Below are positions 1 through 64,000 of a DNA stretch of 64,000 nucleotides, piece after piece. The DNA is from Leucobacter sp. Psy1. GTDB taxonomy: Bacteria; Actinomycetota; Actinomycetes; Actinomycetales; Microbacteriaceae. Location of the stretch: assembly GCF_020096995.1 (NCBI RefSeq), contig NZ_CP083692.1:1860001-1924000 (forward strand), written 5' to 3'. The position numbers and the translations under genes are program-made. Position 1 is the first letter of the stretch. Each line of letters begins with the position of its first letter. The notes beneath the pieces were generated by a model. It searched no databases. It saw nothing but the letters and a program-made list of their open reading frames with translations, and was not told where the DNA came from.

Positions 1-998
1 GTGAACTGATCCTTCGCGATCTTCTCGGCGACCTTGCGCGCCTCGTCCTCGTCGAACGCCTGCTGTGCCTGCTCGATGAGGCTGAGCACATCGCCGAGAT
101 CGAGGATCCGGCTCGCCATGCGATCCGGGTGGAACGGCTCGAAATCGCCGAGCCCCTCACCCGTCGACGCGAAGAGGATCGGGCGACCCGTCAGACTCCG
201 GATGGAGAGGGCGGCACCACCGCGCGCATCGCCATCGAGCTTCGTGAGCACGACACCCGTGAAATCGACGCCCTCCTGGAAGGCCTTCGCCGTCGCAACG
301 GCGTCCTGACCGATCATCGCGTCGATCACGAACAGCACTTCGTCGGGGTCGACGGCCTTGCGGATGTTCGCGGCCTGCTTCATGAGCTCCTGGTCCACGC
401 CCAGGCGACCAGCGGTATCCACGATGACGAAGTCGTACTGCTTCGTCTTCGCCTCCTTCACGCCGTCCTTCGCGACCTTCACCGGGTCGCCGACGCCGTT
501 GCCCGGCTCAGGGGCGAAGATCGCGACGCCAGCCTGCTCCGCGACGACCCCGAGCTGCGTCACCGCGTTCGGACGCTGCAAGTCGCTCGCCACGAGGAGA
601 GGGGTGTGGCCCTGATCCTTCAACCACTTCGCGAGCTTGCCAGCGAGCGTCGTCTTACCCGCACCCTGCAGGCCCGCGAGCATGATGACGGTCGGAGGGT
701 TCTTCGCGAACTGCAGCCGCCGGCTCTCGCCGCCCAGAATGCCGACGAGCTCCTCGTTGACGATCTGCACGACCTGCTGGGCCGGGTTCAGGGCGCGATT
801 GACCTCGTCGCCGAGGGCGCGCTCCCGCACCCGCCCGGTGAACTCCTTGACGACCTCGAGAGAGACGTCCGCCTCGAGCAGTGCGCGACGAATCTCGCGC
901 ACCGTCCCGTCGACATCGGCGGCCGAGAGCTTGCCCTTGGTCCGCAGATTCTTGAGTGTCTCGGTGAGTCGTGCCGACAGATTTCCGAAAGTAGCCAT
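1..998 (-). CDS. ffh: Signal recognition particle GTPase Ffh (3' end cut by window edge)
   Basis: The translation from the ATG at 998 reads MATFGNLSARLTETLKNLR and continues open to the window edge (332 codons). The N domain comes first. The G domain follows, with the P-loop GLQGAGKTT near residues 107-115, DTAGR and TKLDGDARGG. The last visible residues enter the linker to the RNA-binding M domain, which lies outside the window. Ffh binds 4.5S RNA and signal peptides and docks with FtsY to deliver nascent membrane proteins. A TAGAAT hexamer sits 9 nt before the ATG, so the leader would be very short. Its partner ftsY lies just upstream on the same strand, across a tandem repeat. Confidence 0.96.
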   Translation of the reverse strand, partial: MATFGNLSARLTETLKNLRTKGKLSAADVDGTVREIRRALLEADVSLEVVKEFTGRVRERALGDEVNRALNPAQQVVQIVNEELVGILGGESRRLQFAKNPPTVIMLAGLQGAGKTTLAGKLAKWLKDQGHTPLLVASDLQRPNAVTQLGVVAEQAGVAIFAPEPGNGVGDPVKVAKDGVKEAKTKQYDFVIVDTAGRLGVDQELMKQAANIRKAVDPDEVLFVIDAMIGQDAVATAKAFQEGVDFTGVVLTKLDGDARGGAALSIRSLTGRPILFASTGEGLGDFEPFHPDRMASRILDLGDVLSLIEQAQQAFDEDEARKVAEKIAKDQF

Positions 999-1024
999 GG
1001 TGCACCCATTCTACCGGAGTGGCA

Positions 1025-1226
1025 GACGCCCCGAAGCGATGCTTCCTCGCGGCTAGCCCACCCCGCGCTTCGCTCCGTGGGCCGCGGCAGTAGCCGCACT
1101 GGGCTAGACGCTCCGAAGCGATGCTTCCTCGCGGCTAGCCCACCCCGCGCTTCGCTCCGTGGGCCGCGGCAGTGGCCGCGCTGGGCTAGACGCTCCGAAG
1201 CGATGCTTCCTCGCGGCTAGCCCACC
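1025..1226. repeat. 82-bp tandem repeat, 2.46 copies, between ftsY and ffh
   Basis: Copy 1 is 1025-1106, copy 2 is 1107-1188 and a partial copy 3 is 1189-1226. Copies 1 and 2 differ at three positions by my reading. Each unit contains the small hairpin GAAGC-GAT-GCTTC, the palindrome GGCTAGCC, and outer arms CTAGCCCA/TGGGCTAG that could fold into a large cruciform or RNA hairpin. The partial third copy contains the ftsY stop codon (1217-1219), so the duplicated unit seems to include the 3' tip of ftsY. The array fills almost the whole gap and lies close to the ffh promoter. Confidence 0.93.
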
Positions 1227-2092
1227 AGCTGCTGCGCGAAGACGTGCGGCGTGAAGCCCGTCAGGTCCCCGATGCCCTCGCCCTGCCCCACGAGCTTCAC
1301 CGGAAGCCCGGTCTTCTGCTGCACCGAGAGCACGAACCCGCCCTTCGCCGACCCGTCGAGCTTCGTCAGCACGAGTCCGGTGACCCCGGCGTGCTCGATG
1401 AACGCCTCGGCCTGCGCCAGCCCGTTCTGCCCAGTCGTCGCGTCGAGCACGAGCAGCACCTCCGCGATCGGCGATCGCTTCTGCACGACTCGGCGCACCT
1501 TCGACAGCTCGTCCATCAGGCCACCCTTCGTCTGCAGGCGACCGGCAGTATCGATGATCGCGACGTCGTACGCACCCTCCTGCGCCCGCTCCACGGTCTG
1601 GAACGCCACCGAGGCGGGATCCTGACCCTGCTGCTGCGGCTTGACGATGTCGACGCCTGCGCGCTCAGTCCAGGTGGCGAGCTGTTCGACGGCCGCCGCG
1701 CGGAACGTGTCGGCAGCTCCCACGACGACCTTCCGGTCGAAGGTGCGCAGGTACTTGGCGAACTTGCCGATCGTCGTCGTCTTGCCGACGCCGTTCACGC
1801 CGACGACGAGCACGACCGACGGGCGATCCTGGAGCCGAAGGGTCGGGTCGAAGCGCGCCAGGCGCTCCTCGATCGTCTCGCGGAGCATGCGGCGCAGCTC
1901 CTTCGCGTCCGTGACGCGGTGCCGGTTCACGAGGTCGCGGAGCTCGTCCAGGATCGCGTCCGCAGTATCGGGTCCGAAATCGGCGCCGATGAGCGCCGTC
2001 TCGAGATCATCCCAGGTCTCCTCGGTGATCTCCTCGGTGCCGGAGAAGACGTTCTTGAAGATATTCCCGAAGGACCAGGATCGCTCTGCCAT
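1217..2092 (-). CDS. ftsY: Signal recognition particle receptor FtsY
   Basis: The 291-residue protein is the membrane-associated SRP receptor GTPase that pairs with Ffh. The N domain (residues 1-85) is followed by the G domain, with P-loop GVNGVGKT at 98-105, DTAGR and TKLDGSAKGG. The acidic A domain found in E. coli FtsY is almost absent; only a short N-terminal segment (SWSFGNIFKNVF) could be a membrane-binding helix. The ATG at 2092 is preceded by TAGGAT with a 6-nt gap, so the transcript is probably leaderless. The stop codon lies inside the tandem repeat shared with the ffh upstream region. Confidence 0.96.
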   Translation of the reverse strand: MAERSWSFGNIFKNVFSGTEEITEETWDDLETALIGADFGPDTADAILDELRDLVNRHRVTDAKELRRMLRETIEERLARFDPTLRLQDRPSVVLVVGVNGVGKTTTIGKFAKYLRTFDRKVVVGAADTFRAAAVEQLATWTERAGVDIVKPQQQGQDPASVAFQTVERAQEGAYDVAIIDTAGRLQTKGGLMDELSKVRRVVQKRSPIAEVLLVLDATTGQNGLAQAEAFIEHAGVTGLVLTKLDGSAKGGFVLSVQQKTGLPVKLVGQGEGIGDLTGFTPHVFAQQLVG

Positions 2093-2196
2093 GCAACGAT
2101 CCTATCTCCGGGCCGATCCGGCTCTCGCAATCTCGACGCTCTGTTGGACATCAGAGCGTCACGCGTTGGCCGGTCCGCCCACGCGTCGGCCGAGTG

Positions 2197-3489
2197 TCAC
2201 CCCTCGATCGAACTCGCGTATGCAGGCGCGTTGTTCTCGTCGTACTCGTATACACCGAATTGCGCGGTCGAGGGATCGTTATCCTCGGTCATGGGACCGA
2301 TACCCGCCCGGCCCTGGTAGTGAATCTCTTCCCCAGTCTCGAGCAGCGCGAGACACTCGCCGTACGCCGAGCACGTTGCTCCGCCATCGGCTCCCGAAAC
2401 TGCTCTCAGGTTGTCGCTGATCGTCCTCGAGTCGGCCGCACCGCCCCGTTGCGCGGCGAGCGCGACGAGAATGACCGCGTCGTATGCCTCCGGAGCGTAG
2501 TTGACCGAGTCAAGTTCACCGTTCTCGGTTTCCTCCGAGACCGGCAGGAGTTGCTGGCGGAACTCCTCATCGACCCGTGCGCCGGGGATCATGCCGTGAG
2601 CACCCTCGAGCAATCCGGGATCGAAGCCTCCCGTTTCCGTTTCGGGGCCGAAGTCGTTGGTATTGCGGTCCACGAGGTAGAGGTCCGCCAGGTCGAAATC
2701 CTGGTCCGCGAGCGCCGAAATGATCTGCCGAGTCTGATCGGAGCCGAGCACAACGACTGCGTCGGGATCGGTTGCCTGCACCGCAGCCGCTTCGGCGGAG
2801 AAGTCGGTCTGATCCGTTGGAAGCTCCTCGCCCGCACCCTCGACACCGTAGACGAGCTCGACATCCTTCTCGTTCAGAGTTTCTTCGAGGCGATCACGGA
2901 TGACGGTCCCGTACTCGTCATCGACGACGAGTACGGCTACCCGTTCCCGACCGTCCCGGGCGATGAGGTTACCGAGCGCTGTGCCTTGCATCGAGTCAGG
3001 CGGAGCAGTGCGGAAGTAGAGATCGTTCACACCCGTCAAGGCGGTCCCGCTATTTGAGGGTGACCCCATCAGCACTCCCGCCTCGGTGAGGCGAGGCATC
3101 GCGGCGTTCGTCATGGCAGTGCCCACTGCCCCGAGCACGAAAGCGGGGTCCGCTGCGAGGATGTCATCGACGCTGTCCGCAATCACCATCGGGTCCGAGC
3201 TGTCGCCCTCGTCAGCTTCGACGACGACTTCGACGTCTTGGCCAAGCACCCCGCCCGCATCGTTGACGTCGCGCACTGCGAGCGTCGCTGCCGCCTGCGG
3301 GCCGGGAAGCAGGTACGAGAGCTCCCCTGTCTGCGGTAACAAGGTACCGATCTGCAGGACATCAGCATTCTGATCCCGATCTTCGCCGCGAACTGCCACG
3401 TTCTCGGTCCCGCTGCACCCGGTCAGCGCGCAGCCGACCACTGCGAGGATCGCCAGAGCGCGCGTCGTCTTCCTGGTGCACACCTGCAT
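2197..3489 (-). CDS. ABC-type branched-chain amino acid/urea substrate-binding lipoprotein
   Basis: The 430-residue protein begins with a lipoprotein signal peptide: a basic start, a hydrophobic core and the lipobox LTGC at residues 22-25. The body resembles periplasmic-binding fold type 1 proteins of the LivK/UrtA group, including an early segment like IGTLLPQTGELSYLLPG. It should sit on the outer face of the membrane and bind a small solute, perhaps an amino acid. No permease or ATPase genes adjoin it, so it is an orphan binding protein or it serves a transporter elsewhere. I chose the ATG at 3489 because the signal peptide starts there; an upstream in-frame start at 3594 would add 35 residues before it. 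Confidence 0.85.
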   Translation of the reverse strand: MQVCTRKTTRALAILAVVGCALTGCSGTENVAVRGEDRDQNADVLQIGTLLPQTGELSYLLPGPQAAATLAVRDVNDAGGVLGQDVEVVVEADEGDSSDPMVIADSVDDILAADPAFVLGAVGTAMTNAAMPRLTEAGVLMGSPSNSGTALTGVNDLYFRTAPPDSMQGTALGNLIARDGRERVAVLVVDDEYGTVIRDRLEETLNEKDVELVYGVEGAGEELPTDQTDFSAEAAAVQATDPDAVVVLGSDQTRQIISALADQDFDLADLYLVDRNTNDFGPETETGGFDPGLLEGAHGMIPGARVDEEFRQQLLPVSEETENGELDSVNYAPEAYDAVILVALAAQRGGAADSRTISDNLRAVSGADGGATCSAYGECLALLETGEEIHYQGRAGIGPMTEDNDPSTAQFGVYEYDENNAPAYASSIEG

Positions 3490-3624
3490 CAACCTCGCAT
3501 TCCTCTTCCCTGGGTGACATCGGCTCCGCGGCACCTCCCCGATTCTATCGATCCGGGCGGCTACGGTCCTGGCACCGATGAGCACCGGCACCACCTCACA
3601 TAGTGATACGCGATGATCCGATAC

Positions 3625-6600
3625 CTACGCTGCGATCCGCTGTCCCACGACCGCCGAGATCCCGTCCTCGCGCATCGACACCCCGTAGAGCGCGTCGGCG
3701 ATCTCCATGGTGCGCTTCTGGTGGGTGATGACGATGAGCTGGGAGTTCTCGCGCAGCGTCTCGAACACCTGCAGCAGCCGGCCGAGGTTCGCGTCGTCCA
3801 GGGCCGCCTCGACCTCGTCCATGATGTAGAACGGGCTCGGACGGGCCTGGAAGATCGCGATCAGCCAGGCGACCGCGGCCAGGGAGCGTTCTCCGCCGGA
3901 GAGCAGCGAGAGCCGCTCCACTCGCTTGCCCGCAGGGCGCACCGCCATGTCGATGCCGGTGGAGAGGATGTTGTCCGGATCGCTGAGGCTGATATCCCCC
4001 GACCCTCCGGGGAACAGGATCGGAAAGACCCGCGCGAACGCTTCCTGCGTGTCCGCGAAAGCGGCGGCGAAGATCCCCTGCATCTTCTCATCGAGCTCCT
4101 CGATGATCCTCATGAGATCGGCGCGGGTGCGCGTGAGATCCGCGAGCTGGTCGGCGAGGAAGCGGTGACGCTGCTCGAGCGCCGCGTACTCCTCGAGGGC
4201 GAGCGGGTTGATCCGCCCGAGTTGCGACAGCTGGCGCTGGGCGCGGGCGAGGCGTTTCTCCTGTTCGGCGCGGACGAACGGGGTACCGGTCGGCGCCTCG
4301 GAGTCCGCCTGCGAAGGGGAACCGGCCGACGTGTCGGGGGCACCCTCCGTCTGACCCTCCTCCCCTGCTGCGTTCCCCGAGTCGCCGTCGAGCCCGAGCT
4401 CGCGAGCCAGCTCCGCTTCCAGGTCGTTCGCGTAGCCGTGATCGGTGCCCGTGGTCGCTGCCGATTCGGCGGGCTCTGGCCCGTCCGCCTGGGCCTCCTC
4501 CACCCCCGCGTCGAGCACCGGGATGAGTTGATCCGGTCCGTACTCGGCGATGAGCACGTCCTCGACGAGGCCCAGCTCGTTTCCCGAACGCTCGAGCAGC
4601 GACGACAACTGGAGCTTGCGCTCGTAGCTCTTCAGTTCGGCGCCGTGCACCCGCTCGGTGATCTGCTGGAGGCGGTGGCGGAGCTCTGCCTCTTCCGAGC
4701 GCAGGAGCGTGAGCTCTTGACTGTTGCGGGCACGCTCCTCCTCGGCCTTCCGCTGCGCGGCTCTGGCCTCCTCGAGCGACCGTCCGCAGGAGTCGAGGAT
4801 GCCGGGGAGCACCCGCGTCACGCCCTCCGCGCGCGCGGCCTGCCTCGAACGGAGCACCGCCCGTTTGGCCGCTTCCTCTGCCGCTGCCCGCTCGGCGGCG
4901 AACTGCTCGCGCAGCGCACGCGTCCGCGATTCGGCGGCGCGGGCGCGCTCACGAGCGGTTTCGAGCTCGAGGCGCCGCTCCATCTCCGCAGCACGAGCCT
5001 GCTCGAGCTCGACCTGCAGCGCGTCGCGCTGGCCTGCATCGAGCATGGGGCGCGGGGTGGCCTCGGCCTCTGCGAGGTCGTGTGCGGCCCGGGAGACGGC
5101 GGCCTCCGCCTGCTCGACGGAACCGGTGACCTCGGCGAGTGCCTGACGTGCACGTGCGGCCTCCGCCTGCCCGGCCTCGGCGCGCACCGTCAGCTGCTGG
5201 CGCTGCTTCGCGAACTCCGCCAGACGCGCGTCGGCGGCGCGGAGCTCAGTGTAGGCATCCTGCACCTCGCGCTTCGCACGCGCTGCTCGTTCGCGCTGCT
5301 CCGCCAGCAGGGCGTTCGCGTCGTCGATCTCCGCAGACACTTCATCACGCCGGCGCTCGGCATTCTCGCGGTCGACCGTGAGCTCGATCCGGGACGGGGC
5401 GAGTCCCGATCCCCCGGTCAGCGTGAACTCGGTGAGCACGTCGCCGGTGCTCGTGACGACCGTGAAGGATCCGCGCGGAAGGACCGTGCGGAGTTCGTCA
5501 GCCGCCTGCCGGGCGTTCTCGAGGTCTTCCGCAATATAGCTGCGACTGAGCAAGCCCGCGACACCCGCCGGGGCGTCGATGACGTCCACGGCGCGCACCG
5601 CGTGGGCAGTCGTCGGGGCACTCGATTCAGGTGCGGTGGCCGGACGAGCGATCACTACGTCCAGGCGTCCCAGATCGTCCCGGTGCGCGGAGGAGACGGC
5701 TGCGTCGGCCGCCTGTGCGTCGGCTGCGAGCAGCGCGTCGGCGAACGAGCCGAGCGCTGCACCGATGGCCGCTTCGTACCCGTCGCGAGTACGCACATGA
5801 TCGGCGACGCGGCCGAGCAGACCGGTCGTCGCCCGCTCGAGCACCGCTCCTGAGGCGTCGCGCTGATCCAGGGATCGCGCGAGCGCGCTGATGCGCGCGT
5901 CGAGGCCGGCGCGCTCCTGCTCGAGGGCGTGCAGCCGTTCGCGCGTCTCGTCGCGTTCGGTTTCGGCCGCTGACTGCTGCTCCTGTGCGACGCGATAGGC
6001 GTGATCGAGCCCCTCGGGCTCACCGTCCTGCGCGTCGGCCGCCGCCTCGCCGTGCTCCGCTTCGAAGGCGCTCAGTCGCTGCGTCGCCTCAGCCGCGCGC
6101 TCCTCGGCCTGCGTCACCGCCTGCTCGCGTCGATGCACTTCCTGCGCAACGGCGTCGCGCTGCTTCTCGGCGGTCTCGACGCGCCCCCGCAGCTCGGTAA
6201 GGCGTAAGTCGTGCTTCGACACCAGCGCGCTCTGCGCGGCGATGTGCTCGTCGGTCGCATCGAGCGCCGTCCGGGCCTTCCGCGTGGCGGCGCTCGCGTC
6301 CTCCCACGCACGTTCGGCGACGGGGATCAGCTCTGCCAGCGCCCGCTCCTCCTCGGCAGCCTCCTCCACGGATGCTCGGGTGATGCGGTTCGCCTGTTCC
6401 GGCGCTTCAGCCTGGGTAGCGAGGAAGGTGAGTCGCTGCTGCGCGGCGGAGTACAGGCTGCGCAGGCGCGACTGCACCGACTCGAGCGCGAGCGTCACCC
6501 TGCGGGCGCCGTCGAGCTCTTCGCTCTGCTGCTCCTGTTCGAGTCGCGAGATGCGGAGCTGTTTCTGCTCGACCTGCTCCTGCAGCACGATGCGCTCTGA

Positions 6601-7356
6601 GTGCTGCTCGCTCTCCGCTTTGGCGAGGTCGTTGAGCTCGGCACGGAGCCTCGCGACGTCGTCGGCGAGCAACCTGGCCTGGGCATCGCGTACCTCGGCG
6701 GCGATGGTCTGCGCCTGCTTCGCGACCTCGGCCTGCTTGCCGAGCGGTTTCAGCTGCCGTCTGATCTCCCCCGCGAGGTCGTTCAGTCGGGTGAGGTTCG
6801 TCTCCATAGCGTCGAGTTTGCGGAGGGTGCGCTCCTTCCGCCTGCGGTGCTTCAGCACGCCCGCTGCTTCTTCGATGAAGCCGCGCCGGTCTTCCGGGGT
6901 GGCCCGCAGCACGGCGTCCAGCTGTCCCTGCCCGACGATCACGTGCATCTCTCGGCCGAGCCCGGAATCGCTCAGGAGTTCCTGGACGTCGAGCAGTCGG
7001 CAGTTCTCGCCGTTGATGGCGTACTCGCTCGAACCGTTCCGGAACAGCGTGCGACTGATCGTCACTTCGGAGTACTCGATCGGGAGCGCCCCGTCCGAGT
7101 TGTCGATGGTGAGCTTCACCTCGGCGCGGCCGAGCGGGCCGCGAGTGGAGGTGCCGGCGAAGATGACGTCCTCCATCTTGCCGCCGCGCAGGGTCTTGGC
7201 ACCCTGCTCGCCCATCACCCAGGCGAGGGCATCGACGACATTCGACTTGCCCGAGCCATTCGGCCCCACGATGGCGGTCACGCCCGGTTCGAACTCGAAC
7301 GTGGTCGACTGTGCAAAGGACTTGAAGCCCTTGAGCGTGAGGCTCTTGAGATGCAC
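3625..7356 (-). CDS. smc: Chromosome segregation ATPase SMC
   Basis: At 1243 residues this is a full-length SMC. The N-terminal head has the Walker A motif GPNGSGKS (31-38). Two long Glu/Ala/Arg-rich coiled-coil arms flank a hinge near residues 510-660. The C-terminal head carries the signature LSGGERSLAAVAWL and Walker B FYIMDEVEAALDD. SMC dimers with ScpA/ScpB compact and align replicated chromosomes. A Gly/Glu/Ser-rich insertion (around residues 1000-1050) precedes the C-terminal head. The start is a GTG at 7356 with AAAGGAA upstream. The opposite strand also has long open frames here, as expected in GC-rich DNA. Confidence 0.97.
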   Translation of the reverse strand: MHLKSLTLKGFKSFAQSTTFEFEPGVTAIVGPNGSGKSNVVDALAWVMGEQGAKTLRGGKMEDVIFAGTSTRGPLGRAEVKLTIDNSDGALPIEYSEVTISRTLFRNGSSEYAINGENCRLLDVQELLSDSGLGREMHVIVGQGQLDAVLRATPEDRRGFIEEAAGVLKHRRRKERTLRKLDAMETNLTRLNDLAGEIRRQLKPLGKQAEVAKQAQTIAAEVRDAQARLLADDVARLRAELNDLAKAESEQHSERIVLQEQVEQKQLRISRLEQEQQSEELDGARRVTLALESVQSRLRSLYSAAQQRLTFLATQAEAPEQANRITRASVEEAAEEERALAELIPVAERAWEDASAATRKARTALDATDEHIAAQSALVSKHDLRLTELRGRVETAEKQRDAVAQEVHRREQAVTQAEERAAEATQRLSAFEAEHGEAAADAQDGEPEGLDHAYRVAQEQQSAAETERDETRERLHALEQERAGLDARISALARSLDQRDASGAVLERATTGLLGRVADHVRTRDGYEAAIGAALGSFADALLAADAQAADAAVSSAHRDDLGRLDVVIARPATAPESSAPTTAHAVRAVDVIDAPAGVAGLLSRSYIAEDLENARQAADELRTVLPRGSFTVVTSTGDVLTEFTLTGGSGLAPSRIELTVDRENAERRRDEVSAEIDDANALLAEQRERAARAKREVQDAYTELRAADARLAEFAKQRQQLTVRAEAGQAEAARARQALAEVTGSVEQAEAAVSRAAHDLAEAEATPRPMLDAGQRDALQVELEQARAAEMERRLELETARERARAAESRTRALREQFAAERAAAEEAAKRAVLRSRQAARAEGVTRVLPGILDSCGRSLEEARAAQRKAEEERARNSQELTLLRSEEAELRHRLQQITERVHGAELKSYERKLQLSSLLERSGNELGLVEDVLIAEYGPDQLIPVLDAGVEEAQADGPEPAESAATTGTDHGYANDLEAELARELGLDGDSGNAAGEEGQTEGAPDTSAGSPSQADSEAPTGTPFVRAEQEKRLARAQRQLSQLGRINPLALEEYAALEQRHRFLADQLADLTRTRADLMRIIEELDEKMQGIFAAAFADTQEAFARVFPILFPGGSGDISLSDPDNILSTGIDMAVRPAGKRVERLSLLSGGERSLAAVAWLIAIFQARPSPFYIMDEVEAALDDANLGRLLQVFETLRENSQLIVITHQKRTMEIADALYGVSMREDGISAVVGQRIAA

Positions 7357-7443
7357 GCCGTGTTCCTTTCCGAGCTCGGGCGCGTGTGCGGCCCGGGCGA
7401 CTACACGGCTACGCTACCCGATTCGCGGGCGTTTCCCGGCGCG

Positions 7444-7776
7444 CTACCAGGGGTTTCGCGCGGCTTTCGCACGTGAGGCGTGCTGTTCGAGCTCGAGCTC
7501 GATGAAACCCGCGATCAGGGCACGGTACGCGCTCTCGACGATGTCCGGCGACGCACCGTTCTCCTTCGCCAGGGCGCGAACCTTCGCGATCACCTGTTCG
7601 ACCCGATCTGGTGCCGGAACCGCCGATGCATCAGACTTCACTGCACCGGCGGTCTCGACCCATGTCTGGCGTTCGGCGATGAGCGCGACGATGCGCCGGT
7701 CGAGCGCATCGATCTGCGTCCTGACCTCGCTCAGAGCGGGGTGAGCTCTGATCTCGTCAGAGGGGTTCGATGCCAT
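7444..7776 (-). CDS. Chorismate mutase family protein, PchB-like
   Basis: The 110-residue protein is all-helical and matches the AroQ/type II chorismate mutase domain. It has IDALDRRIVALIAER in helix 1, a lysine further on (VKSDAS), and a PAPDRVEQVI segment. The motif order resembles PchB (isochorismate-pyruvate lyase with chorismate mutase activity) more than the monofunctional enzymes. It could convert chorismate to prephenate or act on isochorismate. No siderophore or salicylate genes are visible nearby. The ATG at 7776 is preferred because the family domain begins there; longer readings extend into the upstream dehydrogenase gene. Confidence 0.8.
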   Translation of the reverse strand: MASNPSDEIRAHPALSEVRTQIDALDRRIVALIAERQTWVETAGAVKSDASAVPAPDRVEQVIAKVRALAKENGASPDIVESAYRALIAGFIELELEQHASRAKAARNPW

Positions 7777-7802
7777 TCCCCTACCGTGGCGGCTGCGGCG
7801 TC

Positions 7803-8651
7803 CTACTCGTAGGTGTAGAACCCTCGTCCGGATCCCTTGCCGAGGTACCCCTTGTCGATGTAGTCGCGCTTGATCAGCTCCGCGAACTCGCGCGACTCGG
7901 GATTCTCGCTGTCCTTGTTCAAGGTGTAGGGCGTCATCATGCCGACGACGTCGAAAATCTCGAACGGGCCGTTCGGTGCACCGGTGGCCATGCGCCAGGT
8001 CTTGTCGATGTCTTCCACGGAGGCGACCCCGCGAACGAGCAGTTGCGCGGCCGCGTCGAGCAGCGGCACGAGGAGCGAGTTCAGGACGTATCCGGGCTGC
8101 TCCTTGTATATCCGGATCGGCACCATGCCGATCTCTTCCGCGAACTGCGCGACGGCTTCGAAGACCTCGGGGTCCGTGCCGGCGTGCTGCATCACCTCGC
8201 CGGTGTTGGCGCGCCACACCTCGTTCGCGAAGTGCAGGGCGAGGAACTTCTCCGGCCGGCCGGTGAACTCGGCGATGTCGCTCGGGAGCAGGGTCGACGA
8301 ATTGGTGCAGAAGATCGTCCGATCAGGGGCCAGCGCGCCGACCTGCTCCCAGGTCTGCTGCTTGATGTCGAGCCGCTCGGGTACCGCTTCGATGATGATG
8401 TCGGCATCGCTCACCGCATCTGCGAGGTCCGATGTCGCGCGGATCCGACCGACGGCAGCGTCGAGCTTCTCGGGGGTGGCATCCTCGAGGTCCCGCAGGT
8501 ACAGGGGCTTGAGGTACTCCCAGCGATCCGGAAGCTTGGCGAGGATCTCGTCGCTCAGGTCGTAGGCGACCACGTTCTTGCCGGAGTACGCGGCCTGGAA
8601 GATAATCTGCGAGCCGAGCACTCCGGTGCCCAGGACGGTGAGGTTCTGCAT
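7803..8651 (-). CDS. 3-hydroxyacyl-CoA dehydrogenase family protein
   Basis: The 282-residue protein has an N-terminal Rossmann domain with the NAD-binding motif GTGVLG (residues 8-13), DADIIIEAVPE, and the NSS/HF region (TNSSTLLPSDIA, LHFANEVW). A C-terminal helical dimerisation domain carries EQPGYVLNSLL. It should oxidise 3-hydroxyacyl-CoA (for example 3-hydroxybutyryl-CoA) or a related substrate with NAD. The usual HFFNP motif reads HFANEVW, which marks a divergent subgroup, so the exact substrate is open. The start at 8651 has AAAGG 6-7 nt upstream. The PchB-like gene follows on the same strand after 26 bp. Confidence 0.87.
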   Translation of the reverse strand: MQNLTVLGTGVLGSQIIFQAAYSGKNVVAYDLSDEILAKLPDRWEYLKPLYLRDLEDATPEKLDAAVGRIRATSDLADAVSDADIIIEAVPERLDIKQQTWEQVGALAPDRTIFCTNSSTLLPSDIAEFTGRPEKFLALHFANEVWRANTGEVMQHAGTDPEVFEAVAQFAEEIGMVPIRIYKEQPGYVLNSLLVPLLDAAAQLLVRGVASVEDIDKTWRMATGAPNGPFEIFDVVGMMTPYTLNKDSENPESREFAELIKRDYIDKGYLGKGSGRGFYTYE

Positions 8652-8727
8652 GTGCTGCCTTTCGGGATTCGTGGTTCGATCCGGTCCGGCGGTCGTTCAT
8701 CGCGGCCGTCAGGCCTCACCCTCAGGT

Positions 8728-10218
8728 CTACTCTCTCCCGACGCTCGGCGTGCTGGATTTCGCTGAGAGCGAGCCCTGCTCCGCCCGCGCCTCGAGGCGG
8801 TACGGCTCTCGGCCACTGCCGCGAACGAACACCAGATAGCAGACGACGAGCAGTGCGATCCAGACGAATCCGACGATCAGGGCAGGGCGGGAGTCGGGCA
8901 CGATGCCGACCATGGCGATGACGAAGACGATGAACCCCAGGGTCAGCCACGACGCCACCGGCCACAGCGGCACCGGAAACAGGCTCGGTTCGTGCTGCTC
9001 GAGCCGCATCTCGCGCTTCATCCGCAGGTGAGCGATGAGGATCACCATCCACACGAGTACCGTCGCGAACGTCGCGAGGGCTCCGAGGAGGAAGAGCACC
9101 TGATCGGGGTACAGCGCGTTGAGCACCACCCCGATCAGGAGACCGATGACCATCGTGACGACGGTCAGGATCGGCACACCGTTCCGTGTGGTCCTCGTGA
9201 ACGCGCGTGGTGCCTGGCCCTGCTCCGCGAGTCCGTGGAGCATCCGTCCGGCACCGTACACGTCGGCGTTCATCGCCGACAGTGCGGCAGTGACCAGCAC
9301 GACGTTGAAGACCGCTGCAGCGGCCTGGAATCCGATCGATTCAAAGATCGACACGAACGGGCTCGTCTCCCCCGTGATCTCGGTCCACGGCTGAATGCAC
9401 ATGATGACGCCGAGCGTGAGGACGTAGAAGAGCAGGATCCTGAGGGGAACCGAGTTGATCGCCTTCGGCATGACCTCAGTCGGATTCTGGGCCTCTCCCG
9501 CTGTGACGCCGATGATCTCGATGCCTCCGAACGCGAACATCACGATCGTGAGCGAGGCGAGTACACCCCAGACGCCGTGGGGCATGAATCCCCCGTGGTC
9601 GACGAGGTTCTGCGGTCCCATGTGCTCGTGGCCTGCGGCCCCGAAGCCGAAGAGGATGATGCCCACGCCCGCGACGATCAAGGCGACGATCGCGCCGATC
9701 TTGATCACGGCGAACCAGAATTCGAGCTCGCCGAAGACCTTCACGCCGATGAGGTTGATCGCCGCGATGAAGCACACCACCGCGAGCACCCACACCCACT
9801 GGGAGACATCGGGGTACCAGAACCGCATGTACACGGCGATCGCCGTCGCGTCGAATACCGCGACGAGGAACATCTCGAACGCGAAGCTCCAGCCGACCAG
9901 AAACCCGGCGAACGGGTGAATGTATCGCGAGGCGTACTGCGCAAACGACCCCGAGACGGGGAAGCGCACGACCATCTCTCCGAGGGCCCGCATCACCATG
10001 AAGACTGCGGCGCCGCCGACGATGTACGCGAGCAGCACGGCGGGCCCGGCGGCCTGGATCGCCCCGGAGGATCCCATGAAGAGCCCCGTACCGATCGCCG
10101 ATCCGAGTGCCATGAATCTGATGTGCCTGGCGGTGAGGCCCCGCTTGAGGCCGGGTTCCTGCTCCGGCGGCCGACCGCCTGTCGCCGCGTCGCTGCGCTC
10201 GCCCGTTGCCGCACTCAT
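8728..10218 (-). CDS. Amino acid permease of the APC superfamily
   Basis: The 496-residue protein has about twelve hydrophobic helices. The amino acid transporter signature near the N terminus includes GLKRGLTARHIRFMALGSAI and then GTGLFMGSSGAIQAAGP, as in the CycA/ProY/AnsP/GabP group. It would import an amino acid by proton symport. The substrate cannot be read from the sequence. The GABA genes lie about 30 kb away, so a link to them is speculative. The start at 10218 begins a typical short hydrophilic N terminus; AGAGGAA lies upstream. The upstream gene ends only 7 nt before this start. Confidence 0.9.
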   Translation of the reverse strand: MSAATGERSDAATGGRPPEQEPGLKRGLTARHIRFMALGSAIGTGLFMGSSGAIQAAGPAVLLAYIVGGAAVFMVMRALGEMVVRFPVSGSFAQYASRYIHPFAGFLVGWSFAFEMFLVAVFDATAIAVYMRFWYPDVSQWVWVLAVVCFIAAINLIGVKVFGELEFWFAVIKIGAIVALIVAGVGIILFGFGAAGHEHMGPQNLVDHGGFMPHGVWGVLASLTIVMFAFGGIEIIGVTAGEAQNPTEVMPKAINSVPLRILLFYVLTLGVIMCIQPWTEITGETSPFVSIFESIGFQAAAAVFNVVLVTAALSAMNADVYGAGRMLHGLAEQGQAPRAFTRTTRNGVPILTVVTMVIGLLIGVVLNALYPDQVLFLLGALATFATVLVWMVILIAHLRMKREMRLEQHEPSLFPVPLWPVASWLTLGFIVFVIAMVGIVPDSRPALIVGFVWIALLVVCYLVFVRGSGREPYRLEARAEQGSLSAKSSTPSVGRE

Positions 10219-10225
10219 CTTCTGC

Positions 10226-11827
10226 TCATTCCTCTGTCGCGTACATGCCGTCCGCGACGTCGAGGACCTCTGACACGATACTCGGTGCCGCGGATGAAGA
10301 GGGGACCCGTGCGCGCGCGTGCACGAGAGCGGCCGGTCGCGTGTTGCCCGACCCTGAACTAGGTTCGTGCGGCAACCGACTGAGGGGTCGTGATTTCGGG
10401 GGCGGCCACGCATGTCTCAGCCTGATTGGTCTCGGGAGCACTGTCTGCGCCCCAGACGGGTGGTGCAAGACGAAGTCATCACGTTCCTCCCGGGTGATCC
10501 GCCACCCGTTCGCGTGGAGTTCCCGGTGGTGGAACGCGCAGAGCAGTATGCCGCGGTCGATGTCGGTTCGACCATGGTCCGCGACCCACTCGTCGATGTG
10601 GTGCGCTTCGCAGTATGAAGCTGGCCGGTCGCATCCCTTCCAGCGGCACCCGCCGTCGCGGAGGGCGAGCGCGATCCTCTGCCGTGAGGTGTAGAGGCGG
10701 TGTTCACGACCGACGTCCAGGGGATCCCCCTGCGCATCGGTGACCGTGCTGCGGATGCCGGAGGAGCAGATCCGCTGGTGAACCACCCAACCCGGGAGCG
10801 GCGTTCCGTCCTCCTCAAGGTGAGCCTGGACTCCGAGTGCGCCTGACCGTTTGCGCACCTGCACGAGCCGCACACCGGCCTGGCGCACCCCGAACACCGT
10901 CTCGGCGTCGGCGAGCGCTCCGGCCTTGAGGACATCGAGAATGAGGTCGAACGTCAGCTGCTCGTTGGAGCGTGGGTCGTCGGTCAGCTCCTTCGCGCGT
11001 TTCTGAGCCTCTGGGTCGACGAAGCGGGGCCCGCCTCTGCGTGCCCTGAGCGCCGAGTCGATGATGGAGCGAACCCAGGCCGCGGACTCGTCGTCGAACA
11101 CGAATCGCCCATGGGACACCCCTTCGCTATCGCTCCAGATGGTGAATGACCGGTTCTCGTACCGAGCTCGGAATCGGCGTTCGGCACCCTCGGGGTCGAG
11201 GCGGTCTCGCAGGATGCGGGCACTCTTCGCCAGTTCCTCGACTGACACACGTGCGGCTTCCTCGATGAGTTCCTCTGCGGCGAGCGCCCATGCGGAGACC
11301 GCGGCTGCGTGGTCGAGGGTGCCGGACGCACCGGGAGGCTCCCCGAGTCCGCGTCTGATGGCGTCGTGCTGTGCGATGGTCAGGCGGCTGCGACGCAGTG
11401 CGTGTGCGAGTGGCGCATGCCACACGGGCGTATCGACTCTTCGTGTCCCCTCGCCAGGGGATTCGACCCGCTGATTCGCGTCGAACAGGGATTCGCCCAC
11501 GCGCACCTGTTTCGCAGCTTCGGAGCGGGTGCCTCCCGTGAGTTCTTGCACGAGCGAGACACTGTTCCGGTGGCCGCGGGACTGCGCGAGTCCGGTGTGG
11601 CCACGGTCCTGACGCGAGCGGAGAGCGACGGCGCCTGCGGCGACGGATCTGATGTGCTCGACCGATCGGCCGATGGTTGTTGCCGCCTGGAGGAGTTCGA
11701 CGACTGCGTCGTCGGAGAGCTCTCCGACTGCCGACGCGATCGGGTCTTCGGTAGCGCCGTCGGTCACCCCGTCGAGCAGTTGGCGCATGTGCGCTACCTG
11801 CTCTGAGATGCCCGAGAGTGTGTCCAT
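10226..11827 (-). CDS. DUF222 / HNH endonuclease domain protein
   Basis: The 533-residue protein has an N-terminal DUF222 region and a C-terminal HNH nuclease motif. The motif includes CRWKGCDRP, a CEAHHI core, and CAFHHRELHANGW. Such proteins (13E12-like) are often multicopy in Microbacteriaceae and mycobacteria, and their role is unknown. The HNH residues look intact, so a DNA nuclease activity is plausible. I chose the ATG at 11827 (MDTLSGISEQV), since the residues of longer readings look like out-of-gene translation. The gene ends 7 nt before the permease start, but a functional link is not evident. Confidence 0.87.
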   Translation of the reverse strand: MDTLSGISEQVAHMRQLLDGVTDGATEDPIASAVGELSDDAVVELLQAATTIGRSVEHIRSVAAGAVALRSRQDRGHTGLAQSRGHRNSVSLVQELTGGTRSEAAKQVRVGESLFDANQRVESPGEGTRRVDTPVWHAPLAHALRRSRLTIAQHDAIRRGLGEPPGASGTLDHAAAVSAWALAAEELIEEAARVSVEELAKSARILRDRLDPEGAERRFRARYENRSFTIWSDSEGVSHGRFVFDDESAAWVRSIIDSALRARRGGPRFVDPEAQKRAKELTDDPRSNEQLTFDLILDVLKAGALADAETVFGVRQAGVRLVQVRKRSGALGVQAHLEEDGTPLPGWVVHQRICSSGIRSTVTDAQGDPLDVGREHRLYTSRQRIALALRDGGCRWKGCDRPASYCEAHHIDEWVADHGRTDIDRGILLCAFHHRELHANGWRITREERDDFVLHHPSGAQTVLPRPIRLRHAWPPPKSRPLSRLPHEPSSGSGNTRPAALVHARARVPSSSAAPSIVSEVLDVADGMYATEE

Positions 11828-11979
11828 GTATCCAGTCTGTCGATCCTGACCGGCCGCGGCGCGGCGTGCGGGCATGAGGTGGATAACACGCCGGCGCTAC
11901 TGGGAATGTGACGCCTGGGGACGACTTCGGCACCGTGCAGCTCGCCCTCGACCCTCACCCTCGCCCCTCGCCACTCGCC

Positions 11980-12603
11980 CTACCCCTTCGCACGCACCGG
12001 CTGTCGCAGCACGGTACGGAGCTTCTCGGGCGGCACGCGCCGAGCGTCGCTGAGATAGATCTCGTGGTGCTTTCCTCTGAGTTCGAGGCCGAGTCCAGGG
12101 ATGAATTCGCGATGCATGCGTTCGAGCACGGGACCCTCTGCATCGAACGACCCCAGGTGCAGCGTCTGAACGCTGAGCCCTTCGGCGTAGGGTTCCAGTC
12201 GCACATCTGGGAGTCGTTCGGGGTTACTCTTCGTCTCGACTGCGGCGATGGCTTCAGCGACGACGTCGGCGGCGATCCACTCGGGAACCATGATCATCGT
12301 CGTCCAGTCCCACCGCGACTTGTCACGGGCGCCCGTGAATGCCTCCATATCGTCCGCCCACCAGAGCCCTTCGAGCGGCGGCACGACGTAGTCGCGGCCG
12401 AGCTCGCGCTTGCTCGCGAACTTGATGGCTTAGGCCACCGGATACAGCGCTTCGAGCGCGGCGGAGTAGGACGGGTCGGTGTTCGGGTCGCCGTGTCCAT
12501 CGATCATGAGGTACTGCATACGCGGCACTTCGACCAACCGATACTCACCGACCTTCGCCCGGTAGAGGTCGAGTGACTTCTTGAAATCGATCTTGCCGGT
12601 CAT
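11980..12603 (-). pseudogene. GyrI-like small-molecule-binding protein, interrupted by an in-frame TAA
   Basis: Reading from the ATG at 12603 gives a 57-residue start (MTGKIDFKKSLDLYRAKVGE and onward, ending EALYPVA). Codon 58 is TAA (12430-12432). The same frame continues AIKFASKRELGRDYVVPPLE and GLWWADDMEAFTG to a normal stop at 11980, with no frameshift. The full reading matches the roughly 205-residue GyrI-like domain family. At codon 58 I would expect tyrosine (TAC/TAT), so one base change explains the stop. Either the gene is dead, a shorter product starts downstream, or the stop is a sequencing error. The neighbouring 11941-11980 stretch is a CT-rich simple sequence. Confidence 0.85.
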
Positions 12604-12642
12604 CGGTGCGGTCCCCCAGTCCGATACGAGATCACCGCGGGC

Positions 12643-13020
12643 TCACGAGTCCGCGAATACACCCAGACGGTTGCCGCTCGGATCGGTGAACTCGAATCGC
12701 CGGCCTCCCGGAAAGTCGTAGGGACCCGCGACGATGGTGCCGCCTGCAGCGGTGACCGCGTCGACCGATGCATCCAGGTCGGTGGAGAACAGGAGGACCA
12801 GTGGGCCGTCCGCGTTCGGAGCCGCGAACGTGCTCAGCCCGCCGATCTCTCCCCCATCGGAATCGCCGGGATCATCGGACGGCGACTTGATCCCGGCGTA
12901 CTCCGGCCCGTAGTCGTTGAACTGCCAGCCGAAGGCCGACTCGTAGAACGCCCGGGCGGCGGCGAGGTCGGTCACACCGAACTCGATGTAGCTGATGGAG
13001 TGGTGCGTGGGATGGGACAT
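12643..13020 (-). CDS. VOC family (glyoxalase/dioxygenase-like) protein
   Basis: The 125-residue protein has the paired beta-alpha-beta-beta-beta modules of the vicinal oxygen chelate fold. It starts SISYIEFGVTDLAAARAFYE and ends with FEFTDPSGNRLGVF. Possible metal ligands include the early glutamate (YIEF) and the late FEFTDPSGN. The substrate is unknown; related proteins serve in resistance, small-molecule metabolism or as putative lactoylglutathione lyases. The ATG at 13020 is set by GGAGG five bases upstream. An in-frame ATG 4 codons upstream (13032) lacks such a site. It lies just downstream of the tetR gene on the same strand. Confidence 0.88.
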   Translation of the reverse strand: MSHPTHHSISYIEFGVTDLAAARAFYESAFGWQFNDYGPEYAGIKSPSDDPGDSDGGEIGGLSTFAAPNADGPLVLLFSTDLDASVDAVTAAGGTIVAGPYDFPGGRRFEFTDPSGNRLGVFADS

Positions 13021-13044
13021 GGAGACCTCCAAGGGTTTTCTGCA

Positions 13045-13596
13045 TCATAGACGCGGGTGGTGCGACCCGATACCCGCGAGGATGGCCGACACACCAAACT
13101 CCCACGCCTGATCCACATCACCGCCGAGGTTGAACCCGTGATTGAGCTCCATACTCACGAACCCCACCCCCCACGCGGTGAATGTGCGCGCCGCCTCGAG
13201 CGCCTGCGCCTCCCCTGCGATCGATCCGGTCCAACGGAGCACCGGCTCACTTGCGGCTGCACCGAACTCGTGTCGCGCCAAGGGCACTCCGGGGCCCGGG
13301 GTCGCGACCAGTTGGAAGGCTGCCGGACACTCGTGGCCGAAGGCACGGAAACGTCCGGCGAGATCCTCGAGACTCGTCGCAGCCCGCAACCGTTCCGTGA
13401 GTTCCGTAAGGGTCGCCTCGGCGACCAGCCGGATGAGTCCGTCTCGGCCCTCAACGCGTTTGTACAGCGATGGGGAGCGCACGCCGACCTGCTCCGCCAC
13501 AGCTTGCATCGTGAGACCGGTCAGGCCCCGCATTTCAAGAATGTCGCGGGCGACCCGCACGATCTCGGCGAGGGATGTCTTCTCGGGTGTGGGCAT
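13045..13596 (-). CDS. TetR family transcriptional regulator
   Basis: The 183-residue protein has an N-terminal HTH (LTMQAVAEQVGVRSPSLYKR) and a C-terminal domain like the TetR/WHG group. It most likely represses itself and the divergent metallo-hydrolase gene at 13651. Between them lies a 21-bp palindrome ATAGCTA-N7-TAGCTAT that overlaps both promoters. The start at 13596 is fixed by a perfect TATAAT at 13604-13609 with a 7-nt gap, which implies a leaderless mRNA. Longer readings begin upstream of that promoter and can be dismissed. The downstream VOC gene may be co-transcribed. Confidence 0.92.
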   Translation of the reverse strand: MPTPEKTSLAEIVRVARDILEMRGLTGLTMQAVAEQVGVRSPSLYKRVEGRDGLIRLVAEATLTELTERLRAATSLEDLAGRFRAFGHECPAAFQLVATPGPGVPLARHEFGAAASEPVLRWTGSIAGEAQALEAARTFTAWGVGFVSMELNHGFNLGGDVDQAWEFGVSAILAGIGSHHPRL

Positions 13597-13603
13597 ACCG
13601 AGC

Positions 13604-13653
13604 ATTATAGCTATTGACACTAGCTATCATGGCTAACTACAGTAGCTATCATG
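13604..13653. promoter_or_regulatory. Divergent tetR/MBL promoter with TetR operator
   Basis: The 21-bp inverted repeat ATAGCTA-TTGACAC-TAGCTAT occupies 13607-13627. A third TAGCTAT lies at 13643-13649, and TAGCTATCATG occurs as a direct repeat at 13621 and 13643. The plus-strand promoter reads TTGACA (13614-13619), an 18-bp spacer, then TACAGT (13638-13643), 7 nt before the ATG of the hydrolase. The minus-strand -10 is TATAAT (13604-13609), 7 nt before the tetR ATG. The palindrome covers the -35 of one promoter and touches the -10 of the other, as expected for a TetR operator. Confidence 0.85.
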
Positions 13654-14373
13654 CAGCTCGCTCCCGGTCTCCACCGCATCGGTAACGACATCGTCGCCGT
13701 CTATCTCATCGTCACCGAGGAGGGGGTCACCGTCATCGACGCGGGCCTCCCGGGGCACTGGAGGGAACTGCTCGACGAGCTCGCCGAACTCGGCCGCGAC
13801 GTCGAAGACATCCGCGGCCTGATCCTGACCCACGGCGATTCCGACCACGTGGGGTTCGCCGAGCGCCTCCGGCGGGAGCACGGAGTTCCCGTCTACATCC
13901 ACTCGGGGGACGCAGCACGCGCGAAGGGCGACAGCAAGCCGAAGACATCTCGACCGTCAATGCGGATCGGACCATTGCTCGGGTACCTGGCATATGCGAT
14001 CCGCCGCGGCGGGTTCCGGACCACCTGGCTCACGGAGGTCACCGAGATTCGCGGCGGGGAGACGCTCGACCTCCCGGGCGCACCCGAGATCATCGCCCTT
14101 CCCGGCCATTCCCCAGGGAGCATCGCCGTCTTCTCTCCGTCCGTCGACGCCGTATTCGTGGGCGACGGCCTGACCACTCGTCACGTCCTCACGGGACGTC
14201 GGGGACCACAGCCCGCTCCCTTCACAGATGATCCCGAGCAGGCTCTCGACTCGCTCGAGCGCCTCCGGGGCGCCGCAGCGAAGTGGGTGCTCCCCGGTCA
14301 CGGTCACCCGTGGAGTTCGGGTGTCGATGCCGCCATCGCCGCAGTCGAGGCCGAGTCTCGTACCGCTCGATAG
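13651..14373 (+). CDS. MBL fold metallo-hydrolase
   Basis: The 240-residue protein has the metallo-beta-lactamase fold: IVTEEGVTVIDAGLPGHW, the metal motif LTHGDSDHVG, LPGHSPGSIAVFSP and VLPGHGHPW. The usual HxHxDH motif here reads HGDSDH, with Asp in place of the second His. This variant occurs in some MBL subgroups and may change the metal content. The substrate is unknown; glyoxalase II-like or lactonase-like roles are possible. It starts at the first possible base after a TTGACA/TACAGT promoter, is divergent from tetR and is probably derepressed by the TetR ligand. Confidence 0.9.
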   Translation: MQLAPGLHRIGNDIVAVYLIVTEEGVTVIDAGLPGHWRELLDELAELGRDVEDIRGLILTHGDSDHVGFAERLRREHGVPVYIHSGDAARAKGDSKPKTSRPSMRIGPLLGYLAYAIRRGGFRTTWLTEVTEIRGGETLDLPGAPEIIALPGHSPGSIAVFSPSVDAVFVGDGLTTRHVLTGRRGPQPAPFTDDPEQALDSLERLRGAAAKWVLPGHGHPWSSGVDAAIAAVEAESRTAR

Positions 14374-14417
14374 TCCTGCGCCCCCCTCAGCTCCGCTGCA
14401 CGCAGTACAGTGCTGGC

Positions 14418-15641
14418 ATGGAATCTCGCGATGGCGGAATGGACCGGGCTGACAGCGCATTCGCGTGGGTGCCTGGCCCCGAGTGCGGATCCTGGGTCGC
14501 GGAGCGTCTCGACGCGGCGGTCGGGCCAGCAACGGAAGACGAGACGCCCGTTGACGGCCCCGCACTCGGGTGGATGGTTCCGCGCGGATACGACGCCATC
14601 GTCCGCGTTCTCCACCCGTTCTTCCGACAGTGGCCGGAGGGTACGACTTGGGCCGAGTACGAGCGACTGAATTCGGAAGCCGAGGCCGACGAGGACTGGG
14701 AACGGCTGCCGGAGATCGCGGAAGAACCCGTGACGTGGGCGGAGGCGGTCGATGCACTTCGCCCACGGGAAGAACGACAGCGCGCGGGAGCCAAAAGCGC
14801 ACACCCCGCACCGGATTCTCTGAGCCGGAAGCTCGTCGGCCTATCCGATGACGAGTTCGATCTCGATGACGTGGCCGAGGACGGATACCGCTACGAATTG
14901 CCCCGAGACGGGTCCCTCGATACGGCGACCTTGGCGCGTGTGGCTCGGGTCCTCGAGCAGCACACCGGCACTCCGGACTCCGGCATCGCCGCCGTTTGGG
15001 AGGGTTTCGGCGGCCTGGTCAGCGGGGAGGGTGTCGCGTTCGTCACCGCATTCAACGACGGGAGCTCTTCGCCGCCGCCACCGCTCGAACGCGTGCGTCG
15101 ATGGTGGCTCCAGCGCGCGCACGACTTCCGTGAGCGGCGCACGCGCTTCGGCACGCTCGCGGCCCTGCAGTCGCTGGGATACCGCGCACTGCGACTCCCA
15201 CAATGGATCGCACGGCTCCGAGGTCGGCACCACGAAGCGGGCGACTATGAAGCGGGCGACCACGATGACGTGGTGTTCGGGCCGGCACCGGGTTGGGAGA
15301 GCGCCCGCGCGCTGCCGCTCGGCAGTGGCGTGCTCTCACGGCGGGCCGCGACGGGACCGCGCCTCGAACTCCCGGATCGCGATTATGTCTGCTTCGTGGC
15401 GGGGATCACGGCATTCACGTCGGATGCCTGGATCGCCGCCGCCCCGTGGATTGCACGCGATGAGGCGGCGGATCATCCACAGACGCCCACACTCGTGTGG
15501 CCGAAGGACCGAGACTGGTACCTCGTATCCGACATCGATCTCGATTCGACGCTCATCGCCTGCTCACGGTCGTGCGCAGATGCGTTGCTCACCGCACCGG
15601 GAATCGAGGCGCACGAGATCGATCGCGATACTCGGCTCTGA
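14418..15641 (+). CDS. Hypothetical protein, unrecognised family
   Basis: I do not recognise this 407-residue protein. It is acidic and soluble, with no signal peptide or membrane segment. Features include LGWMVPRGYDAIVRVLHPFF (residues about 52-71), a conserved-looking WPEGTTWAEYE, a middle region rich in Trp/Arg, and a C-terminal part with VWPKDRDWYLVSDIDLDSTL. The C-terminal half resembles regions seen in other uncharacterised actinobacterial proteins. Two 15-bp tandem units (15231-15260) give EAGDYEAGDH. TACAGT lies 6 nt before the ATG at 14418, so the mRNA is probably leaderless. It converges with the AAA ATPase gene, 20 bp apart. Confidence 0.8.
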   Translation: MESRDGGMDRADSAFAWVPGPECGSWVAERLDAAVGPATEDETPVDGPALGWMVPRGYDAIVRVLHPFFRQWPEGTTWAEYERLNSEAEADEDWERLPEIAEEPVTWAEAVDALRPREERQRAGAKSAHPAPDSLSRKLVGLSDDEFDLDDVAEDGYRYELPRDGSLDTATLARVARVLEQHTGTPDSGIAAVWEGFGGLVSGEGVAFVTAFNDGSSSPPPPLERVRRWWLQRAHDFRERRTRFGTLAALQSLGYRALRLPQWIARLRGRHHEAGDYEAGDHDDVVFGPAPGWESARALPLGSGVLSRRAATGPRLELPDRDYVCFVAGITAFTSDAWIAAAPWIARDEAADHPQTPTLVWPKDRDWYLVSDIDLDSTLIACSRSCADALLTAPGIEAHEIDRDTRL

Positions 15642-15661
15642 GTCGAGGCGCATGCCGAGTC

Positions 15662-16789
15662 CTACCGCTTCGGCCACACCCAGGCAGGTCCTTCGAATCT
15701 GAGCTGCCCGGCCACCGTGGTCGCTCCCCCGACCTTCTCGAGTTCGATGGGGTGCGCGGCTGCGGCGAGCGCCTCCACGAGGGGTGCGGCGTGGGTGACG
15801 ACGACGACTTGGGTGTGGGCTGAGGCGTGGATGATCAGGTTCGCGAGTCCTGGGAGGAGGCTGGGGTGCAGACTCCCCTCTGGCTCGTTGAGGACGAGGA
15901 GTTCCGGTGGTCGGGGGCTCAGCAGCGCTGTGGCGAGGAGGAGGAAGCGGAGCGTGCCGTCGGAGAGTTCTGCGGCGCTCATCCGTCGTTCCAGTCCGGG
16001 CTGGTCGAGGGCGACGCGGCCCGTGCCGGTGGCGTCGCCGTCGATGACGACCTGGGCACCGTCGAAGGCTTCTGCGATCACCCGCTGCAGGAGGTCGCCG
16101 TCTCCGACGCCGAGCACGGTCGCGATCGCGCCGGTGAGGTTTGACCCTTCGGCGTCGAGGACCGGAGTGAAGCCGATCGGTGCCGGCCTGCGGGCCAGTG
16201 CGTCGGCATCGGTGCGCAGGTGATCGTAGAACCTCCACCGTCGCGCTGCCTCACGGAGGGCGAAGAGTTCGGGCGTCTCGGTCGGTGAGGCGAGGGTGGC
16301 GAGCATGGACTCGCTTTCGCGCACCCGCCAGTCGCTTCGGGCCATCGCCCCGGTGGCATCTCGATGTCGTACCGCGAGTGAGCGTCGCTCGGCGAGCATG
16401 GTCGAGGGCCGGAGGACGGTGCCGTGCCAGACCGTTTCGTTCTTCACCTCGGGGTCGCGCACGGGAGCTCCACCGGGAACGGTGAAGGCAGGGATCTGCG
16501 GGAGACCGAGGTCGATCGCGTAGGAAAGATCGTCGGTGGCGAACCCGAGACGCAGTGAGACGGGCAGAGCGCGTTTGCGTTCGCCTGCGTAGAGCACGCT
16601 GTGCAAGCCACCCTCGGCCATGAGGGAGCTGAGCGCTCCGTCGCGAACGATCTCGGAGAGGAGTCGCAGGGAGCGGTACACGTTCGATTTACCGGTGCCA
16701 TTCGCTCCGGTGATCACGGTGAGCTGACCGAACTCGAGGGCGACATCCTGGAGTGAACGGTAGTTCTCCACCGCGAGCGCTCGGATCAT
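15662..16789 (-). CDS. AAA family ATPase, RecF/SMC-like (AAA_21 type)
   Basis: The 375-residue protein starts IRALAVENYRSLQDVALEF and has Walker A GANGTGKS near residue 30. A signature-like AELSDGTLRFLLLATAL and Walker B ELLVLNEPEGSLHP follow, with a switch histidine region VVVTHAAPLVEAL. It belongs to the stand-alone predicted ATPases related to RecF/OLD heads. No coiled coil or TOPRIM nuclease domain is present, and no partner gene such as a nuclease is adjacent, so a defence role is not supported. TAGGCT lies 6 nt before the ATG at 16789, which predicts a leaderless transcript. Confidence 0.88.
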   Translation of the reverse strand: MIRALAVENYRSLQDVALEFGQLTVITGANGTGKSNVYRSLRLLSEIVRDGALSSLMAEGGLHSVLYAGERKRALPVSLRLGFATDDLSYAIDLGLPQIPAFTVPGGAPVRDPEVKNETVWHGTVLRPSTMLAERRSLAVRHRDATGAMARSDWRVRESESMLATLASPTETPELFALREAARRWRFYDHLRTDADALARRPAPIGFTPVLDAEGSNLTGAIATVLGVGDGDLLQRVIAEAFDGAQVVIDGDATGTGRVALDQPGLERRMSAAELSDGTLRFLLLATALLSPRPPELLVLNEPEGSLHPSLLPGLANLIIHASAHTQVVVVTHAAPLVEALAAAAHPIELEKVGGATTVAGQLRFEGPAWVWPKR

Positions 16790-16890
16790 ATGGGCAGCCT
16801 ATCTCGCGCCCCCGACACCCAGGTATGTCGCTCACCGATCAGCGCGGAACGGCACGGGCGTAGCTCGCTCTGGGGGCGTATCGTGATCCC

Positions 16891-17802
16891 ATGCACCCCT
16901 CCGACCCGGCACCCCGGTCCATGCCCACGGCCGACTTCGTCGATGTCGGCGGCGCGATGATCGCGACGCGCGTACTCGAGCCGGCCGGATCCTCCGCTGG
17001 AGATGTCGTGCTCTGCCACGGTACTCCGTGGTCGTCGCAGGTCTGGCGCACCGTCGCCGCGACGCTGAGCCGAGGGTACCGGGTCTTCCTCTGGGATATG
17101 CCGGGGTACGGCGCATCCGCCAAGACGCCGGGGATCCCGCTCGATCTGCGCACCCAGGGGCGCCGCCTCGCCGAGCTGATCGCCGCATGGGGTCTGGATC
17201 GGCCGCACGTCGTCGCCCACGACGTGGGCGGCGCGGTCGCCCTCGGGGCGCACCTGCGTGAAGGGGTCGATTTCACCGATCTCTTCCTCTGGGACATTGT
17301 GACGCTCGATCCGTGGGGATCCCCGTTCTTCCGTCTGGTCGCCACGCACGCGGAGGTCTTCGCCCAGCTCCCGCCTGCACTGCACGCTGCGCTCGTGCGT
17401 GAGTACATCTCCGGGGCAGTCGCCCACGGCTTGCCGGAGGCGACGATCGCCGAACTGGCTCGTCCCTGGCTCGACCCGGATGGGCACCGGCTCGACCCGG
17501 ATGGGCACTGGCTCGACCCGGATGGGCAATCGGCGTTCTACCGGCAGATCGCGGCGCTTGACCCCGAGGACACGCGTCCGCTCGCCGACCGCCTCGAGAC
17601 CGTCCGCTGCCCGGTGCGGATCGGGTGGGGCGTCGAGGATCCGTGGATCCCGCTCGAGCAGGCGTACGAGCTGCAGCGAAGGATCCCCGGAACCCCGCGC
17701 GTCGTCGAGCTCGCGGGCGTATCGCACCTCGCTCCCGTCGAACGACCGGAAGAAGTCTCCGCCGCGCTCCTCGCCTGGTTCGCGGAGAGCCAGCAGAGCT
17801 GA
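16891..17802 (+). CDS. Alpha/beta hydrolase, haloalkane dehalogenase/epoxide hydrolase-like
   Basis: The 303-residue protein has the oxyanion motif LCHGTPWSSQVW, WDMPGYGAS, and the nucleophile elbow VAHDVGGAVAL with Asp as predicted nucleophile. This pattern is typical of haloalkane dehalogenases and epoxide hydrolases rather than serine esterases. A late HLAPVERPEEV supplies the catalytic histidine. In the cap region, three tandem copies of LDPDGH(R/W)-like heptads (17470-17532) arise from an exact 21-bp triplication. TATCGT lies 6 nt before the ATG at 16891. The substrate cannot be told. The SRPBCC gene follows after a gap that contains its own promoter. Confidence 0.87.
   Translation: MHPSDPAPRSMPTADFVDVGGAMIATRVLEPAGSSAGDVVLCHGTPWSSQVWRTVAATLSRGYRVFLWDMPGYGASAKTPGIPLDLRTQGRRLAELIAAWGLDRPHVVAHDVGGAVALGAHLREGVDFTDLFLWDIVTLDPWGSPFFRLVATHAEVFAQLPPALHAALVREYISGAVAHGLPEATIAELARPWLDPDGHRLDPDGHWLDPDGQSAFYRQIAALDPEDTRPLADRLETVRCPVRIGWGVEDPWIPLEQAYELQRRIPGTPRVVELAGVSHLAPVERPEEVSAALLAWFAESQQS
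17470..17532 (+). repeat. 21-bp in-frame tandem triplication inside the alpha/beta hydrolase gene
   Basis: Three head-to-tail units of 21 bp (17470-17490, 17491-17511, 17512-17532) share the core CTCGACCCGGATGGGCA. They differ only in the last bases of each unit. The units encode LDPDGHR, LDPDGHW and LDPDGQS. The near identity at DNA level suggests recent slippage. Each unit adds seven residues, so the reading frame stays open. Confidence 0.95.
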
Positions 17803-17845
17803 CACGCCCTCGATACCGGTCGACGCCGCGCCTACACTCGTGACC

Positions 17846-18313
17846 ATGACCGAGTCACTGACGCACGCCGAATCCATCCACGTGGCAGCCGATCCCGAGA
17901 CGGTGTACGCCACCGTCTCGGACGTCACCCGAACCGGCGAGTGGTCGCCGATCTGCCGCGAGTGCTGGTGGGACGCCGGCGACGGGCCGCGGGTCGGAGC
18001 CTGGTTCACCGGGCGGAACGTCACCCCTGACCGCGAGTGGCAGACCCGCAGTCAAGTGGTCGTCGCGGAACCTGGGCGGGCTTTCGGATGGAGCGTCGGA
18101 CCGGGGCGCGTGCTGTGGACCTACCTGATGGAAGCATCGGACGGCGGTACCACGCTCACCGAGACATGGGACTTCACGCCGGAAGGGCAGGCATTCTTCA
18201 TCGAGAAGTACGGCGACGACGCACCGGCTCAGGTCGCCGAACGCGAGGCGGCCGCCCGGAGCGGGATACCCGAGACGCTGGCCGCGATCAAGCGGGTCAT
18301 CGAGCGCGGATGA
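17846..18313 (+). CDS. SRPBCC (START-like) family protein
   Basis: The 155-residue protein shows the polyketide-cyclase/START-like pattern. It begins with TESLTHAESIHVAADPETVY, has EWSPICRECWW, then GTTLTETWDFTPEG and a long C-terminal helix ending AAIKRVIERG. Such proteins form a helix-grip pocket for hydrophobic ligands; no specific ligand can be named. The ATG at 17846 follows TACACT by 7 nt, so a leaderless mRNA is likely. An in-frame extension upstream would overlap the hydrolase gene and reads as low-complexity arginine/serine sequence, so it was rejected. Confidence 0.88.
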   Translation: MTESLTHAESIHVAADPETVYATVSDVTRTGEWSPICRECWWDAGDGPRVGAWFTGRNVTPDREWQTRSQVVVAEPGRAFGWSVGPGRVLWTYLMEASDGGTTLTETWDFTPEGQAFFIEKYGDDAPAQVAEREAAARSGIPETLAAIKRVIERG

Positions 18314-18412
18314 CCGTGCCATACTCGAGAGAGAGGTGCTGATCGTCGAGCGGCCCCGCCCCTCCGACTCAGCACCGGGCACAGTCCCAATTTCTGATGC
18401 GAAGGAGTCACG

Positions 18413-19474
18413 ATGAGAGCCGCACGCTACTACGACCGCAAGGACATCCGGATCGAGGATATCCCTGAGCCGGAACTCCAGCCGGGAACGGTCGCGATCG
18501 ATGTCGCCTGGTGCGGAATCTGCGGTACCGATCTGCACGAGTACCTCGAGGGGCCCATCTTCATCCCGCCGAAGGGGCACCCGCACCCCATCTCCGGTGA
18601 AGAGGCGCCGGTCACGATCGGGCACGAGTTCTCCGGGACGATCACGGCCCTCGGCGACGGCGTGACCGACCTCGAGGTCGGCCAGAACGTCGTGGTGGAG
18701 CCCTACATCATCGCCGATGACGTGGACACGAGCCCGGGGCAGGACTATCAGCTCTCGAAGGACATGAACTTCATCGGACTCGGCGGCCGCGGCGGCGGAC
18801 TCTCCGAGAAGATCGTCGTGGAACGCCGCTGGGTGCACCCGATCGGCGACATTCCGCTCGACCAGGCCGCACTCATCGAGCCCCTGTCGGTCGGCCACCA
18901 CGCGTTCGTCCGCTCGGGCGCTCAGGCCGGCCAGGTGGCCATCATCGGTGGTGCGGGACCGATCGGCCTTCTTACGGCGGCCGTGCTCCGTGCGGAGGGC
19001 CTCACGGTCTACATCTCGGAGCTCTCGGAGGCGCGCAAGCAGATGGCCCTCGACACCGGCGTGGCCGATGCCGTGCTCGACCCCCGCGAGGGCGACGTCG
19101 CGGAGAAGGTCAGGGAGCTCACGGGCGGCAAGGGCGCTGATGTCGGCTTCGAGTGCTCGTCGGTACCGGTCGTGCTCGACATGCTGCTGGACGCCGTGCG
19201 GCCGGGAGGCGTCATCGTGAACGTGTCGATCTGGGGCCACAAGCCTGAGGTCGACATGCCGAAGCTCGTACTCAAAGAGATCGACCTCCGCGGCACCATC
19301 GGCTACGCGGGAGACCACCCGGCGACCATCGAGCTCGTCCGGAGCGGCAAGCTCGACCTCGCGCCGTTCATCACGGGCAGGATCACCCTCGACGGCCTCG
19401 TGTCCGAGGGCTTCGACCAGCTGATCAACAACAACGAGCACCACGTCAAGATCATCGTCGATCCGAACGCCTGA
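18413..19474 (+). CDS. 2,3-butanediol dehydrogenase-type zinc alcohol dehydrogenase
   Basis: The 353-residue medium-chain dehydrogenase has CGICGTDLHEYLEGP (catalytic zinc Cys37), GHEFSG (His71, Glu72), Glu156 in ALIEPLSVGHHA, and the NAD-binding GGAGPIGL (179-186). The length and IFIPPKGHPHPISGE segment match (R,R)-2,3-butanediol dehydrogenases. The four structural-zinc cysteines usually found near residues 100-120 are missing. That stretch reads EPYIIADDVDTSPGQDYQL and has no cysteine. It probably interconverts acetoin and butanediol or a similar diol. GAAGGAG lies 7 nt before the ATG, and a strong hairpin follows the stop. Confidence 0.9.
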   Translation: MRAARYYDRKDIRIEDIPEPELQPGTVAIDVAWCGICGTDLHEYLEGPIFIPPKGHPHPISGEEAPVTIGHEFSGTITALGDGVTDLEVGQNVVVEPYIIADDVDTSPGQDYQLSKDMNFIGLGGRGGGLSEKIVVERRWVHPIGDIPLDQAALIEPLSVGHHAFVRSGAQAGQVAIIGGAGPIGLLTAAVLRAEGLTVYISELSEARKQMALDTGVADAVLDPREGDVAEKVRELTGGKGADVGFECSSVPVVLDMLLDAVRPGGVIVNVSIWGHKPEVDMPKLVLKEIDLRGTIGYAGDHPATIELVRSGKLDLAPFITGRITLDGLVSEGFDQLINNNEHHVKIIVDPNA

Positions 19475-19494
19475 CGCCGTCGGCAACGGCATCG

Positions 19495-19528
19495 TTCATC
19501 CCCTCGCGCGCGTTCGCGGGGGGATGAA
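19495..19528 (+). terminator. Rho-independent-like terminator after the butanediol dehydrogenase gene
   Basis: The arms TTCATCCCC (19495-19503) and GGGGATGAA (19520-19528) pair perfectly, and the CG-rich interior can extend the stem. TCGTTTCC follows. It starts 20 bp after the stop codon. Confidence 0.75.
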
Positions 19529-19579
19529 TCGTTTCCGGCGCGAGGACCCGCCGCCCTGGCGAAACAGGCACCCTCCTGC

Positions 19580-19605
19580 TATATTAGATGCAAACGCATA
19601 TAAAG
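19580..19605. promoter_or_regulatory. Imperfect palindrome upstream of the LLM/MarR/FMN-reductase operon
   Basis: TTAGATGCAAACGCATATAA (19584-19603) is an interrupted palindrome with the perfect core ATGC-AAAC-GCAT (19588-19599). It is AT-rich compared with its surroundings and overlaps -10-like TATATT (19580-19585). It ends 32 bp before the first gene of an operon that encodes a MarR regulator, so it is the likely MarR operator. Confidence 0.65.
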
Positions 19606-19635
19606 CGACCGACGCGGAAGCGAGAGGATCACATC

Positions 19636-20826
19636 ATGGAATTCGGAGTATTCAGCGTCAGCGACGTCACCCGCGACCCCCAGAGTGGCGAGACCCCGAG
19701 CGAGGCAGAGCGCATCCAGGCGCTCGCGACCATCGCCAAGCACACCGAGGAGGTGGGCCTCGACGTCTTCGCCGTCGGCGAGCACCACAACCCGCCCTTC
19801 TTCTCCTCCAGCCCGACGACGTTCCTCGCGTACATCGCCGCGCAGACCGAGCGGCTGAAGCTGAGCACCAGCACGACGCTCATCACGACCAACGATCCGG
19901 TGCGGCTCGCAGAAGAATACGCGATGCTGCAGCACCTGTCCGGCGGACGCATGGACCTCATGCTCGGACGCGGCAACACGGCACCGGTCTACCCCTGGTT
20001 CGGCAAGGACATCCGCAGCGCCCTGCCGCTCGCGCTCGAGAACTACAACCTGCTGCATCGCCTGTGGCGCGAAGACTCGGTGGACTTCGACGGCAAGTTC
20101 CGCACGCCGCTCCAGGGCTTCACGAGCACGCCCCGGCCGCTCGACGATGTCCCGCCGTTCGTCTGGCACGGATCCATCCGCACCCCCGAGATCGCCGAGC
20201 AGGCCGCGTACTACGGCGACGGCTTCTTCTCGAACCACATCTTCGCGCCGAGCGAGCACTCGCTGCGGTTGATCAACTTCTACCGTCAGCGCTTCGAGCA
20301 CTACGGGCACGGCCTGGCGAAGAACGCGATCGTGGGCCTGGGCGGGCAGACGTTCATCGCCCACAACTCGCAGGACGCCATCGACCAGTTCCGCCCCTAC
20401 TTCAACGAGGCCCCGGTCTACGGGCACGGTCCGCGCATGGAGGATTTCATGCAGCAGACCCCGTTGAGCGTCGGCAGCCCCCAGCAGATCATCGACAAGA
20501 CGCTGTCGTTCCGCGACATCTTCGGCGACTACCAGCGCCAGATGTTCCTGATCGATCACGCGGGTCTGCCGCTGAAGACGGTGCTCGAGCAGCTCGACCT
20601 GCTGGGCGAGCACGTCGTGCCGGTGCTCCGTCGCGAGCTCGCGGCACTCCGGGACCCGGAGGTTCGCGAGACCGCCCCCACGCACGGCGAGCTCGTGAAG
20701 GCCAAGTACGGCGACCAGGCTCCGCGGCAGCCGCGTCCTGGCGCGAACCGCGGTGACAACGTCACGGGCGGCTCCCCGTACATCGACGCCCCCGCGAATA
20801 CTCCCGCCTCGGCGCACCAGCACTGA
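19636..20826 (+). CDS. LLM class flavin-dependent monooxygenase, CE1758 family
   Basis: The 396-residue protein starts MEFGVFSVSDVTRDPQSGE and has the luciferase-like barrel with VGEHHNPPFFSSSPTT, ARLAEEYAMLQHLSGGR-type helix and LMLGRGNT. These features match the bacterial luciferase/CE1758 family, which uses reduced FMN supplied by a partner. That partner (CE1759-type FMN reductase) lies two genes downstream, with a MarR regulator between. The oxidised substrate is unknown. The ATG at 19636 follows GAGAGGAT; an in-frame ATG at 19588 would lie inside the palindromic operator. The C-terminal tail is Pro/Ala-rich. Confidence 0.92.
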   Translation: MEFGVFSVSDVTRDPQSGETPSEAERIQALATIAKHTEEVGLDVFAVGEHHNPPFFSSSPTTFLAYIAAQTERLKLSTSTTLITTNDPVRLAEEYAMLQHLSGGRMDLMLGRGNTAPVYPWFGKDIRSALPLALENYNLLHRLWREDSVDFDGKFRTPLQGFTSTPRPLDDVPPFVWHGSIRTPEIAEQAAYYGDGFFSNHIFAPSEHSLRLINFYRQRFEHYGHGLAKNAIVGLGGQTFIAHNSQDAIDQFRPYFNEAPVYGHGPRMEDFMQQTPLSVGSPQQIIDKTLSFRDIFGDYQRQMFLIDHAGLPLKTVLEQLDLLGEHVVPVLRRELAALRDPEVRETAPTHGELVKAKYGDQAPRQPRPGANRGDNVTGGSPYIDAPANTPASAHQH

Positions 20827-20839
20827 CCCCGCGCCGACC

Positions 20840-21307
20840 ATGCAGACGACGAGATGGGATGTCCGCGCCACGAGCGACGCGTGGGAAGCGGTCATGACGG
20901 CGCACGCGCGACTGGTGACCAGTTTCAGCAGCGAGGGGATCTTCACGGAGCTGAGCATGCGCGAGTACGACGTGCTCTACACCCTCTCGAAACAGGACGA
21001 ACCGATGCGCCTCAGCGACCTGCGCGACAGCGTGCTGCTCAGCCAGCCGGCGCTCTCCCGCCTGGTGGATCGACTCGTTGAGCGCGGACTCCTGGAGCGC
21101 TGCACCAACGATCAGGATCGCCGCGCCCTGAGCATCTCCCTCTCTGACGCGGGGCGGCACCTCCAGCGCGAGGTCGGGCGCGCGCACGCCCTCAGCGTGG
21201 CGCGCGAGCTGAGCGCCGCCCTCGATCCCGCGGAGGTCGATGAGCTTCACCGGTTGGCGGCAAAGCTCGCGAACCACCCCAGACAGCACGCACGAAAGGA
21301 GCGGTGA
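20840..21307 (+). CDS. MarR family transcriptional regulator
   Basis: The 155-residue protein has the winged helix of MarR: LSMREYDVLYTLSKQ, MRLSDLRDSVLLSQPALSRL as recognition region, and the wing LERCTNDQDRRALSISLSD. It lies between the LLM monooxygenase and the FMN reductase in one operon, starting 13 bp after the first gene and ending 1 bp before the next. It most likely represses this operon from the palindrome at 19584-19603 and responds to the substrate or a redox-active compound. The ATG at 20840 begins the family-typical N terminus; longer readings run into the LLM gene. Confidence 0.92.
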   Translation: MQTTRWDVRATSDAWEAVMTAHARLVTSFSSEGIFTELSMREYDVLYTLSKQDEPMRLSDLRDSVLLSQPALSRLVDRLVERGLLERCTNDQDRRALSISLSDAGRHLQREVGRAHALSVARELSAALDPAEVDELHRLAAKLANHPRQHARKER

Positions 21308-21308
21308 C

Positions 21309-21974
21309 ATGATGACACCGCAGAACAAGCAGCTGGCCGTCGTGTCGGCCGGCACGAGCGACCCGTCGAGCACCGCGCTCCTCGCACAGCGCGCGAGCGC
21401 CCAGGTCGTGAGCCGCGCGACGGAACAGAACATGCACCTGACGAGCTCCACGATTGAACTGCGCACCCTTGCCAGGGACATCGCCGACGCGATGGTGACT
21501 CAGTTCGTCTCCCCGGCGCTCCAGGACGCGCTGGATCTCGTCCGCGACGCCGACGCGCTGATCGTGGCGACCCCGGTGTACAAGGCCGGGCCGAGCGGCC
21601 TGCTGACCTCGTTCTTCCAGGTGCTCGACACCGACGTGCTCATCGGCACCCCCGTGATGCTCGCGGCAACGGCCGGCACTCCGCGCCACGCCCTTGTGGT
21701 CGACGACCAGCTCAGGGGCCTGTTCGCCTACATGCGCACCGTCACGGTGCCGACGTCGCTCTTCGCGACGCCTGAGGACTGGTCGGCCGGACTCGGCGAT
21801 CGCATCGACCGCGCCACGACCGAGCTGCTTGCGCTCGTGACCGGAGGATTCAAGAGCACGATCCGCGACGCCGCTTGGAGCAACTACTCGCACAGCTTCG
21901 GCAGCGCCGGTGGCGCGGAAGTGGGCATCGACCTCAACAGCGATCTCATGCGGCTCGCGACGGGCAACGCCTGA
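21309..21974 (+). CDS. NAD(P)H-dependent FMN reductase, CE1759 family
   Basis: The 221-residue protein starts MMTPQNKQLAVVSAGTSDPS and has the flavodoxin-like pattern SAGTSDPSST (phosphate loop) and ALIVATPVYKAGPSGLLTSF, as in MsuE/SsuE-type reductases. It is the predicted source of reduced flavin for the LLM monooxygenase at 19636. Such paired genes are known as the CE1758/CE1759 duo. AAAGGAG lies about 8 nt before the ATG, inside the end of marR, which points to coupled translation. A second ATG follows directly (codon 2), so the exact start may differ by one codon. Confidence 0.92.
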   Translation: MMTPQNKQLAVVSAGTSDPSSTALLAQRASAQVVSRATEQNMHLTSSTIELRTLARDIADAMVTQFVSPALQDALDLVRDADALIVATPVYKAGPSGLLTSFFQVLDTDVLIGTPVMLAATAGTPRHALVVDDQLRGLFAYMRTVTVPTSLFATPEDWSAGLGDRIDRATTELLALVTGGFKSTIRDAAWSNYSHSFGSAGGAEVGIDLNSDLMRLATGNA

Positions 21975-22177
21975 CCCGAAGCTTGTCGATCCCGCCGAGC
22001 GTCGTTTACCCTGGTGTCGGCGGCACACGTCGCCGGGTGCACTTCCACGCAAGGGTCGCGTGAATCATCGCGGAGAGGCCTGATCGTTTCAGGACATGTC
22101 TGGATGGGGTGCGGCGCAGGTACGCGCCGAACTTCAGAGCGCCGACGCGCACCGTCGGCTGACCGAAAGGACATGAT

Positions 22178-22531
22178 ATGCCCACGAAAGACGAGAAGAA
22201 CCTCACTCAGGTCCTCGACAAGATCGCGAAGATCGACGAACCGCGACGGTCGGTCATGCAGCACGTACACGAGATCATCCTCGCGGCGGCTCCTGGTCTG
22301 AAGCCCAGGATCTGGTACGGAATGCCCGCCTACGCCCTGTCGGCGAGCACCCCCGCCCTCGTGACGCTGCGCAGCGACGAACGTCTGAATCTCGCCCTCA
22401 CGGAGAAGGCCGAGTTGCGCCCCGCCGGCGGCGCGGACGGCTCGTTGATGCCCGGTGCGTGGTACTTCGAGGAGATCGACGAGGCAGCTGAGCGACGCAT
22501 TACGGAGATCGTCCGAGCTGTCGCGGCCTGA
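22178..22531 (+). CDS. DUF1801 domain protein
   Basis: The 117-residue protein has the YdhG/DUF1801 pattern: RSVMQHVHEIILAAAPGLKP, IWYGMPAYAL and a C-terminal ITEIVRAVAA helix. Related small proteins are of the SufE/frataxin-like fold and their function is mostly unknown. AAAGGA lies 7 nt before the ATG. The 203 bp upstream (21975-22177) hold no further gene that I can see. Confidence 0.9.
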   Translation: MPTKDEKNLTQVLDKIAKIDEPRRSVMQHVHEIILAAAPGLKPRIWYGMPAYALSASTPALVTLRSDERLNLALTEKAELRPAGGADGSLMPGAWYFEEIDEAAERRITEIVRAVAA

Positions 22532-22599
22532 GCGCACCGTCGAGTCCCCGCCCGCGCCTTCCGGGGGCGGGGACTCGATGCCTCAGGCCGACGCTCCGG

Positions 22600-23397
22600 T
22601 CAGTTCCACTCGGCTCCGGCCGGATCGACCCCGTGCTGTGAGGCATTGGCGTCGACTATGGTCTTCAGCCAGGCCGCGAGCCCAGCGCCTCGCTCCTCGT
22701 AGTACGAGGTGAACCGTGGATCCTCGACGTATCCGCGTGCGATGAGCACGTGCTTCGCGTGAGTGACGGGGAAGAACCCGGAGAGCAGTTCGCGGTGTTG
22801 CTCGGCGAGCGCGTTCGCTTCAGCCGATCCAGGCTCGACCCCCTGCTGCATCGCCTCGACGAGTCGCGCCTCGCAGGCGGTGGTCTGCTCTCGCAGCGCC
22901 TCCCAGTCGCTCCGGCTCATGGCGGCAGATGTCCGGGCGCTGGTCTCCCAGTCGTCCGTCCCCTCCCACTTCTGCTCAGCCTCAGCCTGGTAGGCGGGGA
23001 ACGCGGCATCGTCGAGAATCTGGGCTATCTCGGCGACGCTCAGCTGGTTGTTGGTCATGGCATCCTCCAGGAGCTCATCAAGGGCTCGCACCATCCGGTG
23101 GAGCTCGGTTTCTTTCTGCATGAGCAGGTCTCGCTGGTGACGCAGATGTGAAACGCGATCCTCATCGTTGGCGAGCGCACCGGCAATCGCTTCGAGGCTC
23201 ATGCCGGTGGCCCGGTAGATGATGATTTGCTGGATCCGGGCGACGTCGCCGTCGGAGTACAACCGGTAGTTCGACCGGCTGCGCTCCGATGGCACCGCCA
23301 ATCCGCGTTCCTCCCAGTGGTGCAGCGTGCGCACGGACAGTCCGAGGAGGTCGGCGACCTCTCCGATCGTGCGCAGCTGCCCCTCGTCCTTGCTCAT
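22600..23397 (-). CDS. MerR family regulator with TipAS-type ligand domain
   Basis: The 265-residue protein has the MerR winged helix (LRTIGEVADLLGLSVRTLHH, then SNYRLYSDGDVARIQQI), a dimerisation coiled coil, and a C-terminal helical domain with FPVTHAKHVLIARGYVEDPRF as in TipA. TipA-type proteins bind thiopeptides and similar drugs and activate their own promoter. A perfect palindrome CCTCACG-TCG-CGTGAGG sits 15 bp upstream of the start, between a TTGACC -35 and the gene, as expected for MerR-type autoregulation. I chose the ATG at 23397 because GGAGGG lies 8 nt upstream. Confidence 0.92.
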   Translation of the reverse strand: MSKDEGQLRTIGEVADLLGLSVRTLHHWEERGLAVPSERSRSNYRLYSDGDVARIQQIIIYRATGMSLEAIAGALANDEDRVSHLRHQRDLLMQKETELHRMVRALDELLEDAMTNNQLSVAEIAQILDDAAFPAYQAEAEQKWEGTDDWETSARTSAAMSRSDWEALREQTTACEARLVEAMQQGVEPGSAEANALAEQHRELLSGFFPVTHAKHVLIARGYVEDPRFTSYYEERGAGLAAWLKTIVDANASQHGVDPAGAEWN

Positions 23398-23412
23398 GAG
23401 TCCACCCTCCTG

Positions 23413-23435
23413 CCTCACGTCGCGTGAGGGTCAAG
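23413..23435 (-). promoter_or_regulatory. MerR-type operator and promoter of the TipA-like gene
   Basis: The 17-bp perfect palindrome CCTCACG-TCG-CGTGAGG spans 23413-23429. On the minus strand TTGACC overlaps its upstream edge (23430-23435 region) as -35. The long spacer that would follow is characteristic of MerR-activated promoters. The Streptomyces tipA promoter carries a closely similar CTCACGTCACGTGAGG-like element (recalled from literature knowledge). Confidence 0.75.
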
Positions 23436-23514
23436 TCTGCATCGACATTCCCGTGATCGGACCCACGTTCCCGTGATCAGATGCGGACCGAAACGACCCG
23501 CCTATACTGTCACC

Positions 23515-23886
23515 ATGCCGAGTCGACTCGCTCAGATCGCCATTTCTGCACAAAACCCGCAAGTAGTAGCGGAGTTCTGGTGCGCGGTGCTGGGTTGGGT
23601 CGTGCACGAGGTCGAGGCCGGTGTCGTGTGGTGCATCGGGCCCGCTGATGGGAGTTGGCCGGGTATCGACGTCGGCCCGACCCCGGAGCACAAAACTGGG
23701 AAGAACCGCTTACACCTCGACGTGCGTGCAGACGGGGTGAGTACCGAGGAAGAACTCCAGCGGCTCCTCGCGCTCGGCGCGTATCGGGTCGATGTCGGAC
23801 AGGATCCCAGCGTAACGTGGACCGTCCTTGCCGACCCCGAGGGGAACGAGTTCTGCCTCCTGGGTGGCACGGTGCAGGAACAGTGA
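23515..23886 (+). CDS. VOC family protein (glyoxalase-like)
   Basis: The 123-residue protein has MPSRLAQIAISAQNPQVVAE, FWCAVLGWVVHEVEAG, NRLHLDVRADG with a possible metal His, and VLADPEGNEFCLLGG. This matches the Glyoxalase_6-like VOC subgroup that is common in actinobacteria and has no assigned substrate. TATACT lies 6 nt before the ATG at 23515, so the transcript should be leaderless. It diverges from the TipA-like regulator, which may control it. It converges with mutM. Confidence 0.88.
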   Translation: MPSRLAQIAISAQNPQVVAEFWCAVLGWVVHEVEAGVVWCIGPADGSWPGIDVGPTPEHKTGKNRLHLDVRADGVSTEEELQRLLALGAYRVDVGQDPSVTWTVLADPEGNEFCLLGGTVQEQ

Positions 23887-23897
23887 TCCCGGTCGCC

Positions 23898-24839
23898 TCA
23901 GCGATCGCCGCGTAACCGGAGCGCTTCGGAGCGCCTCCGCTGGCACCTCGGGCAGAAGTGCGTTGCCCGCCCGCCGAGCACGATGCGTTTCATGGGCGTA
24001 CCGCACCGGTGGCACGGCTCCCCTGTCCGCCCGTAGGCGTGCAGCGAGTGCGCGAAGTAGCCCGCCTGGCCGTTCACGTTCACGTATTGGGCGTCGAAGC
24101 TGGTGCCGCCCTCCGCCAGCGCCTGCGCGAACACGTCGCGCAGCGACGCGAGCAGGAGCGCCCGCTTCCCCGTACTGAGCGCGACGCCGGGCGTCAACGG
24201 GTGCACGCGGGCGCGCCACAGAGCCTCGTCTGCGTAGATGTTGCCGACGCCGCTCAGCAGCGTCTGGTCGAGCAGTGCCGCCTTCACCGGGGTGCGGCGC
24301 TCCCCCAGCACGCGCACGAACCGGGCGTCGTCGAAGTGCGGGTCGAGCGGGTCCCTGGCGATGTGGGTGGCTTGGGCCGGAATCAGGTCCGGGCCATCCG
24401 AGACGAGGCCGTCGATCGCGAGGGATCCGAAGAGCCGCTGATCCGCGAAGTCGACGCGCAGTTCTCCGTGCACGGGGTGCTCGATCCAGAGTCGCGCTCG
24501 CACGTGCCGGTCGTCCGGCGCCTCGTGGGCGCGGAGCAGCAGCTGGCCGCTCATCCCGAGGTGCACGAGCAACGCTTCGCCCGTGCCGCCGACGGCGAAC
24601 GGCACCCACATGAACTTTCCGCGCCGCCGCGGGGCGGCGAGCGTCGCACCGGTCAGACGGCGCTCGAAGTCGACTCGACGGCGCGCCCCCTCATCGGCGG
24701 TGAGGGTGACGCCGTGACTCGACTCGAGGTGCCGCTTCAGCGCACGCGGGTCACGCACATCGACCGCGACGACGCGTGCGCCGTCGACCGCCGGCGCGAT
24801 CCCCGCGCGGACGACCTCGACCTCGGGAAGCTCGGGCAC
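23898..24839 (-). CDS. mutM: Formamidopyrimidine-DNA glycosylase
   Basis: The 313-residue enzyme starts MPELPEVEVVRAGI, which gives the catalytic Pro and Glu after Met removal. It has a helix-two-turn-helix (LLDQTLLSGVGNIYADEALW) and a C-terminal zinc finger (CHRCGTPMKR, then CPRCQ). It removes 8-oxoguanine and other oxidised bases and cuts abasic sites. It lies 6 bp after rnc in the conserved rpmF-rnc-mutM order. In related genomes smc commonly follows directly; here an accessory block separates them. Confidence 0.96.
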   Translation of the reverse strand: MPELPEVEVVRAGIAPAVDGARVVAVDVRDPRALKRHLESSHGVTLTADEGARRRVDFERRLTGATLAAPRRRGKFMWVPFAVGGTGEALLVHLGMSGQLLLRAHEAPDDRHVRARLWIEHPVHGELRVDFADQRLFGSLAIDGLVSDGPDLIPAQATHIARDPLDPHFDDARFVRVLGERRTPVKAALLDQTLLSGVGNIYADEALWRARVHPLTPGVALSTGKRALLLASLRDVFAQALAEGGTSFDAQYVNVNGQAGYFAHSLHAYGRTGEPCHRCGTPMKRIVLGGRATHFCPRCQRRRSEALRLRGDR

Positions 24840-24845
24840 CGGTGC

Positions 24846-25589
24846 CTACCGCTGCGCGCGGGTGAGCTGCTCCGCCGCATCGCGGGCTGCAAGCAGTTCG
24901 GCCGCCTTCTTGCTCGTCGCCGTCCCCGTGCCCCGCGCACCTGCGACCTCGACGACCGCCGTGTAGCGGCGGTCGTGATCCGGACCCTCGCCGGTGACGT
25001 CGTACGTCGGATGCGGGTGTCCGCGCTTCGCGGCCTCCGTCTGCAGCACCGTCTTCGGGTCGAGCGCGATCGTGAAGCGCGTCGGGTCCTCGAGCAGCGG
25101 TGCGATCAGGTCGAGGACGAACTGGTCAGCCGTCGCCGGGTCCGTCGAGAGGAAGACCGCACCGATGAGCGCCTCGACGGTGTCCGCGAGGATCGAGTCC
25201 TTGTCGCGACCGCCGGTCCGCTTCTCGCCCTTGCCGAGACGCAGCCACCGGCCGAGACCGATGCCCCGCGCGATCTCCGCGAGCGCGACCGTCGAGACCA
25301 GCGCCGCACGGCGTCGCGCGAGTTCCCCCTCGGGCAGCTCGGGATACTCCCGGAAGAGCCACACCGTGACCGCTTGGCCCAGAATGGAGTCGCCGAGAAA
25401 CTCGAGGCGCTCGTTGTGGGGAGCACTGTCGTGCTCGGCCGCCCAGGACCGGTGGGTCAGGGCGAGCTGCAGCAGCTCAGGGTCGATCGCGACGCCGAAC
25501 GCATCAAGAAAGCCGCCGGTGCCGCCCTGGGGCGACTCCGACGGCTCTCCGTGCTCGGTACGCGGGATCGACGTGTCGTTCCCGTTCAC
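24846..25589 (-). CDS. rnc: Ribonuclease III
   Basis: The 247-residue enzyme has the RNase III signature NERLEFLGDSIL, the second acidic cluster DTVEALIGAVFLS, and a C-terminal double-stranded RNA-binding domain (KTVLQTEAAKRGHPHPTY, then GTATSKKAAELLAARDA). It processes rRNA precursors and structured RNAs. The first 26 residues are a variable, acidic extension. It sits 9 bp after rpmF and 6 bp before mutM, clearly in one operon. Confidence 0.96.
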   Translation of the reverse strand: MNGNDTSIPRTEHGEPSESPQGGTGGFLDAFGVAIDPELLQLALTHRSWAAEHDSAPHNERLEFLGDSILGQAVTVWLFREYPELPEGELARRRAALVSTVALAEIARGIGLGRWLRLGKGEKRTGGRDKDSILADTVEALIGAVFLSTDPATADQFVLDLIAPLLEDPTRFTIALDPKTVLQTEAAKRGHPHPTYDVTGEGPDHDRRYTAVVEVAGARGTGTATSKKAAELLAARDAAEQLTRAQR

Positions 25590-25598
25590 CTCCGCGCC

Positions 25599-25802
25599 TT
25601 ACGCGTCGGCGACCTTGCGGCCCTTGTACTCGAGGAACAGAGGGGTGCCCGCCTGATCCTCGACCACGCGTGCGCGGTGGGGAAGACTGTAGACGGTCTT
25701 GCCGTTCTCGACGGTCTTCACGAGCTTGGGGGCCTGAGCCTTCCACGCCGAACGACGGGTACGAGTGTTCGAGCGCGACATCTTCCGCTTGGGAACAGCC
25801 AT
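25599..25802 (-). CDS. rpmF: 50S ribosomal protein L32
   Basis: The 67-residue protein begins [20 protein letters not shown], the usual bL32 N terminus. It has no cysteine, so it is the zinc-free form. The conserved yceD-rpmF pair is present, with yceD 13 bp upstream. The start at 25802 is the family start; longer in-frame readings overlap yceD. Confidence 0.97.
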
Positions 25803-25815
25803 GGTGTTCTCTTTC

Positions 25816-26367
25816 CTAGTTGCTTGCAGACTCGGGATCGCCCGAGCCAGGTCCATTTTCAGCCCTGAACTGAGCCAGCGCCGCCCACCGCGGATCCACA
25901 TCCGCTTCAGGCACCGCCGCAGCCTCGGCATCACGCAGCTCACCGGACTCGGGGTCGAGCCCCGGGCAGTCCGGGCGACACACAGGCTGGAACGGCAGTG
26001 CGAGCACTACCGCGTCTCTGAGCGGGGGTTCAAGATCCACGTGATCACCGTGAACCCCATACTCATCGGCCTCCGTAGGAGTATACGCGAAAAGCTCCTG
26101 AAACTCGACATTGAACGGCGCGTCGAACTCGGTGAGGCAGCGCCCGCACTCGGCGTGCATGGTGGTCGCCACGTCAGCAGAGACGAGGATCCCCTCGTGC
26201 ACCGACTCCAGGCGCACCGCGAGGTCCATCTGCTGCCCGGCGGGGACGGAGGCGAGCGCCTCCCCCAACTGCTCGGGTACGACGAGCTGACGCTCGCGCT
26301 CGCGCATCTCGCCTGGGCGGTTGATGAGGTCGCGCACGTTCTCTCGGTAGACACTGGGTGAAGTCAC
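25816..26367 (-). CDS. YceD family (DUF177) protein
   Basis: The 183-residue protein belongs to the YceD/DUF177 family, which in bacteria and plants supports 23S rRNA accumulation and is almost always next to rpmF. The central region has [12 protein letters not shown] and later CRPDCPGL, a conserved cysteine set. The start is a GTG at 26367, with TAGGAT 6 nt upstream, so it is probably leaderless and heads the yceD-rpmF-rnc-mutM operon. The C terminus is acidic and variable. Confidence 0.92.
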
Positions 26368-26405
26368 CGGAACATCCTAACGGGGATCGGCGGGCTCGGC
26401 ATCCT

Positions 26406-26900
26406 CTACGCGGGACGCGCGGCGGCGAGGAACCTCGCGACGGCCGGCGGAACGTAGTCGCTCACGTCTCCGCCCATGGAGGAGACCTGGCGCACCAGTG
26501 TGCTCGACACGTGAGCGTGCGCGGGGTCGGGCAGCATGAACACGGTCTCGACGTCGGCGAGGCTGCGGTTCATGAGCACCATCGGGGTCTCGTAGGCCAC
26601 ATCGATCTGCGAGCGGATACCCTTCACGAGCACGTTGGCACCGACCTCGGTGCAGTAGTCGACCAGGAGCCCTACCGACCACGACGCGACCGTGATGTTG
26701 CCACCCATCGACGGGTCTTCCGCAATCGACTTTTCGATGAGGTTCATCCGCTCGGAGATGGGGAGCATCGCATTCTTGCCCGGATTGTGAACGACGAGCA
26801 CGTGCACCTCGTCGAAGACGGTGGCTGCCCGGCGGATGACATCGAGATGGCCGAGAGTGACCGGGTCGAAGGAACCGGGAACGACTGCGATCCTGCTCAT
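26406..26900 (-). CDS. coaD: Pantetheine-phosphate adenylyltransferase
   Basis: The 164-residue enzyme starts with [20 protein letters not shown], which carries the nucleotidyltransferase T/HxGH motif. It has the conserved [12 protein letters not shown] and HVSSTLVRQ motifs. It transfers AMP from ATP to 4'-phosphopantetheine in the fourth step of CoA synthesis. TAGGCT lies 6 nt before the ATG, suggesting a leaderless mRNA. It lies between recG and yceD. The usual partner rsmD is not adjacent but sits at 37361 on the other strand. Confidence 0.96.
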
Positions 26901-26994
26901 GCGTCCAGCCTAGAAGAGAATGTCTATGCAGATCCTGCGAACGCGCCGCCGCGGGAAACCATTTTTCGCGGATTCGCCCAGGTAGTTGGTTGCC

Positions 26995-29265
26995 TCAGGA
27001 CTTCGCGAGATTCTCGAGGTGCCCGGTCTCCAGCTCGCGCGCGAGCATGCGGCGCAGCCCCGGTGCGTGCTCGAGCTCAGGGTCTGCCTCGAGCACGCCG
27101 GCCGCGACCTCGCGCGCGTGTTCGATGAGCTCACCGTGCTCCGCGACGCGGAGGAGACGCAGAGTGGACCTCCCACCTGACTGCTCGGTGCCCAGAATGT
27201 TGCCCTCCCTACGCTGCTCGAGGTCGATCTCGGCGAGCGCGAATCCGTCGGTCGTCGCGGCGACGGCGTCCACGCGCGACCGGGCCGGGGTGCCCTCGGC
27301 AGCGCGGGTGACGAGCAGACAGAGGCCGGCGTGTTCACCGCGGCCCACCCGACCGCGGAGCTGATGCAGCTGCGATATGCCGAAGCGGTCGGCATCGAGC
27401 ACGATCATGGTGGAGGCGTTCGGCACGTTGACGCCGACCTCGATCACGGTGGTCGCGACGAGGATCTGCACTGCGCCCGCAACGAAGGCTCGCATCACGG
27501 AGTCTTTCGCGTCGCCCTTCATCGCACCGGTGAGCGCGGCAACACTGATGTCGGCGAACTCGGGTCGCGAACGCAACCACGCGACCGTCTCCTCGACGTT
27601 CACCATGGGCGGTTTCGCGTCGTCCTTCTCCGTCTCGTCGCTCGGTGCCGCCTCAGCCTGCCCCGCTTCCGCCTCGTTCGGCGCGATCGCCGGACACACG
27701 ATGTAGACCTGCCGTCCGGCAGCCACTTCCTCGAGCGTGCGCGTCCAGACGCGCGCGAACCGGGCAGGCATCTCGAGCTGCGGCACCGTGAAGCTCTCGA
27801 TCCCCAGGCGTCCTGGCGGCAGCTCGCGGATCGTCGTCACCTCGAGGTCGCCGAAGGCGGTGAGCGCGACGGTACGCGGGATGGGCGTCGCCGTCATGGC
27901 GAGCACGTGAGGCTGGGCCCCTTTTCGCCTGAGTGTTTCGCGCTGCTCGACACCAAATCGGTGCTGCTCGTCGACGATCACCAGGCCGAGATCGTAGAAC
28001 GTCACGCCGTCGCTCAGCAGCGCGTGCGTGCCGACCGCGATGCGCGAGTTGCCCGAGGCCAGAGAGAGCAGCGCGCGCTGGCGCTCGGAGGCGGGCATGC
28101 TGCCAGTGACGAGCACCGGGTTCAGCTCGGATGCAAGCTGCGGGCCCAGCGAGTCGACGATCGAGCGGTAGTGCTGCGAGGCGAGCACCTCGGTCGGTGC
28201 GAGCAGCGCGCTCTGCCCTCCGCCTTCGGCGACCTGGAGCATGGCTCGCAGCGCGACGATCGTCTTGCCCGATCCGACTTCGCCCTGGAGCAGGCGGTGC
28301 ATGGGGTGCGGTTCGGCGAGCTCGAGTTCGATCCGATCCCCTGCCGCGCGCTGATCGCCCGTCAGGTCGAACGGCAGCCCGGCGTCGAACCGGTCGCGCA
28401 GCCCGCCCTCGCGCGGAGGCCTCGGCTCACTCGGCTCGATGCCCGCCCGGCGCCGCCGGTCGAGCAGCGCCAGCTGCAGATCGAACGCTTCGCGGAAGCG
28501 CATGCTGTCGCGCGCCCTCTGCCAGTCAGCGGTGCGTTCGGGGCGGTGAATCTGCTCGAGTGCCGCGGTGAGTTCGAGCACGTCCTCCGATGCGCGCAGG
28601 GCGGGCGGCAGCGGATCCTCGACCTGCGACAGAAGCTCGAGCGCGATGCCCACCGCCTTCTCGATCGACCAGCTCGGCATCGTCGCGGTCGCCGGATAGA
28701 TAGGGATCGGCCGGTCCGCCCAGGCCTTCGCCGCCGACTCTTTGAGTTCGAGCGACTTCTCCCAGGTGATCTCTTCCGACGGTGCCGGTGAGCCGTCGAC
28801 TCCGTCGCTCCCCCCGCCGCCGGGACGGTCGTCGAAGAGCTGGTAGTCGGGGTGCTGCAATTGGAGGTTTCCGCGGTACTCGCTGACCTTGCCGGAGAAG
28901 ATGCCCTGTTTGCCCGCGAAGAGCTGGGATGCACGCCAGGCTTGGTTGAAGAACGTCAGGCTGAGGCTGCCCTGTCCGTCAGTGATGCGAACCTCGAGGA
29001 TATTGCCTCTCCGTTTCTGCATCGTACGCTCGCGAACGTCGATGACCTGCGCCATCACCGTGACGTGCTCCCCCACCGGAAGCCCGGTCAGCGGTGTCAG
29101 CTCCCCGCGATTCGAGTATCGCCGAGGAAAGTGCCAGAGCAGGTCTCGGACGGAGCGCATCTCGAACGCCTTCTCGAGCGCCTTCGCCGTCTTCCCGCCG
29201 ACAACGGCCGTGAGGTCGAGGTCGAGCGGATCGCTCACCGAGGCCTGGGGCTGCGGACGGGTCAT
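26995..29265 (-). CDS. recG: ATP-dependent DNA helicase RecG
   Basis: The 756-residue protein has an N-terminal wedge/OB domain (GELTPLTGLPVGEHVTVMAQ), then helicase motifs: Walker A LLQGEVGSGKTIVAL, motif Ia APTEVLASQHY, the DEQHRFGV box, TATPIPRT, and motifs V-VI (ATTVIEVGVNVPNA, QLRGRVGRGEHAG). It remodels stalled forks and branch-migrates Holliday junctions. I chose the ATG at 29265 because TACTGT lies 7 nt upstream; an in-frame ATG at 29307 would add 14 residues. Immediately upstream begins the ATP-grasp island. Confidence 0.96.
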   Translation of the reverse strand: MTRPQPQASVSDPLDLDLTAVVGGKTAKALEKAFEMRSVRDLLWHFPRRYSNRGELTPLTGLPVGEHVTVMAQVIDVRERTMQKRRGNILEVRITDGQGSLSLTFFNQAWRASQLFAGKQGIFSGKVSEYRGNLQLQHPDYQLFDDRPGGGGSDGVDGSPAPSEEITWEKSLELKESAAKAWADRPIPIYPATATMPSWSIEKAVGIALELLSQVEDPLPPALRASEDVLELTAALEQIHRPERTADWQRARDSMRFREAFDLQLALLDRRRRAGIEPSEPRPPREGGLRDRFDAGLPFDLTGDQRAAGDRIELELAEPHPMHRLLQGEVGSGKTIVALRAMLQVAEGGGQSALLAPTEVLASQHYRSIVDSLGPQLASELNPVLVTGSMPASERQRALLSLASGNSRIAVGTHALLSDGVTFYDLGLVIVDEQHRFGVEQRETLRRKGAQPHVLAMTATPIPRTVALTAFGDLEVTTIRELPPGRLGIESFTVPQLEMPARFARVWTRTLEEVAAGRQVYIVCPAIAPNEAEAGQAEAAPSDETEKDDAKPPMVNVEETVAWLRSRPEFADISVAALTGAMKGDAKDSVMRAFVAGAVQILVATTVIEVGVNVPNASTMIVLDADRFGISQLHQLRGRVGRGEHAGLCLLVTRAAEGTPARSRVDAVAATTDGFALAEIDLEQRREGNILGTEQSGGRSTLRLLRVAEHGELIEHAREVAAGVLEADPELEHAPGLRRMLARELETGHLENLAKS

Positions 29266-29357
29266 AAGAACAACAGTAGTGTCCCTGAGACTAGAACCCT
29301 CGTTCATCGAAGACGCTTACGAGCTATCAGAAGCGTTGTGCACGTGGGCAAAATGTC

Positions 29358-30623
29358 TCACGCCTCGGGTTTGACCTCGCTCCCTTCGACTCTGCCGACC
29401 CGAGCTGAGGGAGCAAGGGATAGCGCGTGCACAGCTGACATAGCGAAGGGTTCGCCCTCGAGGTCAGCCACGTAACGATCAGGGGTGCCTTCTACGTCGA
29501 GTAGTTTCACTCCTGCGCGATTGCAGATTGAGGCAAGGTGGTCCGCAAAGTGATTCTCATTGAACTGACCGTAGCTCGTCAGGAGGAATCTCGACTGCTT
29601 TCGAGTGTCCTTGAGAGATACCCCCGTCCCTGCAGCTAAAATCTCCAAATATCGAGCCGCTGCGGTCCTTGGCTTGCCATACATCGGAAAATCGTGAGCG
29701 GATATGCCGGGCATACTATTTAGTTCGCAAATGTTTACTTCCTGATCCGAGGCAGGGAGGGTGTAATCCTCAAGAAGGATATCTACGCCGACGAGTTCAA
29801 TCGACGGCAACGTTTGCTTCGCTCGGACAGCAATAGCCTTAAGCGAAGGGTGTGTTTCGTCAGTGATCTCGATGTTGTCTCCGCCGGAACTGAGATTCGC
29901 CGCGCTTCTTAGATAGATCTTCTCACCTGCTGATGGGACGTACTCGAGGGTCAAACCTGAGCGTTTCAAGTGGTTTAGCACCAACGCGTCTTTCTTGATG
30001 GGCCGCGTCGCAAGATGTGGATTGGTGCCCCGGATCTCATTTTTGCTGTCAATGAGCTCGTCCAATGAGGAACGTCCATCACCCATCACGTTAGCCGCGT
30101 CTCGACGCCAGACACCGATCACCTCTTCACCAGCCACTAGGAATCGATAGTCCTCACCGCCGACGTGCTTTTCAATAAGGAAGCCCATCGGGGAATCGAC
30201 TCCTTTAATCGCGAGTCGCAGTTCCTCCTCGCTGGTTATATTCGCAGTCACCCCTTTTCCTCCTTGCCCATTCAGTGGCTTGACAACCACGGGCCAACCA
30301 TGCAATTCCACAAACCGCATGGCAGATTTGGTTCCCTTGTGAGGCATTCTGAGTGCGGGAGCAGTGGGAACTCCCGCGAAACGCATCATACTTTTGGCAA
30401 TCGCCTTATCTCTACAAGCCCGATTTCCGACAATCGACGTGAGTGTACTCATCGCACCGTAGAAGCTAAGGCTCTTGCCTCCGTCATCCACTGCAGTAAA
30501 CATTGATCGACTAAAGCGCCTCGACGATAGTCCAAACGAGAGGGAAGCTCCTTCAAGGTTCGCACTCTCCGTCGAGCGAGAGAGAAGCAAGAGCGGGTGA
30601 TTGCCGTAGTTATTCGCTGTCAT
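29358..30623 (-). CDS. ATP-grasp ligase, cyanophycin synthetase/GshB-like, last gene of surface-polymer operon
   Basis: The 421-residue protein has an ATP-grasp core: GWPVVVKPLNGQGGKGV with Lys115, IEKHVGGEDYRFLVAGEEVI, Asp281 (VGVDILLED), and Glu300/Asn302 (NICELNSMPG). The sequence around EDYRFLVAGEEV is like the ATP-grasp domain of CphA and GshF. It should activate a carboxylate as acyl phosphate and join it to an amine. The first 60 residues are unlike CphA, and no MurE-like ligase domain is present. It overlaps the preceding nucleotidyltransferase gene by 4 bp. The DNA is visibly more AT-rich than the flanking core genes, which suggests transfer. Substrates are not known. Confidence 0.88.
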   Translation of the reverse strand: MTANNYGNHPLLLLSRSTESANLEGASLSFGLSSRRFSRSMFTAVDDGGKSLSFYGAMSTLTSIVGNRACRDKAIAKSMMRFAGVPTAPALRMPHKGTKSAMRFVELHGWPVVVKPLNGQGGKGVTANITSEEELRLAIKGVDSPMGFLIEKHVGGEDYRFLVAGEEVIGVWRRDAANVMGDGRSSLDELIDSKNEIRGTNPHLATRPIKKDALVLNHLKRSGLTLEYVPSAGEKIYLRSAANLSSGGDNIEITDETHPSLKAIAVRAKQTLPSIELVGVDILLEDYTLPASDQEVNICELNSMPGISAHDFPMYGKPRTAAARYLEILAAGTGVSLKDTRKQSRFLLTSYGQFNENHFADHLASICNRAGVKLLDVEGTPDRYVADLEGEPFAMSAVHALSLAPSARVGRVEGSEVKPEA

Positions 30624-31273
30624 TCTTCGTCTTTCTCTTGGAAGTTTCCGATCGTTCGGGACCGGAATCGCTCTGACCTCGCCGTGAAGTCAAATAGATC
30701 TTCAGGGGTATTGAACCCCGCAGTCAACCCGTCCAATCGTTCGAAATCTTGCGCTATCGTCTTCCCTCCGAACGGAAGCCCGGCAGCAGACTGGTACAGC
30801 TGCCATCCAATGCACGAGTCAATCTCTCCCGCGAGAAAGAGTTCGCGCACCCTCGTGAGATGGGTCAAGAACTGCTCTCTGCATCTCGACTGCACCGCCA
30901 CGATAGATCGATCGTCACCGAAGAACTGCAGGCCCGGCCGTTTCGAAGCGACGATTCTCTCGATGGCGCCATCGGAGTAGAACGTATCGCCGTAGAGGAA
31001 GCACACGTGCTCGGTGACGAGCTCCGGGACAAAACGATCGATCTCGAGACTGTCTCGGTGCGGTCGGTGCCGGCGCGCGCCCTCGGTATCGTAGCGCGGA
31101 TCTCCTGACGAAATGAACACTTCCGCTGTCGGATCGGCTGCCTTCACTTGCCGAACAATCCGTCTCAGCAAGGTTTCCCCGTCGAAAGTGATGAGATGCT
31201 TCGGAATCCCAAGGTGACCGCCCCAGCGCATGCCTTTGCCGTTCGCCATCACCACATATCGGTTGCCGCTCAT
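30620..31273 (-). CDS. Nucleotidyltransferase family protein (NTP-transferase fold)
   Basis: The 217-residue protein starts SGNRYVVMANGKGMRWGGHL and IPKHLITFDGETLL, which is the G-x-G-x-R/pKhL pattern of sugar-phosphate or polyol-phosphate nucleotidyltransferases. FLYGDTFYS supplies the metal-binding Asp. Its size is like IspD/TarI-type cytidylyltransferases, but the sequence does not fix CTP or the sugar. It overlaps both neighbours by 4 bp, inside the operon with a CDP-glycerol transferase-like gene. It may make the activated precursor for the polymer, or modify a sugar phosphate. Confidence 0.82.
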   Translation of the reverse strand: MSGNRYVVMANGKGMRWGGHLGIPKHLITFDGETLLRRIVRQVKAADPTAEVFISSGDPRYDTEGARRHRPHRDSLEIDRFVPELVTEHVCFLYGDTFYSDGAIERIVASKRPGLQFFGDDRSIVAVQSRCREQFLTHLTRVRELFLAGEIDSCIGWQLYQSAAGLPFGGKTIAQDFERLDGLTAGFNTPEDLFDFTARSERFRSRTIGNFQEKDEE

Positions 31274-32322
31274 CGGATCACCCCGTGCGCGCGGTAGAAG
31301 TCGCCCAGCTCACCGCGTCCCTGGGCACCCCAGATCTGGATGATGTTGACGCCAGAGGAGGTATTGGCCTCGATAATGTACGGGCCGTCCTCGGCGATCA
31401 GGATGTCCCAAGCGATGAACTGCAGGTACGGGAACGCCCGAGCGACGTCCATGACCTGAGTTTTGACTGTCGTCCATTCGGGTACCCGACTTCCGAGAAT
31501 CGGCGTCCCCGAGTCGGGGTGCATCGTGTGCGATTCGTTCGACCATAGAGTGCGGGCTTCAGTCAACACACCGGAGTCTAGATCGATCTTGGCAACGAGG
31601 CCCCCACGGCTCCCATTGTCCACCGGCACGGTCTCGGCAGTCCCGATCCGCATAACGGCAAAGAAGATCTTCAACTCACCGCTGTGCGGGTCCCGGAGAG
31701 TGATGAGACGAACGGTATTGCTGGTATCCGGATAGAGCCGCGCGATGTCTGGGTGCTGCTCGATCCCCTCGGAGAGGAACCACCCATCCTCCTCGGTTAG
31801 GAGCTCCCGGATCGACTCCGCCGAAACCTGACGACGATCCAGCTGAAATGCCCCGAGCTCAGCATCGAGTCGATGAACCCCCTTGCCCCGGCCGGAGCCC
31901 AGCGGCTTCAGGAACAGTGTTCCCTCTTGCTGCAAGGTCTCGAGCACCTCGTCGATCGCGCGAAGGGCGTCGGGCCGCTCAAGGGACTTCACTCGCCCCT
32001 TGTTCTTCACATAGAAAATACGCGGCACTTTGATGTGATGCTGCAGAATCTCGTTGCAGACGATTTTGTTGTTGAGCATCGAGTCGAATGGCTCGTTGAT
32101 CCACCGCGACCGGTACCAGTCGAACTCCGAGAGGTACGTTCCTCTCGGCTGACGCTTGAGATCGTAGAGCGCAACCTGATCGGCGACGTAGCCACCGAAA
32201 CACGCGAACCTGAGACGTGTAAACAACGACACACCAAACCGGTTCGGTGCGAGAAGGATACGGGTGATCCAGAGGTATGCGAGCTTCGCTCGCTTGAGGT
32301 TACGTTTGATCAGCGGGAGCAC
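31270..32322 (-). CDS. Sugar-transfer-associated ATP-grasp protein (ATPgrasp_ST type)
   Basis: The 350-residue protein has the ATPgrasp_ST pattern: GTLFLKPLGSGRGKGVHRL with Lys139, a middle segment LSEGIEQHPDIARLYPDTSN, a GGLVAKIDLDSG lid, Asp306 (FIAWDILIAEDG) and Glu318/Asn320 (YIIEANTSSG). Such enzymes are predicted carboxylate-amine ligases found with polysaccharide genes, and are thought to attach amino acids or peptides to cell-surface polymers. The substrate is not established. The first 30 residues are basic and hydrophobic and may touch the membrane. It overlaps both neighbours (4 and 13 bp). Confidence 0.9.
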   Translation of the reverse strand: MLPLIKRNLKRAKLAYLWITRILLAPNRFGVSLFTRLRFACFGGYVADQVALYDLKRQPRGTYLSEFDWYRSRWINEPFDSMLNNKIVCNEILQHHIKVPRIFYVKNKGRVKSLERPDALRAIDEVLETLQQEGTLFLKPLGSGRGKGVHRLDAELGAFQLDRRQVSAESIRELLTEEDGWFLSEGIEQHPDIARLYPDTSNTVRLITLRDPHSGELKIFFAVMRIGTAETVPVDNGSRGGLVAKIDLDSGVLTEARTLWSNESHTMHPDSGTPILGSRVPEWTTVKTQVMDVARAFPYLQFIAWDILIAEDGPYIIEANTSSGVNIIQIWGAQGRGELGDFYRAHGVIR

Positions 32323-33449
32323 AGTCCCCCCTCGTCGAAAATGTGGTTCGCAAGATCCGAGGTTGATTGACCAGGGTTCTCGAAGATGAACTTCGACTTG
32401 TACCGCTGCAGCGCTTCCACCGGGTACTCACCCTCGAGCGCCCTCCCGAGTTCAACCGCATCTGAAAAGACGCACTCCGGCATCTCCTGGGGAAGATCGA
32501 TGTTGATTCCTCCGCTACTCGCGAAATACTCCTCGGCATCGTAATGAAAGTAGAAGGTCTTGACGTCAATGAGCGCCGCTTCCAACGCAATCGAGGAGTA
32601 ATCGGTGATGACATAGTCCGCCACCGTAAGCATTTCAAGAGAGTTAAACCCTGAGCATTTGAAGTGCGGAATGTTCGGCATCGCGAGATCGTCGTCCTTG
32701 TGCCGCTTGATCACGAGATTAAAGCGATCAGTGTCGATCACTTCCGCCAGCATCCGCGCGCCGGGCACGTTCGCTTGGTGCCTGCGAAAAGTGGGCGTGT
32801 ACAGCACTATCGGTTTCTTCATCACCTCTGGGTACTTCTTGGCTACCATTGCAGCGATTCGCTCGCGACTATTCAGCAGGTAGTCCGCGCGAGGCAATCC
32901 GATGTTGAGAATCTGATCATCGCTCACATTGAATGCTGCGCGATACTCGGGATTCCAAACTTTCGCGCCTGCGACGACATAGTCGTAGCCAGCATGCATG
33001 CGCATCGATCGAGCAGCCAAAGTCGAGCGGCCTTGCTCGGTATCCAAAGCCTGAAAACCAGTTCGCTTGATTTTGCCAAGCGAGTGCCAGATCTGAAAGA
33101 CGACGAGCGACTTCTTGTGATTCAGAATTGACACCGCTGGCCAATAGGAATCTAAAACGCACACCTTTGAGGTGGCGAGCTCGTACAGGCTTCGCAGTAG
33201 TGAAGGAATGAATCGCCAGGAATCACGTGTTCCTCCCTCGAACTGCTTAGAGATCACAACCACTTCTACTCGAGAGTCGCGTCGTTTCAACTCAGCGATC
33301 AAGAGACGAAAGTCCAGAGGGACGCGATCGACGTGTCGCCCGAGAAACACAACCTTATTCGGGTTCACGAGAGTGACCCGTTTGAGCAACCAGTACACGA
33401 CTGCCATGAGTGTTTTTGCGGTGTGGATCTTTACCCAGCTGAGTATCAT
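32310..33449 (-). CDS. CDP-glycerol glycerophosphotransferase family protein
   Basis: The 379-residue protein fits the TagB/TagF (Glyphos_transf) family. It has VVFQIWHSLGKIKRTGF, TPTFRRHQANVPGAR, VIKRHKDDD and the hallmark ADYVITDYSSIALEAAL. These enzymes transfer glycerol phosphate (or ribitol phosphate) from CDP-alditol to a growing wall teichoic acid-like chain at the inner membrane face. The length suits a single-step or short-chain transferase rather than a large polymerase. It overlaps the ATP-grasp_ST gene by 13 bp and the long triple-unit gene by 4 bp. The DNA is notably AT-richer than the window average. Confidence 0.9.
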   Translation of the reverse strand: MILSWVKIHTAKTLMAVVYWLLKRVTLVNPNKVVFLGRHVDRVPLDFRLLIAELKRRDSRVEVVVISKQFEGGTRDSWRFIPSLLRSLYELATSKVCVLDSYWPAVSILNHKKSLVVFQIWHSLGKIKRTGFQALDTEQGRSTLAARSMRMHAGYDYVVAGAKVWNPEYRAAFNVSDDQILNIGLPRADYLLNSRERIAAMVAKKYPEVMKKPIVLYTPTFRRHQANVPGARMLAEVIDTDRFNLVIKRHKDDDLAMPNIPHFKCSGFNSLEMLTVADYVITDYSSIALEAALIDVKTFYFHYDAEEYFASSGGINIDLPQEMPECVFSDAVELGRALEGEYPVEALQRYKSKFIFENPGQSTSDLANHIFDEGGLCSR

Positions 33450-36400
33450 GCGGTGCGGTCCGGGAGCTTGATGAGCGAACGCGGAGGCTTCACGTCATAG
33501 CCGTACAATCGCTTCTTCTGCTCGAGCTTGAACAGGAGATAGTCGACTGTCGCGGGGGTCAGGCGATCGATGCGCGGATAGTCGGGGAAGCGGTTGATCT
33601 CCGGCAGCTTGATACCGTTCTCGGTGATCGCAACGTCGAAGCCGAGGTACTCGAGCTGCGGAAGCGACTCGGCAATTGCGAGCACCTGCTGCTTGGCGCG
33701 TTCCCACTCCGGGATGACGCCCTCAATAAGTACCCCCGTATCGGGGTGCACACGACAGGCCTCGACGCGACCTTTCTCCAGCCACTGTGCGTTGCCGAAC
33801 TCACCGGTCTCGGGGTCGATTTCCGCAAGCATTCCACCGGCGGCGGTGTTGTCGACGAAGCCCGATTTCAGGGAACCCACTCGAAGATATGCGTTCCCGA
33901 TCTCCGGCGTGACACCATCCTTCTTGAAAACGATCATGCGAATGGTGTTCACGGAGTGCGGATACATCTTCGCGATCTCCGGATGCATCTCGATGAACTC
34001 CGTGATCAGGTACTGGTTCTCCGGATTGCTGAGGATCGCAAGTACGCTCTCCTCCGTCGCCGGTTCACCATTCAGCGAGTACGATCCGGACTCGTACGTC
34101 AGGCGGTAGAAGCCTTCCCCGTGCGAACCCTCGTCGGGTTTCAGCGCGAGTGTCCCGAGTTCGCGTGCCAGACGGAGGATCTCGGGGAAAGACGGCTCGA
34201 ATCCGTCAGGGCAGTCCATCATCGGGACCACATGATTCACTCCCCCCTGCTGGCTCGTGTAGAAGTAGTAGGCCGGCAGGCACTCGTTGAACTCGGCGGC
34301 GACATACTTGATGCTGATCTTGTCTTCGAGCCAGTACTTGTATTTCTTATTGATGTGGCGAAGCCAGCGATACTCGAAATCCGAGATGAACTGCGTGCGA
34401 TTCTCCGGCGTGATCCCGTACTGGGGGATACGGTAAGAGAGGAAGCCATTCCGGTACGCCCACAGCTTGGTTTGCAAGGAAATGCCGTTTCGCTGCATCA
34501 GGTCACGCCGCATGTCTCCGAGCCATCGCACTGACTGATACGGGACCAGCCCCTCGGGATACAGTGCCGCAGCGAACTGCTTGCGGGCCTTCAGCTTTGC
34601 ATTGCGCAACCACTTCGCGGAACGGACCGTCCGCTGGTGCGTCCTCTCACGCTTCCGGTCGATCCGTTCGCGCAAGAAGGCGGTCGTCGTCCGCGAGAAG
34701 GGGAAGTGCGCGCTGTATGGAGGCATCGCCGAGATACCCGTAATGCAGATGGCTTCGGTTCCCGGAGAGACGGCGAACTCGACAAACTCGAGCTGCGGAG
34801 TGAACCGGCACATCTCGACCAGCCGTTCGACGGTCTCCGACCAGTTCGGAATCACGCCCGCGATCCGCTCGCCGGTCGCCGGGTGCTTCGCATACCGTAC
34901 CAGGCGCCCGTCCACGATGGCTCGGGCTCCGCGAAAAGAACCGTCCCGAAGGCTCACACGGCAGACGAACGATACTCGCTCGAGCTCTTCCAACCGGTCG
35001 TCTTCGTCCTCGATCGTATCCTCACTCTCAACGCGGATGTCATCGGCATCGGCCTCGCTCCGTGGTCCCCCGATATCCTCGCGGTGCTCCGCCCGAGCCA
35101 GTTCTGCCTCAGCCTCCGAAACACCGTCGATGCTCAGAGTCGACGTGTGCACACTTTGCGGCCCGCCTCGTTTCAGGATCCCGCGCGGAATCTCTTCGGT
35201 AAAGATCAGCGTCGCCTCCGCCGCGCGGGGATCCGTGCCGTCGGGGTTGATCATCGTGATCCGGAGATCAGTCTTCGCCAAGTCCGAAAGACCTTCGAGG
35301 CTTTCAGCGCGGACCGGCTCGATGAGCACGTAGAACTGGTCTCGAACACGATAGGTCAAGAGCTTCTCGAACTCGTCGCGAGAGTAGCTCGCATCACCAA
35401 CGGTGAACTCACCCTCTGAGTACCCGATTTCGAGATGGGTGCCACCACTCCATGCTGACGAAACCAGCGTCAGTGGCGAATGCTCCTCGATGAACGCTGC
35501 GATCCCGTCGACGGATGCAGGGAAGGCCTTCGCCTCATCGCTCAGAGGAATGATCTGGAGCTCTTTGTCCCGACGCAACACATGGAAGTGCGTGGGCTCG
35601 AACGACTCCTGGAAGGGTTCGAACACCGTGTGCGCGGAGATCCGGTCACGCACCCACTTGCCGTACTTTCCGTTAAGAGGATGAACGAAGCTGTAATCAC
35701 GTTCTGAAACAAAGCTGTCGACGTTGTCCGAGTCGATCCGGAAGTTCTCAACCGTGGCGGGAAGGAACCCCCAACGATGTGCTTGTTCGCGCTTCTCCCC
35801 AGAAAATCGGTCGTCCCGGCGTTTATCCTCTTCGAGGCGTCTCACCCAGGAACGTGCCATGCGCCCGGTGAAGCCCGCCGACCGGAGGTGGAATGAGCGG
35901 GATCGACGTCGGAGTCGCCGACGCCGTCGATCGAGTTGCTGGAACGCGGTCGGCTGGGACTTCTGCAGCTCCTCAACTTTCTTCCGCCGTTCACTCAGTT
36001 GCACCCGCAAGAACTCATTCGCCGCCTGGCTGAAGAGACGGCCCTTCGGATAACGCGGGTGCATAGAAAAGTCAACGACGACAAACCCTCCTTCTCCGGT
36101 GAGAGCAACATCGACAACGATGAAGCGGAAACGGAGGTGGTCGGCGCTCAGCATGCGCTCGACCTCGCCGACACACTCCGCGAGGCCGCTGAAGCGCTCG
36201 ATCTCGAGTTCGATCTCCTCGACAACCGCGAAGCGCTGCTCACCGAACCTCAAACGTTGACGTCGTTTCTCCCATCCACGTCGAACGGAGCGGGACGCGC
36301 GGGCATCGTGAACTTCACTGAGAGTTGGCGTGGCAGGTCGCCAGCTATCGTCGATCGCCAGCTCAGCGTCGAGGACCCGTGCTTCCGCCCCATCTGCGGA

Positions 36401-37264
36401 CTTGCCGACATACATGCGCACCACCGCATCATTCGCTCCGACGAGTGAACCGGTGTACTCCGGTGCGACGCTGTGAGCAGCGAGCACGCATCGCCTTCGT
36501 GTGGTCATATCGGCCAGCATGCCGAGCACGGCCTCGTTCGTGGTCGGCCAACCGTCGACAGTGAACTCTTGGCCATCCCACTTCACCACGCGGCCGACAC
36601 CACGGTCCCAGCGCAGCGGGACAACGCTGACGGAGCCTTCGCGCCGAATGAGGTCGAGCAGACCCGACGCCGCCGCGGGTAGGTCACTGGGATAGTCCCG
36701 GAACCGCACGATATCGAACCCACGTGGGCCTGTGAAGACCGAGCAGAACTGTCGCGGCGTCCGAGCAATCAGTCCGGGGATCGCACGGTTCGCGATCACC
36801 CGGTTGAGCAGCCAGCTTCGTCTGGTATTGATCGGCGAGATGAACCTGAAGTCACGCTGCGAGATGACTTCTTCTCCGTCCAGCTGTCGCACGAGCGTGT
36901 AGGTCTGACGAGTGAACCCCGCCGTATGCGCGGCCCCACACTCCGTTCCGCGCTGATCGGTCGAGCGGCGATCCCGCAGCACCTCGCGCGTCCAGAGTCG
37001 GGCAGCTCGCTTCGTGAACCCCTCGCTGATGAGCGGGCGTGAAACCACCCCGATTATTGCCTTCTTGGCGCGGTTCTGTAACTCTCGTGCGATACCCAAC
37101 GTACGATTCCCGATTACCGGCTGTCCTCGCGCCTTCCCGGAAGCATCCACTGAAGATGGGCGCGATCGTCGAGGAGTAGTACACGCGGGGCCATGAATCT
37201 CGCACTTTCGTCGGGGAACAAAAGGAGAGCCATTCGCAGCGATCTCCCAGGCAATACGGCACAA
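33446..37264 (-). CDS. Triple-unit ATP-grasp (ATPgrasp_ST) protein: two degenerate units and one intact
   Basis: The 1272-residue protein contains three homologous units: about 90-430, 490-880 and 900-1272. Unit 3 has all key features: Lys1042 in TLALKPDEGSHGEG, Asp1210 in LGFDVAITENG, Glu1222 and Asn1224 in LPEINRFPDYP. Unit 1 keeps Asp385 but has lost the ATP-binding lysine (VVPLRWDRG) and has Asp398/Ser400 in place of Glu/Asn. Unit 2 lost the lysine (TLVSSAWSG), the Asp (Ala831) and Glu/Asn (Gly843/Ser845). A highly acidic linker occupies 730-765. Only unit 3 should be catalytic. The start is uncertain: the TTG at 37264 opens the frame, and the first about 80 residues look unconserved. It heads a tight five-gene operon. 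Confidence 0.87.
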   Translation of the reverse strand: MCRIAWEIAANGSPFVPRRKCEIHGPACTTPRRSRPSSVDASGKARGQPVIGNRTLGIARELQNRAKKAIIGVVSRPLISEGFTKRAARLWTREVLRDRRSTDQRGTECGAAHTAGFTRQTYTLVRQLDGEEVISQRDFRFISPINTRRSWLLNRVIANRAIPGLIARTPRQFCSVFTGPRGFDIVRFRDYPSDLPAAASGLLDLIRREGSVSVVPLRWDRGVGRVVKWDGQEFTVDGWPTTNEAVLGMLADMTTRRRCVLAAHSVAPEYTGSLVGANDAVVRMYVGKSADGAEARVLDAELAIDDSWRPATPTLSEVHDARASRSVRRGWEKRRQRLRFGEQRFAVVEEIELEIERFSGLAECVGEVERMLSADHLRFRFIVVDVALTGEGGFVVVDFSMHPRYPKGRLFSQAANEFLRVQLSERRKKVEELQKSQPTAFQQLDRRRRRLRRRSRSFHLRSAGFTGRMARSWVRRLEEDKRRDDRFSGEKREQAHRWGFLPATVENFRIDSDNVDSFVSERDYSFVHPLNGKYGKWVRDRISAHTVFEPFQESFEPTHFHVLRRDKELQIIPLSDEAKAFPASVDGIAAFIEEHSPLTLVSSAWSGGTHLEIGYSEGEFTVGDASYSRDEFEKLLTYRVRDQFYVLIEPVRAESLEGLSDLAKTDLRITMINPDGTDPRAAEATLIFTEEIPRGILKRGGPQSVHTSTLSIDGVSEAEAELARAEHREDIGGPRSEADADDIRVESEDTIEDEDDRLEELERVSFVCRVSLRDGSFRGARAIVDGRLVRYAKHPATGERIAGVIPNWSETVERLVEMCRFTPQLEFVEFAVSPGTEAICITGISAMPPYSAHFPFSRTTTAFLRERIDRKRERTHQRTVRSAKWLRNAKLKARKQFAAALYPEGLVPYQSVRWLGDMRRDLMQRNGISLQTKLWAYRNGFLSYRIPQYGITPENRTQFISDFEYRWLRHINKKYKYWLEDKISIKYVAAEFNECLPAYYFYTSQQGGVNHVVPMMDCPDGFEPSFPEILRLARELGTLALKPDEGSHGEGFYRLTYESGSYSLNGEPATEESVLAILSNPENQYLITEFIEMHPEIAKMYPHSVNTIRMIVFKKDGVTPEIGNAYLRVGSLKSGFVDNTAAGGMLAEIDPETGEFGNAQWLEKGRVEACRVHPDTGVLIEGVIPEWERAKQQVLAIAESLPQLEYLGFDVAITENGIKLPEINRFPDYPRIDRLTPATVDYLLFKLEQKKRLYGYDVKPPRSLIKLPDRTA

Positions 37265-37360
37265 GTGTACCCGAACGCACGCCCCGATTACGACCTTGGC
37301 TCAGTCCCAGTCGCCACCCCATGCACGAGGTGTTCTCGCAGTGCCCGATACGCTCGAGAC

Positions 37361-37957
37361 ATGACAAGAATCATCGCCGGCCACGCGGGTTCGCTGCGCA
37401 TCGATGTGCCGAAGTCCGGGACGCGCCCCACAAGCGACCGGGTACGCGAAGCGATCTTCTCAACGCTTGCGTCGAGGGACCTCATCGTTGATGCGCGCGT
37501 GCTCGATCTCTACGCCGGGTCTGGCGCGCTGGGTCTCGAAGCGGCCAGCCGCGGAGCAGCCTCGGTCACGCTCGTGGAGCGGCACCCTCCCGCCGCGCAG
37601 GTCGCATCCCGCAACGCGGCGATCGTACTCGGTGCGTTCAAGAGCGTCACCGCAAAGAGCGAGGTTGTTCCCCAGATCTCCGTCGAACGTCAAGCGGTTC
37701 AGACGTTTCTCGACTCCGCGAAGCAAGAATCGCGGTGGGATGTCGTAATGCTCGATCCTCCGTACGACCTCGATGATGAGACCCTGGGGACGAACCTCGC
37801 CGCGCTCGTACCGCTACTCGCCGAGGACGCAGCAGTGATGGTCGAGCGCAGCAACCGCTCCCCTGAGCCGACTTGGCCCGAAGGACTCGTCCGAGTGCGC
37901 GAAAAACGATACGGAGAAACCACTCTGTGGTGGGCCGAGCCTTCCACCCCGGCCTGA
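37361..37957 (+). CDS. rsmD: 16S rRNA (guanine966-N2)-methyltransferase RsmD
   Basis: The 198-residue protein starts MTRIIAGHAGSLRIDVPKSG and has RPTSDRVREAIFSTL, the SAM motif DLYAGSGALGLEAASRGA, and the N6/N2 methylase motif VMLDPPYDLDD. It methylates G966 of 16S rRNA. In related genomes rsmD is next to recG and coaD on the same strand. Here it is on the opposite strand and separated from recG by the ATP-grasp operon. TACGCT lies 6 nt before the ATG at 37361 (probable leaderless mRNA); a longer in-frame reading crosses this promoter. It converges with the TagH-like gene. Confidence 0.95.
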   Translation: MTRIIAGHAGSLRIDVPKSGTRPTSDRVREAIFSTLASRDLIVDARVLDLYAGSGALGLEAASRGAASVTLVERHPPAAQVASRNAAIVLGAFKSVTAKSEVVPQISVERQAVQTFLDSAKQESRWDVVMLDPPYDLDDETLGTNLAALVPLLAEDAAVMVERSNRSPEPTWPEGLVRVREKRYGETTLWWAEPSTPA

Positions 37958-38004
37958 AAGAGAGCAAAGAAGCCTTCACTACGGCCGCACAGCCGATGTA
38001 CGGA

Positions 38005-38023
38005 CCCCGGACTCTCTCCGGGG
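38005..38023. terminator. Hairpin between convergent rsmD and tagH-like genes
   Basis: A 7-bp perfect stem CCCCGGA/TCCGGGG with loop CTCTC lies between the stop codons of the two convergent genes. No T tract follows, so a bidirectional terminator role is plausible but not certain. Confidence 0.5.
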
Positions 38024-38032
38024 CCGATCAGG

Positions 38033-39187
38033 TCAGGCGCCGTGGCGGGCTCGCTTGGAGGCGGGCTCGCTGACTTCCCGAACGGGTGGCTCCTCGCTAT
38101 CGCGATGATTCTGAGTGGCCAGGCGATGCTGAAGCGACCCGGGTACCGGCGCGCGTGCCGGTTTCGGTTGCAATGACTCTTGCTGTACTGGTTCCTGCTG
38201 CACAGGTGCTTGTTGCATCGGACCTCTCGGCGACTGAGCAGTCTGCTGCACCGTCGTCGGCGTCGACTTCGATGCCGACTCCGTCGCAGTAGCGGCCGGC
38301 TTCCCAGCTATATGCTGTCGAGCGGCCGACCCCTGGTCACCAGCCGGCTTCTGCTGAGCCGCAGGCTTCTGTGTTGCGGGCTTCTGAGCCCCGGACTTCT
38401 GAACCCCAGGCTTCTGCGCCGCGGGCTTCGGAACCCCAGCCTTCTTCGGATTCATCAGCGCAACTGCCTCGCCGATGGCACCGTCGAAGACCTTCTTTCC
38501 CTTCTCGAGAACGATCCCGCGCTGGCACAGCTTCTTTACCTGCGCCGCGTTGTGACTGACGATGAACATCGTTTTACCCTGGTCCTGGAGCTCCGCGATC
38601 TTGTCGTTGCATTTCGCACGGAACGGGGCATCGCCGACCGAGAGAATTTCGTCGACGAGCAGCACATCGAGCTCCGTATGCACGGCGACCGAGAAACCGA
38701 GACGCGAGTACATTCCAGAGGAGTAGCGCTTGACCTCGGTATCGATGAACTCACCGATCTCGGAGAACTCGAGAATCTGTTCGAATCGTTCGTCGGTCTC
38801 CTGCCGACTCATGCCGAGAATAGCCGCGTTCAAGTAGACGTTTTCGCGACCGGTGAGGTTCGGATGAAACCCTGCTCCGACTTCGAGGAGGCCCGCGACA
38901 CGCCCCTGGGTGCCGATCCACCCCGCCGAGGGTCTGAGCACGCCGGAGAGCAGCTTCAAGGTCGTAGACTTGCCCGACCCATTGCGACCGAGAACGGCGA
39001 TCGATTCCCCGGGGTAGACCTCGAAGCTGAGATCGTCCACAGCGTTGAACTGTGTCGTGCGCGGACCGCGGCGAAATGCGGAAACGAATGCTTCTTTCGC
39101 CGACCGAGACTTCCTGATGTTGAAGGTCCGACGCACATTCTCGAAGACGATGCAGGGATCGACTGGTGCGTTAGAGGTGCTGGGCAA
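38033..39187 (-). CDS. Teichoic acid/polysaccharide export ABC ATPase, TagH/Wzt-like with repetitive tail
   Basis: The 384-residue protein has an ABC domain typical of polymer exporters: Walker A LGRNGSGKSTTLKLLSG, GFHPNLTGRENVYLN, signature YSSGMYSRLGFSVAVH and Walker B VLLVDEILSVGD. The catalytic part ends near residue 245. The rest is a Pro/Ala/Gln/Lys-rich tail with repeated KPA(A/T)QKP-like units, then Gln-rich repeats, and ends in a basic segment. This tail replaces the usual Wzt/TagH C-terminal domain. I prefer the TTG at 39187, with GGAGGGG five bases upstream. It overlaps the end of the permease gene by 17 bp. Confidence 0.88.
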   Translation of the reverse strand: MPSTSNAPVDPCIVFENVRRTFNIRKSRSAKEAFVSAFRRGPRTTQFNAVDDLSFEVYPGESIAVLGRNGSGKSTTLKLLSGVLRPSAGWIGTQGRVAGLLEVGAGFHPNLTGRENVYLNAAILGMSRQETDERFEQILEFSEIGEFIDTEVKRYSSGMYSRLGFSVAVHTELDVLLVDEILSVGDAPFRAKCNDKIAELQDQGKTMFIVSHNAAQVKKLCQRGIVLEKGKKVFDGAIGEAVALMNPKKAGVPKPAAQKPGVQKSGAQKPATQKPAAQQKPAGDQGSAARQHIAGKPAATATESASKSTPTTVQQTAQSPRGPMQQAPVQQEPVQQESLQPKPARAPVPGSLQHRLATQNHRDSEEPPVREVSEPASKRARHGA

Positions 39188-40049
39188 AGTTCCCCTCCAT
39201 CCTTCGGAAGACCAGCTGGCCGACGAGCAGAGTACCGATCGCCAGGCCGAATCCCGCAAGCGTGTTCGTGAGTAGCTGCTCAGGGCGCACCGCGGTCTCA
39301 CCTGCAACCTGGACCACGGGAAGCCAGAAGGTCTCGTGGAAGAGTTCCACTGCAACGGTGACCGGGTTCACCATATAGACGTAGTAAAGCCACACTGGCA
39401 CGAGATCCCGGATCAGCACGAACGGGTACAGGACCGGCGACGCCCATGTCGCAAACATCAGTATGACGCCCACGGCGTTCTTCGCATCTCGGAATGCGAC
39501 GTTGAGCGCACTGAAGAAGAGTGCGAGCCCGAGCGCGAAGATGAAGACGACAACGAGGGCGACGAGAAACATCGCCAACTGCATCAACGAGAACGTCCAC
39601 CCTACGATCAAGCACACGATGAACAGCAGAGCTACCTGCGGAACGAAGTGAATGAAGGCAGACCCCACTGCGGCGACGGGAAAGAGTTCACGCGGGAGAT
39701 AGATCTTCTTGACGAGACCGGCACTGCTCGTCACCGAGTTCGTACCCGATCGGACTGCCTCGGTGAAGAAGTTGATGACGATGATCCCGGAGAAGAGATA
39801 TACCGGGAAATACGCCACGCCCCGATCCACCCCCAAGACGATCCCGATCATCACGTAGTACATGAGGAACTGAGCAGCGGGACGAATGTACGACCACAGC
39901 CATCCGAGGGCGGAACCGTAGTAACGGGTCGTAATGCCCTTCTTCAGGAGCAGGCCGAGCAGGTGACGGTACGAGAAGACATCCAGGAGCCATCGACTCG
40001 CGCCGGGCTCGTCATATCGAGCGTGCGATTCATGCGTAACCTGGGACAC
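39171..40049 (-). CDS. Teichoic acid/polysaccharide export ABC permease, TagG/Wzm-like
   Basis: The 292-residue protein has an amphipathic start (SYRHLLGLLLKKGITTRYYG), the pattern GSALGWLWSYIRPAAQFLMY, and six predicted membrane helices of the ABC-2 type. This is characteristic of TagG/Wzm polymer export permeases. With the ATPase it would flip a lipid-linked glycopolymer across the membrane. The start is taken as the GTG at 40049 because TAAACT lies 8 nt upstream. An in-frame start at 40106 would lie inside the gabD terminator hairpin. The polymer made by the operon at 29358-37264 is the obvious candidate substrate, but this is inference. Confidence 0.9.
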   Translation of the reverse strand: MSQVTHESHARYDEPGASRWLLDVFSYRHLLGLLLKKGITTRYYGSALGWLWSYIRPAAQFLMYYVMIGIVLGVDRGVAYFPVYLFSGIIVINFFTEAVRSGTNSVTSSAGLVKKIYLPRELFPVAAVGSAFIHFVPQVALLFIVCLIVGWTFSLMQLAMFLVALVVVFIFALGLALFFSALNVAFRDAKNAVGVILMFATWASPVLYPFVLIRDLVPVWLYYVYMVNPVTVAVELFHETFWLPVVQVAGETAVRPEQLLTNTLAGFGLAIGTLLVGQLVFRRMEGNFAQHL

Positions 40050-40092
40050 AGGTGTGTAGTTTATCGTGAACCCCCGATCTCTGCAGCACACG

Positions 40093-40128
40093 AACGGGCG
40101 CCCCACCCCGAGGGGTGAGACGCCCGTT
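40093..40128 (-). terminator. Terminator hairpin downstream of gabD
   Basis: The arms AACGGGCG (40093-40100) and CGCCCGTT (40121-40128) pair perfectly. Inner CACCCC/GGGGTG pairing extends the stem with a short loop. It lies 17 bp after the gabD stop codon. Confidence 0.8.
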
Positions 40129-40145
40129 CCGCGCGATCCGCGTCG

Positions 40146-41612
40146 TTAGCGCGGCAGCAGCGTGTACTTCGTCGAGAGGAACTCGTGGATCCCCTCGGCG
40201 CCGCCCTCGCGCCCGATACCGGACTGCTTAACACCGCCGAACGGGGCTGCGGCGTTCGACGCCACGCCCGCGTTGAGGCCCATCATGCCGGTCTCGAGCT
40301 GCTCGATCATGCGGTGCCCGCGGTGGATGTTCTCCGTGAACACGTAGCTGATGAGGCCGTACTCGGTGTTGTTCGCGATCTCGACGGCCTCCTCCTCGGT
40401 GGAGAAGCGGATGATCCCGAGCACGGGCCCGAAGATCTCCTCGCGCATGATCGCGGCCTGCGGACTCAGCTTGTCGATGACGGTCGGCTGGAAGAAGTGG
40501 CCCGGTCCGTCGATCGCCTGACCGCCGGTGAGCACCTCGGCACCGTTCTCGACGGCATCGGCGACGAGACGCGCCGAGGTCGCCACAGCGTTGTCATCGA
40601 CGAGGGCGCCGATGTCGTTGCCCTCCTCGGCGCCGCGGCCGATGGTCATCTTCGAGACGCGCTCGGAGACGCGGCGCGCGAACTCGTCGGCGACCGACTC
40701 GTGCACGATGACGCGGTTGGCCGCCGTGCAGGCCTGCCCGATGTTGCGGTACTTCGCGAGCATGACGCCCTCGACAGCGCGATCAAGATCAGCGTCCTCG
40801 AACACGATGAACGGTGCGTTGCCGCCGAGCTCCATCGAGGTGCGCAGCACGTTGCCGGCCGCCGCCTCGAGCAGCTTCACGCCCACCGGCGTCGAACCCG
40901 TGAACGACAGCTTCCGCAGGCGCGGGTCGCTGAGCAGCGCGTTCGACTGCGCGCCGGAGCTGGACGTGGGAACGACGTTCACGACGCCAGCGGGCACGCC
41001 CGCCTCTTCGAGCAGCTGCGCGAAGTAGACGGTGGTCAGCGGCGTGAGCTTCGCCGGCTTGATGACGACGGTGCAGCCGGCGGCCAGCGCCGGCGCGATC
41101 TTGCGGGTCGCCATCGCGAGGGGGAAGTTCCAGGGCGTGATGAAGTAGCACGGGCCGACGGGCATGTGCGACACCAGGATGTTGCCCGATCCCTCGGGGT
41201 TCTGGCGGTAGTCGCCCTGCACGCGCACGGCCTCCTCCGAGAACCAGCGGAGGAACTCGCCGCCGTACCCGACCTCGCCACGCGACTCGGCGATCGGCTT
41301 GCCCATCTCGAGGCTCATGAGGAGCGCGAACTCCTCCTTGCGCTCCTGGAGCAGGTCGAAGGCGCGACGCAGAATGTTGGAGCGCTCGCGGGTCGGCGTG
41401 GCCGCCCACGCGTCCTGCGCGGCGACGGCCGCGTCGAGCGCGCGAACCGCGTCCTCCACGGTCGCGTCGGCGATGGACTTGATGGTCTCACCGGTCGCCG
41501 GATCCTGCACGTCGAAGGTCGCGCCGGAGGACGAGGCCTCCCAGGTGCCGCCGATGCCGAGGCCAGACTGAACGCGGTCGAGCAGATCCTGCTCGTGTTG
41601 CTGCAGTGCCAT
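40146..41612 (-). CDS. gabD: Succinate-semialdehyde dehydrogenase
   Basis: The 488-residue aldehyde dehydrogenase has FITPWNFPLAMATRKIAPAL, SFTGSTPVG, general base Glu261 in MELGGNAPF and catalytic Cys295 in NIGQACTAANR. Together with gabT directly upstream it converts GABA to succinate via succinate semialdehyde; the enzyme uses NAD(P). GAAGGGA lies 7-8 nt before the ATG, and gabT ends 24 bp before. The divergent PucR regulator gene beyond gabT probably controls both. A strong hairpin follows the stop codon. Confidence 0.95.
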   Translation of the reverse strand: MALQQHEQDLLDRVQSGLGIGGTWEASSSGATFDVQDPATGETIKSIADATVEDAVRALDAAVAAQDAWAATPTRERSNILRRAFDLLQERKEEFALLMSLEMGKPIAESRGEVGYGGEFLRWFSEEAVRVQGDYRQNPEGSGNILVSHMPVGPCYFITPWNFPLAMATRKIAPALAAGCTVVIKPAKLTPLTTVYFAQLLEEAGVPAGVVNVVPTSSSGAQSNALLSDPRLRKLSFTGSTPVGVKLLEAAAGNVLRTSMELGGNAPFIVFEDADLDRAVEGVMLAKYRNIGQACTAANRVIVHESVADEFARRVSERVSKMTIGRGAEEGNDIGALVDDNAVATSARLVADAVENGAEVLTGGQAIDGPGHFFQPTVIDKLSPQAAIMREEIFGPVLGIIRFSTEEEAVEIANNTEYGLISYVFTENIHRGHRMIEQLETGMMGLNAGVASNAAAPFGGVKQSGIGREGGAEGIHEFLSTKYTLLPR

Positions 41613-41636
41613 GGTGGTGTATCCCTTCGGTTGCGG

Positions 41637-42980
41637 TTAGTTCGCTGCGATCGCTTCGGCGATGACCTGCAGGCCCTCGCGGAGCAGCTCGTCGGAGATG
41701 GCGAGCGGCGGGAGGAAGCGGATCACGTTGCCGTAGGTGCCGCAGGTGAGCACCAGAACACCATTCTCTCCCGCAGCCTTCGCGACCGCACCCACCAGCG
41801 CGGCATTCGGGCGCTTCGACCCCGACTCGACGAACTCGATGGCGCTCATGGCGCCGCGTCCGCGGATGTCGCCGATGCGGTCGTCGTTCTGCTGGAGGTC
41901 GGTGAAGAACTCGGAGATGATGGCGCCGATCTCGCGAGCGCGCTCCGTCAGGTTCTCCTGCTCGTAGGTCTCGATCGTCGCGAGCGCCGCTGCGCAGGCG
42001 ATCGGGTTGCCCGTGTAGGTGCCGCCGAGGCCGCCGGCGTGCGCCGAGTCCATGATCTCCGCGCGACCGGTGACCGCCGAGAGCGGCAGGCCGCCGGCGA
42101 TGCCCTTCGCGAGGGTGAAGAGGTCGGGGGTGACGCCCTCGTGGTCGGCAGCGAACATGTCGCCGGTGCGGGCGAAGCCGGTCTGCACCTCGTCGAGGAT
42201 GAAAACGACGCCGTTCTCGTTCGCCCAGCGCTGGATCGCGGGCAGGAAGCCCTCTGCCGGAGCGATGAACCCGCCCTCGCCCTGGATCGGCTCGATGATG
42301 ATGGCGGCGAGGTTCGCGGCGCCGACCTGCTTCTCGATCTGCAGGATCGCCTGCTCGGCCGCCTCGGCGCCCGAGAGGCCGTCGCGGAACGGGTACGACG
42401 CCGGGGCGCGGTAGATCTCGGGGGCGAACGGGCCGAAGCCGTCCTTGTACGGCATGTTCTTCGCGGTCATGCCCATGGTGAGGTTGGTGCGACCGTGGTA
42501 CGCGTGGTCGAAGACGACGACGGCGTTCTTCTTCGTGTAGTGACGGGCGATCTTCACCGCGTTCTCCACGGCCTCGGCGCCGGTGTTGAAGAGCGCCGAG
42601 CGCTTCTCGAAGTCACCAGGGGTGATCGCGTTGAGCTTCTCGGCGACCTCGACGTACCCGTCGTACGGGGTCACGGTGAAGCAGGTGTGCGTGAACTGCT
42701 CGACCTGCGCCTTGACGGCCTCCACAACGGCGGGAGCGGAGTTCCCGACGCCGGTCACCGCGATGCCGGAGCCGAGGTCGATGAGCGAGTTGCCGTCGGC
42801 ATCGACGATCACGCCACCGCCCGCGGCGACGGTGAAGACGGGGAGCGCAACGCCGACGCCCGAGGCGACGGCGGCGTTCTTGCGCGCGAGCAGCTCCTGC
42901 GACTTCGGGCCGGGGATGCTGGTGACGAGCTTGCGCTCCTGCGGGAGCGAGGGGCCGCCGGTGACGGTGGCTGCAGACAT
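41637..42980 (-). CDS. gabT: 4-aminobutyrate-2-oxoglutarate aminotransferase
   Basis: The 447-residue class III aminotransferase has SLIDLGSGIAVTGVGN, FNTGAEAVENAVKIAR, FDHAYHGRTNLTM, ILDEVQTGFARTG and the PLP lysine Lys292 in FTLAKGIAGGLPLSA. It transfers the amino group of GABA to 2-oxoglutarate and yields succinate semialdehyde. CAGGAGG lies about 6 nt before the ATG. It is first in the gabTD operon. The promoter region is shared with the divergent pucR-like gene and contains long inverted repeats. Confidence 0.95.
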   Translation of the reverse strand: MSAATVTGGPSLPQERKLVTSIPGPKSQELLARKNAAVASGVGVALPVFTVAAGGGVIVDADGNSLIDLGSGIAVTGVGNSAPAVVEAVKAQVEQFTHTCFTVTPYDGYVEVAEKLNAITPGDFEKRSALFNTGAEAVENAVKIARHYTKKNAVVVFDHAYHGRTNLTMGMTAKNMPYKDGFGPFAPEIYRAPASYPFRDGLSGAEAAEQAILQIEKQVGAANLAAIIIEPIQGEGGFIAPAEGFLPAIQRWANENGVVFILDEVQTGFARTGDMFAADHEGVTPDLFTLAKGIAGGLPLSAVTGRAEIMDSAHAGGLGGTYTGNPIACAAALATIETYEQENLTERAREIGAIISEFFTDLQQNDDRIGDIRGRGAMSAIEFVESGSKRPNAALVGAVAKAAGENGVLVLTCGTYGNVIRFLPPLAISDELLREGLQVIAEAIAAN

Positions 42981-43033
42981 GAGTTCCTCCTGGGGATCGG
43001 TGGTACGTGAACAGCCTAGGGGTGGGCCTCAGC

Positions 43034-43086
43034 AGTGGCGCGTGCCACAATGGAGTCCATCTGCGTTGACACGCGCCACTGTGGCA
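43034..43086. promoter_or_regulatory. Inverted repeats between gabT and the PucR regulator gene
   Basis: AGTGGCGCGT (43034-43043) and ACGCGCCACT (43071-43080) form a perfect 10-bp inverted repeat 27 bp apart. Overlapping TGCCACA (43043-43049) and TGTGGCA (43080-43086) also match in inverted orientation. A TTGACA hexamer lies at 43066-43071 on the plus strand. These are likely binding sites for the adjacent PucR-type regulator. Confidence 0.7.
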
Positions 43087-43120
43087 ATGCGCAACGCATG
43101 CTGCACGTGCAAGGAGACCC

Positions 43121-44707
43121 GTGGAACCCACCTACACCACCATCGAACTGGGCGCGCTCGTGCACCAGTACCAACTCGGGCTCGTCCTCATCGCCGGAGT
43201 GCAAGCGGACACCGACGAGCGCCCGGTCCAGTGGGTTCACGTGAGCGAGCTCGAGGATCCGGCGCTCTTCCTCCCCCCGCGCACCGTGCTCCTCACGACG
43301 GGAGCCCGCCTCTCCCAGCACGCGGATCAGGAGACCGCCGACGCCTTCGTACAGCGACTGATCGACGCCGACGCCACGGCACTCGGCATCGCGGTCGGCC
43401 TCCACTGGGACCGGATCCCCCAGACCTTCGTCCGCGCCTGCGATCGCACCGGATTTCCGCTCTTCCGCGTCCCGTACGACACGGCGTTCATCTCGATCGT
43501 CCAGACGGCGGCCCGGCTGCTCGACGCGAAGGCGCACGAGCGCGACGCCTGGGCGCTCGAGTCGCAGCGCGGCATCGCCCGCGCAGCGCTGCACCGCGAC
43601 GGGATCGGCGCCGCCGTGCGCGAGGCGGCGGCTCGACTCGGGCGCTGGGTCGCGATCACCGACCGCACCGGGCGGGTCATCGAGTACGCCCCGCGATCCG
43701 AACGCGATGCCGCGACGGCGGAGTGGGTGCGCCGAGAGGCGCGGCTGCTGGTGGAGCGCGGCGTCCGCGCCGGCCTCGCGCGCGGACGCGGGGAGCAAGG
43801 CGTGCAGATGCAGACCCTCGGGCACGCCGGCCAGCTCCACGGGGTGCTCGTCACGCAGGGTGAGCACGCGCCGGACCACGCGGACCAGACGGTCATCGGC
43901 CTCGTCGCCGCCCTGGCGACGGTGCAACTCGAACACCGGGCGGCGACCGTCACGGCCGAGGCTTCACTGCGACGCTCCATACTGGAGCTCCTGCTCGAGG
44001 GGCGTCGCGACCTCGCCGAACGGGTCGCCGAGACCCTCATGCCGCGACTGCCGCGGGGCGAGGTGCGCGCCGTCGTCGTCGCGGGCGGTGCCAGGGATCC
44101 GGAGTTCGAGGAGGATGTTGCTTCGCTCGCCGCGACGAGCCAGGGCGTGCTCCTCGCAGAACGCGGTGACGCCGCCGTGCTCGTGTGCGAGCAGGCGAGA
44201 CTCCCCGACCTGCGCCGGCTCGTGCGCGCGCACGAGCTGACCGCCGGTGCCTCCGAGCGCGGTCCCTCCGATCGGCTCCCCGCCCTCCTCGAGCAGGCCG
44301 AGCGCGCCGTCGCGCGACCCTCGGCAGGCGGCGAAGTCACGATCTACTCCCCCGCACTGCACCGCGGTCTCATGCACCTGCTCGAGGAGCAGCCCGAAGC
44401 GCGCCACCAGGCGGAGACGCTCCTCGCCCCGCTCGCCGACCATGACGAGCGTCAGGGAGACGTGATCGAGTCGACGCTCGCGACATGGCTCAGGCATCAC
44501 GGGCAGACGAGCGCCGCCGCTCAGGAACTCGGCGCGCACCGCCACACCGTGAAATCGAGGGTGACGACAGCGGCCTCACTGGTGCAGCGTGATCTCGACG
44601 ACCCCGATGCGCGGGCCGAACTCTGGGCCGCGCTCAGGCTCCTCGGCCGCGACGCGCTCCCGGCAGGCAGCGCTGCGGGTCACACGCCGGGAAGCGAGAT
44701 TCGATAG
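43121..44707 (+). CDS. PucR family transcriptional regulator, probable gab operon regulator
   Basis: The 528-residue protein has the N-terminal PucR domain (VQWVHVSELEDPALFLPPRT), a GGDEF-like middle region and a C-terminal PucR-type HTH (HHGQTSAAAQELGAHRHTVK, then RDLDDPDARAELWAALRL). It lies back to back with gabT, so it most likely activates gabTD in response to GABA or a related compound. The start is GTG at 43121, with AAGGAG 5 nt upstream. Its last 28 bp overlap the 3' end of thiL on the other strand. Confidence 0.93.
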   Translation: MEPTYTTIELGALVHQYQLGLVLIAGVQADTDERPVQWVHVSELEDPALFLPPRTVLLTTGARLSQHADQETADAFVQRLIDADATALGIAVGLHWDRIPQTFVRACDRTGFPLFRVPYDTAFISIVQTAARLLDAKAHERDAWALESQRGIARAALHRDGIGAAVREAAARLGRWVAITDRTGRVIEYAPRSERDAATAEWVRREARLLVERGVRAGLARGRGEQGVQMQTLGHAGQLHGVLVTQGEHAPDHADQTVIGLVAALATVQLEHRAATVTAEASLRRSILELLLEGRRDLAERVAETLMPRLPRGEVRAVVVAGGARDPEFEEDVASLAATSQGVLLAERGDAAVLVCEQARLPDLRRLVRAHELTAGASERGPSDRLPALLEQAERAVARPSAGGEVTIYSPALHRGLMHLLEEQPEARHQAETLLAPLADHDERQGDVIESTLATWLRHHGQTSAAAQELGAHRHTVKSRVTTAASLVQRDLDDPDARAELWAALRLLGRDALPAGSAAGHTPGSEIR

Positions 44708-45690
44708 GGATCCCAGCCGCTGGGCGAGAACGCCTCGTCGTCCACCAGCACGCGGGGTTCCGCCCCCGCGCGTGCGCGCACCTCGCCGATGCTCGCGAAG
44801 CCCGCCGGCGGCGTGACGTGAGGGGGGAAGGTCGCGAGGAGCCCGTGATCCTCACCCCCCGTGAGCATGGCGTCGATCCCGACCCCTTCACCGTCGCGCT
44901 CACCGAACCCGGCAACGAGCAGCTCACGGTCGAGGGCGACGTCGACATCGCTCGCACGCGCGATGCGCGCCGCATCGAGGGAGAGCGAGTCTGAGACGTC
45001 GAGCATCGCCGTCGCACCGGCCCGCGCGGCAGGTACCCCGAGAGACACGGGAGGCGCGGGTGCCAGCTGCGCCGCGAGCGCCTCGGGGTGCTCGGCCCAG
45101 AGGCGCGCCAGAGCATGCGAGTGCGCCACCCCGTCGGCATCGGCGCCCTCGCGGAAGAGCAGCGCCAGACCGGTGCCGGCGAGGCCGAGGTCGCCGGCGT
45201 ACGCCAACCGGTCCCCGGCGCGCGCACCCGACCGCAGCACCGGCGCGACCCCGCGGAGGTCGCCGATCGCCGTCACCGCTGCTGTCAGCACCGGCGCCGT
45301 CGCCAGGTCGCCGCCGACGACGCCGCACTCCGGCGCGAGCGCCCGACACGCGGCGTCCAGCCCGGAGGAGATCTCCTCGAGCAGGGCGACCGGCGTGTCA
45401 CGCGGGCACGCGAGCGCGATCGTGAGCGCCGTCGGCACGGCCCCCATCGCCGCGACATCGGACAGGTTCGTCGCCGCGAGCTTCCACCCGAGTTCGAATC
45501 CGCTGTGCCAGGCGAGCCTGAAGTCCGGCCCCTCGATCATGGTGTCGGTCGTGACGACGAGGTCACCGCCGGCCCGCAGCACGGCACAGTCGTCGCCTGG
45601 ACCCACCGTCGCCGCGGGAGCATCGCCAAGACGCCCCAGGATCCTGCGCAGCACGCGCGTCTCCCCCAGCGCTCCCACCGTCTCAGTCAT
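44680..45690 (-). CDS. thiL: Thiamine-monophosphate kinase
   Basis: The 336-residue enzyme has the PurM/ThiL pattern: VGPGDDCAVLRAG, TTDTMIEGPDFR, AATNLSDVAAMGA, VGGDLATAP, LDVSDSLSLDA and GGEDHGLLATF. It makes thiamine diphosphate from thiamine monophosphate and ATP. The ATG at 45690 follows TAGGTT by 7 nt; a start at 45711 lies upstream of that promoter and was rejected. In related genomes thiL is near recG and rsmD. The 3' end overlaps the convergent pucR gene by 28 bp, and an IS30 element lies 58 bp upstream of the start. Confidence 0.95.
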   Translation of the reverse strand: MTETVGALGETRVLRRILGRLGDAPAATVGPGDDCAVLRAGGDLVVTTDTMIEGPDFRLAWHSGFELGWKLAATNLSDVAAMGAVPTALTIALACPRDTPVALLEEISSGLDAACRALAPECGVVGGDLATAPVLTAAVTAIGDLRGVAPVLRSGARAGDRLAYAGDLGLAGTGLALLFREGADADGVAHSHALARLWAEHPEALAAQLAPAPPVSLGVPAARAGATAMLDVSDSLSLDAARIARASDVDVALDRELLVAGFGERDGEGVGIDAMLTGGEDHGLLATFPPHVTPPAGFASIGEVRARAGAEPRVLVDDEAFSPSGWDPYRISLPGV

Positions 45691-45748
45691 GGCTCCCAAC
45701 CTATCGTTCACGAGCGCTCGAGTGAGCGCGATTCGTGCCGAGACCGCG

Positions 45749-47056
45749 GGCGGTTTCAGGGGGCTAGTGCAACACCGCTGATCAACTCGTCCAGCCTCTC
45801 ACGCGGCGTGTAAAACCCCAACGTCTGACGCGGGCGACCGTTCAAGAGCTCCTGCACCTGGGCGATCTCCCCGTCACTGACACCATTGAAATTGGTTCCC
45901 TTGGGATAAAAATCACGGATCAACCCATTGAGGTTCTCGTTCGACCCCCGCTGCCAGGGCGAGTGCGGATCACAGAAAAACACCCGACACCCCGTCGCGA
46001 CCGTGAACTCAGCATGCCGAGCCATCTCGACCCCCTGATCCCACGTCACCGTCTTGCGTAACTCCCCGGGCAACCCCTCGACCATCTCTTGCATCACCTG
46101 AACCACCGTGGCCGAGTCCCGCACCCCGGGAAGCCTGCCGATCAACGCGAACCGAGTCTGCCGCTCCACCAGCGTCACCAGTCCAGAGTTCCCCGGACCG
46201 ACCACGAGATCCCCTTCCCAGTGCCCAGGAACTGCACGATCAGCAACCTCGGCAGGACGATCCAATAAGTGCGCCCCGTCCAACCACGGACGCCTCGTCC
46301 GCGCCGGCAGCTTGGACTGAGGGATGCGCCCGGTCCGTCCCGAACGGAGCGCTTTCTCGACAGTGAGTTCGTGCCGCAGGGCACCGGCGCCTTGCACGTA
46401 CAGGGCTTGATAGATCGTTTCGTGCGACACCCACAACTCCGGACTATCGGGGAACTCGACCCGCAACCTGCCAGCGACCTGCTGCGGCGAACACTTCGCA
46501 TTCAACCTATCGGCCACCAATGCTCGCAGGAACGTATCGTCGAGCTTTCTTGTTCGGGGAGATCTGCGCAGCAGCATCGTCCGATACTGGCTCGTCACAG
46601 CGTGATACCTAGAACCCCCGCTCCCAGCGTTCCCGTTCGGCAGGGGAGGGCGGGTCACTGGATGACGCCTCACCTCCCGAGACACTGTCGATACGTTCAC
46701 TCCGAGATGCCGGGCAATCCGGCGATATGACCAGGCAGGTTCCATGCCGAGCGCGGTCTCGATGAACACCCGCTCTTCCAACCCCAGACGATGGTAAGCG
46801 CGCCCCGGGGAACGTTCCGCATCAGTAAGGTCTGCCCGGCGTGCATACCTGCGTGAGGTGTCCATGCCCGCTAGCCTGGCCCATTTCGTCACCGTGTTCC
46901 GGCTCATACCTCGCCCAGCAGCGACCGCTTCAATCGACCCGACGCGCACCACCTCGTTCAAGACAGCGGACCATGCCTCGTCCGAGTAGTTCCTCGGCAC
47001 CCTTGCCATACACACCTCCATCAATGAAGGTGTTGCACTAGCCCCCTGAAACCGCC
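45749..47056 (-). mobile_element. Intact IS30 family insertion sequence
   Basis: The ends carry a perfect 25-bp inverted repeat (45752-45776 and 47029-47053) that extends to 28 bp by the flanking GGC/GCC. With that extension the element is 1308 bp and is flanked by GCG on both sides (45746-45748 and 47057-47059), a possible 3-bp target duplication. If the element ends at GGTTTC instead, the duplication would be GC. The single transposase gene is complete and its stop codon lies in the left repeat. It sits in the gap between thiL and the DUF3515 gene and spares both promoters. Confidence 0.93.
45756..47009 (-). CDS. IS30 family transposase
   Basis: The 417-residue protein has N-terminal HTH regions (EAVAAGRGMSRNTVTKWARL; YRRIARHLGVNVSTVSREVR), and an IS30-type integrase core. 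The DDE residues are in PGHWEGDLVVG, TWDQGVEMARH and RGSNENLNGLIRDFYPKG. All three are present, so the enzyme looks active. The ATG at 47009 is preceded by GGAGG (GTGTGT spacer). The longer open frame reads through the right inverted repeat and is not needed. Confidence 0.95.
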   Translation of the reverse strand: MARVPRNYSDEAWSAVLNEVVRVGSIEAVAAGRGMSRNTVTKWARLAGMDTSRRYARRADLTDAERSPGRAYHRLGLEERVFIETALGMEPAWSYRRIARHLGVNVSTVSREVRRHPVTRPPLPNGNAGSGGSRYHAVTSQYRTMLLRRSPRTRKLDDTFLRALVADRLNAKCSPQQVAGRLRVEFPDSPELWVSHETIYQALYVQGAGALRHELTVEKALRSGRTGRIPQSKLPARTRRPWLDGAHLLDRPAEVADRAVPGHWEGDLVVGPGNSGLVTLVERQTRFALIGRLPGVRDSATVVQVMQEMVEGLPGELRKTVTWDQGVEMARHAEFTVATGCRVFFCDPHSPWQRGSNENLNGLIRDFYPKGTNFNGVSDGEIAQVQELLNGRPRQTLGFYTPRERLDELISGVALAP

Positions 47057-47138
47057 GCGTTCCACGGGGCCACTTGTGCTCACTCGATGATGCGGCCACG
47101 CTCAGGGCGCATGGCGGGTGCCCCGGTAGGCTGGAACC

Positions 47139-47636
47139 GTGACTTTTCGACGCCGCGCTCTGCGCACGCTCGCCGCTCTCGGCGCCCTGTGCGTCACCGC
47201 CCCGCTCGTCTCGGCGTGCTCGTCGGGCGAGGTGCCGATGGACGCCGCGGAGGACGCGAACAATCCGGCCTGCGCCGACGTGATCGTCCGACTGCCCGAC
47301 ACGGTGGCGGACCTCGACCGCCGCACGACGAACGCGCAGTCGACCGGGGCGTGGGGCGACCCCGCAGGGGTGCTGCTTCGCTGCGGCGTCGAGCCGAGCG
47401 GTCCGACGACCGACGAGTGCGTCGACGTCAACGGCGTCGACTGGATCATCGACCGCTCGAACGCACCGCTCTACCGCTTCGAAGCATACGGGCGCTCCCC
47501 CGGCCTCGAAGTCATCGTGAACTCCGAGCTCGCCAGCGGTACCGCGACCGTCGTCGACCTGGGTGCCGTAGTCCAGTACCTTCCGCAGGAGCGGGAGTGC
47601 ACGAGCCTCGCCGACACCCTCGACCTCGACGAGTAG
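47139..47636 (+). CDS. DUF3515 family lipoprotein
   Basis: The 165-residue protein has a lipoprotein signal peptide (TFRRRALRTLAALGAL, lipobox VSAC with Cys27) and the DUF3515 pattern PACADVIVRLPDTVADL, GDPAGVLLRCGVEPSGPT, and RSPGLEVIVNSE. The family is actinobacterial and surface exposed, of unknown function, and commonly lies near ddl and thiL. The start is a GTG at 47139, with TAGGCT 6 nt upstream; no Shine-Dalgarno is needed if the mRNA is leaderless. Confidence 0.92.
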   Translation: MTFRRRALRTLAALGALCVTAPLVSACSSGEVPMDAAEDANNPACADVIVRLPDTVADLDRRTTNAQSTGAWGDPAGVLLRCGVEPSGPTTDECVDVNGVDWIIDRSNAPLYRFEAYGRSPGLEVIVNSELASGTATVVDLGAVVQYLPQERECTSLADTLDLDE

Positions 47637-47654
47637 TTCGCGCTCAGCGCCGGT

Positions 47655-48767
47655 CTAGGAGCGCTCGAGAGCCAGATCGATCAGCTCGGAGATGAGATCC
47701 GTGTACTCGACTCCCGAAGCCGACCAGAGGCTCGGATACATCGAGATGGGCGTGAAGCCGGGCATGGTGTTGATCTCGTTGAGCACGGGCCCCGCGTCGG
47801 TGAGGAAGAAGTCGACGCGAGCGAGGCCGCCGCACTGGGCGAGCTCGAACGCCTCGGCAGCGGCGTCCTGCAGTGCACGCAGTTCCTCGTCGGTGACGTT
47901 CGCCGGCAGCTCGAGGTCCACGCCAGAAGCCCCGAGGTACTTCGCCTCGTAGTCGTAGAAGTCGCGCCCCGAGAACACGATCTCGCCGACGACCGAACTG
48001 GTGCGCGTCGGGCCTCCGTCTCGGCCGCCCAGCACGGCGATCTCGACCTCGCGGCCCACGACCCCGCTCTCCACGAGCACGATCGAGTCCTCCGCGAAGG
48101 CGACGTCGACCGCCGCGGACAACTCCCGGGGCTCCTTCACTCGGGTGACGCCGACACTCGACCCGGCGCGAGCCGGTTTCACGAAGAGCGGGTAGTCGAG
48201 CCCCTCGTCGAGGCGCTCCACGCGGCTCGGATCCTGCGCCAGCTGCGCACGCGTGATCGTGTTCCACGGCGCCACCGCCACACCGGAATCCGAAAGGATC
48301 GTCTTCACGGCGTGCTTATCCATGCAGAGCGCCGAGCCGAGCACGCCGCTGCCGACATACGGCAGATCCACGAGCTCGAGCAGCCCCTGCACCGTGCCGT
48401 CCTCACCGAACGGGCCGTGGAGGGTCGGGAAGACCACGTCGATGTCGCCGAGCGACCTGATCGTGCCGTCGGATTCGATAACGCTGAGCTCACGCGTCAT
48501 CGCGGACGCCGGCCACAGCACCCGGGTGCCGTTGTCATCGACGTGCGGCAACTCGTCACCGTCGAGGCGGAACCCATCGAGTCGTTCCGCATCGACGAGC
48601 ACCGTCGCGCCCGTCTTCGTGATGCCGACGGGGATCACGCGGAACCGACTCTGGTCGATGGCGTGGAGCACTCCAGCAGCCGTCACGCAGCTGATCTCGT
48701 GCTCGCTCGATCGGCCGCCGAACAGCAGGACTACCGTGCGCATCTGATCCTTCGTCATCTCGCCCAT
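47655..48767 (-). CDS. ddl: D-alanine-D-alanine ligase
   Basis: The 370-residue ATP-grasp enzyme has FGGRSSEHEISCVTAAGVL, FPTLHGPFGEDGTVQGLLE, FVKPARAGSSVGVTRV and VLNEINTMPGFTPISMYP. It joins two D-alanines for peptidoglycan stem peptides. It follows gpsA by 1 bp, in the order plsC-gpsA-ddl that is common in actinobacteria. The start used here (ATG at 48767) could alternatively be an in-frame ATG 4 or 8 codons further in. The DUF3515 gene converges with it. Confidence 0.96.
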   Translation of the reverse strand: MGEMTKDQMRTVVLLFGGRSSEHEISCVTAAGVLHAIDQSRFRVIPVGITKTGATVLVDAERLDGFRLDGDELPHVDDNGTRVLWPASAMTRELSVIESDGTIRSLGDIDVVFPTLHGPFGEDGTVQGLLELVDLPYVGSGVLGSALCMDKHAVKTILSDSGVAVAPWNTITRAQLAQDPSRVERLDEGLDYPLFVKPARAGSSVGVTRVKEPRELSAAVDVAFAEDSIVLVESGVVGREVEIAVLGGRDGGPTRTSSVVGEIVFSGRDFYDYEAKYLGASGVDLELPANVTDEELRALQDAAAEAFELAQCGGLARVDFFLTDAGPVLNEINTMPGFTPISMYPSLWSASGVEYTDLISELIDLALERS

Positions 48768-48768
48768 G

Positions 48769-49884
48769 CTATTCGCCGACGAGGCGATCCCAGAATCGCC
48801 GCAGTCGTCCCTGCGGTTCGCCGCTCAGCGAGAGCTCCGGCTGGGGCACGTCATTCTCGGTCGCCAGGTGCGGCCCGAGATCCTTCGGCGGCATGCGACG
48901 GTCGAGCACCATCTGCACCTGCTCCACGATCGGCATCGAGATGCCGCGCTCACGTGCGAGCTCGAGCACCGAGGGAACCGAGGTGATGCCCTCGGCGACC
49001 TGGCTCATCTGCTCGCGCGTCTCCTCCTGGGTGTATCCCTGTCCGATGAGGCGCCCTGCGGTGTTGTTCCGCGACAGCGGGGACTGGCAGGTCGCGATGA
49101 GGTCACCGAGACCGGAGAGCCCCGAGAGCGATGTCGGATCGGCGCCGGACGCGACCGCGAACTCGGTCATCTCTGCGAGGCCGCGCGTGATGATCGCCGC
49201 CTTCGTGTTCTCGCCGTATCCGACACCGTCGACGATGCCGATCGCGAGCGCGATCAGGTTCTTGAGTACACCGCCGAGCTCCGTACCGATCACGTCGGTG
49301 CTGACGTACCCGCGGAAGTACGGGGCCGAGCAGGCAGTCGCGATCTCCTGCGCCACGGCGGCATCGGCGCACGCTGCCACGCCGCCGGTCGGCTGCTCCT
49401 TCGCGATTTCGAGCGCGATGTTCGGGCCGGAGACGGCGCCGACCCGGTGCGGTTCGAGATCGAGCGTGTCGACGATCACCTCGGACATGCGCATCGTCGT
49501 CGTCCGCTCCACGCCCTTGACCAGGCTGACGAGCACGGTCCGACGATCGAGGTACGGCTCGAGGTCCAAGAGGTTCTGCCTGAGGGTCTGGCTGGGCACC
49601 GCAAGGAAGACGAGCGACTTGCCCTTCAGCGCTTCGGCGAGGTCCGCAGTCGCGTGGAGCGTGCGCGGCAGGTTGATGCCAGGCAGGTACTGGGAGTTTC
49701 GCCTCGCGACCTGAATCTCCTGCGCCACCTCGTGGCGGCGGGCCCAGATGGTGGTGTCGCAGCCGGCGTCGGCGAGAACCTTCGCGAACGTCGTGCCCCA
49801 GCTGCCCGAGCCGATCACCGCGACCTTCCGGCCTCGGTTCCGCTGCAGGTTACCGGTGACGACCGGAATTGGTCTCGTAGTCAA
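48769..49884 (-). CDS. gpsA: NAD(P)H-dependent glycerol-3-phosphate dehydrogenase
   Basis: The 371-residue enzyme has the Rossmann motif VIGSGSWGTTFAKVL, SLVKGVER, AVSGPNIALEIAKEQPTG, and the GLSGLGDLIATCQSPLSRN motif. It reduces dihydroxyacetone phosphate to glycerol-3-phosphate, the precursor for phospholipids and also for CDP-glycerol. It overlaps plsC by 4 bp upstream and is followed directly by ddl. The first about 18 residues are basic and may not be part of the mature fold. Confidence 0.96.
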   Translation of the reverse strand: MTTRPIPVVTGNLQRNRGRKVAVIGSGSWGTTFAKVLADAGCDTTIWARRHEVAQEIQVARRNSQYLPGINLPRTLHATADLAEALKGKSLVFLAVPSQTLRQNLLDLEPYLDRRTVLVSLVKGVERTTTMRMSEVIVDTLDLEPHRVGAVSGPNIALEIAKEQPTGGVAACADAAVAQEIATACSAPYFRGYVSTDVIGTELGGVLKNLIALAIGIVDGVGYGENTKAAIITRGLAEMTEFAVASGADPTSLSGLSGLGDLIATCQSPLSRNNTAGRLIGQGYTQEETREQMSQVAEGITSVPSVLELARERGISMPIVEQVQMVLDRRMPPKDLGPHLATENDVPQPELSLSGEPQGRLRRFWDRLVGE

Positions 49885-50648
49885 AAACGCCCCGTCTCAT
49901 TCTGCTGGTGCTTGCTCGGGTCCCAGCGCTCCTCCGGCGGCGTCTCACCGCGGAGCCCGCCGAGCAGTTTCGCGATCTCCGCCATGAGCAGGTCCGTCGC
50001 CTCGGCGATCGACCGCTGATCGGTGCGCCCCTCGAACCGGCTGAGATCCAGCGGCTCCCCCACGGCGATCTCGATGGTCTTGCGGGGGAACGGGTGGATG
50101 CGCTTGCCGTATCGCGGCATGAGGCGCTGCGTACCCCAGTGGGCCACAGGGATCAGCGGCATGCCCGACTCCAGCGCCAGGCGCACGGCGCCGCTCTTGC
50201 CCCGCATCGGCCACAGGTCGGGATCGCGGGTGAGCGAGCCCTCCGGATAGACGATGACCCCGGCCTCGCGTCGGATGAGCTCACCTGCAGCCCCGAGCGG
50301 ATTACTCGCCGAGCTGCGGGTGCGACCGTCGCGCTCGACCGGCACCTGACCGGAGGCGCGCAGCAGCCAGCCCACGACCGGAAGCTTGAAGAGGCTCGCC
50401 TTCGCCAGGAAGCGCGGTGCGCGACCCAGGTGCCAGACGGCCGCGCCCATCGCGATGGGATCGATCTCGCTGTAGTGGTTGGGCGACAGGATGAATGAGC
50501 CCCGCTGCGGGAGCCGCGACTCCGGTGTGAATCGGTACCGCACCATCAACGACCAGAACGGCAGGATCAGCGTGGCGAGTACCCAGAAGACCGAGGGCCG
50601 CCGCTTCTCCGCTGATGCCGTGCTGCGCATCTTCACCGTGTCGCTCAT
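49881..50648 (-). CDS. plsC: 1-acyl-sn-glycerol-3-phosphate acyltransferase
   Basis: The 255-residue protein has an N-terminal membrane helix (VFWVLATLILPFWSLMV), the NHYSEIDP catalytic motif (an HX4D type), a substrate pattern YPEGSLTRDPDLWP, and VGEPLDLSRF. It acylates lysophosphatidic acid. The ATG at 50648 follows GATAAT by 7 nt, so the plsC-gpsA-ddl operon probably starts as a leaderless mRNA just after the murA terminator. Longer readings overlap the murA gene and were rejected. Confidence 0.92.
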   Translation of the reverse strand: MSDTVKMRSTASAEKRRPSVFWVLATLILPFWSLMVRYRFTPESRLPQRGSFILSPNHYSEIDPIAMGAAVWHLGRAPRFLAKASLFKLPVVGWLLRASGQVPVERDGRTRSSASNPLGAAGELIRREAGVIVYPEGSLTRDPDLWPMRGKSGAVRLALESGMPLIPVAHWGTQRLMPRYGKRIHPFPRKTIEIAVGEPLDLSRFEGRTDQRSIAEATDLLMAEIAKLLGGLRGETPPEERWDPSKHQQNETGRF

Positions 50649-50664
50649 AGTCTCAATTATCGCT

Positions 50665-50701
50665 GACGCGGGCGCCCTGCAGGAACAGGTGCGCCCGCGT
50701 C
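50665..50701 (-). terminator. GC-rich hairpin between murA and plsC
   Basis: The arms GACGCGGGCGC (50665-50675) and GCGCCCGCGTC (50691-50701) are perfect 11-bp complements with a 15-nt loop. The hairpin follows the murA stop by 8 bp and directly precedes the plsC -10 element. Confidence 0.8.
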
Positions 50702-50709
50702 GGCGAGTC

Positions 50710-52131
50710 CTATCCCTCGTAGATGAAGTCGGCGCCGAGGAGGCGCAGCTTCTCGATGAAGTTCTCGTACCCGCGCGAGATGATGCCGATGTTCGTGACC
50801 TTCGACTGGCCCTCAGCCGTGAGCGCGGCGATGAGGTGGCTGAAGCCGCCACGGAGGTCGGGGACCTCGACGTCGGCGCCCGACAGATCCGTCGGGCCCG
50901 TGATCACGGCGGCCTGCTCGAACTCGCGGCGCATGACGCGACGCGTGTCGTCGTGCAGTCCGTCCTTGTACACCTTGATGTCGGCGCCCATCTTGTTGAG
51001 CGCGTCGGTGAAGCCGAAGCGGTTCTCGTAGACGGTCTCGTGGATCGTCGAGACGCCGTCGGCCTGCGTGAGCGCCACCACGAGCGGCTGCTGCCAGTCG
51101 GTCATGAAGCCGGGGTGCACGTCGGTCTCGATCGTCACCGGCTTGAGCATGCCGCCCGGGTGCCAGAAGCGGATACCGTCGGGTCGCACGTCGAAGTCGC
51201 CGCCGACCTTGCGGAAGACGTTCAGGAAGGTCATCATCTCTTCCTGCTCCACGCCGCCGACGAAGATGTCGCCCTTCGTAGCCAGCGCGGCCGCCGCCCA
51301 GCTCGCCGCCTCGTTGCGATCGAAGATCGCCGCGTGGTCGTAACCGCGGAGCTCCTTCACGCCCTCGATGAAGATGACGCGATTCGGCTCCATCGAGATG
51401 ATCGCCCCCATCTTCTGGAGGATGCAGATCAGATCGACGATCTCCGGCTCGATGGCCGCGTTGCGGAGCTCGGTCTGCCCCTCCGCCAGTACGGCGGTGA
51501 GCAGCACCTGCTCCGTCGCCCCGACCGATGGGTACGGAAGCTCGATGTTGGCGCCCTTCAGGCCGTTCGGCGCCGTCAGGCTGATGCCGCTCGGAAGCTT
51601 CTCGATAACGGCGCCGAAGTTGCGGAGCGCGTCGAGGTGGAAGTCGATCGGGCGGTCGCCGATCCGGCACCCGCCGAGGTCGGGGATGAATGCCTCGCCG
51701 AGCCGGTGCAGCAGCGGGCCGCAGAACAGGATCGGGATGCGCGACGACCCCGCGTGCGCGTCGATGTCGGCCTTGTGCGCGGTCTCGACGTTCGACGGGT
51801 CGAGACGCCACTCGCCCTCTTCTGCGCCGCGCGTGATGAGCACGCCGTGCAGGGCGAGGAGGCCGGCGACCACGCGGACGTCGGAGATGTTCGGGACGTT
51901 GCGCAGCGTGCTCGGGGTGTGGCCGAGCAGCGAGGCAACCATGGCCTTGGTGGCGAGGTTCTTGGCCCCGCGCACCTCGATGCGGCCGTTGAGCGGCCGT
52001 CCGCCGTTGATGATGATCTCATCTGAGGTGAGACCGACCCGTGCGGCGGCCTTCTGGGAATCTTTGTGGAGTCCCAGGTCTTCCTTGTTCTTCGTCACTC
52101 GGACCTCGCGGGGATCGTAGTGGGCATCCAT
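50710..52131 (-). CDS. murA: UDP-N-acetylglucosamine 1-carboxyvinyltransferase
   Basis: The 473-residue EPSP-synthase-like protein has [19 protein letters not shown], the active-site loop [16 protein letters not shown] with Cys155, and [14 protein letters not shown]. It adds enolpyruvate to UDP-GlcNAc, the first committed step of peptidoglycan synthesis. The cysteine is kept, so fosfomycin sensitivity is expected by analogy with the family. About 35 residues precede the usual MurA start, and the 5' end overlaps leuD by 37 bp. The shorter starts are possible. Confidence 0.93.
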
Positions 52132-52697
52132 GACGGACGCTTGGATTCGAACGCGCTGATGGCGTCTTCGCTGCGGAGCGTCAGGGAGATGTCATCGAGA
52201 CCCTCCATGAGGCGCCAGCGAGCGTACTCGTCGATCTGGAACGGGACCGTCAGGTCGCCGATCGAGACCGTGCGGTCCTCGAGACTCACCGTGACCTGGG
52301 CCCCGGGTTGCTCGTCGAGGATCTGCCAGATCCGCTCGACCTCGGGCTCCTCGACCTGCGCGGCCACGAGACCCTGCTTGCTCGAGTTGCCACGGAAGAT
52401 GTCGGCGAACCGGGGAGAGATCACGACCTTGATCCCGTAGTCGCGCAGCGCCCAGACGGCGTGCTCGCGCGACGAACCGGTACCGAAGTCGGGGCCGGCG
52501 ACCAGGATCTCGGCGTGCTGGAACTCGGGCTGGTTGAGCACAAACTCCGGATCCTGCCGCCAGTGGTAGAACAGCGCATCCTCGAAGCCGGTCTTCGTGA
52601 CCCGCTTCAGGAACACGGCAGGGATGATCTGGTCGGTATCGACGTTCGAACGCTTCAGCGGAGCAGCAGTCGCCGTGAACGTGGTGAACTTCTCCAT
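52095..52697 (-). CDS. leuD: 3-isopropylmalate dehydratase small subunit
   Basis: The 200-residue subunit has [17 protein letters not shown] and the [21 protein letters not shown] motif that positions substrate. With LeuC it isomerises 2- to 3-isopropylmalate in leucine synthesis. It lies 3 bp after leuC, which implies co-translation, and overlaps the murA start. Confidence 0.96.
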
Positions 52698-52700
52698 GGG

Positions 52701-54167
52701 TTACGCCTCCACCTTCTCGTTCGTCGCACCGTGATCCACACCGTTGGCCTCGTCTTCTGCGAGATCCCACGGGCTCGACAGCGTTCCGCGGATCGCCGTC
52801 GCGGCGGCCACAAGTGGCGACACCAGGTGAGTACGACCGCCCTTGCCCTGCCGACCCTCGAAGTTGCGGTTCGACGTCGACGCGCACCGCTCGCCAGGAG
52901 CGAGCTGGTCGGGGTTCATGCCGAGACACATCGAGCACCCGGCGAAACGCCACTCCCCGCCGAACTCCTCGACGATCTTGTCGATGCCCTCGGCCTCGGC
53001 CTCCAGTCTGACCCGAGCGGAGCCGGGCACGACCATCAGTCGCAGCCCCTCGGCCTTGCGCTTGCCCTGGATGATGCTCGCGAAATCACGCAGATCGTCC
53101 AGGCGGCTGTTCGTGCACGAGCCCATGAAGACGGTGTCGACCGCGATCTCCTTCATCGGCGTACCGGCCTGGAGATCCATGTACTCCAGCGCGCGCTCGG
53201 CCGACGCACGGGCGTTCGGCTCCTCGATGTCTGCCGGATTCGGCACGGTGTCGCTCAGCAGAACGCCCTGGCCGGGGTTGGTGCCCCACGTCACGAACGG
53301 CTCGAGCTGCGAGGCGTCGATGAAGACCTCCTCGTCGAAGACGGCGCCCTCGTCGGTGGGCAGTGTCTTCCAGTACTCGACCGCGGCGTCCCAGTCCTCA
53401 CCCTGCGGGGCGTGAGGGCGATCCTTCACGTACGCGAACGTCGTCTCGTCCGGCGCGACCATGCCCGCGCGGGCACCCGCCTCGATCGACATGTTGCAGA
53501 TCGTCATGCGGCCGTCCATCGAGAGATTGCGGATCGTCGACCCGCGGTACTCGAGCACGTACCCCTGACCGCCACCGGTCCCGATCTTCGCGATCACCGC
53601 GAGGATGATGTCCTTCGCCGTGACGCCTGGGCGCAGCTCGCCCTCGACGTTGATCGCCATCGTCTTGAACGGCTTGAGCGGCAGCGTCTGCGTCGCCATG
53701 ACGTGCTCGACCTCGCTCGTGCCGATGCCGAACGCGAGCGCCCCGAACGCGCCGTGCGTCGAGGTGTGGCTATCGCCGCAGACCACCGTCACGCCGGGCA
53801 TTGTCAGACCCAGCTGCGGGCCGACCACGTGCACGATGCCCTGCTCGCGGTCGCCGAGCGGATGCGCACGCACGCCGAACTCTTCAACATTCTTGCGGAG
53901 CGTGTCGATCTGCACGCGACTCGTCGGATCCTCGATCTGACGGTTGATGTTGAGGGTCGGGGTGTTGTGATCCTCGGTCGCGATCATGAGATCGACTCGA
54001 CGCAGCGGCCGATTGGCCATGCGCAGGCCATCGAACGCCTGCGGGCTCGTAACCTCGTGAATCAGGTGGAGATCGATGTAGATGAGATCGGGGGCGCCGT
54101 CTTCACCGCGAACGACGACGTGGTCGTTCCAGAGCTTTTCCGCCAGAGTGCGGGGTTGTGCAGTCAT
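52701..54167 (-). CDS. leuC: 3-isopropylmalate dehydratase large subunit
   Basis: The 488-residue aconitase-family subunit has [32 protein letters not shown] and [12 protein letters not shown], which supply the three Fe-S cluster cysteines. The ATG at 54167 gives the usual family start ([13 protein letters not shown]). The upstream AAAGGAA is about 16 nt away, an unusual spacing. The long leader contains a small reading frame and alternative hairpins, listed separately. Confidence 0.96.
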
Positions 54168-54219
54168 GAGTGCTTCTGCCGTTTCCTTTCGCGCGAAGCG
54201 CTGAAATAGGTGGGGTGAG

Positions 54220-54275
54220 ACCGACCACGCGGAAGCTCCGCGACGGGTGGGTCGGTGAATTAACCCCCGTCGCGG
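54220..54275 (-). promoter_or_regulatory. Candidate leuCD leader with overlapping alternative hairpins
   Basis: Stem A pairs 54266-54275 with 54238-54247 (10-bp perfect arms CCGCGACGGG/CCCGTCGCGG). Stem B pairs 54250-54256 with 54220-54226 (ACCGACC/GGTCGGT). A small stem C (GCGGA-AGC-TCCGC, 54229-54241) nests within B and shares bases with stem A's 3' arm, so A and C exclude each other. Stem B's upstream arm lies within the loop of A. The 5' arm of A lies in the last codons of the small reading frame at 54260-54301. This is the layout of an attenuator. Confidence 0.55.
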
Positions 54276-54301
54276 CAAGGAAGAAGCTGCCGCACACGCA
54301 T
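54260..54301 (-). CDS. Candidate 13-residue leader peptide of leuCD
   Basis: ATG at 54301 opens [13 protein letters not shown] and ends at TAA (54260-54262). The two leucines at positions 6 and 7 both use CTT, which is rare in DNA of this composition. TAAACT (54309-54314) lies 7 nt before the ATG, so the peptide could begin at the transcript's first base. The peptide's 3' part forms one arm of stem A. It has the size and position of leader peptides for leucine attenuation, but only two leucine codons; its translation has to be shown. Confidence 0.5.
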
Positions 54302-54412
54302 AGCGAGCAGTTTACCACTGTCGCCCATTCCCGTCTGGGTGCGGCCGGAGTGCGGGCGAAGCGCACACTGGGGAGCCTGCGGCCCGATCCCCGCGCTTCG
54401 AAAAACACGAAA

Positions 54413-54448
54413 GGCTCCCGGTCAGCATGATCTGCCGAACCGGGAGCC
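54413..54448 (-). terminator. Terminator downstream of tRNA-Glu
   Basis: The arms GGCTCCCGGT (54413-54422) and ACCGGGAGCC (54439-54448) pair perfectly. On the minus strand the stem is followed by TTTCGTGTTTTT (54401-54412), a U-rich tail. It starts 4 bp after the tRNA 3' end. Confidence 0.88.
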
Positions 54449-54451
54449 TCT

Positions 54452-54527
54452 TGGTGACCCCAGCGGGATTCGAACCCGCGTTACCGCCGTGAGAGGGCGG
54501 CGTACTAGGCCGCTATACGATGGGGCC
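54452..54527 (-). tRNA. tRNA-Glu (anticodon CTC)
   Basis: The minus strand reads GGCCCCATCGTATAGCGGCC at the 5' end. The acceptor stem GGCCCCA/TGGGGTC, an anticodon stem CCGCC/GGCGG with loop CTCTCAC, the T arm with GGTTCGAATC, and an encoded ACCA end are all present. The anticodon CTC reads GAG, the preferred Glu codon in GC-rich DNA. A strong terminator follows. Confidence 0.97.
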
Positions 54528-54684
54528 GAGCACTTCTGTTACCTCAGCCGGACTCTCGCCCCTGCCTCAGCAACCCCTCTATCTTGGCACACCCTCGCAA
54601 GCGGCACAAATCCAGCCGCGAATCTCGGGCGCGTCGCGTTCGGAGGTCCTCCGATCCCGCCTGGGGAACGGGTCGTGGGACGGG

Positions 54685-56196
54685 TCATCCACGCCCGCCA
54701 CGCACTCGATGCCGAAGCCACCACGCCCATCCGATGAGCATGAGCGCGGTGGTCATCGATGTCACCGCGAAACCCGCCCCGTGGGTGGATGCCGTGGCCA
54801 GTGCGGAGACCACGGCGAGCAGCGCGCCTCCTGCCGCCACGGTCAGGAGCGGCCCCAGCATCCAGATGACGACCACCAGTCCCGCCGCGTCGCCTGCGGG
54901 GGTCTGCACGGGAGCGAGCAGTGCCTCGGGCAGCGGTCCCTGATGCGCTGCGACAGCCGCGGCCAGCACCGCGCCACTCGCGATGCAGACCCCGACCGCC
55001 CCGCCACCAAGATCGTGCATCGCGACACCCCCGAGCAACGCACCGAGGGTGGAGACGACGAGGGGCACCACGAGATGAGCGACGAGCAGTCGTCCGTGGC
55101 TGCATGGGAGGAGCGAGGGACTTCCCGCCCCGAAAGCGGCAGCGCGCAGGCCGCGGGCGGTGGTCCCCGCCGCGGCAGAGGCGAGGAGCGCGGAACACGC
55201 ACCGAGCACCGCGACCCCGGTCGGCTCCAGGTGCGCAGCACCGCTCAGTGCTGCAAGCGCACCGCTCACCACGAGAGCGGCGACTGCCAGCAGGGTGCGC
55301 AGCGGCGTGCGCGCGAGGCCGAGCGCGTCGCGCACCACGACGAGGCGGAGCACGCCCGCGCGACCTCCCGCCGACGGCCTCCACCGAAGGCGTCGCCCCC
55401 ATCTGACCGGTGCTCCGAGCCGTGCGAGGGCAGCGCGGGCGTCAGCCGTGAGGAGCGCGGCCCCGACGGAGAGGCGGCGCATCGCCTGCGACCGCAGGGT
55501 GTCGATGTCGAGCGACCGCAGAAGGCGGGGAACAGCACCGAGCGCCAGTGCACCGGCACCCGCGAGCACCGAAACCCCCACAGCGACCACCGTAGATGCC
55601 CGGCTCGGGGCGAACCCCGGCAAGGGCTCGCCGAGCACGGCAGCCGCGAGCCCTCCCGCGCAAACAGCGCAGACGCAAACAGCGCAGACGAGCGAGACCC
55701 GCATGCGCGACGCGCGGTCCCGTTGCCCGATGAGCGCCGCCACGCCGGCACCGGCGCCGACCCCGAGGCCCGAAGCCAGTCCCGTGGCGAGCAGCACTAA
55801 CCCAGAGGCGAATACCGACGCGGCCCCGACCTCGAAGACTCCGGCGACCATCACTCCCCCGGCACCACCGATCACCACCCAGGTCGCGATCGAACGCGCG
55901 GCACCGCCGCGGAGCAGACGGTCGCGCGGATGCGGCAGCGCGTGCACCAGGTCGAGGCGCGGCAGCGTGTCCCGAGCCGGGGCGAAGTGCGGTCCCACGG
56001 CGGCGGCGAGTATCCAAATGAGCGGGATCGCTGCGAGGAGGAGGGACGCACCCTCACCGGGAACCGTCTCTGCCAGCCACGGCGCACCCTCAGCGCCCCA
56101 CAGGATCAGCGCGCGCCCCACCGGCAGGCCGACGGTCACCCCCAGCATGACACCGAGATAGACGCTGAAGAGGGTCCCTCTACCCGACGCCCTCAC
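54685..56196 (-). CDS. ABC transporter permease-like membrane protein (DUF6297-like)
   Basis: The 503-residue protein has about 12 hydrophobic segments with many Ala/Gly/Val residues, and basic cytoplasmic loops (RLGAPVRWGRRLRWRP). It overlaps the ABC ATPase gene by 4 bp, so it is that ATPase's membrane partner. It resembles large uncharacterised actinobacterial permeases. The substrate is not known. A 15-bp tandem duplication (around 55659-55690) gives CAVCVCAVCAG in one membrane helix. Confidence 0.82.
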   Translation of the reverse strand: MRASGRGTLFSVYLGVMLGVTVGLPVGRALILWGAEGAPWLAETVPGEGASLLLAAIPLIWILAAAVGPHFAPARDTLPRLDLVHALPHPRDRLLRGGAARSIATWVVIGGAGGVMVAGVFEVGAASVFASGLVLLATGLASGLGVGAGAGVAALIGQRDRASRMRVSLVCAVCVCAVCAGGLAAAVLGEPLPGFAPSRASTVVAVGVSVLAGAGALALGAVPRLLRSLDIDTLRSQAMRRLSVGAALLTADARAALARLGAPVRWGRRLRWRPSAGGRAGVLRLVVVRDALGLARTPLRTLLAVAALVVSGALAALSGAAHLEPTGVAVLGACSALLASAAAGTTARGLRAAAFGAGSPSLLPCSHGRLLVAHLVVPLVVSTLGALLGGVAMHDLGGGAVGVCIASGAVLAAAVAAHQGPLPEALLAPVQTPAGDAAGLVVVIWMLGPLLTVAAGGALLAVVSALATASTHGAGFAVTSMTTALMLIGWAWWLRHRVRGGRG

Positions 56197-57071
56197 GCGG
56201 CAACCCTGACGCTGCGGTGCGCGACGGCCGCCACCAGTGCGGTGCTGTGCGAGGCGAACACGACCGAGATGCCGCGCTCCGAGGCGCGACGGATCTCCGC
56301 TTCGAGCAGCGCCAGACGGTCGGGGTCGAGACGCTGCTCGGGTTCATCGAGCAGGATCACGCGGGCGGGCCTCGCGAACGTCACCGCGAGCGCGACGAGC
56401 TGTCGTTGTCCACTGGAGAGCTCGTCGGGAAACCGGTCGCGCAGCGGGGAGAGCCCGAACGCGCGTAGCGCGGCTTCGATGGCGGACTGCCGGGCCGTGA
56501 GTCCCGCGGACGGATCGGCGGTCTCCGGCTCATTCCGCTCGTCGAACGGCGCCCAGGCCGCCACGATGAACTCGAGATGACCGGCGACCGTGAGATCCGG
56601 ATACAGCGCCGGCGGGTCGATGAGTGCGGCGATCGCGCGGCGTACCTCGGGGCACCGCTCGTCGACGGTGCGGCCCGCGAGGGCGGCGGAGCCGCCGGTG
56701 GGCCTGAGCCGACCGGCGAGCACGCGGAGGAGCGTCGTCTTGCCCGCTCCGTTCTCCCCGCGAACGGCGACGCACTCCCCCGCGGCGACGGTGAGGGATG
56801 TCGGCGGGAGCAGGGTGATGCCGTCGCGCGAGACCGATGCATCGTCGACGCTCAGCACGATGTCACCGTCGTGAGGGAAACCTGGATCAGGATCGGGGTC
56901 GACGGGAGCGCAGTACGCGGGTTCCGAGTTCGGAAGCACTGAGCGCAGTGGTCGACGGAGCACGGGCAGACGGAGCACGGGCATGCGGAAGCGGAATGTC
57001 ACGGGGTGTCCTGTTCGTGGGAGGTGCGGGGTGCGCTGCGGCGCCCCGTCTCGCACGTACGGACCAATCAT
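56193..57071 (-). CDS. ABC transporter ATP-binding protein
   Basis: The 292-residue protein has Walker A GENGAGKTTLLRVLAGRL, signature LSSGQRQLVALAVTFA, and Walker B VILLDEPEQRLDP followed by SHSTALVAAV. A Pro/Arg-rich stretch of about 65 residues precedes the ABC domain and looks unconserved, so the true start may lie near IVLSVDDASVSRDG. It is translationally coupled to the membrane protein gene at 54685. It could export a small molecule or peptide. No biosynthetic genes are adjacent. Confidence 0.88.
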   Translation of the reverse strand: MIGPYVRDGAPQRTPHLPRTGHPVTFRFRMPVLRLPVLRRPLRSVLPNSEPAYCAPVDPDPDPGFPHDGDIVLSVDDASVSRDGITLLPPTSLTVAAGECVAVRGENGAGKTTLLRVLAGRLRPTGGSAALAGRTVDERCPEVRRAIAALIDPPALYPDLTVAGHLEFIVAAWAPFDERNEPETADPSAGLTARQSAIEAALRAFGLSPLRDRFPDELSSGQRQLVALAVTFARPARVILLDEPEQRLDPDRLALLEAEIRRASERGISVVFASHSTALVAAVAHRSVRVAA

Positions 57072-57095
57072 CAGGCCGAACGAGTGCGGCGGATG

Positions 57096-57413
57096 TCAGA
57101 TCGCGAGGTGCAGGCGCGGGGCGCGTCGGACGTCGGTCGGCGCGCGGGGTTGCGCCGATCCCTCGCTGAAATGCAGCCCGTGCGCCCGTGACCTGAAGGG
57201 AGTGTGCTGGCGCGCTGGACTCGGCACGCGGGCCGCACCCGTGATGACCTGCAGCACCACCGCCACGACAGCCACCGCAAGAGAGACGGCGCCGACGAGT
57301 GCGAGCAGGATCGCTATCGAACTCGGCAGAACGCCTTCGGGGGCCAGTGCCGCGATCGAGCACGAGAGCAGCATGAGGTGCACGCTCAGACGCAGTTCCC
57401 ACCGCTGGAGCAT
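57096..57413 (-). CDS. Small membrane protein, hypothetical
   Basis: The 105-residue protein has two predicted membrane helices (LSVHLMLLSCSIAALAP; SIAILLALVGAVSLAVAVVA) followed by a basic cytoplasmic tail rich in Arg/His/Pro. I do not recognise a family. GGAGG lies 6 nt before the ATG at 57413. It ends 24 bp before the ABC ATPase start on the same strand and may belong to that operon. Confidence 0.6.
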   Translation of the reverse strand: MLQRWELRLSVHLMLLSCSIAALAPEGVLPSSIAILLALVGAVSLAVAVVAVVLQVITGAARVPSPARQHTPFRSRAHGLHFSEGSAQPRAPTDVRRAPRLHLAI

Positions 57414-57508
57414 CACGCACCTCCGCTCAGGCATCGCCGTTCAGAGTGATCAAGGCCCCCTCCACTGTATCCGCTCACCGATATCCCGGAGAGGCGTAGG
57501 ATCGGCCC

Positions 57509-58201
57509 ATGCAGGCATTCAGACTCGCTCACGCCGGAGTGGTTCTCGTCCAGGCGGACCACGCGCTCCTCATCGATCCAGGCAGCTTCACCACCGCAGA
57601 GGAGCTCTCGCTGGCGCTCGAGTGCGCGCCCCCACTCGCGGGCCTCGTCATCACGCACGAGCACGCGGATCACTGGACACCGGAACACGTGGCCGCGATC
57701 CGGAACGCAGCCCCGGAGTGCCCGATCGCCACGACCGCCACGACCGCGGCATCGCTGGCCGAGGCGGGGATTCCTGGCGCCCGGATCGTCGCCGAGGGCG
57801 ATGCGATGGACTTCGGCCCGTTCGCGCTCGAATTCTACGGGGGCAGGCACGAGGTGCTGCACGCGAGCATTCCGGTCATCGACAACGTCGGCGTGCGCGT
57901 GAACGGCGTGTTCGCATACGGCGGGGATTCTCTGGTGCGCCCGCCGTTCCGCGCCGACGTGCTCGGGGTGCCCATCGGTTCACCCTGGTCGAACATCTCG
58001 CAGGTCATGGACTTCGTGCTGCACACCCGGGCACGACGCGTCTATTTGACGCACGACGCCATGCTCTCACCTGCCGGGCTGAACCTGTTCACCGCGCGAG
58101 TGCGCGAGTGCCTCGCAGAGACCGGTGGAGAGCTCTTCGAGCTCCCCACCGCGTCAGAGGTCAGCGGCGGCCGCGCGTCACTGTTCGACTTCGGAGGGTG
58201 A
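57509..58201 (+). CDS. MBL fold metallo-hydrolase (UlaG/L-ascorbate lactonase-like)
   Basis: The 230-residue protein starts MQAFRLAHAGVVLVQADHAL, has the metal motif VITHEHADHWTPEHVAAI (HxHxDH), a YGGDSL aspartate and VYLTHDAML. This pattern matches the UlaG-like/RomA-like branch of beta-lactamase-fold hydrolases. The substrate is unknown. TAGGAT lies 6 nt before the ATG, so the transcript is probably leaderless. The 3' end overlaps the convergent transporter gene by 24 bp. Confidence 0.88.
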   Translation: MQAFRLAHAGVVLVQADHALLIDPGSFTTAEELSLALECAPPLAGLVITHEHADHWTPEHVAAIRNAAPECPIATTATTAASLAEAGIPGARIVAEGDAMDFGPFALEFYGGRHEVLHASIPVIDNVGVRVNGVFAYGGDSLVRPPFRADVLGVPIGSPWSNISQVMDFVLHTRARRVYLTHDAMLSPAGLNLFTARVRECLAETGGELFELPTASEVSGGRASLFDFGG

Positions 58202-59365
58202 TGGTCGCGCCCACTTGGCGGGAGTCTCGGGTCCGTCCCACACCTTGACGATGCCCCAGGCGACCGCCGCGATCGGCACCGCAAGCACGGCGCCCAGCAC
58301 ACCGCTCAGCACCGTACCGACGGTCAGGGCGAGCAGGATGACGAGTGAGTGCAGTTTCAGCGCCCGGCCCATCAGCACGGGCTGGAGGAAGTTGCCCTCG
58401 AGCTGATTCACGAGGACCACGATGCCGACGACGATGATGGCGGTCACAAACCCGTCCGAGACCAGTGCCACGAGCGCGGCCAACGTTCCCGCGAGCGTCG
58501 CACCGACGATCGGGATGAAGGCGAGCAGGAACACCAGCACCGCAAGGGGGACGGCCAACGGCACACCGAGGATCAGCAGACCAATCAGAATACCGATCGC
58601 GTCGACGGCCGCTACCGAAGCAGTGCCGCGCACGTAGGAACCGAGGGTCTGAACCACTTTGCCGCCGACGCGCTGCGCGCGCTCACGGTACGCACCCTCG
58701 AAGGGACGCAGCAGGAAACGCCAGATCTTCGGGCCGTCCTTCAAGAAGAAGAACAGCACGACGATCATCAGCACGAGCCCCGTCACGAAGCTGCCGACAG
58801 CGCTCACGCCGGCGATCGCCCCACTGCCGAACTGCGAACTGGTGAGGAAGTCGGTCGCCCAGTTCACGAACTGGTCACGCCACTCGAGCAGCTGATCCTG
58901 GTCGGGGGCGAACGGCAGCTGCGGAATCGTGTTCACCAGCTCGGTGAACCCATCCTGGGCCTGGGACGCGAGCTCGTCCCACTGATCCTTCACCGCCCAG
59001 ACGATCAGCCAACCGATTCCCGTCAAAAGCAGCACGATGCCGAGCAGCACGATGACGGTGGCCAGCACGTCGGGCACGTTCTTGCGGCGCAGCACTCTCA
59101 TCACCGGCGCGAACGTACTCGCGAAGATGAGGGCGAGCAGCACCGGAATCACGACCAACGACACCTGGCGCATGCCCCAGATCAGCCCAGCCGTCAGCGT
59201 GAGAACGATGATGATCTGCAGCGAGCGCGTGCCGAGGTAGCCGAGCCCGTCGCTCCAGAGCCTGAAAGCGGAGGGGCGATCCTCCCTCGCCGTCGGCTCC
59301 GCGCCATCCCCCAGCGCCGCGGTCAACGCCTCCGTATTGCGCCTGCGCAACTGCCGTCCGAACAC
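58178..59365 (-). CDS. AI-2E family transporter
   Basis: The 395-residue protein has about eight membrane helices and the family's PxxxG and gating patterns: VIPVLLALIFASTFAP, VLFFFLKDGPKIW, and QLEGNFLQPVLMGRALKLH. AI-2E proteins export diverse small molecules or ions (some act as Na+/H+ antiporters); despite the name the substrate is not settled. The GTG at 59365 has GGGGGAA upstream; an in-frame TTG at 59395 is less likely. Its last 24 bp overlap the MBL gene on the other strand. Confidence 0.9.
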   Translation of the reverse strand: MFGRQLRRRNTEALTAALGDGAEPTAREDRPSAFRLWSDGLGYLGTRSLQIIIVLTLTAGLIWGMRQVSLVVIPVLLALIFASTFAPVMRVLRRKNVPDVLATVIVLLGIVLLLTGIGWLIVWAVKDQWDELASQAQDGFTELVNTIPQLPFAPDQDQLLEWRDQFVNWATDFLTSSQFGSGAIAGVSAVGSFVTGLVLMIVVLFFFLKDGPKIWRFLLRPFEGAYRERAQRVGGKVVQTLGSYVRGTASVAAVDAIGILIGLLILGVPLAVPLAVLVFLLAFIPIVGATLAGTLAALVALVSDGFVTAIIVVGIVVLVNQLEGNFLQPVLMGRALKLHSLVILLALTVGTVLSGVLGAVLAVPIAAVAWGIVKVWDGPETPAKWARPSPSEVEQ

Positions 59366-59442
59366 TGCATTCCCCCGTATCTTGCGTGGTCTCAACTGTT
59401 CTGCGATGTGGATAGGAGCCTATACCCCGTGCTCTGCAACGG

Positions 59443-60882
59443 TCAGACGGCGCGCGCCTCGACGTATTCGCGGAGCTGCACTTCGTCGTTCGGCATCGCG
59501 GTCACCCGCTGCGGAAGATCGAGGAGTTCCGAGAGATGCTCGGGCAGCGGATCGGACGCGCCGATCGCCTCGACCACGATCTCGGGGAACTTCGCGGGCT
59601 TCGCCGTCTCGAGCACGAGCATGGGTACCCGGTCTTCCAGATGCTCCCTGGCGACCTTCACTCCGTCGGCCGTGTGCGGATCGATGACGAGGCCGCTGGT
59701 CTCGTGCACCTCGCGGATCGTAGCGACACGGTCGGCGTGCGTGCTCGAACCGCTGACGATGCCGAACTCTTCGGCGAAGCGCGGCTGCTCGTCCGAGAGA
59801 TCGATTCTGCCGGTCTCGTCGAGTTCGCGCCAGGCGGCGGCGAGCCGCTCGGGGTCGCGACCGAGGAGGTCGAAGATGAAGCGCTCGAGGTTGGAGGCCT
59901 TCGAGATGTCCATGGACGGGCTCGAGGTGAGGAAGGTCTCGGCGCTCGCGCGCGGTGCGTAGATGCCGGTACGGAAGAACTCGTCGAGCACATTGTTCTC
60001 ATTCGCCGCGAGCACCAGACGACGGATGGGCACACCCATCTGCCTGGCATAGTGACCGGACAGGATGTTGCCGAAGTTGCCCGAGGGAACCGTCATCGAC
60101 ACCTGAGCCGTCTCGCGCTCCGCCGCATCGAGCGCGTCGGTCTGGCGCAACCACGCCCAGAAGTAGTAGACGATCTGTGCGCTGATGCGCCCCAGGTTGA
60201 TCGAGTTGACCGTGCCGAGCCGGTGGTGCCGCTTGAAGTCGAGGTCGCCGGAGAGCTGCTTGATGAGGTTTTGGCAGTCGTCGAACACACCGGCAACCGC
60301 GATGTTGTGAATGTTCTCGTCTGTGAGCGAGTACATCTGCGCGCGCTGGAAAGCGCTCATGCGCCCCTGCGGGGAGAGCATGAAGACGCCGATGCCCTCC
60401 TTGCCGCGCAGCGCGTACTCGGCCGCAGAACCCGTGTCACCCGAGGTGGCGCCCAAGATGTTGATCGTGCGACCGCTGCGCCGCAGCACGTACTCCAGCG
60501 ACTGGCCCAGGAACTGCATGGCCATGTCCTTGAAGGCCAGCGTCGGTCCCTCGGAGAGCCCCACCAGCGACAAACGCGGGTCCACGTCGCCGAGCGGCAC
60601 AAGCGGCACCACCGCGGGATCCACGAAATTCTCGGGCCGCACGGCGTACGCGTCGCGGCACATACGCGCGAGGTCGTCTCTCGGAATATCCGTCGCGAAC
60701 AGGCTCAGCACCTCAGTGGCGAGCGACGGGTAGTCGAGCCCGCGCCAGGCCTCCCGGGTCTCCGCGCTGACACGCGGCAGCTCCTCTGGCACCACGAGTC
60801 CGCCATCGGGCGCGAGGCCCTCGAGCAGGATCTCACCGTAGCCGGCCGGATCCATCCCACCACGGGTCGAGAGATACTTCAC
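59443..60882 (-). CDS. thrC: Threonine synthase
   Basis: The 479-residue PLP enzyme starts MKYLSTRGGMDPAGYGEILL, has Lys118 in GPTLAFKDMAMQFLG, the phosphate cup SGDTGSAAEYAL and SGNFGNILSGHYARQ. These features and the length place it in the yeast-like class of threonine synthases. It makes threonine from O-phosphohomoserine. The start is GTG at 60882 with AAGGAG 6 nt upstream. The homoserine genes are not in the window. Confidence 0.95.
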   Translation of the reverse strand: MKYLSTRGGMDPAGYGEILLEGLAPDGGLVVPEELPRVSAETREAWRGLDYPSLATEVLSLFATDIPRDDLARMCRDAYAVRPENFVDPAVVPLVPLGDVDPRLSLVGLSEGPTLAFKDMAMQFLGQSLEYVLRRSGRTINILGATSGDTGSAAEYALRGKEGIGVFMLSPQGRMSAFQRAQMYSLTDENIHNIAVAGVFDDCQNLIKQLSGDLDFKRHHRLGTVNSINLGRISAQIVYYFWAWLRQTDALDAAERETAQVSMTVPSGNFGNILSGHYARQMGVPIRRLVLAANENNVLDEFFRTGIYAPRASAETFLTSSPSMDISKASNLERFIFDLLGRDPERLAAAWRELDETGRIDLSDEQPRFAEEFGIVSGSSTHADRVATIREVHETSGLVIDPHTADGVKVAREHLEDRVPMLVLETAKPAKFPEIVVEAIGASDPLPEHLSELLDLPQRVTAMPNDEVQLREYVEARAV

Positions 60883-60994
60883 GTTCGCTCCTTCTCAGCT
60901 GCCTGCCGCGGGACACCGTTCAGTACCCGTCGGCGCACGTGAACCTATTCTCTCAGGATCGGGAGGTGCGGCGCGCGCACCCTGCTTTCTCCCC

Positions 60995-62491
60995 CTACCA
61001 GGAGACGGGGAGCGCCTTCCCCTCCTCGTACCCCGCGGCCGACTGGAGGCCGACGTGCGCGCGCACGTGGAAGTCTTCCAGGCGGCCGGCGCCGGCGTAG
61101 GTGAACGACGAGCGCACGCCAGAGGTGATCATGTCGAGCAGGTCCTCGACGCCGGGCCGCAGCGGATCGACGTAGATCTTCGACGCCGAAATGCCCTCGG
61201 CGAAGAGCTCCTTCCGCGCGCGCTCGTAGGCGTCGAGCGCCCCGAAGCGCGCCTGCACGGCCTTCGTCGACGCCATACCCCAGGAGTCCTTGTACACGCG
61301 TCCGGTCTCATCGGTCCTGAGCTCGCCCGGCGACTCGGCGGTGCCCGCGAACCAGGAACCGATCATGACCGAAGACGCCCCCGCCGCAAGCGCAAGCGCG
61401 ACGTCGCGCGGATAGCGGACGCCGCCGTCCGCCCACACGTGCGCTCCGCGTTCGCGCGCGGCCTGAGCGGTGTCCAGCACGGCGGAGAACTGCGGCCGCC
61501 CGACGGCTGTCATCATCCGGGTGGTGCACATGGCGCCCGGTCCGACACCGACCTTCAGAATGCTGGCGCCCGCTGCCACGAGATCATCCACGCCGTCCGA
61601 GGTGACGATGTTGCCCGCGACGATCGGGAGGCCGAGGTCGAGCCCGGCGACAGTCTCGATCGCGCGGATCATGCCTTCCTGATGCCCGTGCGCCGTATCG
61701 ATGACGAGGGCGTCGGCACCAGCGTCGGCGAGGGCGCGTGCCTTGGCCGCGACGTCGCCGTTGATCCCGACGGCGGCCGCGGTGGCGAGTCGCCCGTCGT
61801 CACTCACTGCTGGGCGATACAGCGAGCCTCTGAGTGCGCTCCGCTCCGTCAGCGTTCCGATGAGTCGACCAGCCGAGACGACGCATACGAGCTGATCGGG
61901 GTCGCCCCCGGTGAGCGCGGTGACCCGGTCGAAAGTCTCGCGACCCTCCCCCAGCTCGCCTGCGTCGATCGTCGGGGGTTCGGTCTGCGCGAGGTGGGCG
62001 AGCACGGCATCGCCTGGCACGGCAGCCAGGCGGGTCGCCGACACGACGCCGAGCACGCGATCCATCGGGATCCCGGGCGCCGCCGCGGCGCCGCCCTCGG
62101 TCTCGGCCCGACCATCCACGACGACAACGCCGTGTCCCTCAGCCACGGGCACGGTGCGCATCGCCTCGGCAGCGGTGGCTGCGGCGGGCATGAGGTGCGG
62201 GGCGTCGCAGTCGACGGGCTGGGACTTCACGCGCTGCACCGCTGCGACGAGATCGTCGATCGCGAGATCTTGAGGGAGCACGGCGAGCCCGCCGCGTCGG
62301 GCCAGCACCGCGGCGAGACGGGGTCCCGTCACCGAGTTCATGTTCGCCGCGACGAGCGGCAGAGTCGCGGGTGTGCCGTCGTTCGGCGCGAGGTCGACGG
62401 ACAGGCGACTGCCCACCGCTGATCGCCGCGGAACGAGGAACACGTCAGAGTATGTGAGGTCGACCGTGGGGCTCGCGCCGATGAATTCCAT
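60995..62491 (-). CDS. guaB1: GuaB1 family IMP dehydrogenase-like protein, probable GMP reductase
   Basis: The 498-residue TIM-barrel protein has VDLTYSDVFLVPRRSAV, two CBS-like repeats in the middle (VDGRAETEGG; LVCVVSAGRLIGTLTERS), DTAHGHQEGM, IVAGNIVTSDGV, KVGVGPGAMCTTRMMTAVG with the active-site Cys, and a long C-terminal tail. This is the actinobacterial GuaB1 subgroup, which has been described as GMP reductase rather than IMP dehydrogenase. The ATG at 62491 follows TAACGT by 7 nt; a longer frame crosses the divergent ybaK gene and was rejected. Confidence 0.92.
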   Translation of the reverse strand: MEFIGASPTVDLTYSDVFLVPRRSAVGSRLSVDLAPNDGTPATLPLVAANMNSVTGPRLAAVLARRGGLAVLPQDLAIDDLVAAVQRVKSQPVDCDAPHLMPAAATAAEAMRTVPVAEGHGVVVVDGRAETEGGAAAAPGIPMDRVLGVVSATRLAAVPGDAVLAHLAQTEPPTIDAGELGEGRETFDRVTALTGGDPDQLVCVVSAGRLIGTLTERSALRGSLYRPAVSDDGRLATAAAVGINGDVAAKARALADAGADALVIDTAHGHQEGMIRAIETVAGLDLGLPIVAGNIVTSDGVDDLVAAGASILKVGVGPGAMCTTRMMTAVGRPQFSAVLDTAQAARERGAHVWADGGVRYPRDVALALAAGASSVMIGSWFAGTAESPGELRTDETGRVYKDSWGMASTKAVQARFGALDAYERARKELFAEGISASKIYVDPLRPGVEDLLDMITSGVRSSFTYAGAGRLEDFHVRAHVGLQSAAGYEEGKALPVSW

Positions 62492-62597
62492 GTGCCCCAC
62501 GTTACGGCACGCGCCCCCGGAAACGCTCTCATCCACTGCGTCCCGTAGACTCCCGCCGGAACCATTCGATACGGGCTTGGACCACTCAGGAGGAGCA

Positions 62598-63089
62598 GTG
62601 GGCGTTCCGCAGGTGAAGGCACATCTCGCCGCAGCCGGTTTCGACGGCGAGGTGCGGGAGTTCGAGGACTCCAGTGCGACCGTCAAGCTCGCCGCGCACC
62701 AGGTCGGCACGTCGCCTCAACGCATCGCGAAGACGATCGCCCTCTCCGACCCGGAGGACTCCGAGCGCGCGATCCTCGTCGTGATCGCCGGTGACGCGAA
62801 GATCCACGGCGGTCGCTTCAAACGGACGTTCGGCGGCAAGCCGCGCATGCTCCCCCACGATCTCGTAGAGCCGATGACGGGGCATCCGGTAGGCGGCGTC
62901 TGCCCGTTCGGCAACCCGGAGTCGGCTCGCATCTTCATCGACGAGTCGGTACGGAGATTCGAGTCGGTCTTCCCAGCTGCGGGGTCGGCCACATCGGCGG
63001 TGGAGGTGCGCGTCGATGCGCTCCCCGATCTCTCAGGAGCGGAGAGCTGGGTCGAGGTGACCGCCGGCTGGCAGGAGGACGCCGCTTAA
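62598..63089 (+). CDS. YbaK/EbsC family aminoacyl-tRNA deacylase-like protein
   Basis: The 163-residue protein has SSATVKLAAHQVGTSPQRIA, KTIALSDPEDSERAILVVIA and TGHPVGGVCPFG. These match the YbaK/ProX editing domain, which hydrolyses misacylated tRNAs such as Cys-tRNAPro. The exact substrate class cannot be set. The start is GTG at 62598 with AGGAGG 5 nt upstream. It diverges from guaB1 and overlaps the isochorismatase-type gene by 4 bp at its end. Confidence 0.92.
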   Translation: MGVPQVKAHLAAAGFDGEVREFEDSSATVKLAAHQVGTSPQRIAKTIALSDPEDSERAILVVIAGDAKIHGGRFKRTFGGKPRMLPHDLVEPMTGHPVGGVCPFGNPESARIFIDESVRRFESVFPAAGSATSAVEVRVDALPDLSGAESWVEVTAGWQEDAA

Positions 63090-63661
63090 CCGGCAGCCAC
63101 TGTCCAGCGCGCGATCACCTCGTCGACCGTCTCGAGCGTGGCCTGTCGATCGTCGACGAGCTGCTGGAGCACTGACTCCTCGTAGTCGGGTCGCTCGCTT
63201 CCGACGGCATCCGTGACGACCGACATGCGCGTGTTCATGGCGTACCCGTCGCGAGCCGTGTGCGCGATGCAGAGGTGCGTCGACACCCCGGCCATGACGA
63301 CCCGGTTCACCCCGAGGTTCTTGAGGCGGAGATGGAGGTCGGTGCCGAACCAGGCGCTATCCCGGGTCTTCTCCACCTGCGTCGCTTGTGCAGTCTCGAG
63401 CCCCTCGACCAGTGCGGTCGTGGGGTCGCCGGAGAAGAGGTAGCCCTGATCGTCGTCAAGCATGTTCAATGTCCACGTCGAGCGGTCACGGCTGTGCACC
63501 GTCGTGATGACGAAGACGGGCACGTCGGCCCGCCTCGCCGCTGCCGACAGCCGGTTCACCGACTCGACGAGGGCTGCTCTCAGCGATGCGAGGGGTTCGT
63601 CCTCGAAGAATCCGGCCTGCATATCAACGATGAACAGCGCCTCGTTCGCTGCTTCACTCAC
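63086..63661 (-). CDS. Isochorismatase family cysteine hydrolase
   Basis: The 191-residue protein has the triad of the family: Asp in FIVDMQAGFF, Lys in QVEKTRDSAWFGT, and Cys in GVSTHLCIAHTARDG. Members hydrolyse nicotinamide, isochorismate, N-carbamoyl compounds or other small substrates; which one cannot be told here. The start is GTG at 63661 with GAGAGGGG 7 nt upstream. It is convergent with ybaK. Confidence 0.92.
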   Translation of the reverse strand: MSEAANEALFIVDMQAGFFEDEPLASLRAALVESVNRLSAAARRADVPVFVITTVHSRDRSTWTLNMLDDDQGYLFSGDPTTALVEGLETAQATQVEKTRDSAWFGTDLHLRLKNLGVNRVVMAGVSTHLCIAHTARDGYAMNTRMSVVTDAVGSERPDYEESVLQQLVDDRQATLETVDEVIARWTVAAG

Positions 63662-63724
63662 GCAAATCCCCTCTCATCGTGTAACATTGATTCTTGGCTT
63701 GCGTGTGGATCAACACCACACATC

Positions 63725-63752
63725 CCGCGAGGTGCCCTCTCTCGCCTCGCGG
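63725..63752 (+). promoter_or_regulatory. Hairpin in the rpsT 5' leader
   Basis: CCGCGAGG (63725-63732) and CCTCGCGG (63745-63752) form a perfect 8-bp stem with a 12-nt pyrimidine-rich loop. It lies 38 bp before the rpsT start and 63 bp after the divergent gene's start. S20 regulates its own synthesis in other bacteria, so a regulatory role is possible but not shown. Confidence 0.45.
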
Positions 63753-63790
63753 ACCATCCGATTCACTCAGACTGAAGGACACAACCCAAC

Positions 63791-64000
63791 GTGGCAAATA
63801 TCAAGTCGCAGATCAAGCGCATCAAGACCAACCAGAAGGCAACCGACCGCAACCGCGCCTACAAGAGCGAGCTCCGCACCGTCGTGCGCGCAGCACGCTC
63901 CGCGATCGCCTCGGGCGACAAGGCAGACGCGCAGGCGAAGGTGCAGCTGGCGACGCGCAAGCTCGACAAGGCCGTGTCGAAGGGTGTCATCCACCAGAAC
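63791..64000 (+). CDS. rpsT: 30S ribosomal protein S20 (3' end cut by window edge)
   Basis: The first 70 residues read (M)[20 protein letters not shown] and continue with the helical bS20 pattern [20 protein letters not shown]. About 15 residues should lie beyond the edge. The start is a GTG at 63791, with AAGGA at 63775-63779, spaced rather far (11 nt). S20 binds 16S rRNA early in 30S assembly. Confidence 0.96.

Follow-up and report, generated by a model that had tools for sequence, protein, structure and literature searches.

Why would one bacterial protein carry three ATP-grasp units if only one of them keeps the residues needed for catalysis? The question is raised by a minus-strand gene in the stretch of Leucobacter sp. 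Psy1 DNA analysed here (64,000 nucleotides, contig NZ_CP083692.1, positions 1,860,001 to 1,924,000; hereafter the window), for which an earlier note, made from the sequence alone, had proposed a 1272-residue protein with three homologous units. The open reading frame is indeed intact, running uninterrupted over 33446..37264 on the minus strand (1272 codons counted from a TTG). Nothing in the homologs corresponds to its first 55 residues; as full-length homologs begin near residue 56, the listed start was judged to lie too far upstream, and translation probably starts at the in-frame TTG at 37099, which would give a protein of about 1217 amino acids (33446..37099). Residue numbers follow the full 1272-residue frame throughout. 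Unit 1 (35981..37090, residues 59-428), unit 2 (34586..35980, residues 429-893) and unit 3 (33449..34585, residues 894-1272), all on the minus strand, are homologous beyond chance by two agreeing comparisons: blastp of unit against unit gave E values of 3e-14 (1 and 2), 2e-8 (1 and 3) and 1e-19 (2 and 3), and profile-profile comparison with the active family aligned nearly the full unit in the case of both unit 1 (98.4%, 5.7e-15) and unit 2 (99.9%, 4.9e-31). Unit 2 also carries an acidic, probably disordered insert (34991-35170 of the window, minus strand; residues about 699-758, or 271-330 of the unit), which is present in all five three-unit proteins and is short or absent in two-unit ones, and a strongly basic linker lies ahead of this unit.

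Canonical ATP-grasp enzymes feature a linker lysine before the first ATP lobe, a strand-2 lysine, a strand-4 aspartate in the second lobe and a last-strand E-x-N motif (PMC4431377). Unit 3 has the complete set (Lys982, Lys1042, Asp1210, Glu1222 and Asn1224), and all five residues are invariant in 24 active relatives, which include the second ATPgrasp_ST protein of the same operon. Unit 3 is an intact member of the sugar-transfer associated ATP-grasp family ATPgrasp_ST (PF14397), matched above the gathering score of 31.4 bits (E=1.3e-41, 143 bits for the whole protein, best stretch 966-1228). In keeping with this family, the gene lies in a cell-surface polymer locus, but the family model covers one unit, whereas the live unit here follows two dead ones that fall under the cut-off: in a Pfam search unit 1 alone gave no PF14397 match and unit 2 alone only a 16-bit piece. 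At the canonical positions, unit 1 has Arg155, Val215, Asp385, Asp398 and Ser400, and unit 2 has Arg541, Val601, Ala831, Gly843 and Ser845. These residues bear out the earlier reading, which had assigned Lys1042, Asp1210, Glu1222 and Asn1224 to unit 3, the loss of the lysine together with Asp398/Ser400 at the Glu/Asn positions to unit 1, and the loss of all four key residues to unit 2. The other canonical lysine, Lys982 in unit 3, is an arginine in units 1 and 2 and is missing from all 18 dead units examined. Unit 1 is less eroded than unit 2 because it retains the metal-site aspartate: Asp385, the equivalent of Asp1210, is kept in 5/5 orthologs, as is Asp398 at the Glu position, so residual nucleotide or metal binding by unit 1 is possible. 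The large subunit of carbamoyl phosphate synthetase (CarB/CPS1) also carries tandem ATP-grasp units in one chain, both of them active; in the window protein, by contrast, two of the three units are eroded and the chain is not catalytically intact throughout.

Units 1 and 2 are both predicted to keep the ATP-grasp fold. They were modelled with AlphaFold2 using ortholog alignments (pLDDT 81 for unit 1 and 79 for unit 2), and the top 50 matches of each model in a Foldseek search of the PDB are all ATP-grasp enzymes, with E values down to 1e-5. These include DcsG, RimK, PsnB, TTL and glutathione synthetase for unit 1, and PPIP5K2, Ddl, TTL, RimK, biotin carboxylase domains and CPS1 for unit 2. The TM-scores of these matches lie below 0.5 and are not strong alone, so the fold assignment is based jointly on the E values, the uniformity of the matches and the sequence-profile match. 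No solved homolog was found by sequence (best E 0.26, a RimK).

Is the loss a local accident? Full three-unit proteins are also encoded by Glutamicibacter uratoxydans, Brevibacterium senegalense, B. yomogidense and Ancrocorticia populi, while G292, a second species of the window's genus, and G051, from a different genus of the same family, encode two-unit proteins comprising units 2 and 3. The residue loss is common to five unit-1 and seven unit-2 orthologs, with both lysines and E-x-N gone in every one of them; unit 3 is intact and 69-76% identical, as against 32-39% identity to the window's unit 1 among the unit-1 orthologs. None of the homologs examined has a complete catalytic set in unit 1 or 2, so the loss is not local, and local decay or a frameshift is excluded because every ortholog has an intact frame and identical losses. 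The earlier note had named two findings that would refute its reading, a different fold in units 1 and 2 or homologs with catalytic residues in all units; both were looked for, and neither was seen. Unit 1 is absent from the otherwise similar G292 and G051 proteins and is thus dispensable for the core function; that it might be encoded apart from the fusion in these genomes was ruled out with a unit-1 profile, which found no separate unit 1 and matched only units 2 and 3 of the fusion and a neighbouring single-unit protein.

The gene is rare and patchy: within the window's genus, 2 of 54 species have it. Matches were found in 35 of 300 genomes of the family, nearly all via single-unit relatives of unit 3, and in 1 of 395 genomes of a class sample, namely the window's own. 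In another class of the phylum, an eroded N-terminal unit (N-unit) precedes an intact C-terminal unit (C-unit) in five genomes (G990, G1236, G1237, G1179 and G1201). The layout is conserved as dead-dead-live or dead-live in a small set of actinobacterial genomes. The earlier note knew of no characterised protein with this layout, and the open-licence PMC papers searched describe none: no paper there combines sugar-transfer associated with ATP-grasp, or has inactive, degenerate or pseudo ATP-grasp as a phrase. The layout is not unique, however, since a few actinobacterial genomes share it. ATP-grasp proteins that are reported or predicted to lack ligase activity include TTLL12 (PMC3520985) and a truncated graspetide branch-8 protein (PMC8939145), but these stand alone and are not fused in tandem ahead of a live copy. 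G990 holds two adjacent dead-live tandems (L071:8171-12647), whose N-units are eroded at different residues.

A 48-row tree recovers units 1, 2 and 3 each as one clade. The dead units form a single group that also takes in those of the other class (93/92, not starred); a starred group (99/89) unites units 1 and 2 with G1179_N and G1201_N, and four of the six live C-units cluster with unit 3 (100/100). The dead rows are long-branched, and the deepest joins are thus tentative. In 13 tandems, the distances between dead units parallel those between live units (Pearson 0.87, Mantel p<1e-4), which, together with the single dead clade and the grouping of unit 3 with most live partners, suggests that the fusion is old. 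The simplest history would start from an old dead-live tandem, with dead-dead-live arising when one lineage later duplicated the dead part.

The pattern of conservation suggests that the dead units are maintained. The five positions that the literature defines as catalytic hold the consensus in 12% of cells across the 18 dead units, compared with 39% retention at 30 other invariant columns (permutation p=0.03), a suggestive, not overwhelming, sign that catalytic positions were lost more than other invariant columns. Four of six N-lobe invariants (W914, G940, S961 and N972, numbered as in unit 3) persist in 89-100% of the dead units. In unit 2, 64 positions are invariant over seven proteins, 31 of them in the N-lobe (residues 30-138 of 465), and mean identity is 0.40 and 0.36 in the ATP-site regions versus 0.49 in the N-lobe. 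NG86 dN/dS for one Brevibacterium species pair is 0.44 for unit 1, 0.20 for unit 2 and 0.10 for unit 3, which in this pair points to purifying selection on units 1 and 2. Constraint on unit 2 thus seems to have moved off the ATP site, with unit 1 the least constrained of the three. Purifying selection, the conserved N-lobe and co-divergence with unit 3 make a non-catalytic role plausible, and the data are consistent with its retention.

Genomic context gives an indication of what that role might serve. The three-unit gene heads a minus-strand operon of five genes with successive overlaps of 4, 13, 4 and 4 bases. Its stop codon overlaps by 4 bases the start codon of a CDP-glycerol:poly(glycerophosphate) glycerophosphotransferase-type enzyme (PF04464; 32310..33449), which is followed by the second ATPgrasp_ST protein (31270..32322; a single unit of 350 aa with intact catalytic residues), a MobA-like nucleotidyltransferase (NTP_transf_3; 30620..31273) and a 421-aa ATP-grasp ligase that is similar to the corresponding domain of cyanophycin synthetase (29358..30623), the Glutamicibacter ortholog of which is fused to LRR-CapA. 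Cyanophycin synthetase itself (CphA1/CphA2) is a multi-domain amide ligase related to this neighbour, but its domains are N, ATP-grasp and Mur-like rather than an ATPgrasp_ST tandem. NCBIfam names were rejected for the operon genes, every match being far under cut-off (TarB primase, for example, at 110 of 500 bits). Upstream of the operon, across an rsmD-like gene on the plus strand, lie minus-strand genes for a TagH-like ABC transporter ATPase of the teichoic-acid export type (38033..39355) and a TagG-like ABC-2 permease (39171..40106); TagG/TagH-like genes also adjoin the cluster in Ancrocorticia and G990. Elsewhere in the window, a minus-strand reading frame (45756-47099) reads like an IS30-family transposase.

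The order multi-unit gene, PF04464, ATPgrasp_ST, nucleotidyltransferase is identical in the window, Glutamicibacter and Ancrocorticia, and is also kept in G051 with the two-unit form. In the Brevibacterium clusters the transferase and nucleotidyltransferase are not adjacent to the ligase, and the G292 cluster includes a polyprenyl sugar transferase. In three genomes of the other class (G1236, G1237 and G1179), a MobA-like nucleotidyltransferase homologous to that of the window operon is fused ahead of the dead-live tandem, from which we infer that the two share a substrate. Related clusters add LRR_5-CapA proteins, some of them fused to a MurF-like or cyanophycin-like ligase. This rare and patchy actinobacterial locus looks like a cell-wall glycopolymer cluster rich in amide ligases.

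We found no ATPgrasp_ST member with a tested reaction, and amide ligation by unit 3 is therefore proposed by analogy. The nearest characterised function is that of the C-terminal domain of Cj1438 from the Campylobacter jejuni capsule locus, a TupA-like ATP-grasp amidoligase that uses serinol-P or ethanolamine-P to amidate glucuronic acid (PMC11800379). Like unit 3, it is an ATP-grasp domain within a multidomain protein of a surface-polysaccharide locus, but it belongs to another ATP-grasp family and its partner domain is a glycosyltransferase, not a set of dead ligase units (PMC11800379); the window protein has no TupA family match in Pfam at E up to 1. By this analogy, unit 3 would bind ATP, activate a carboxylate as an acyl phosphate and join this to an amine. 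The carboxylate would most likely sit on a building block of a cell-wall glycopolymer, either a sugar acid or a sugar or polyol phosphate that bears an amino acid. The neighbouring nucleotidyltransferase would turn this block into a CDP derivative, the CDP-glycerol-type transferase would add it to the chain, and TagGH would export the polymer. Units 1 and 2 probably pack on unit 3, standing in within one chain for the partner of an ancestral dimer, and probably hold or present the acceptor. We give about even odds to the protein being such a carboxylate-amine ligase for a cell-wall polymer, ATP-dependent and with a single active site, whose two N-terminal pseudoenzyme units serve as a structural or substrate holder. 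More speculatively, and in our view somewhat doubtfully, the dead units would derive from one ancient dead copy, act as the built-in substrate-holding partner of the single live unit and, with the sometimes fused nucleotidyltransferase, channel an amide-decorated, CDP-activated block into a chemically undescribed cell-wall polymer. The earlier suggestion that pseudo-ligase units became scaffold or carrier domains is thus upheld in part: two dead units stand beside an intact one, and they may serve as scaffold or carrier.

Other explanations differ on the chemistry of unit 3 or on what the dead units do. Unit 3 could catalyze a different ATP-grasp reaction instead of amide ligation, with a polyol or sugar phosphate as the substrate for phosphoryl transfer or for ester formation. 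Inositol pyrophosphate kinases among the top fold matches of unit 2 and neighbours that are phosphate-polymer enzymes would fit such chemistry, but unit 3 is weakly related by sequence to RimK-type glutamate ligases and the clusters are rich in amide ligases (a Mur ligase, a cyanophycin-synthetase-like ligase and a second ATPgrasp_ST), and we consider this reading unlikely. We also see a small chance that the dead units were repurposed to bind a nucleotide, a metal or a CDP-activated intermediate as a regulatory or carrier site. Unit 1 would be the best candidate, as its acidic pair survives (Asp385 and Asp398, in 5/5 orthologs), and the nucleotidyltransferase fused to the tandem in three genomes would also favour this reading. 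Erosion is also graded: some distant N-units retain a lysine (G990b, G1236) or the asparagine (G1201), unit 1 keeps the acidic pair and unit 2 nothing. Against repurposing, no ortholog retains either ATP lysine in unit 1 or 2, and unit 2 is without any acidic ligand and less conserved at its ATP-site regions than in the N-lobe.

The dead units could also be duplication remnants that do nothing specific and are tolerated as bulk or as a linker. The fast evolution of unit 1, seen in both its low identity next to unit 3 and its dN/dS, and its absence from two relatives would agree with this. Yet no ortholog has a broken frame, both eroded units have dN/dS values under 1, unit 2 has its 64 invariant positions and the dead-live tandem is present in two classes, all of which makes mere remnants quite improbable. 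The holder reading is the one that we prefer for this unusual architecture. Pseudoenzymes are well studied among kinases and little among ATP-grasp ligases, and a graded erosion series beside a strictly conserved live unit makes the purpose of a dead ligase domain testable.

Several features of the related clusters were observed in passing. Large proteins that combine BspA-type LRR_5, CapA (PGA_cap) and MurF-like or cyanophycin-like ligase regions are encoded at L039:12306-17189, L038:15646-19086, L071:6128-8167 and L092:8934-10946, and L040, L041 and L042 also carry large proteins of the LRR_5-CapA/ligase type. LRR-CapA was considered as an obligatory partner, but the genome from which the window comes gave no PGA_cap match, and the idea was dropped there. 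In the G990 cluster, an alanine-dehydrogenase-like protein (L071:12686-13696) is encoded between the nucleotidyltransferase and the tandem ligases and may supply an amino-acid substrate; it was also considered as an opine synthase, but instead matches alanine dehydrogenase models, under cut-off. The single-unit ATPgrasp_ST protein of G1237 (L090:3312-4673) carries an insertion of ~100 residues in its core. Across the clusters, LRR_5 is joined to several different ligases, as if it were a shared docking domain.
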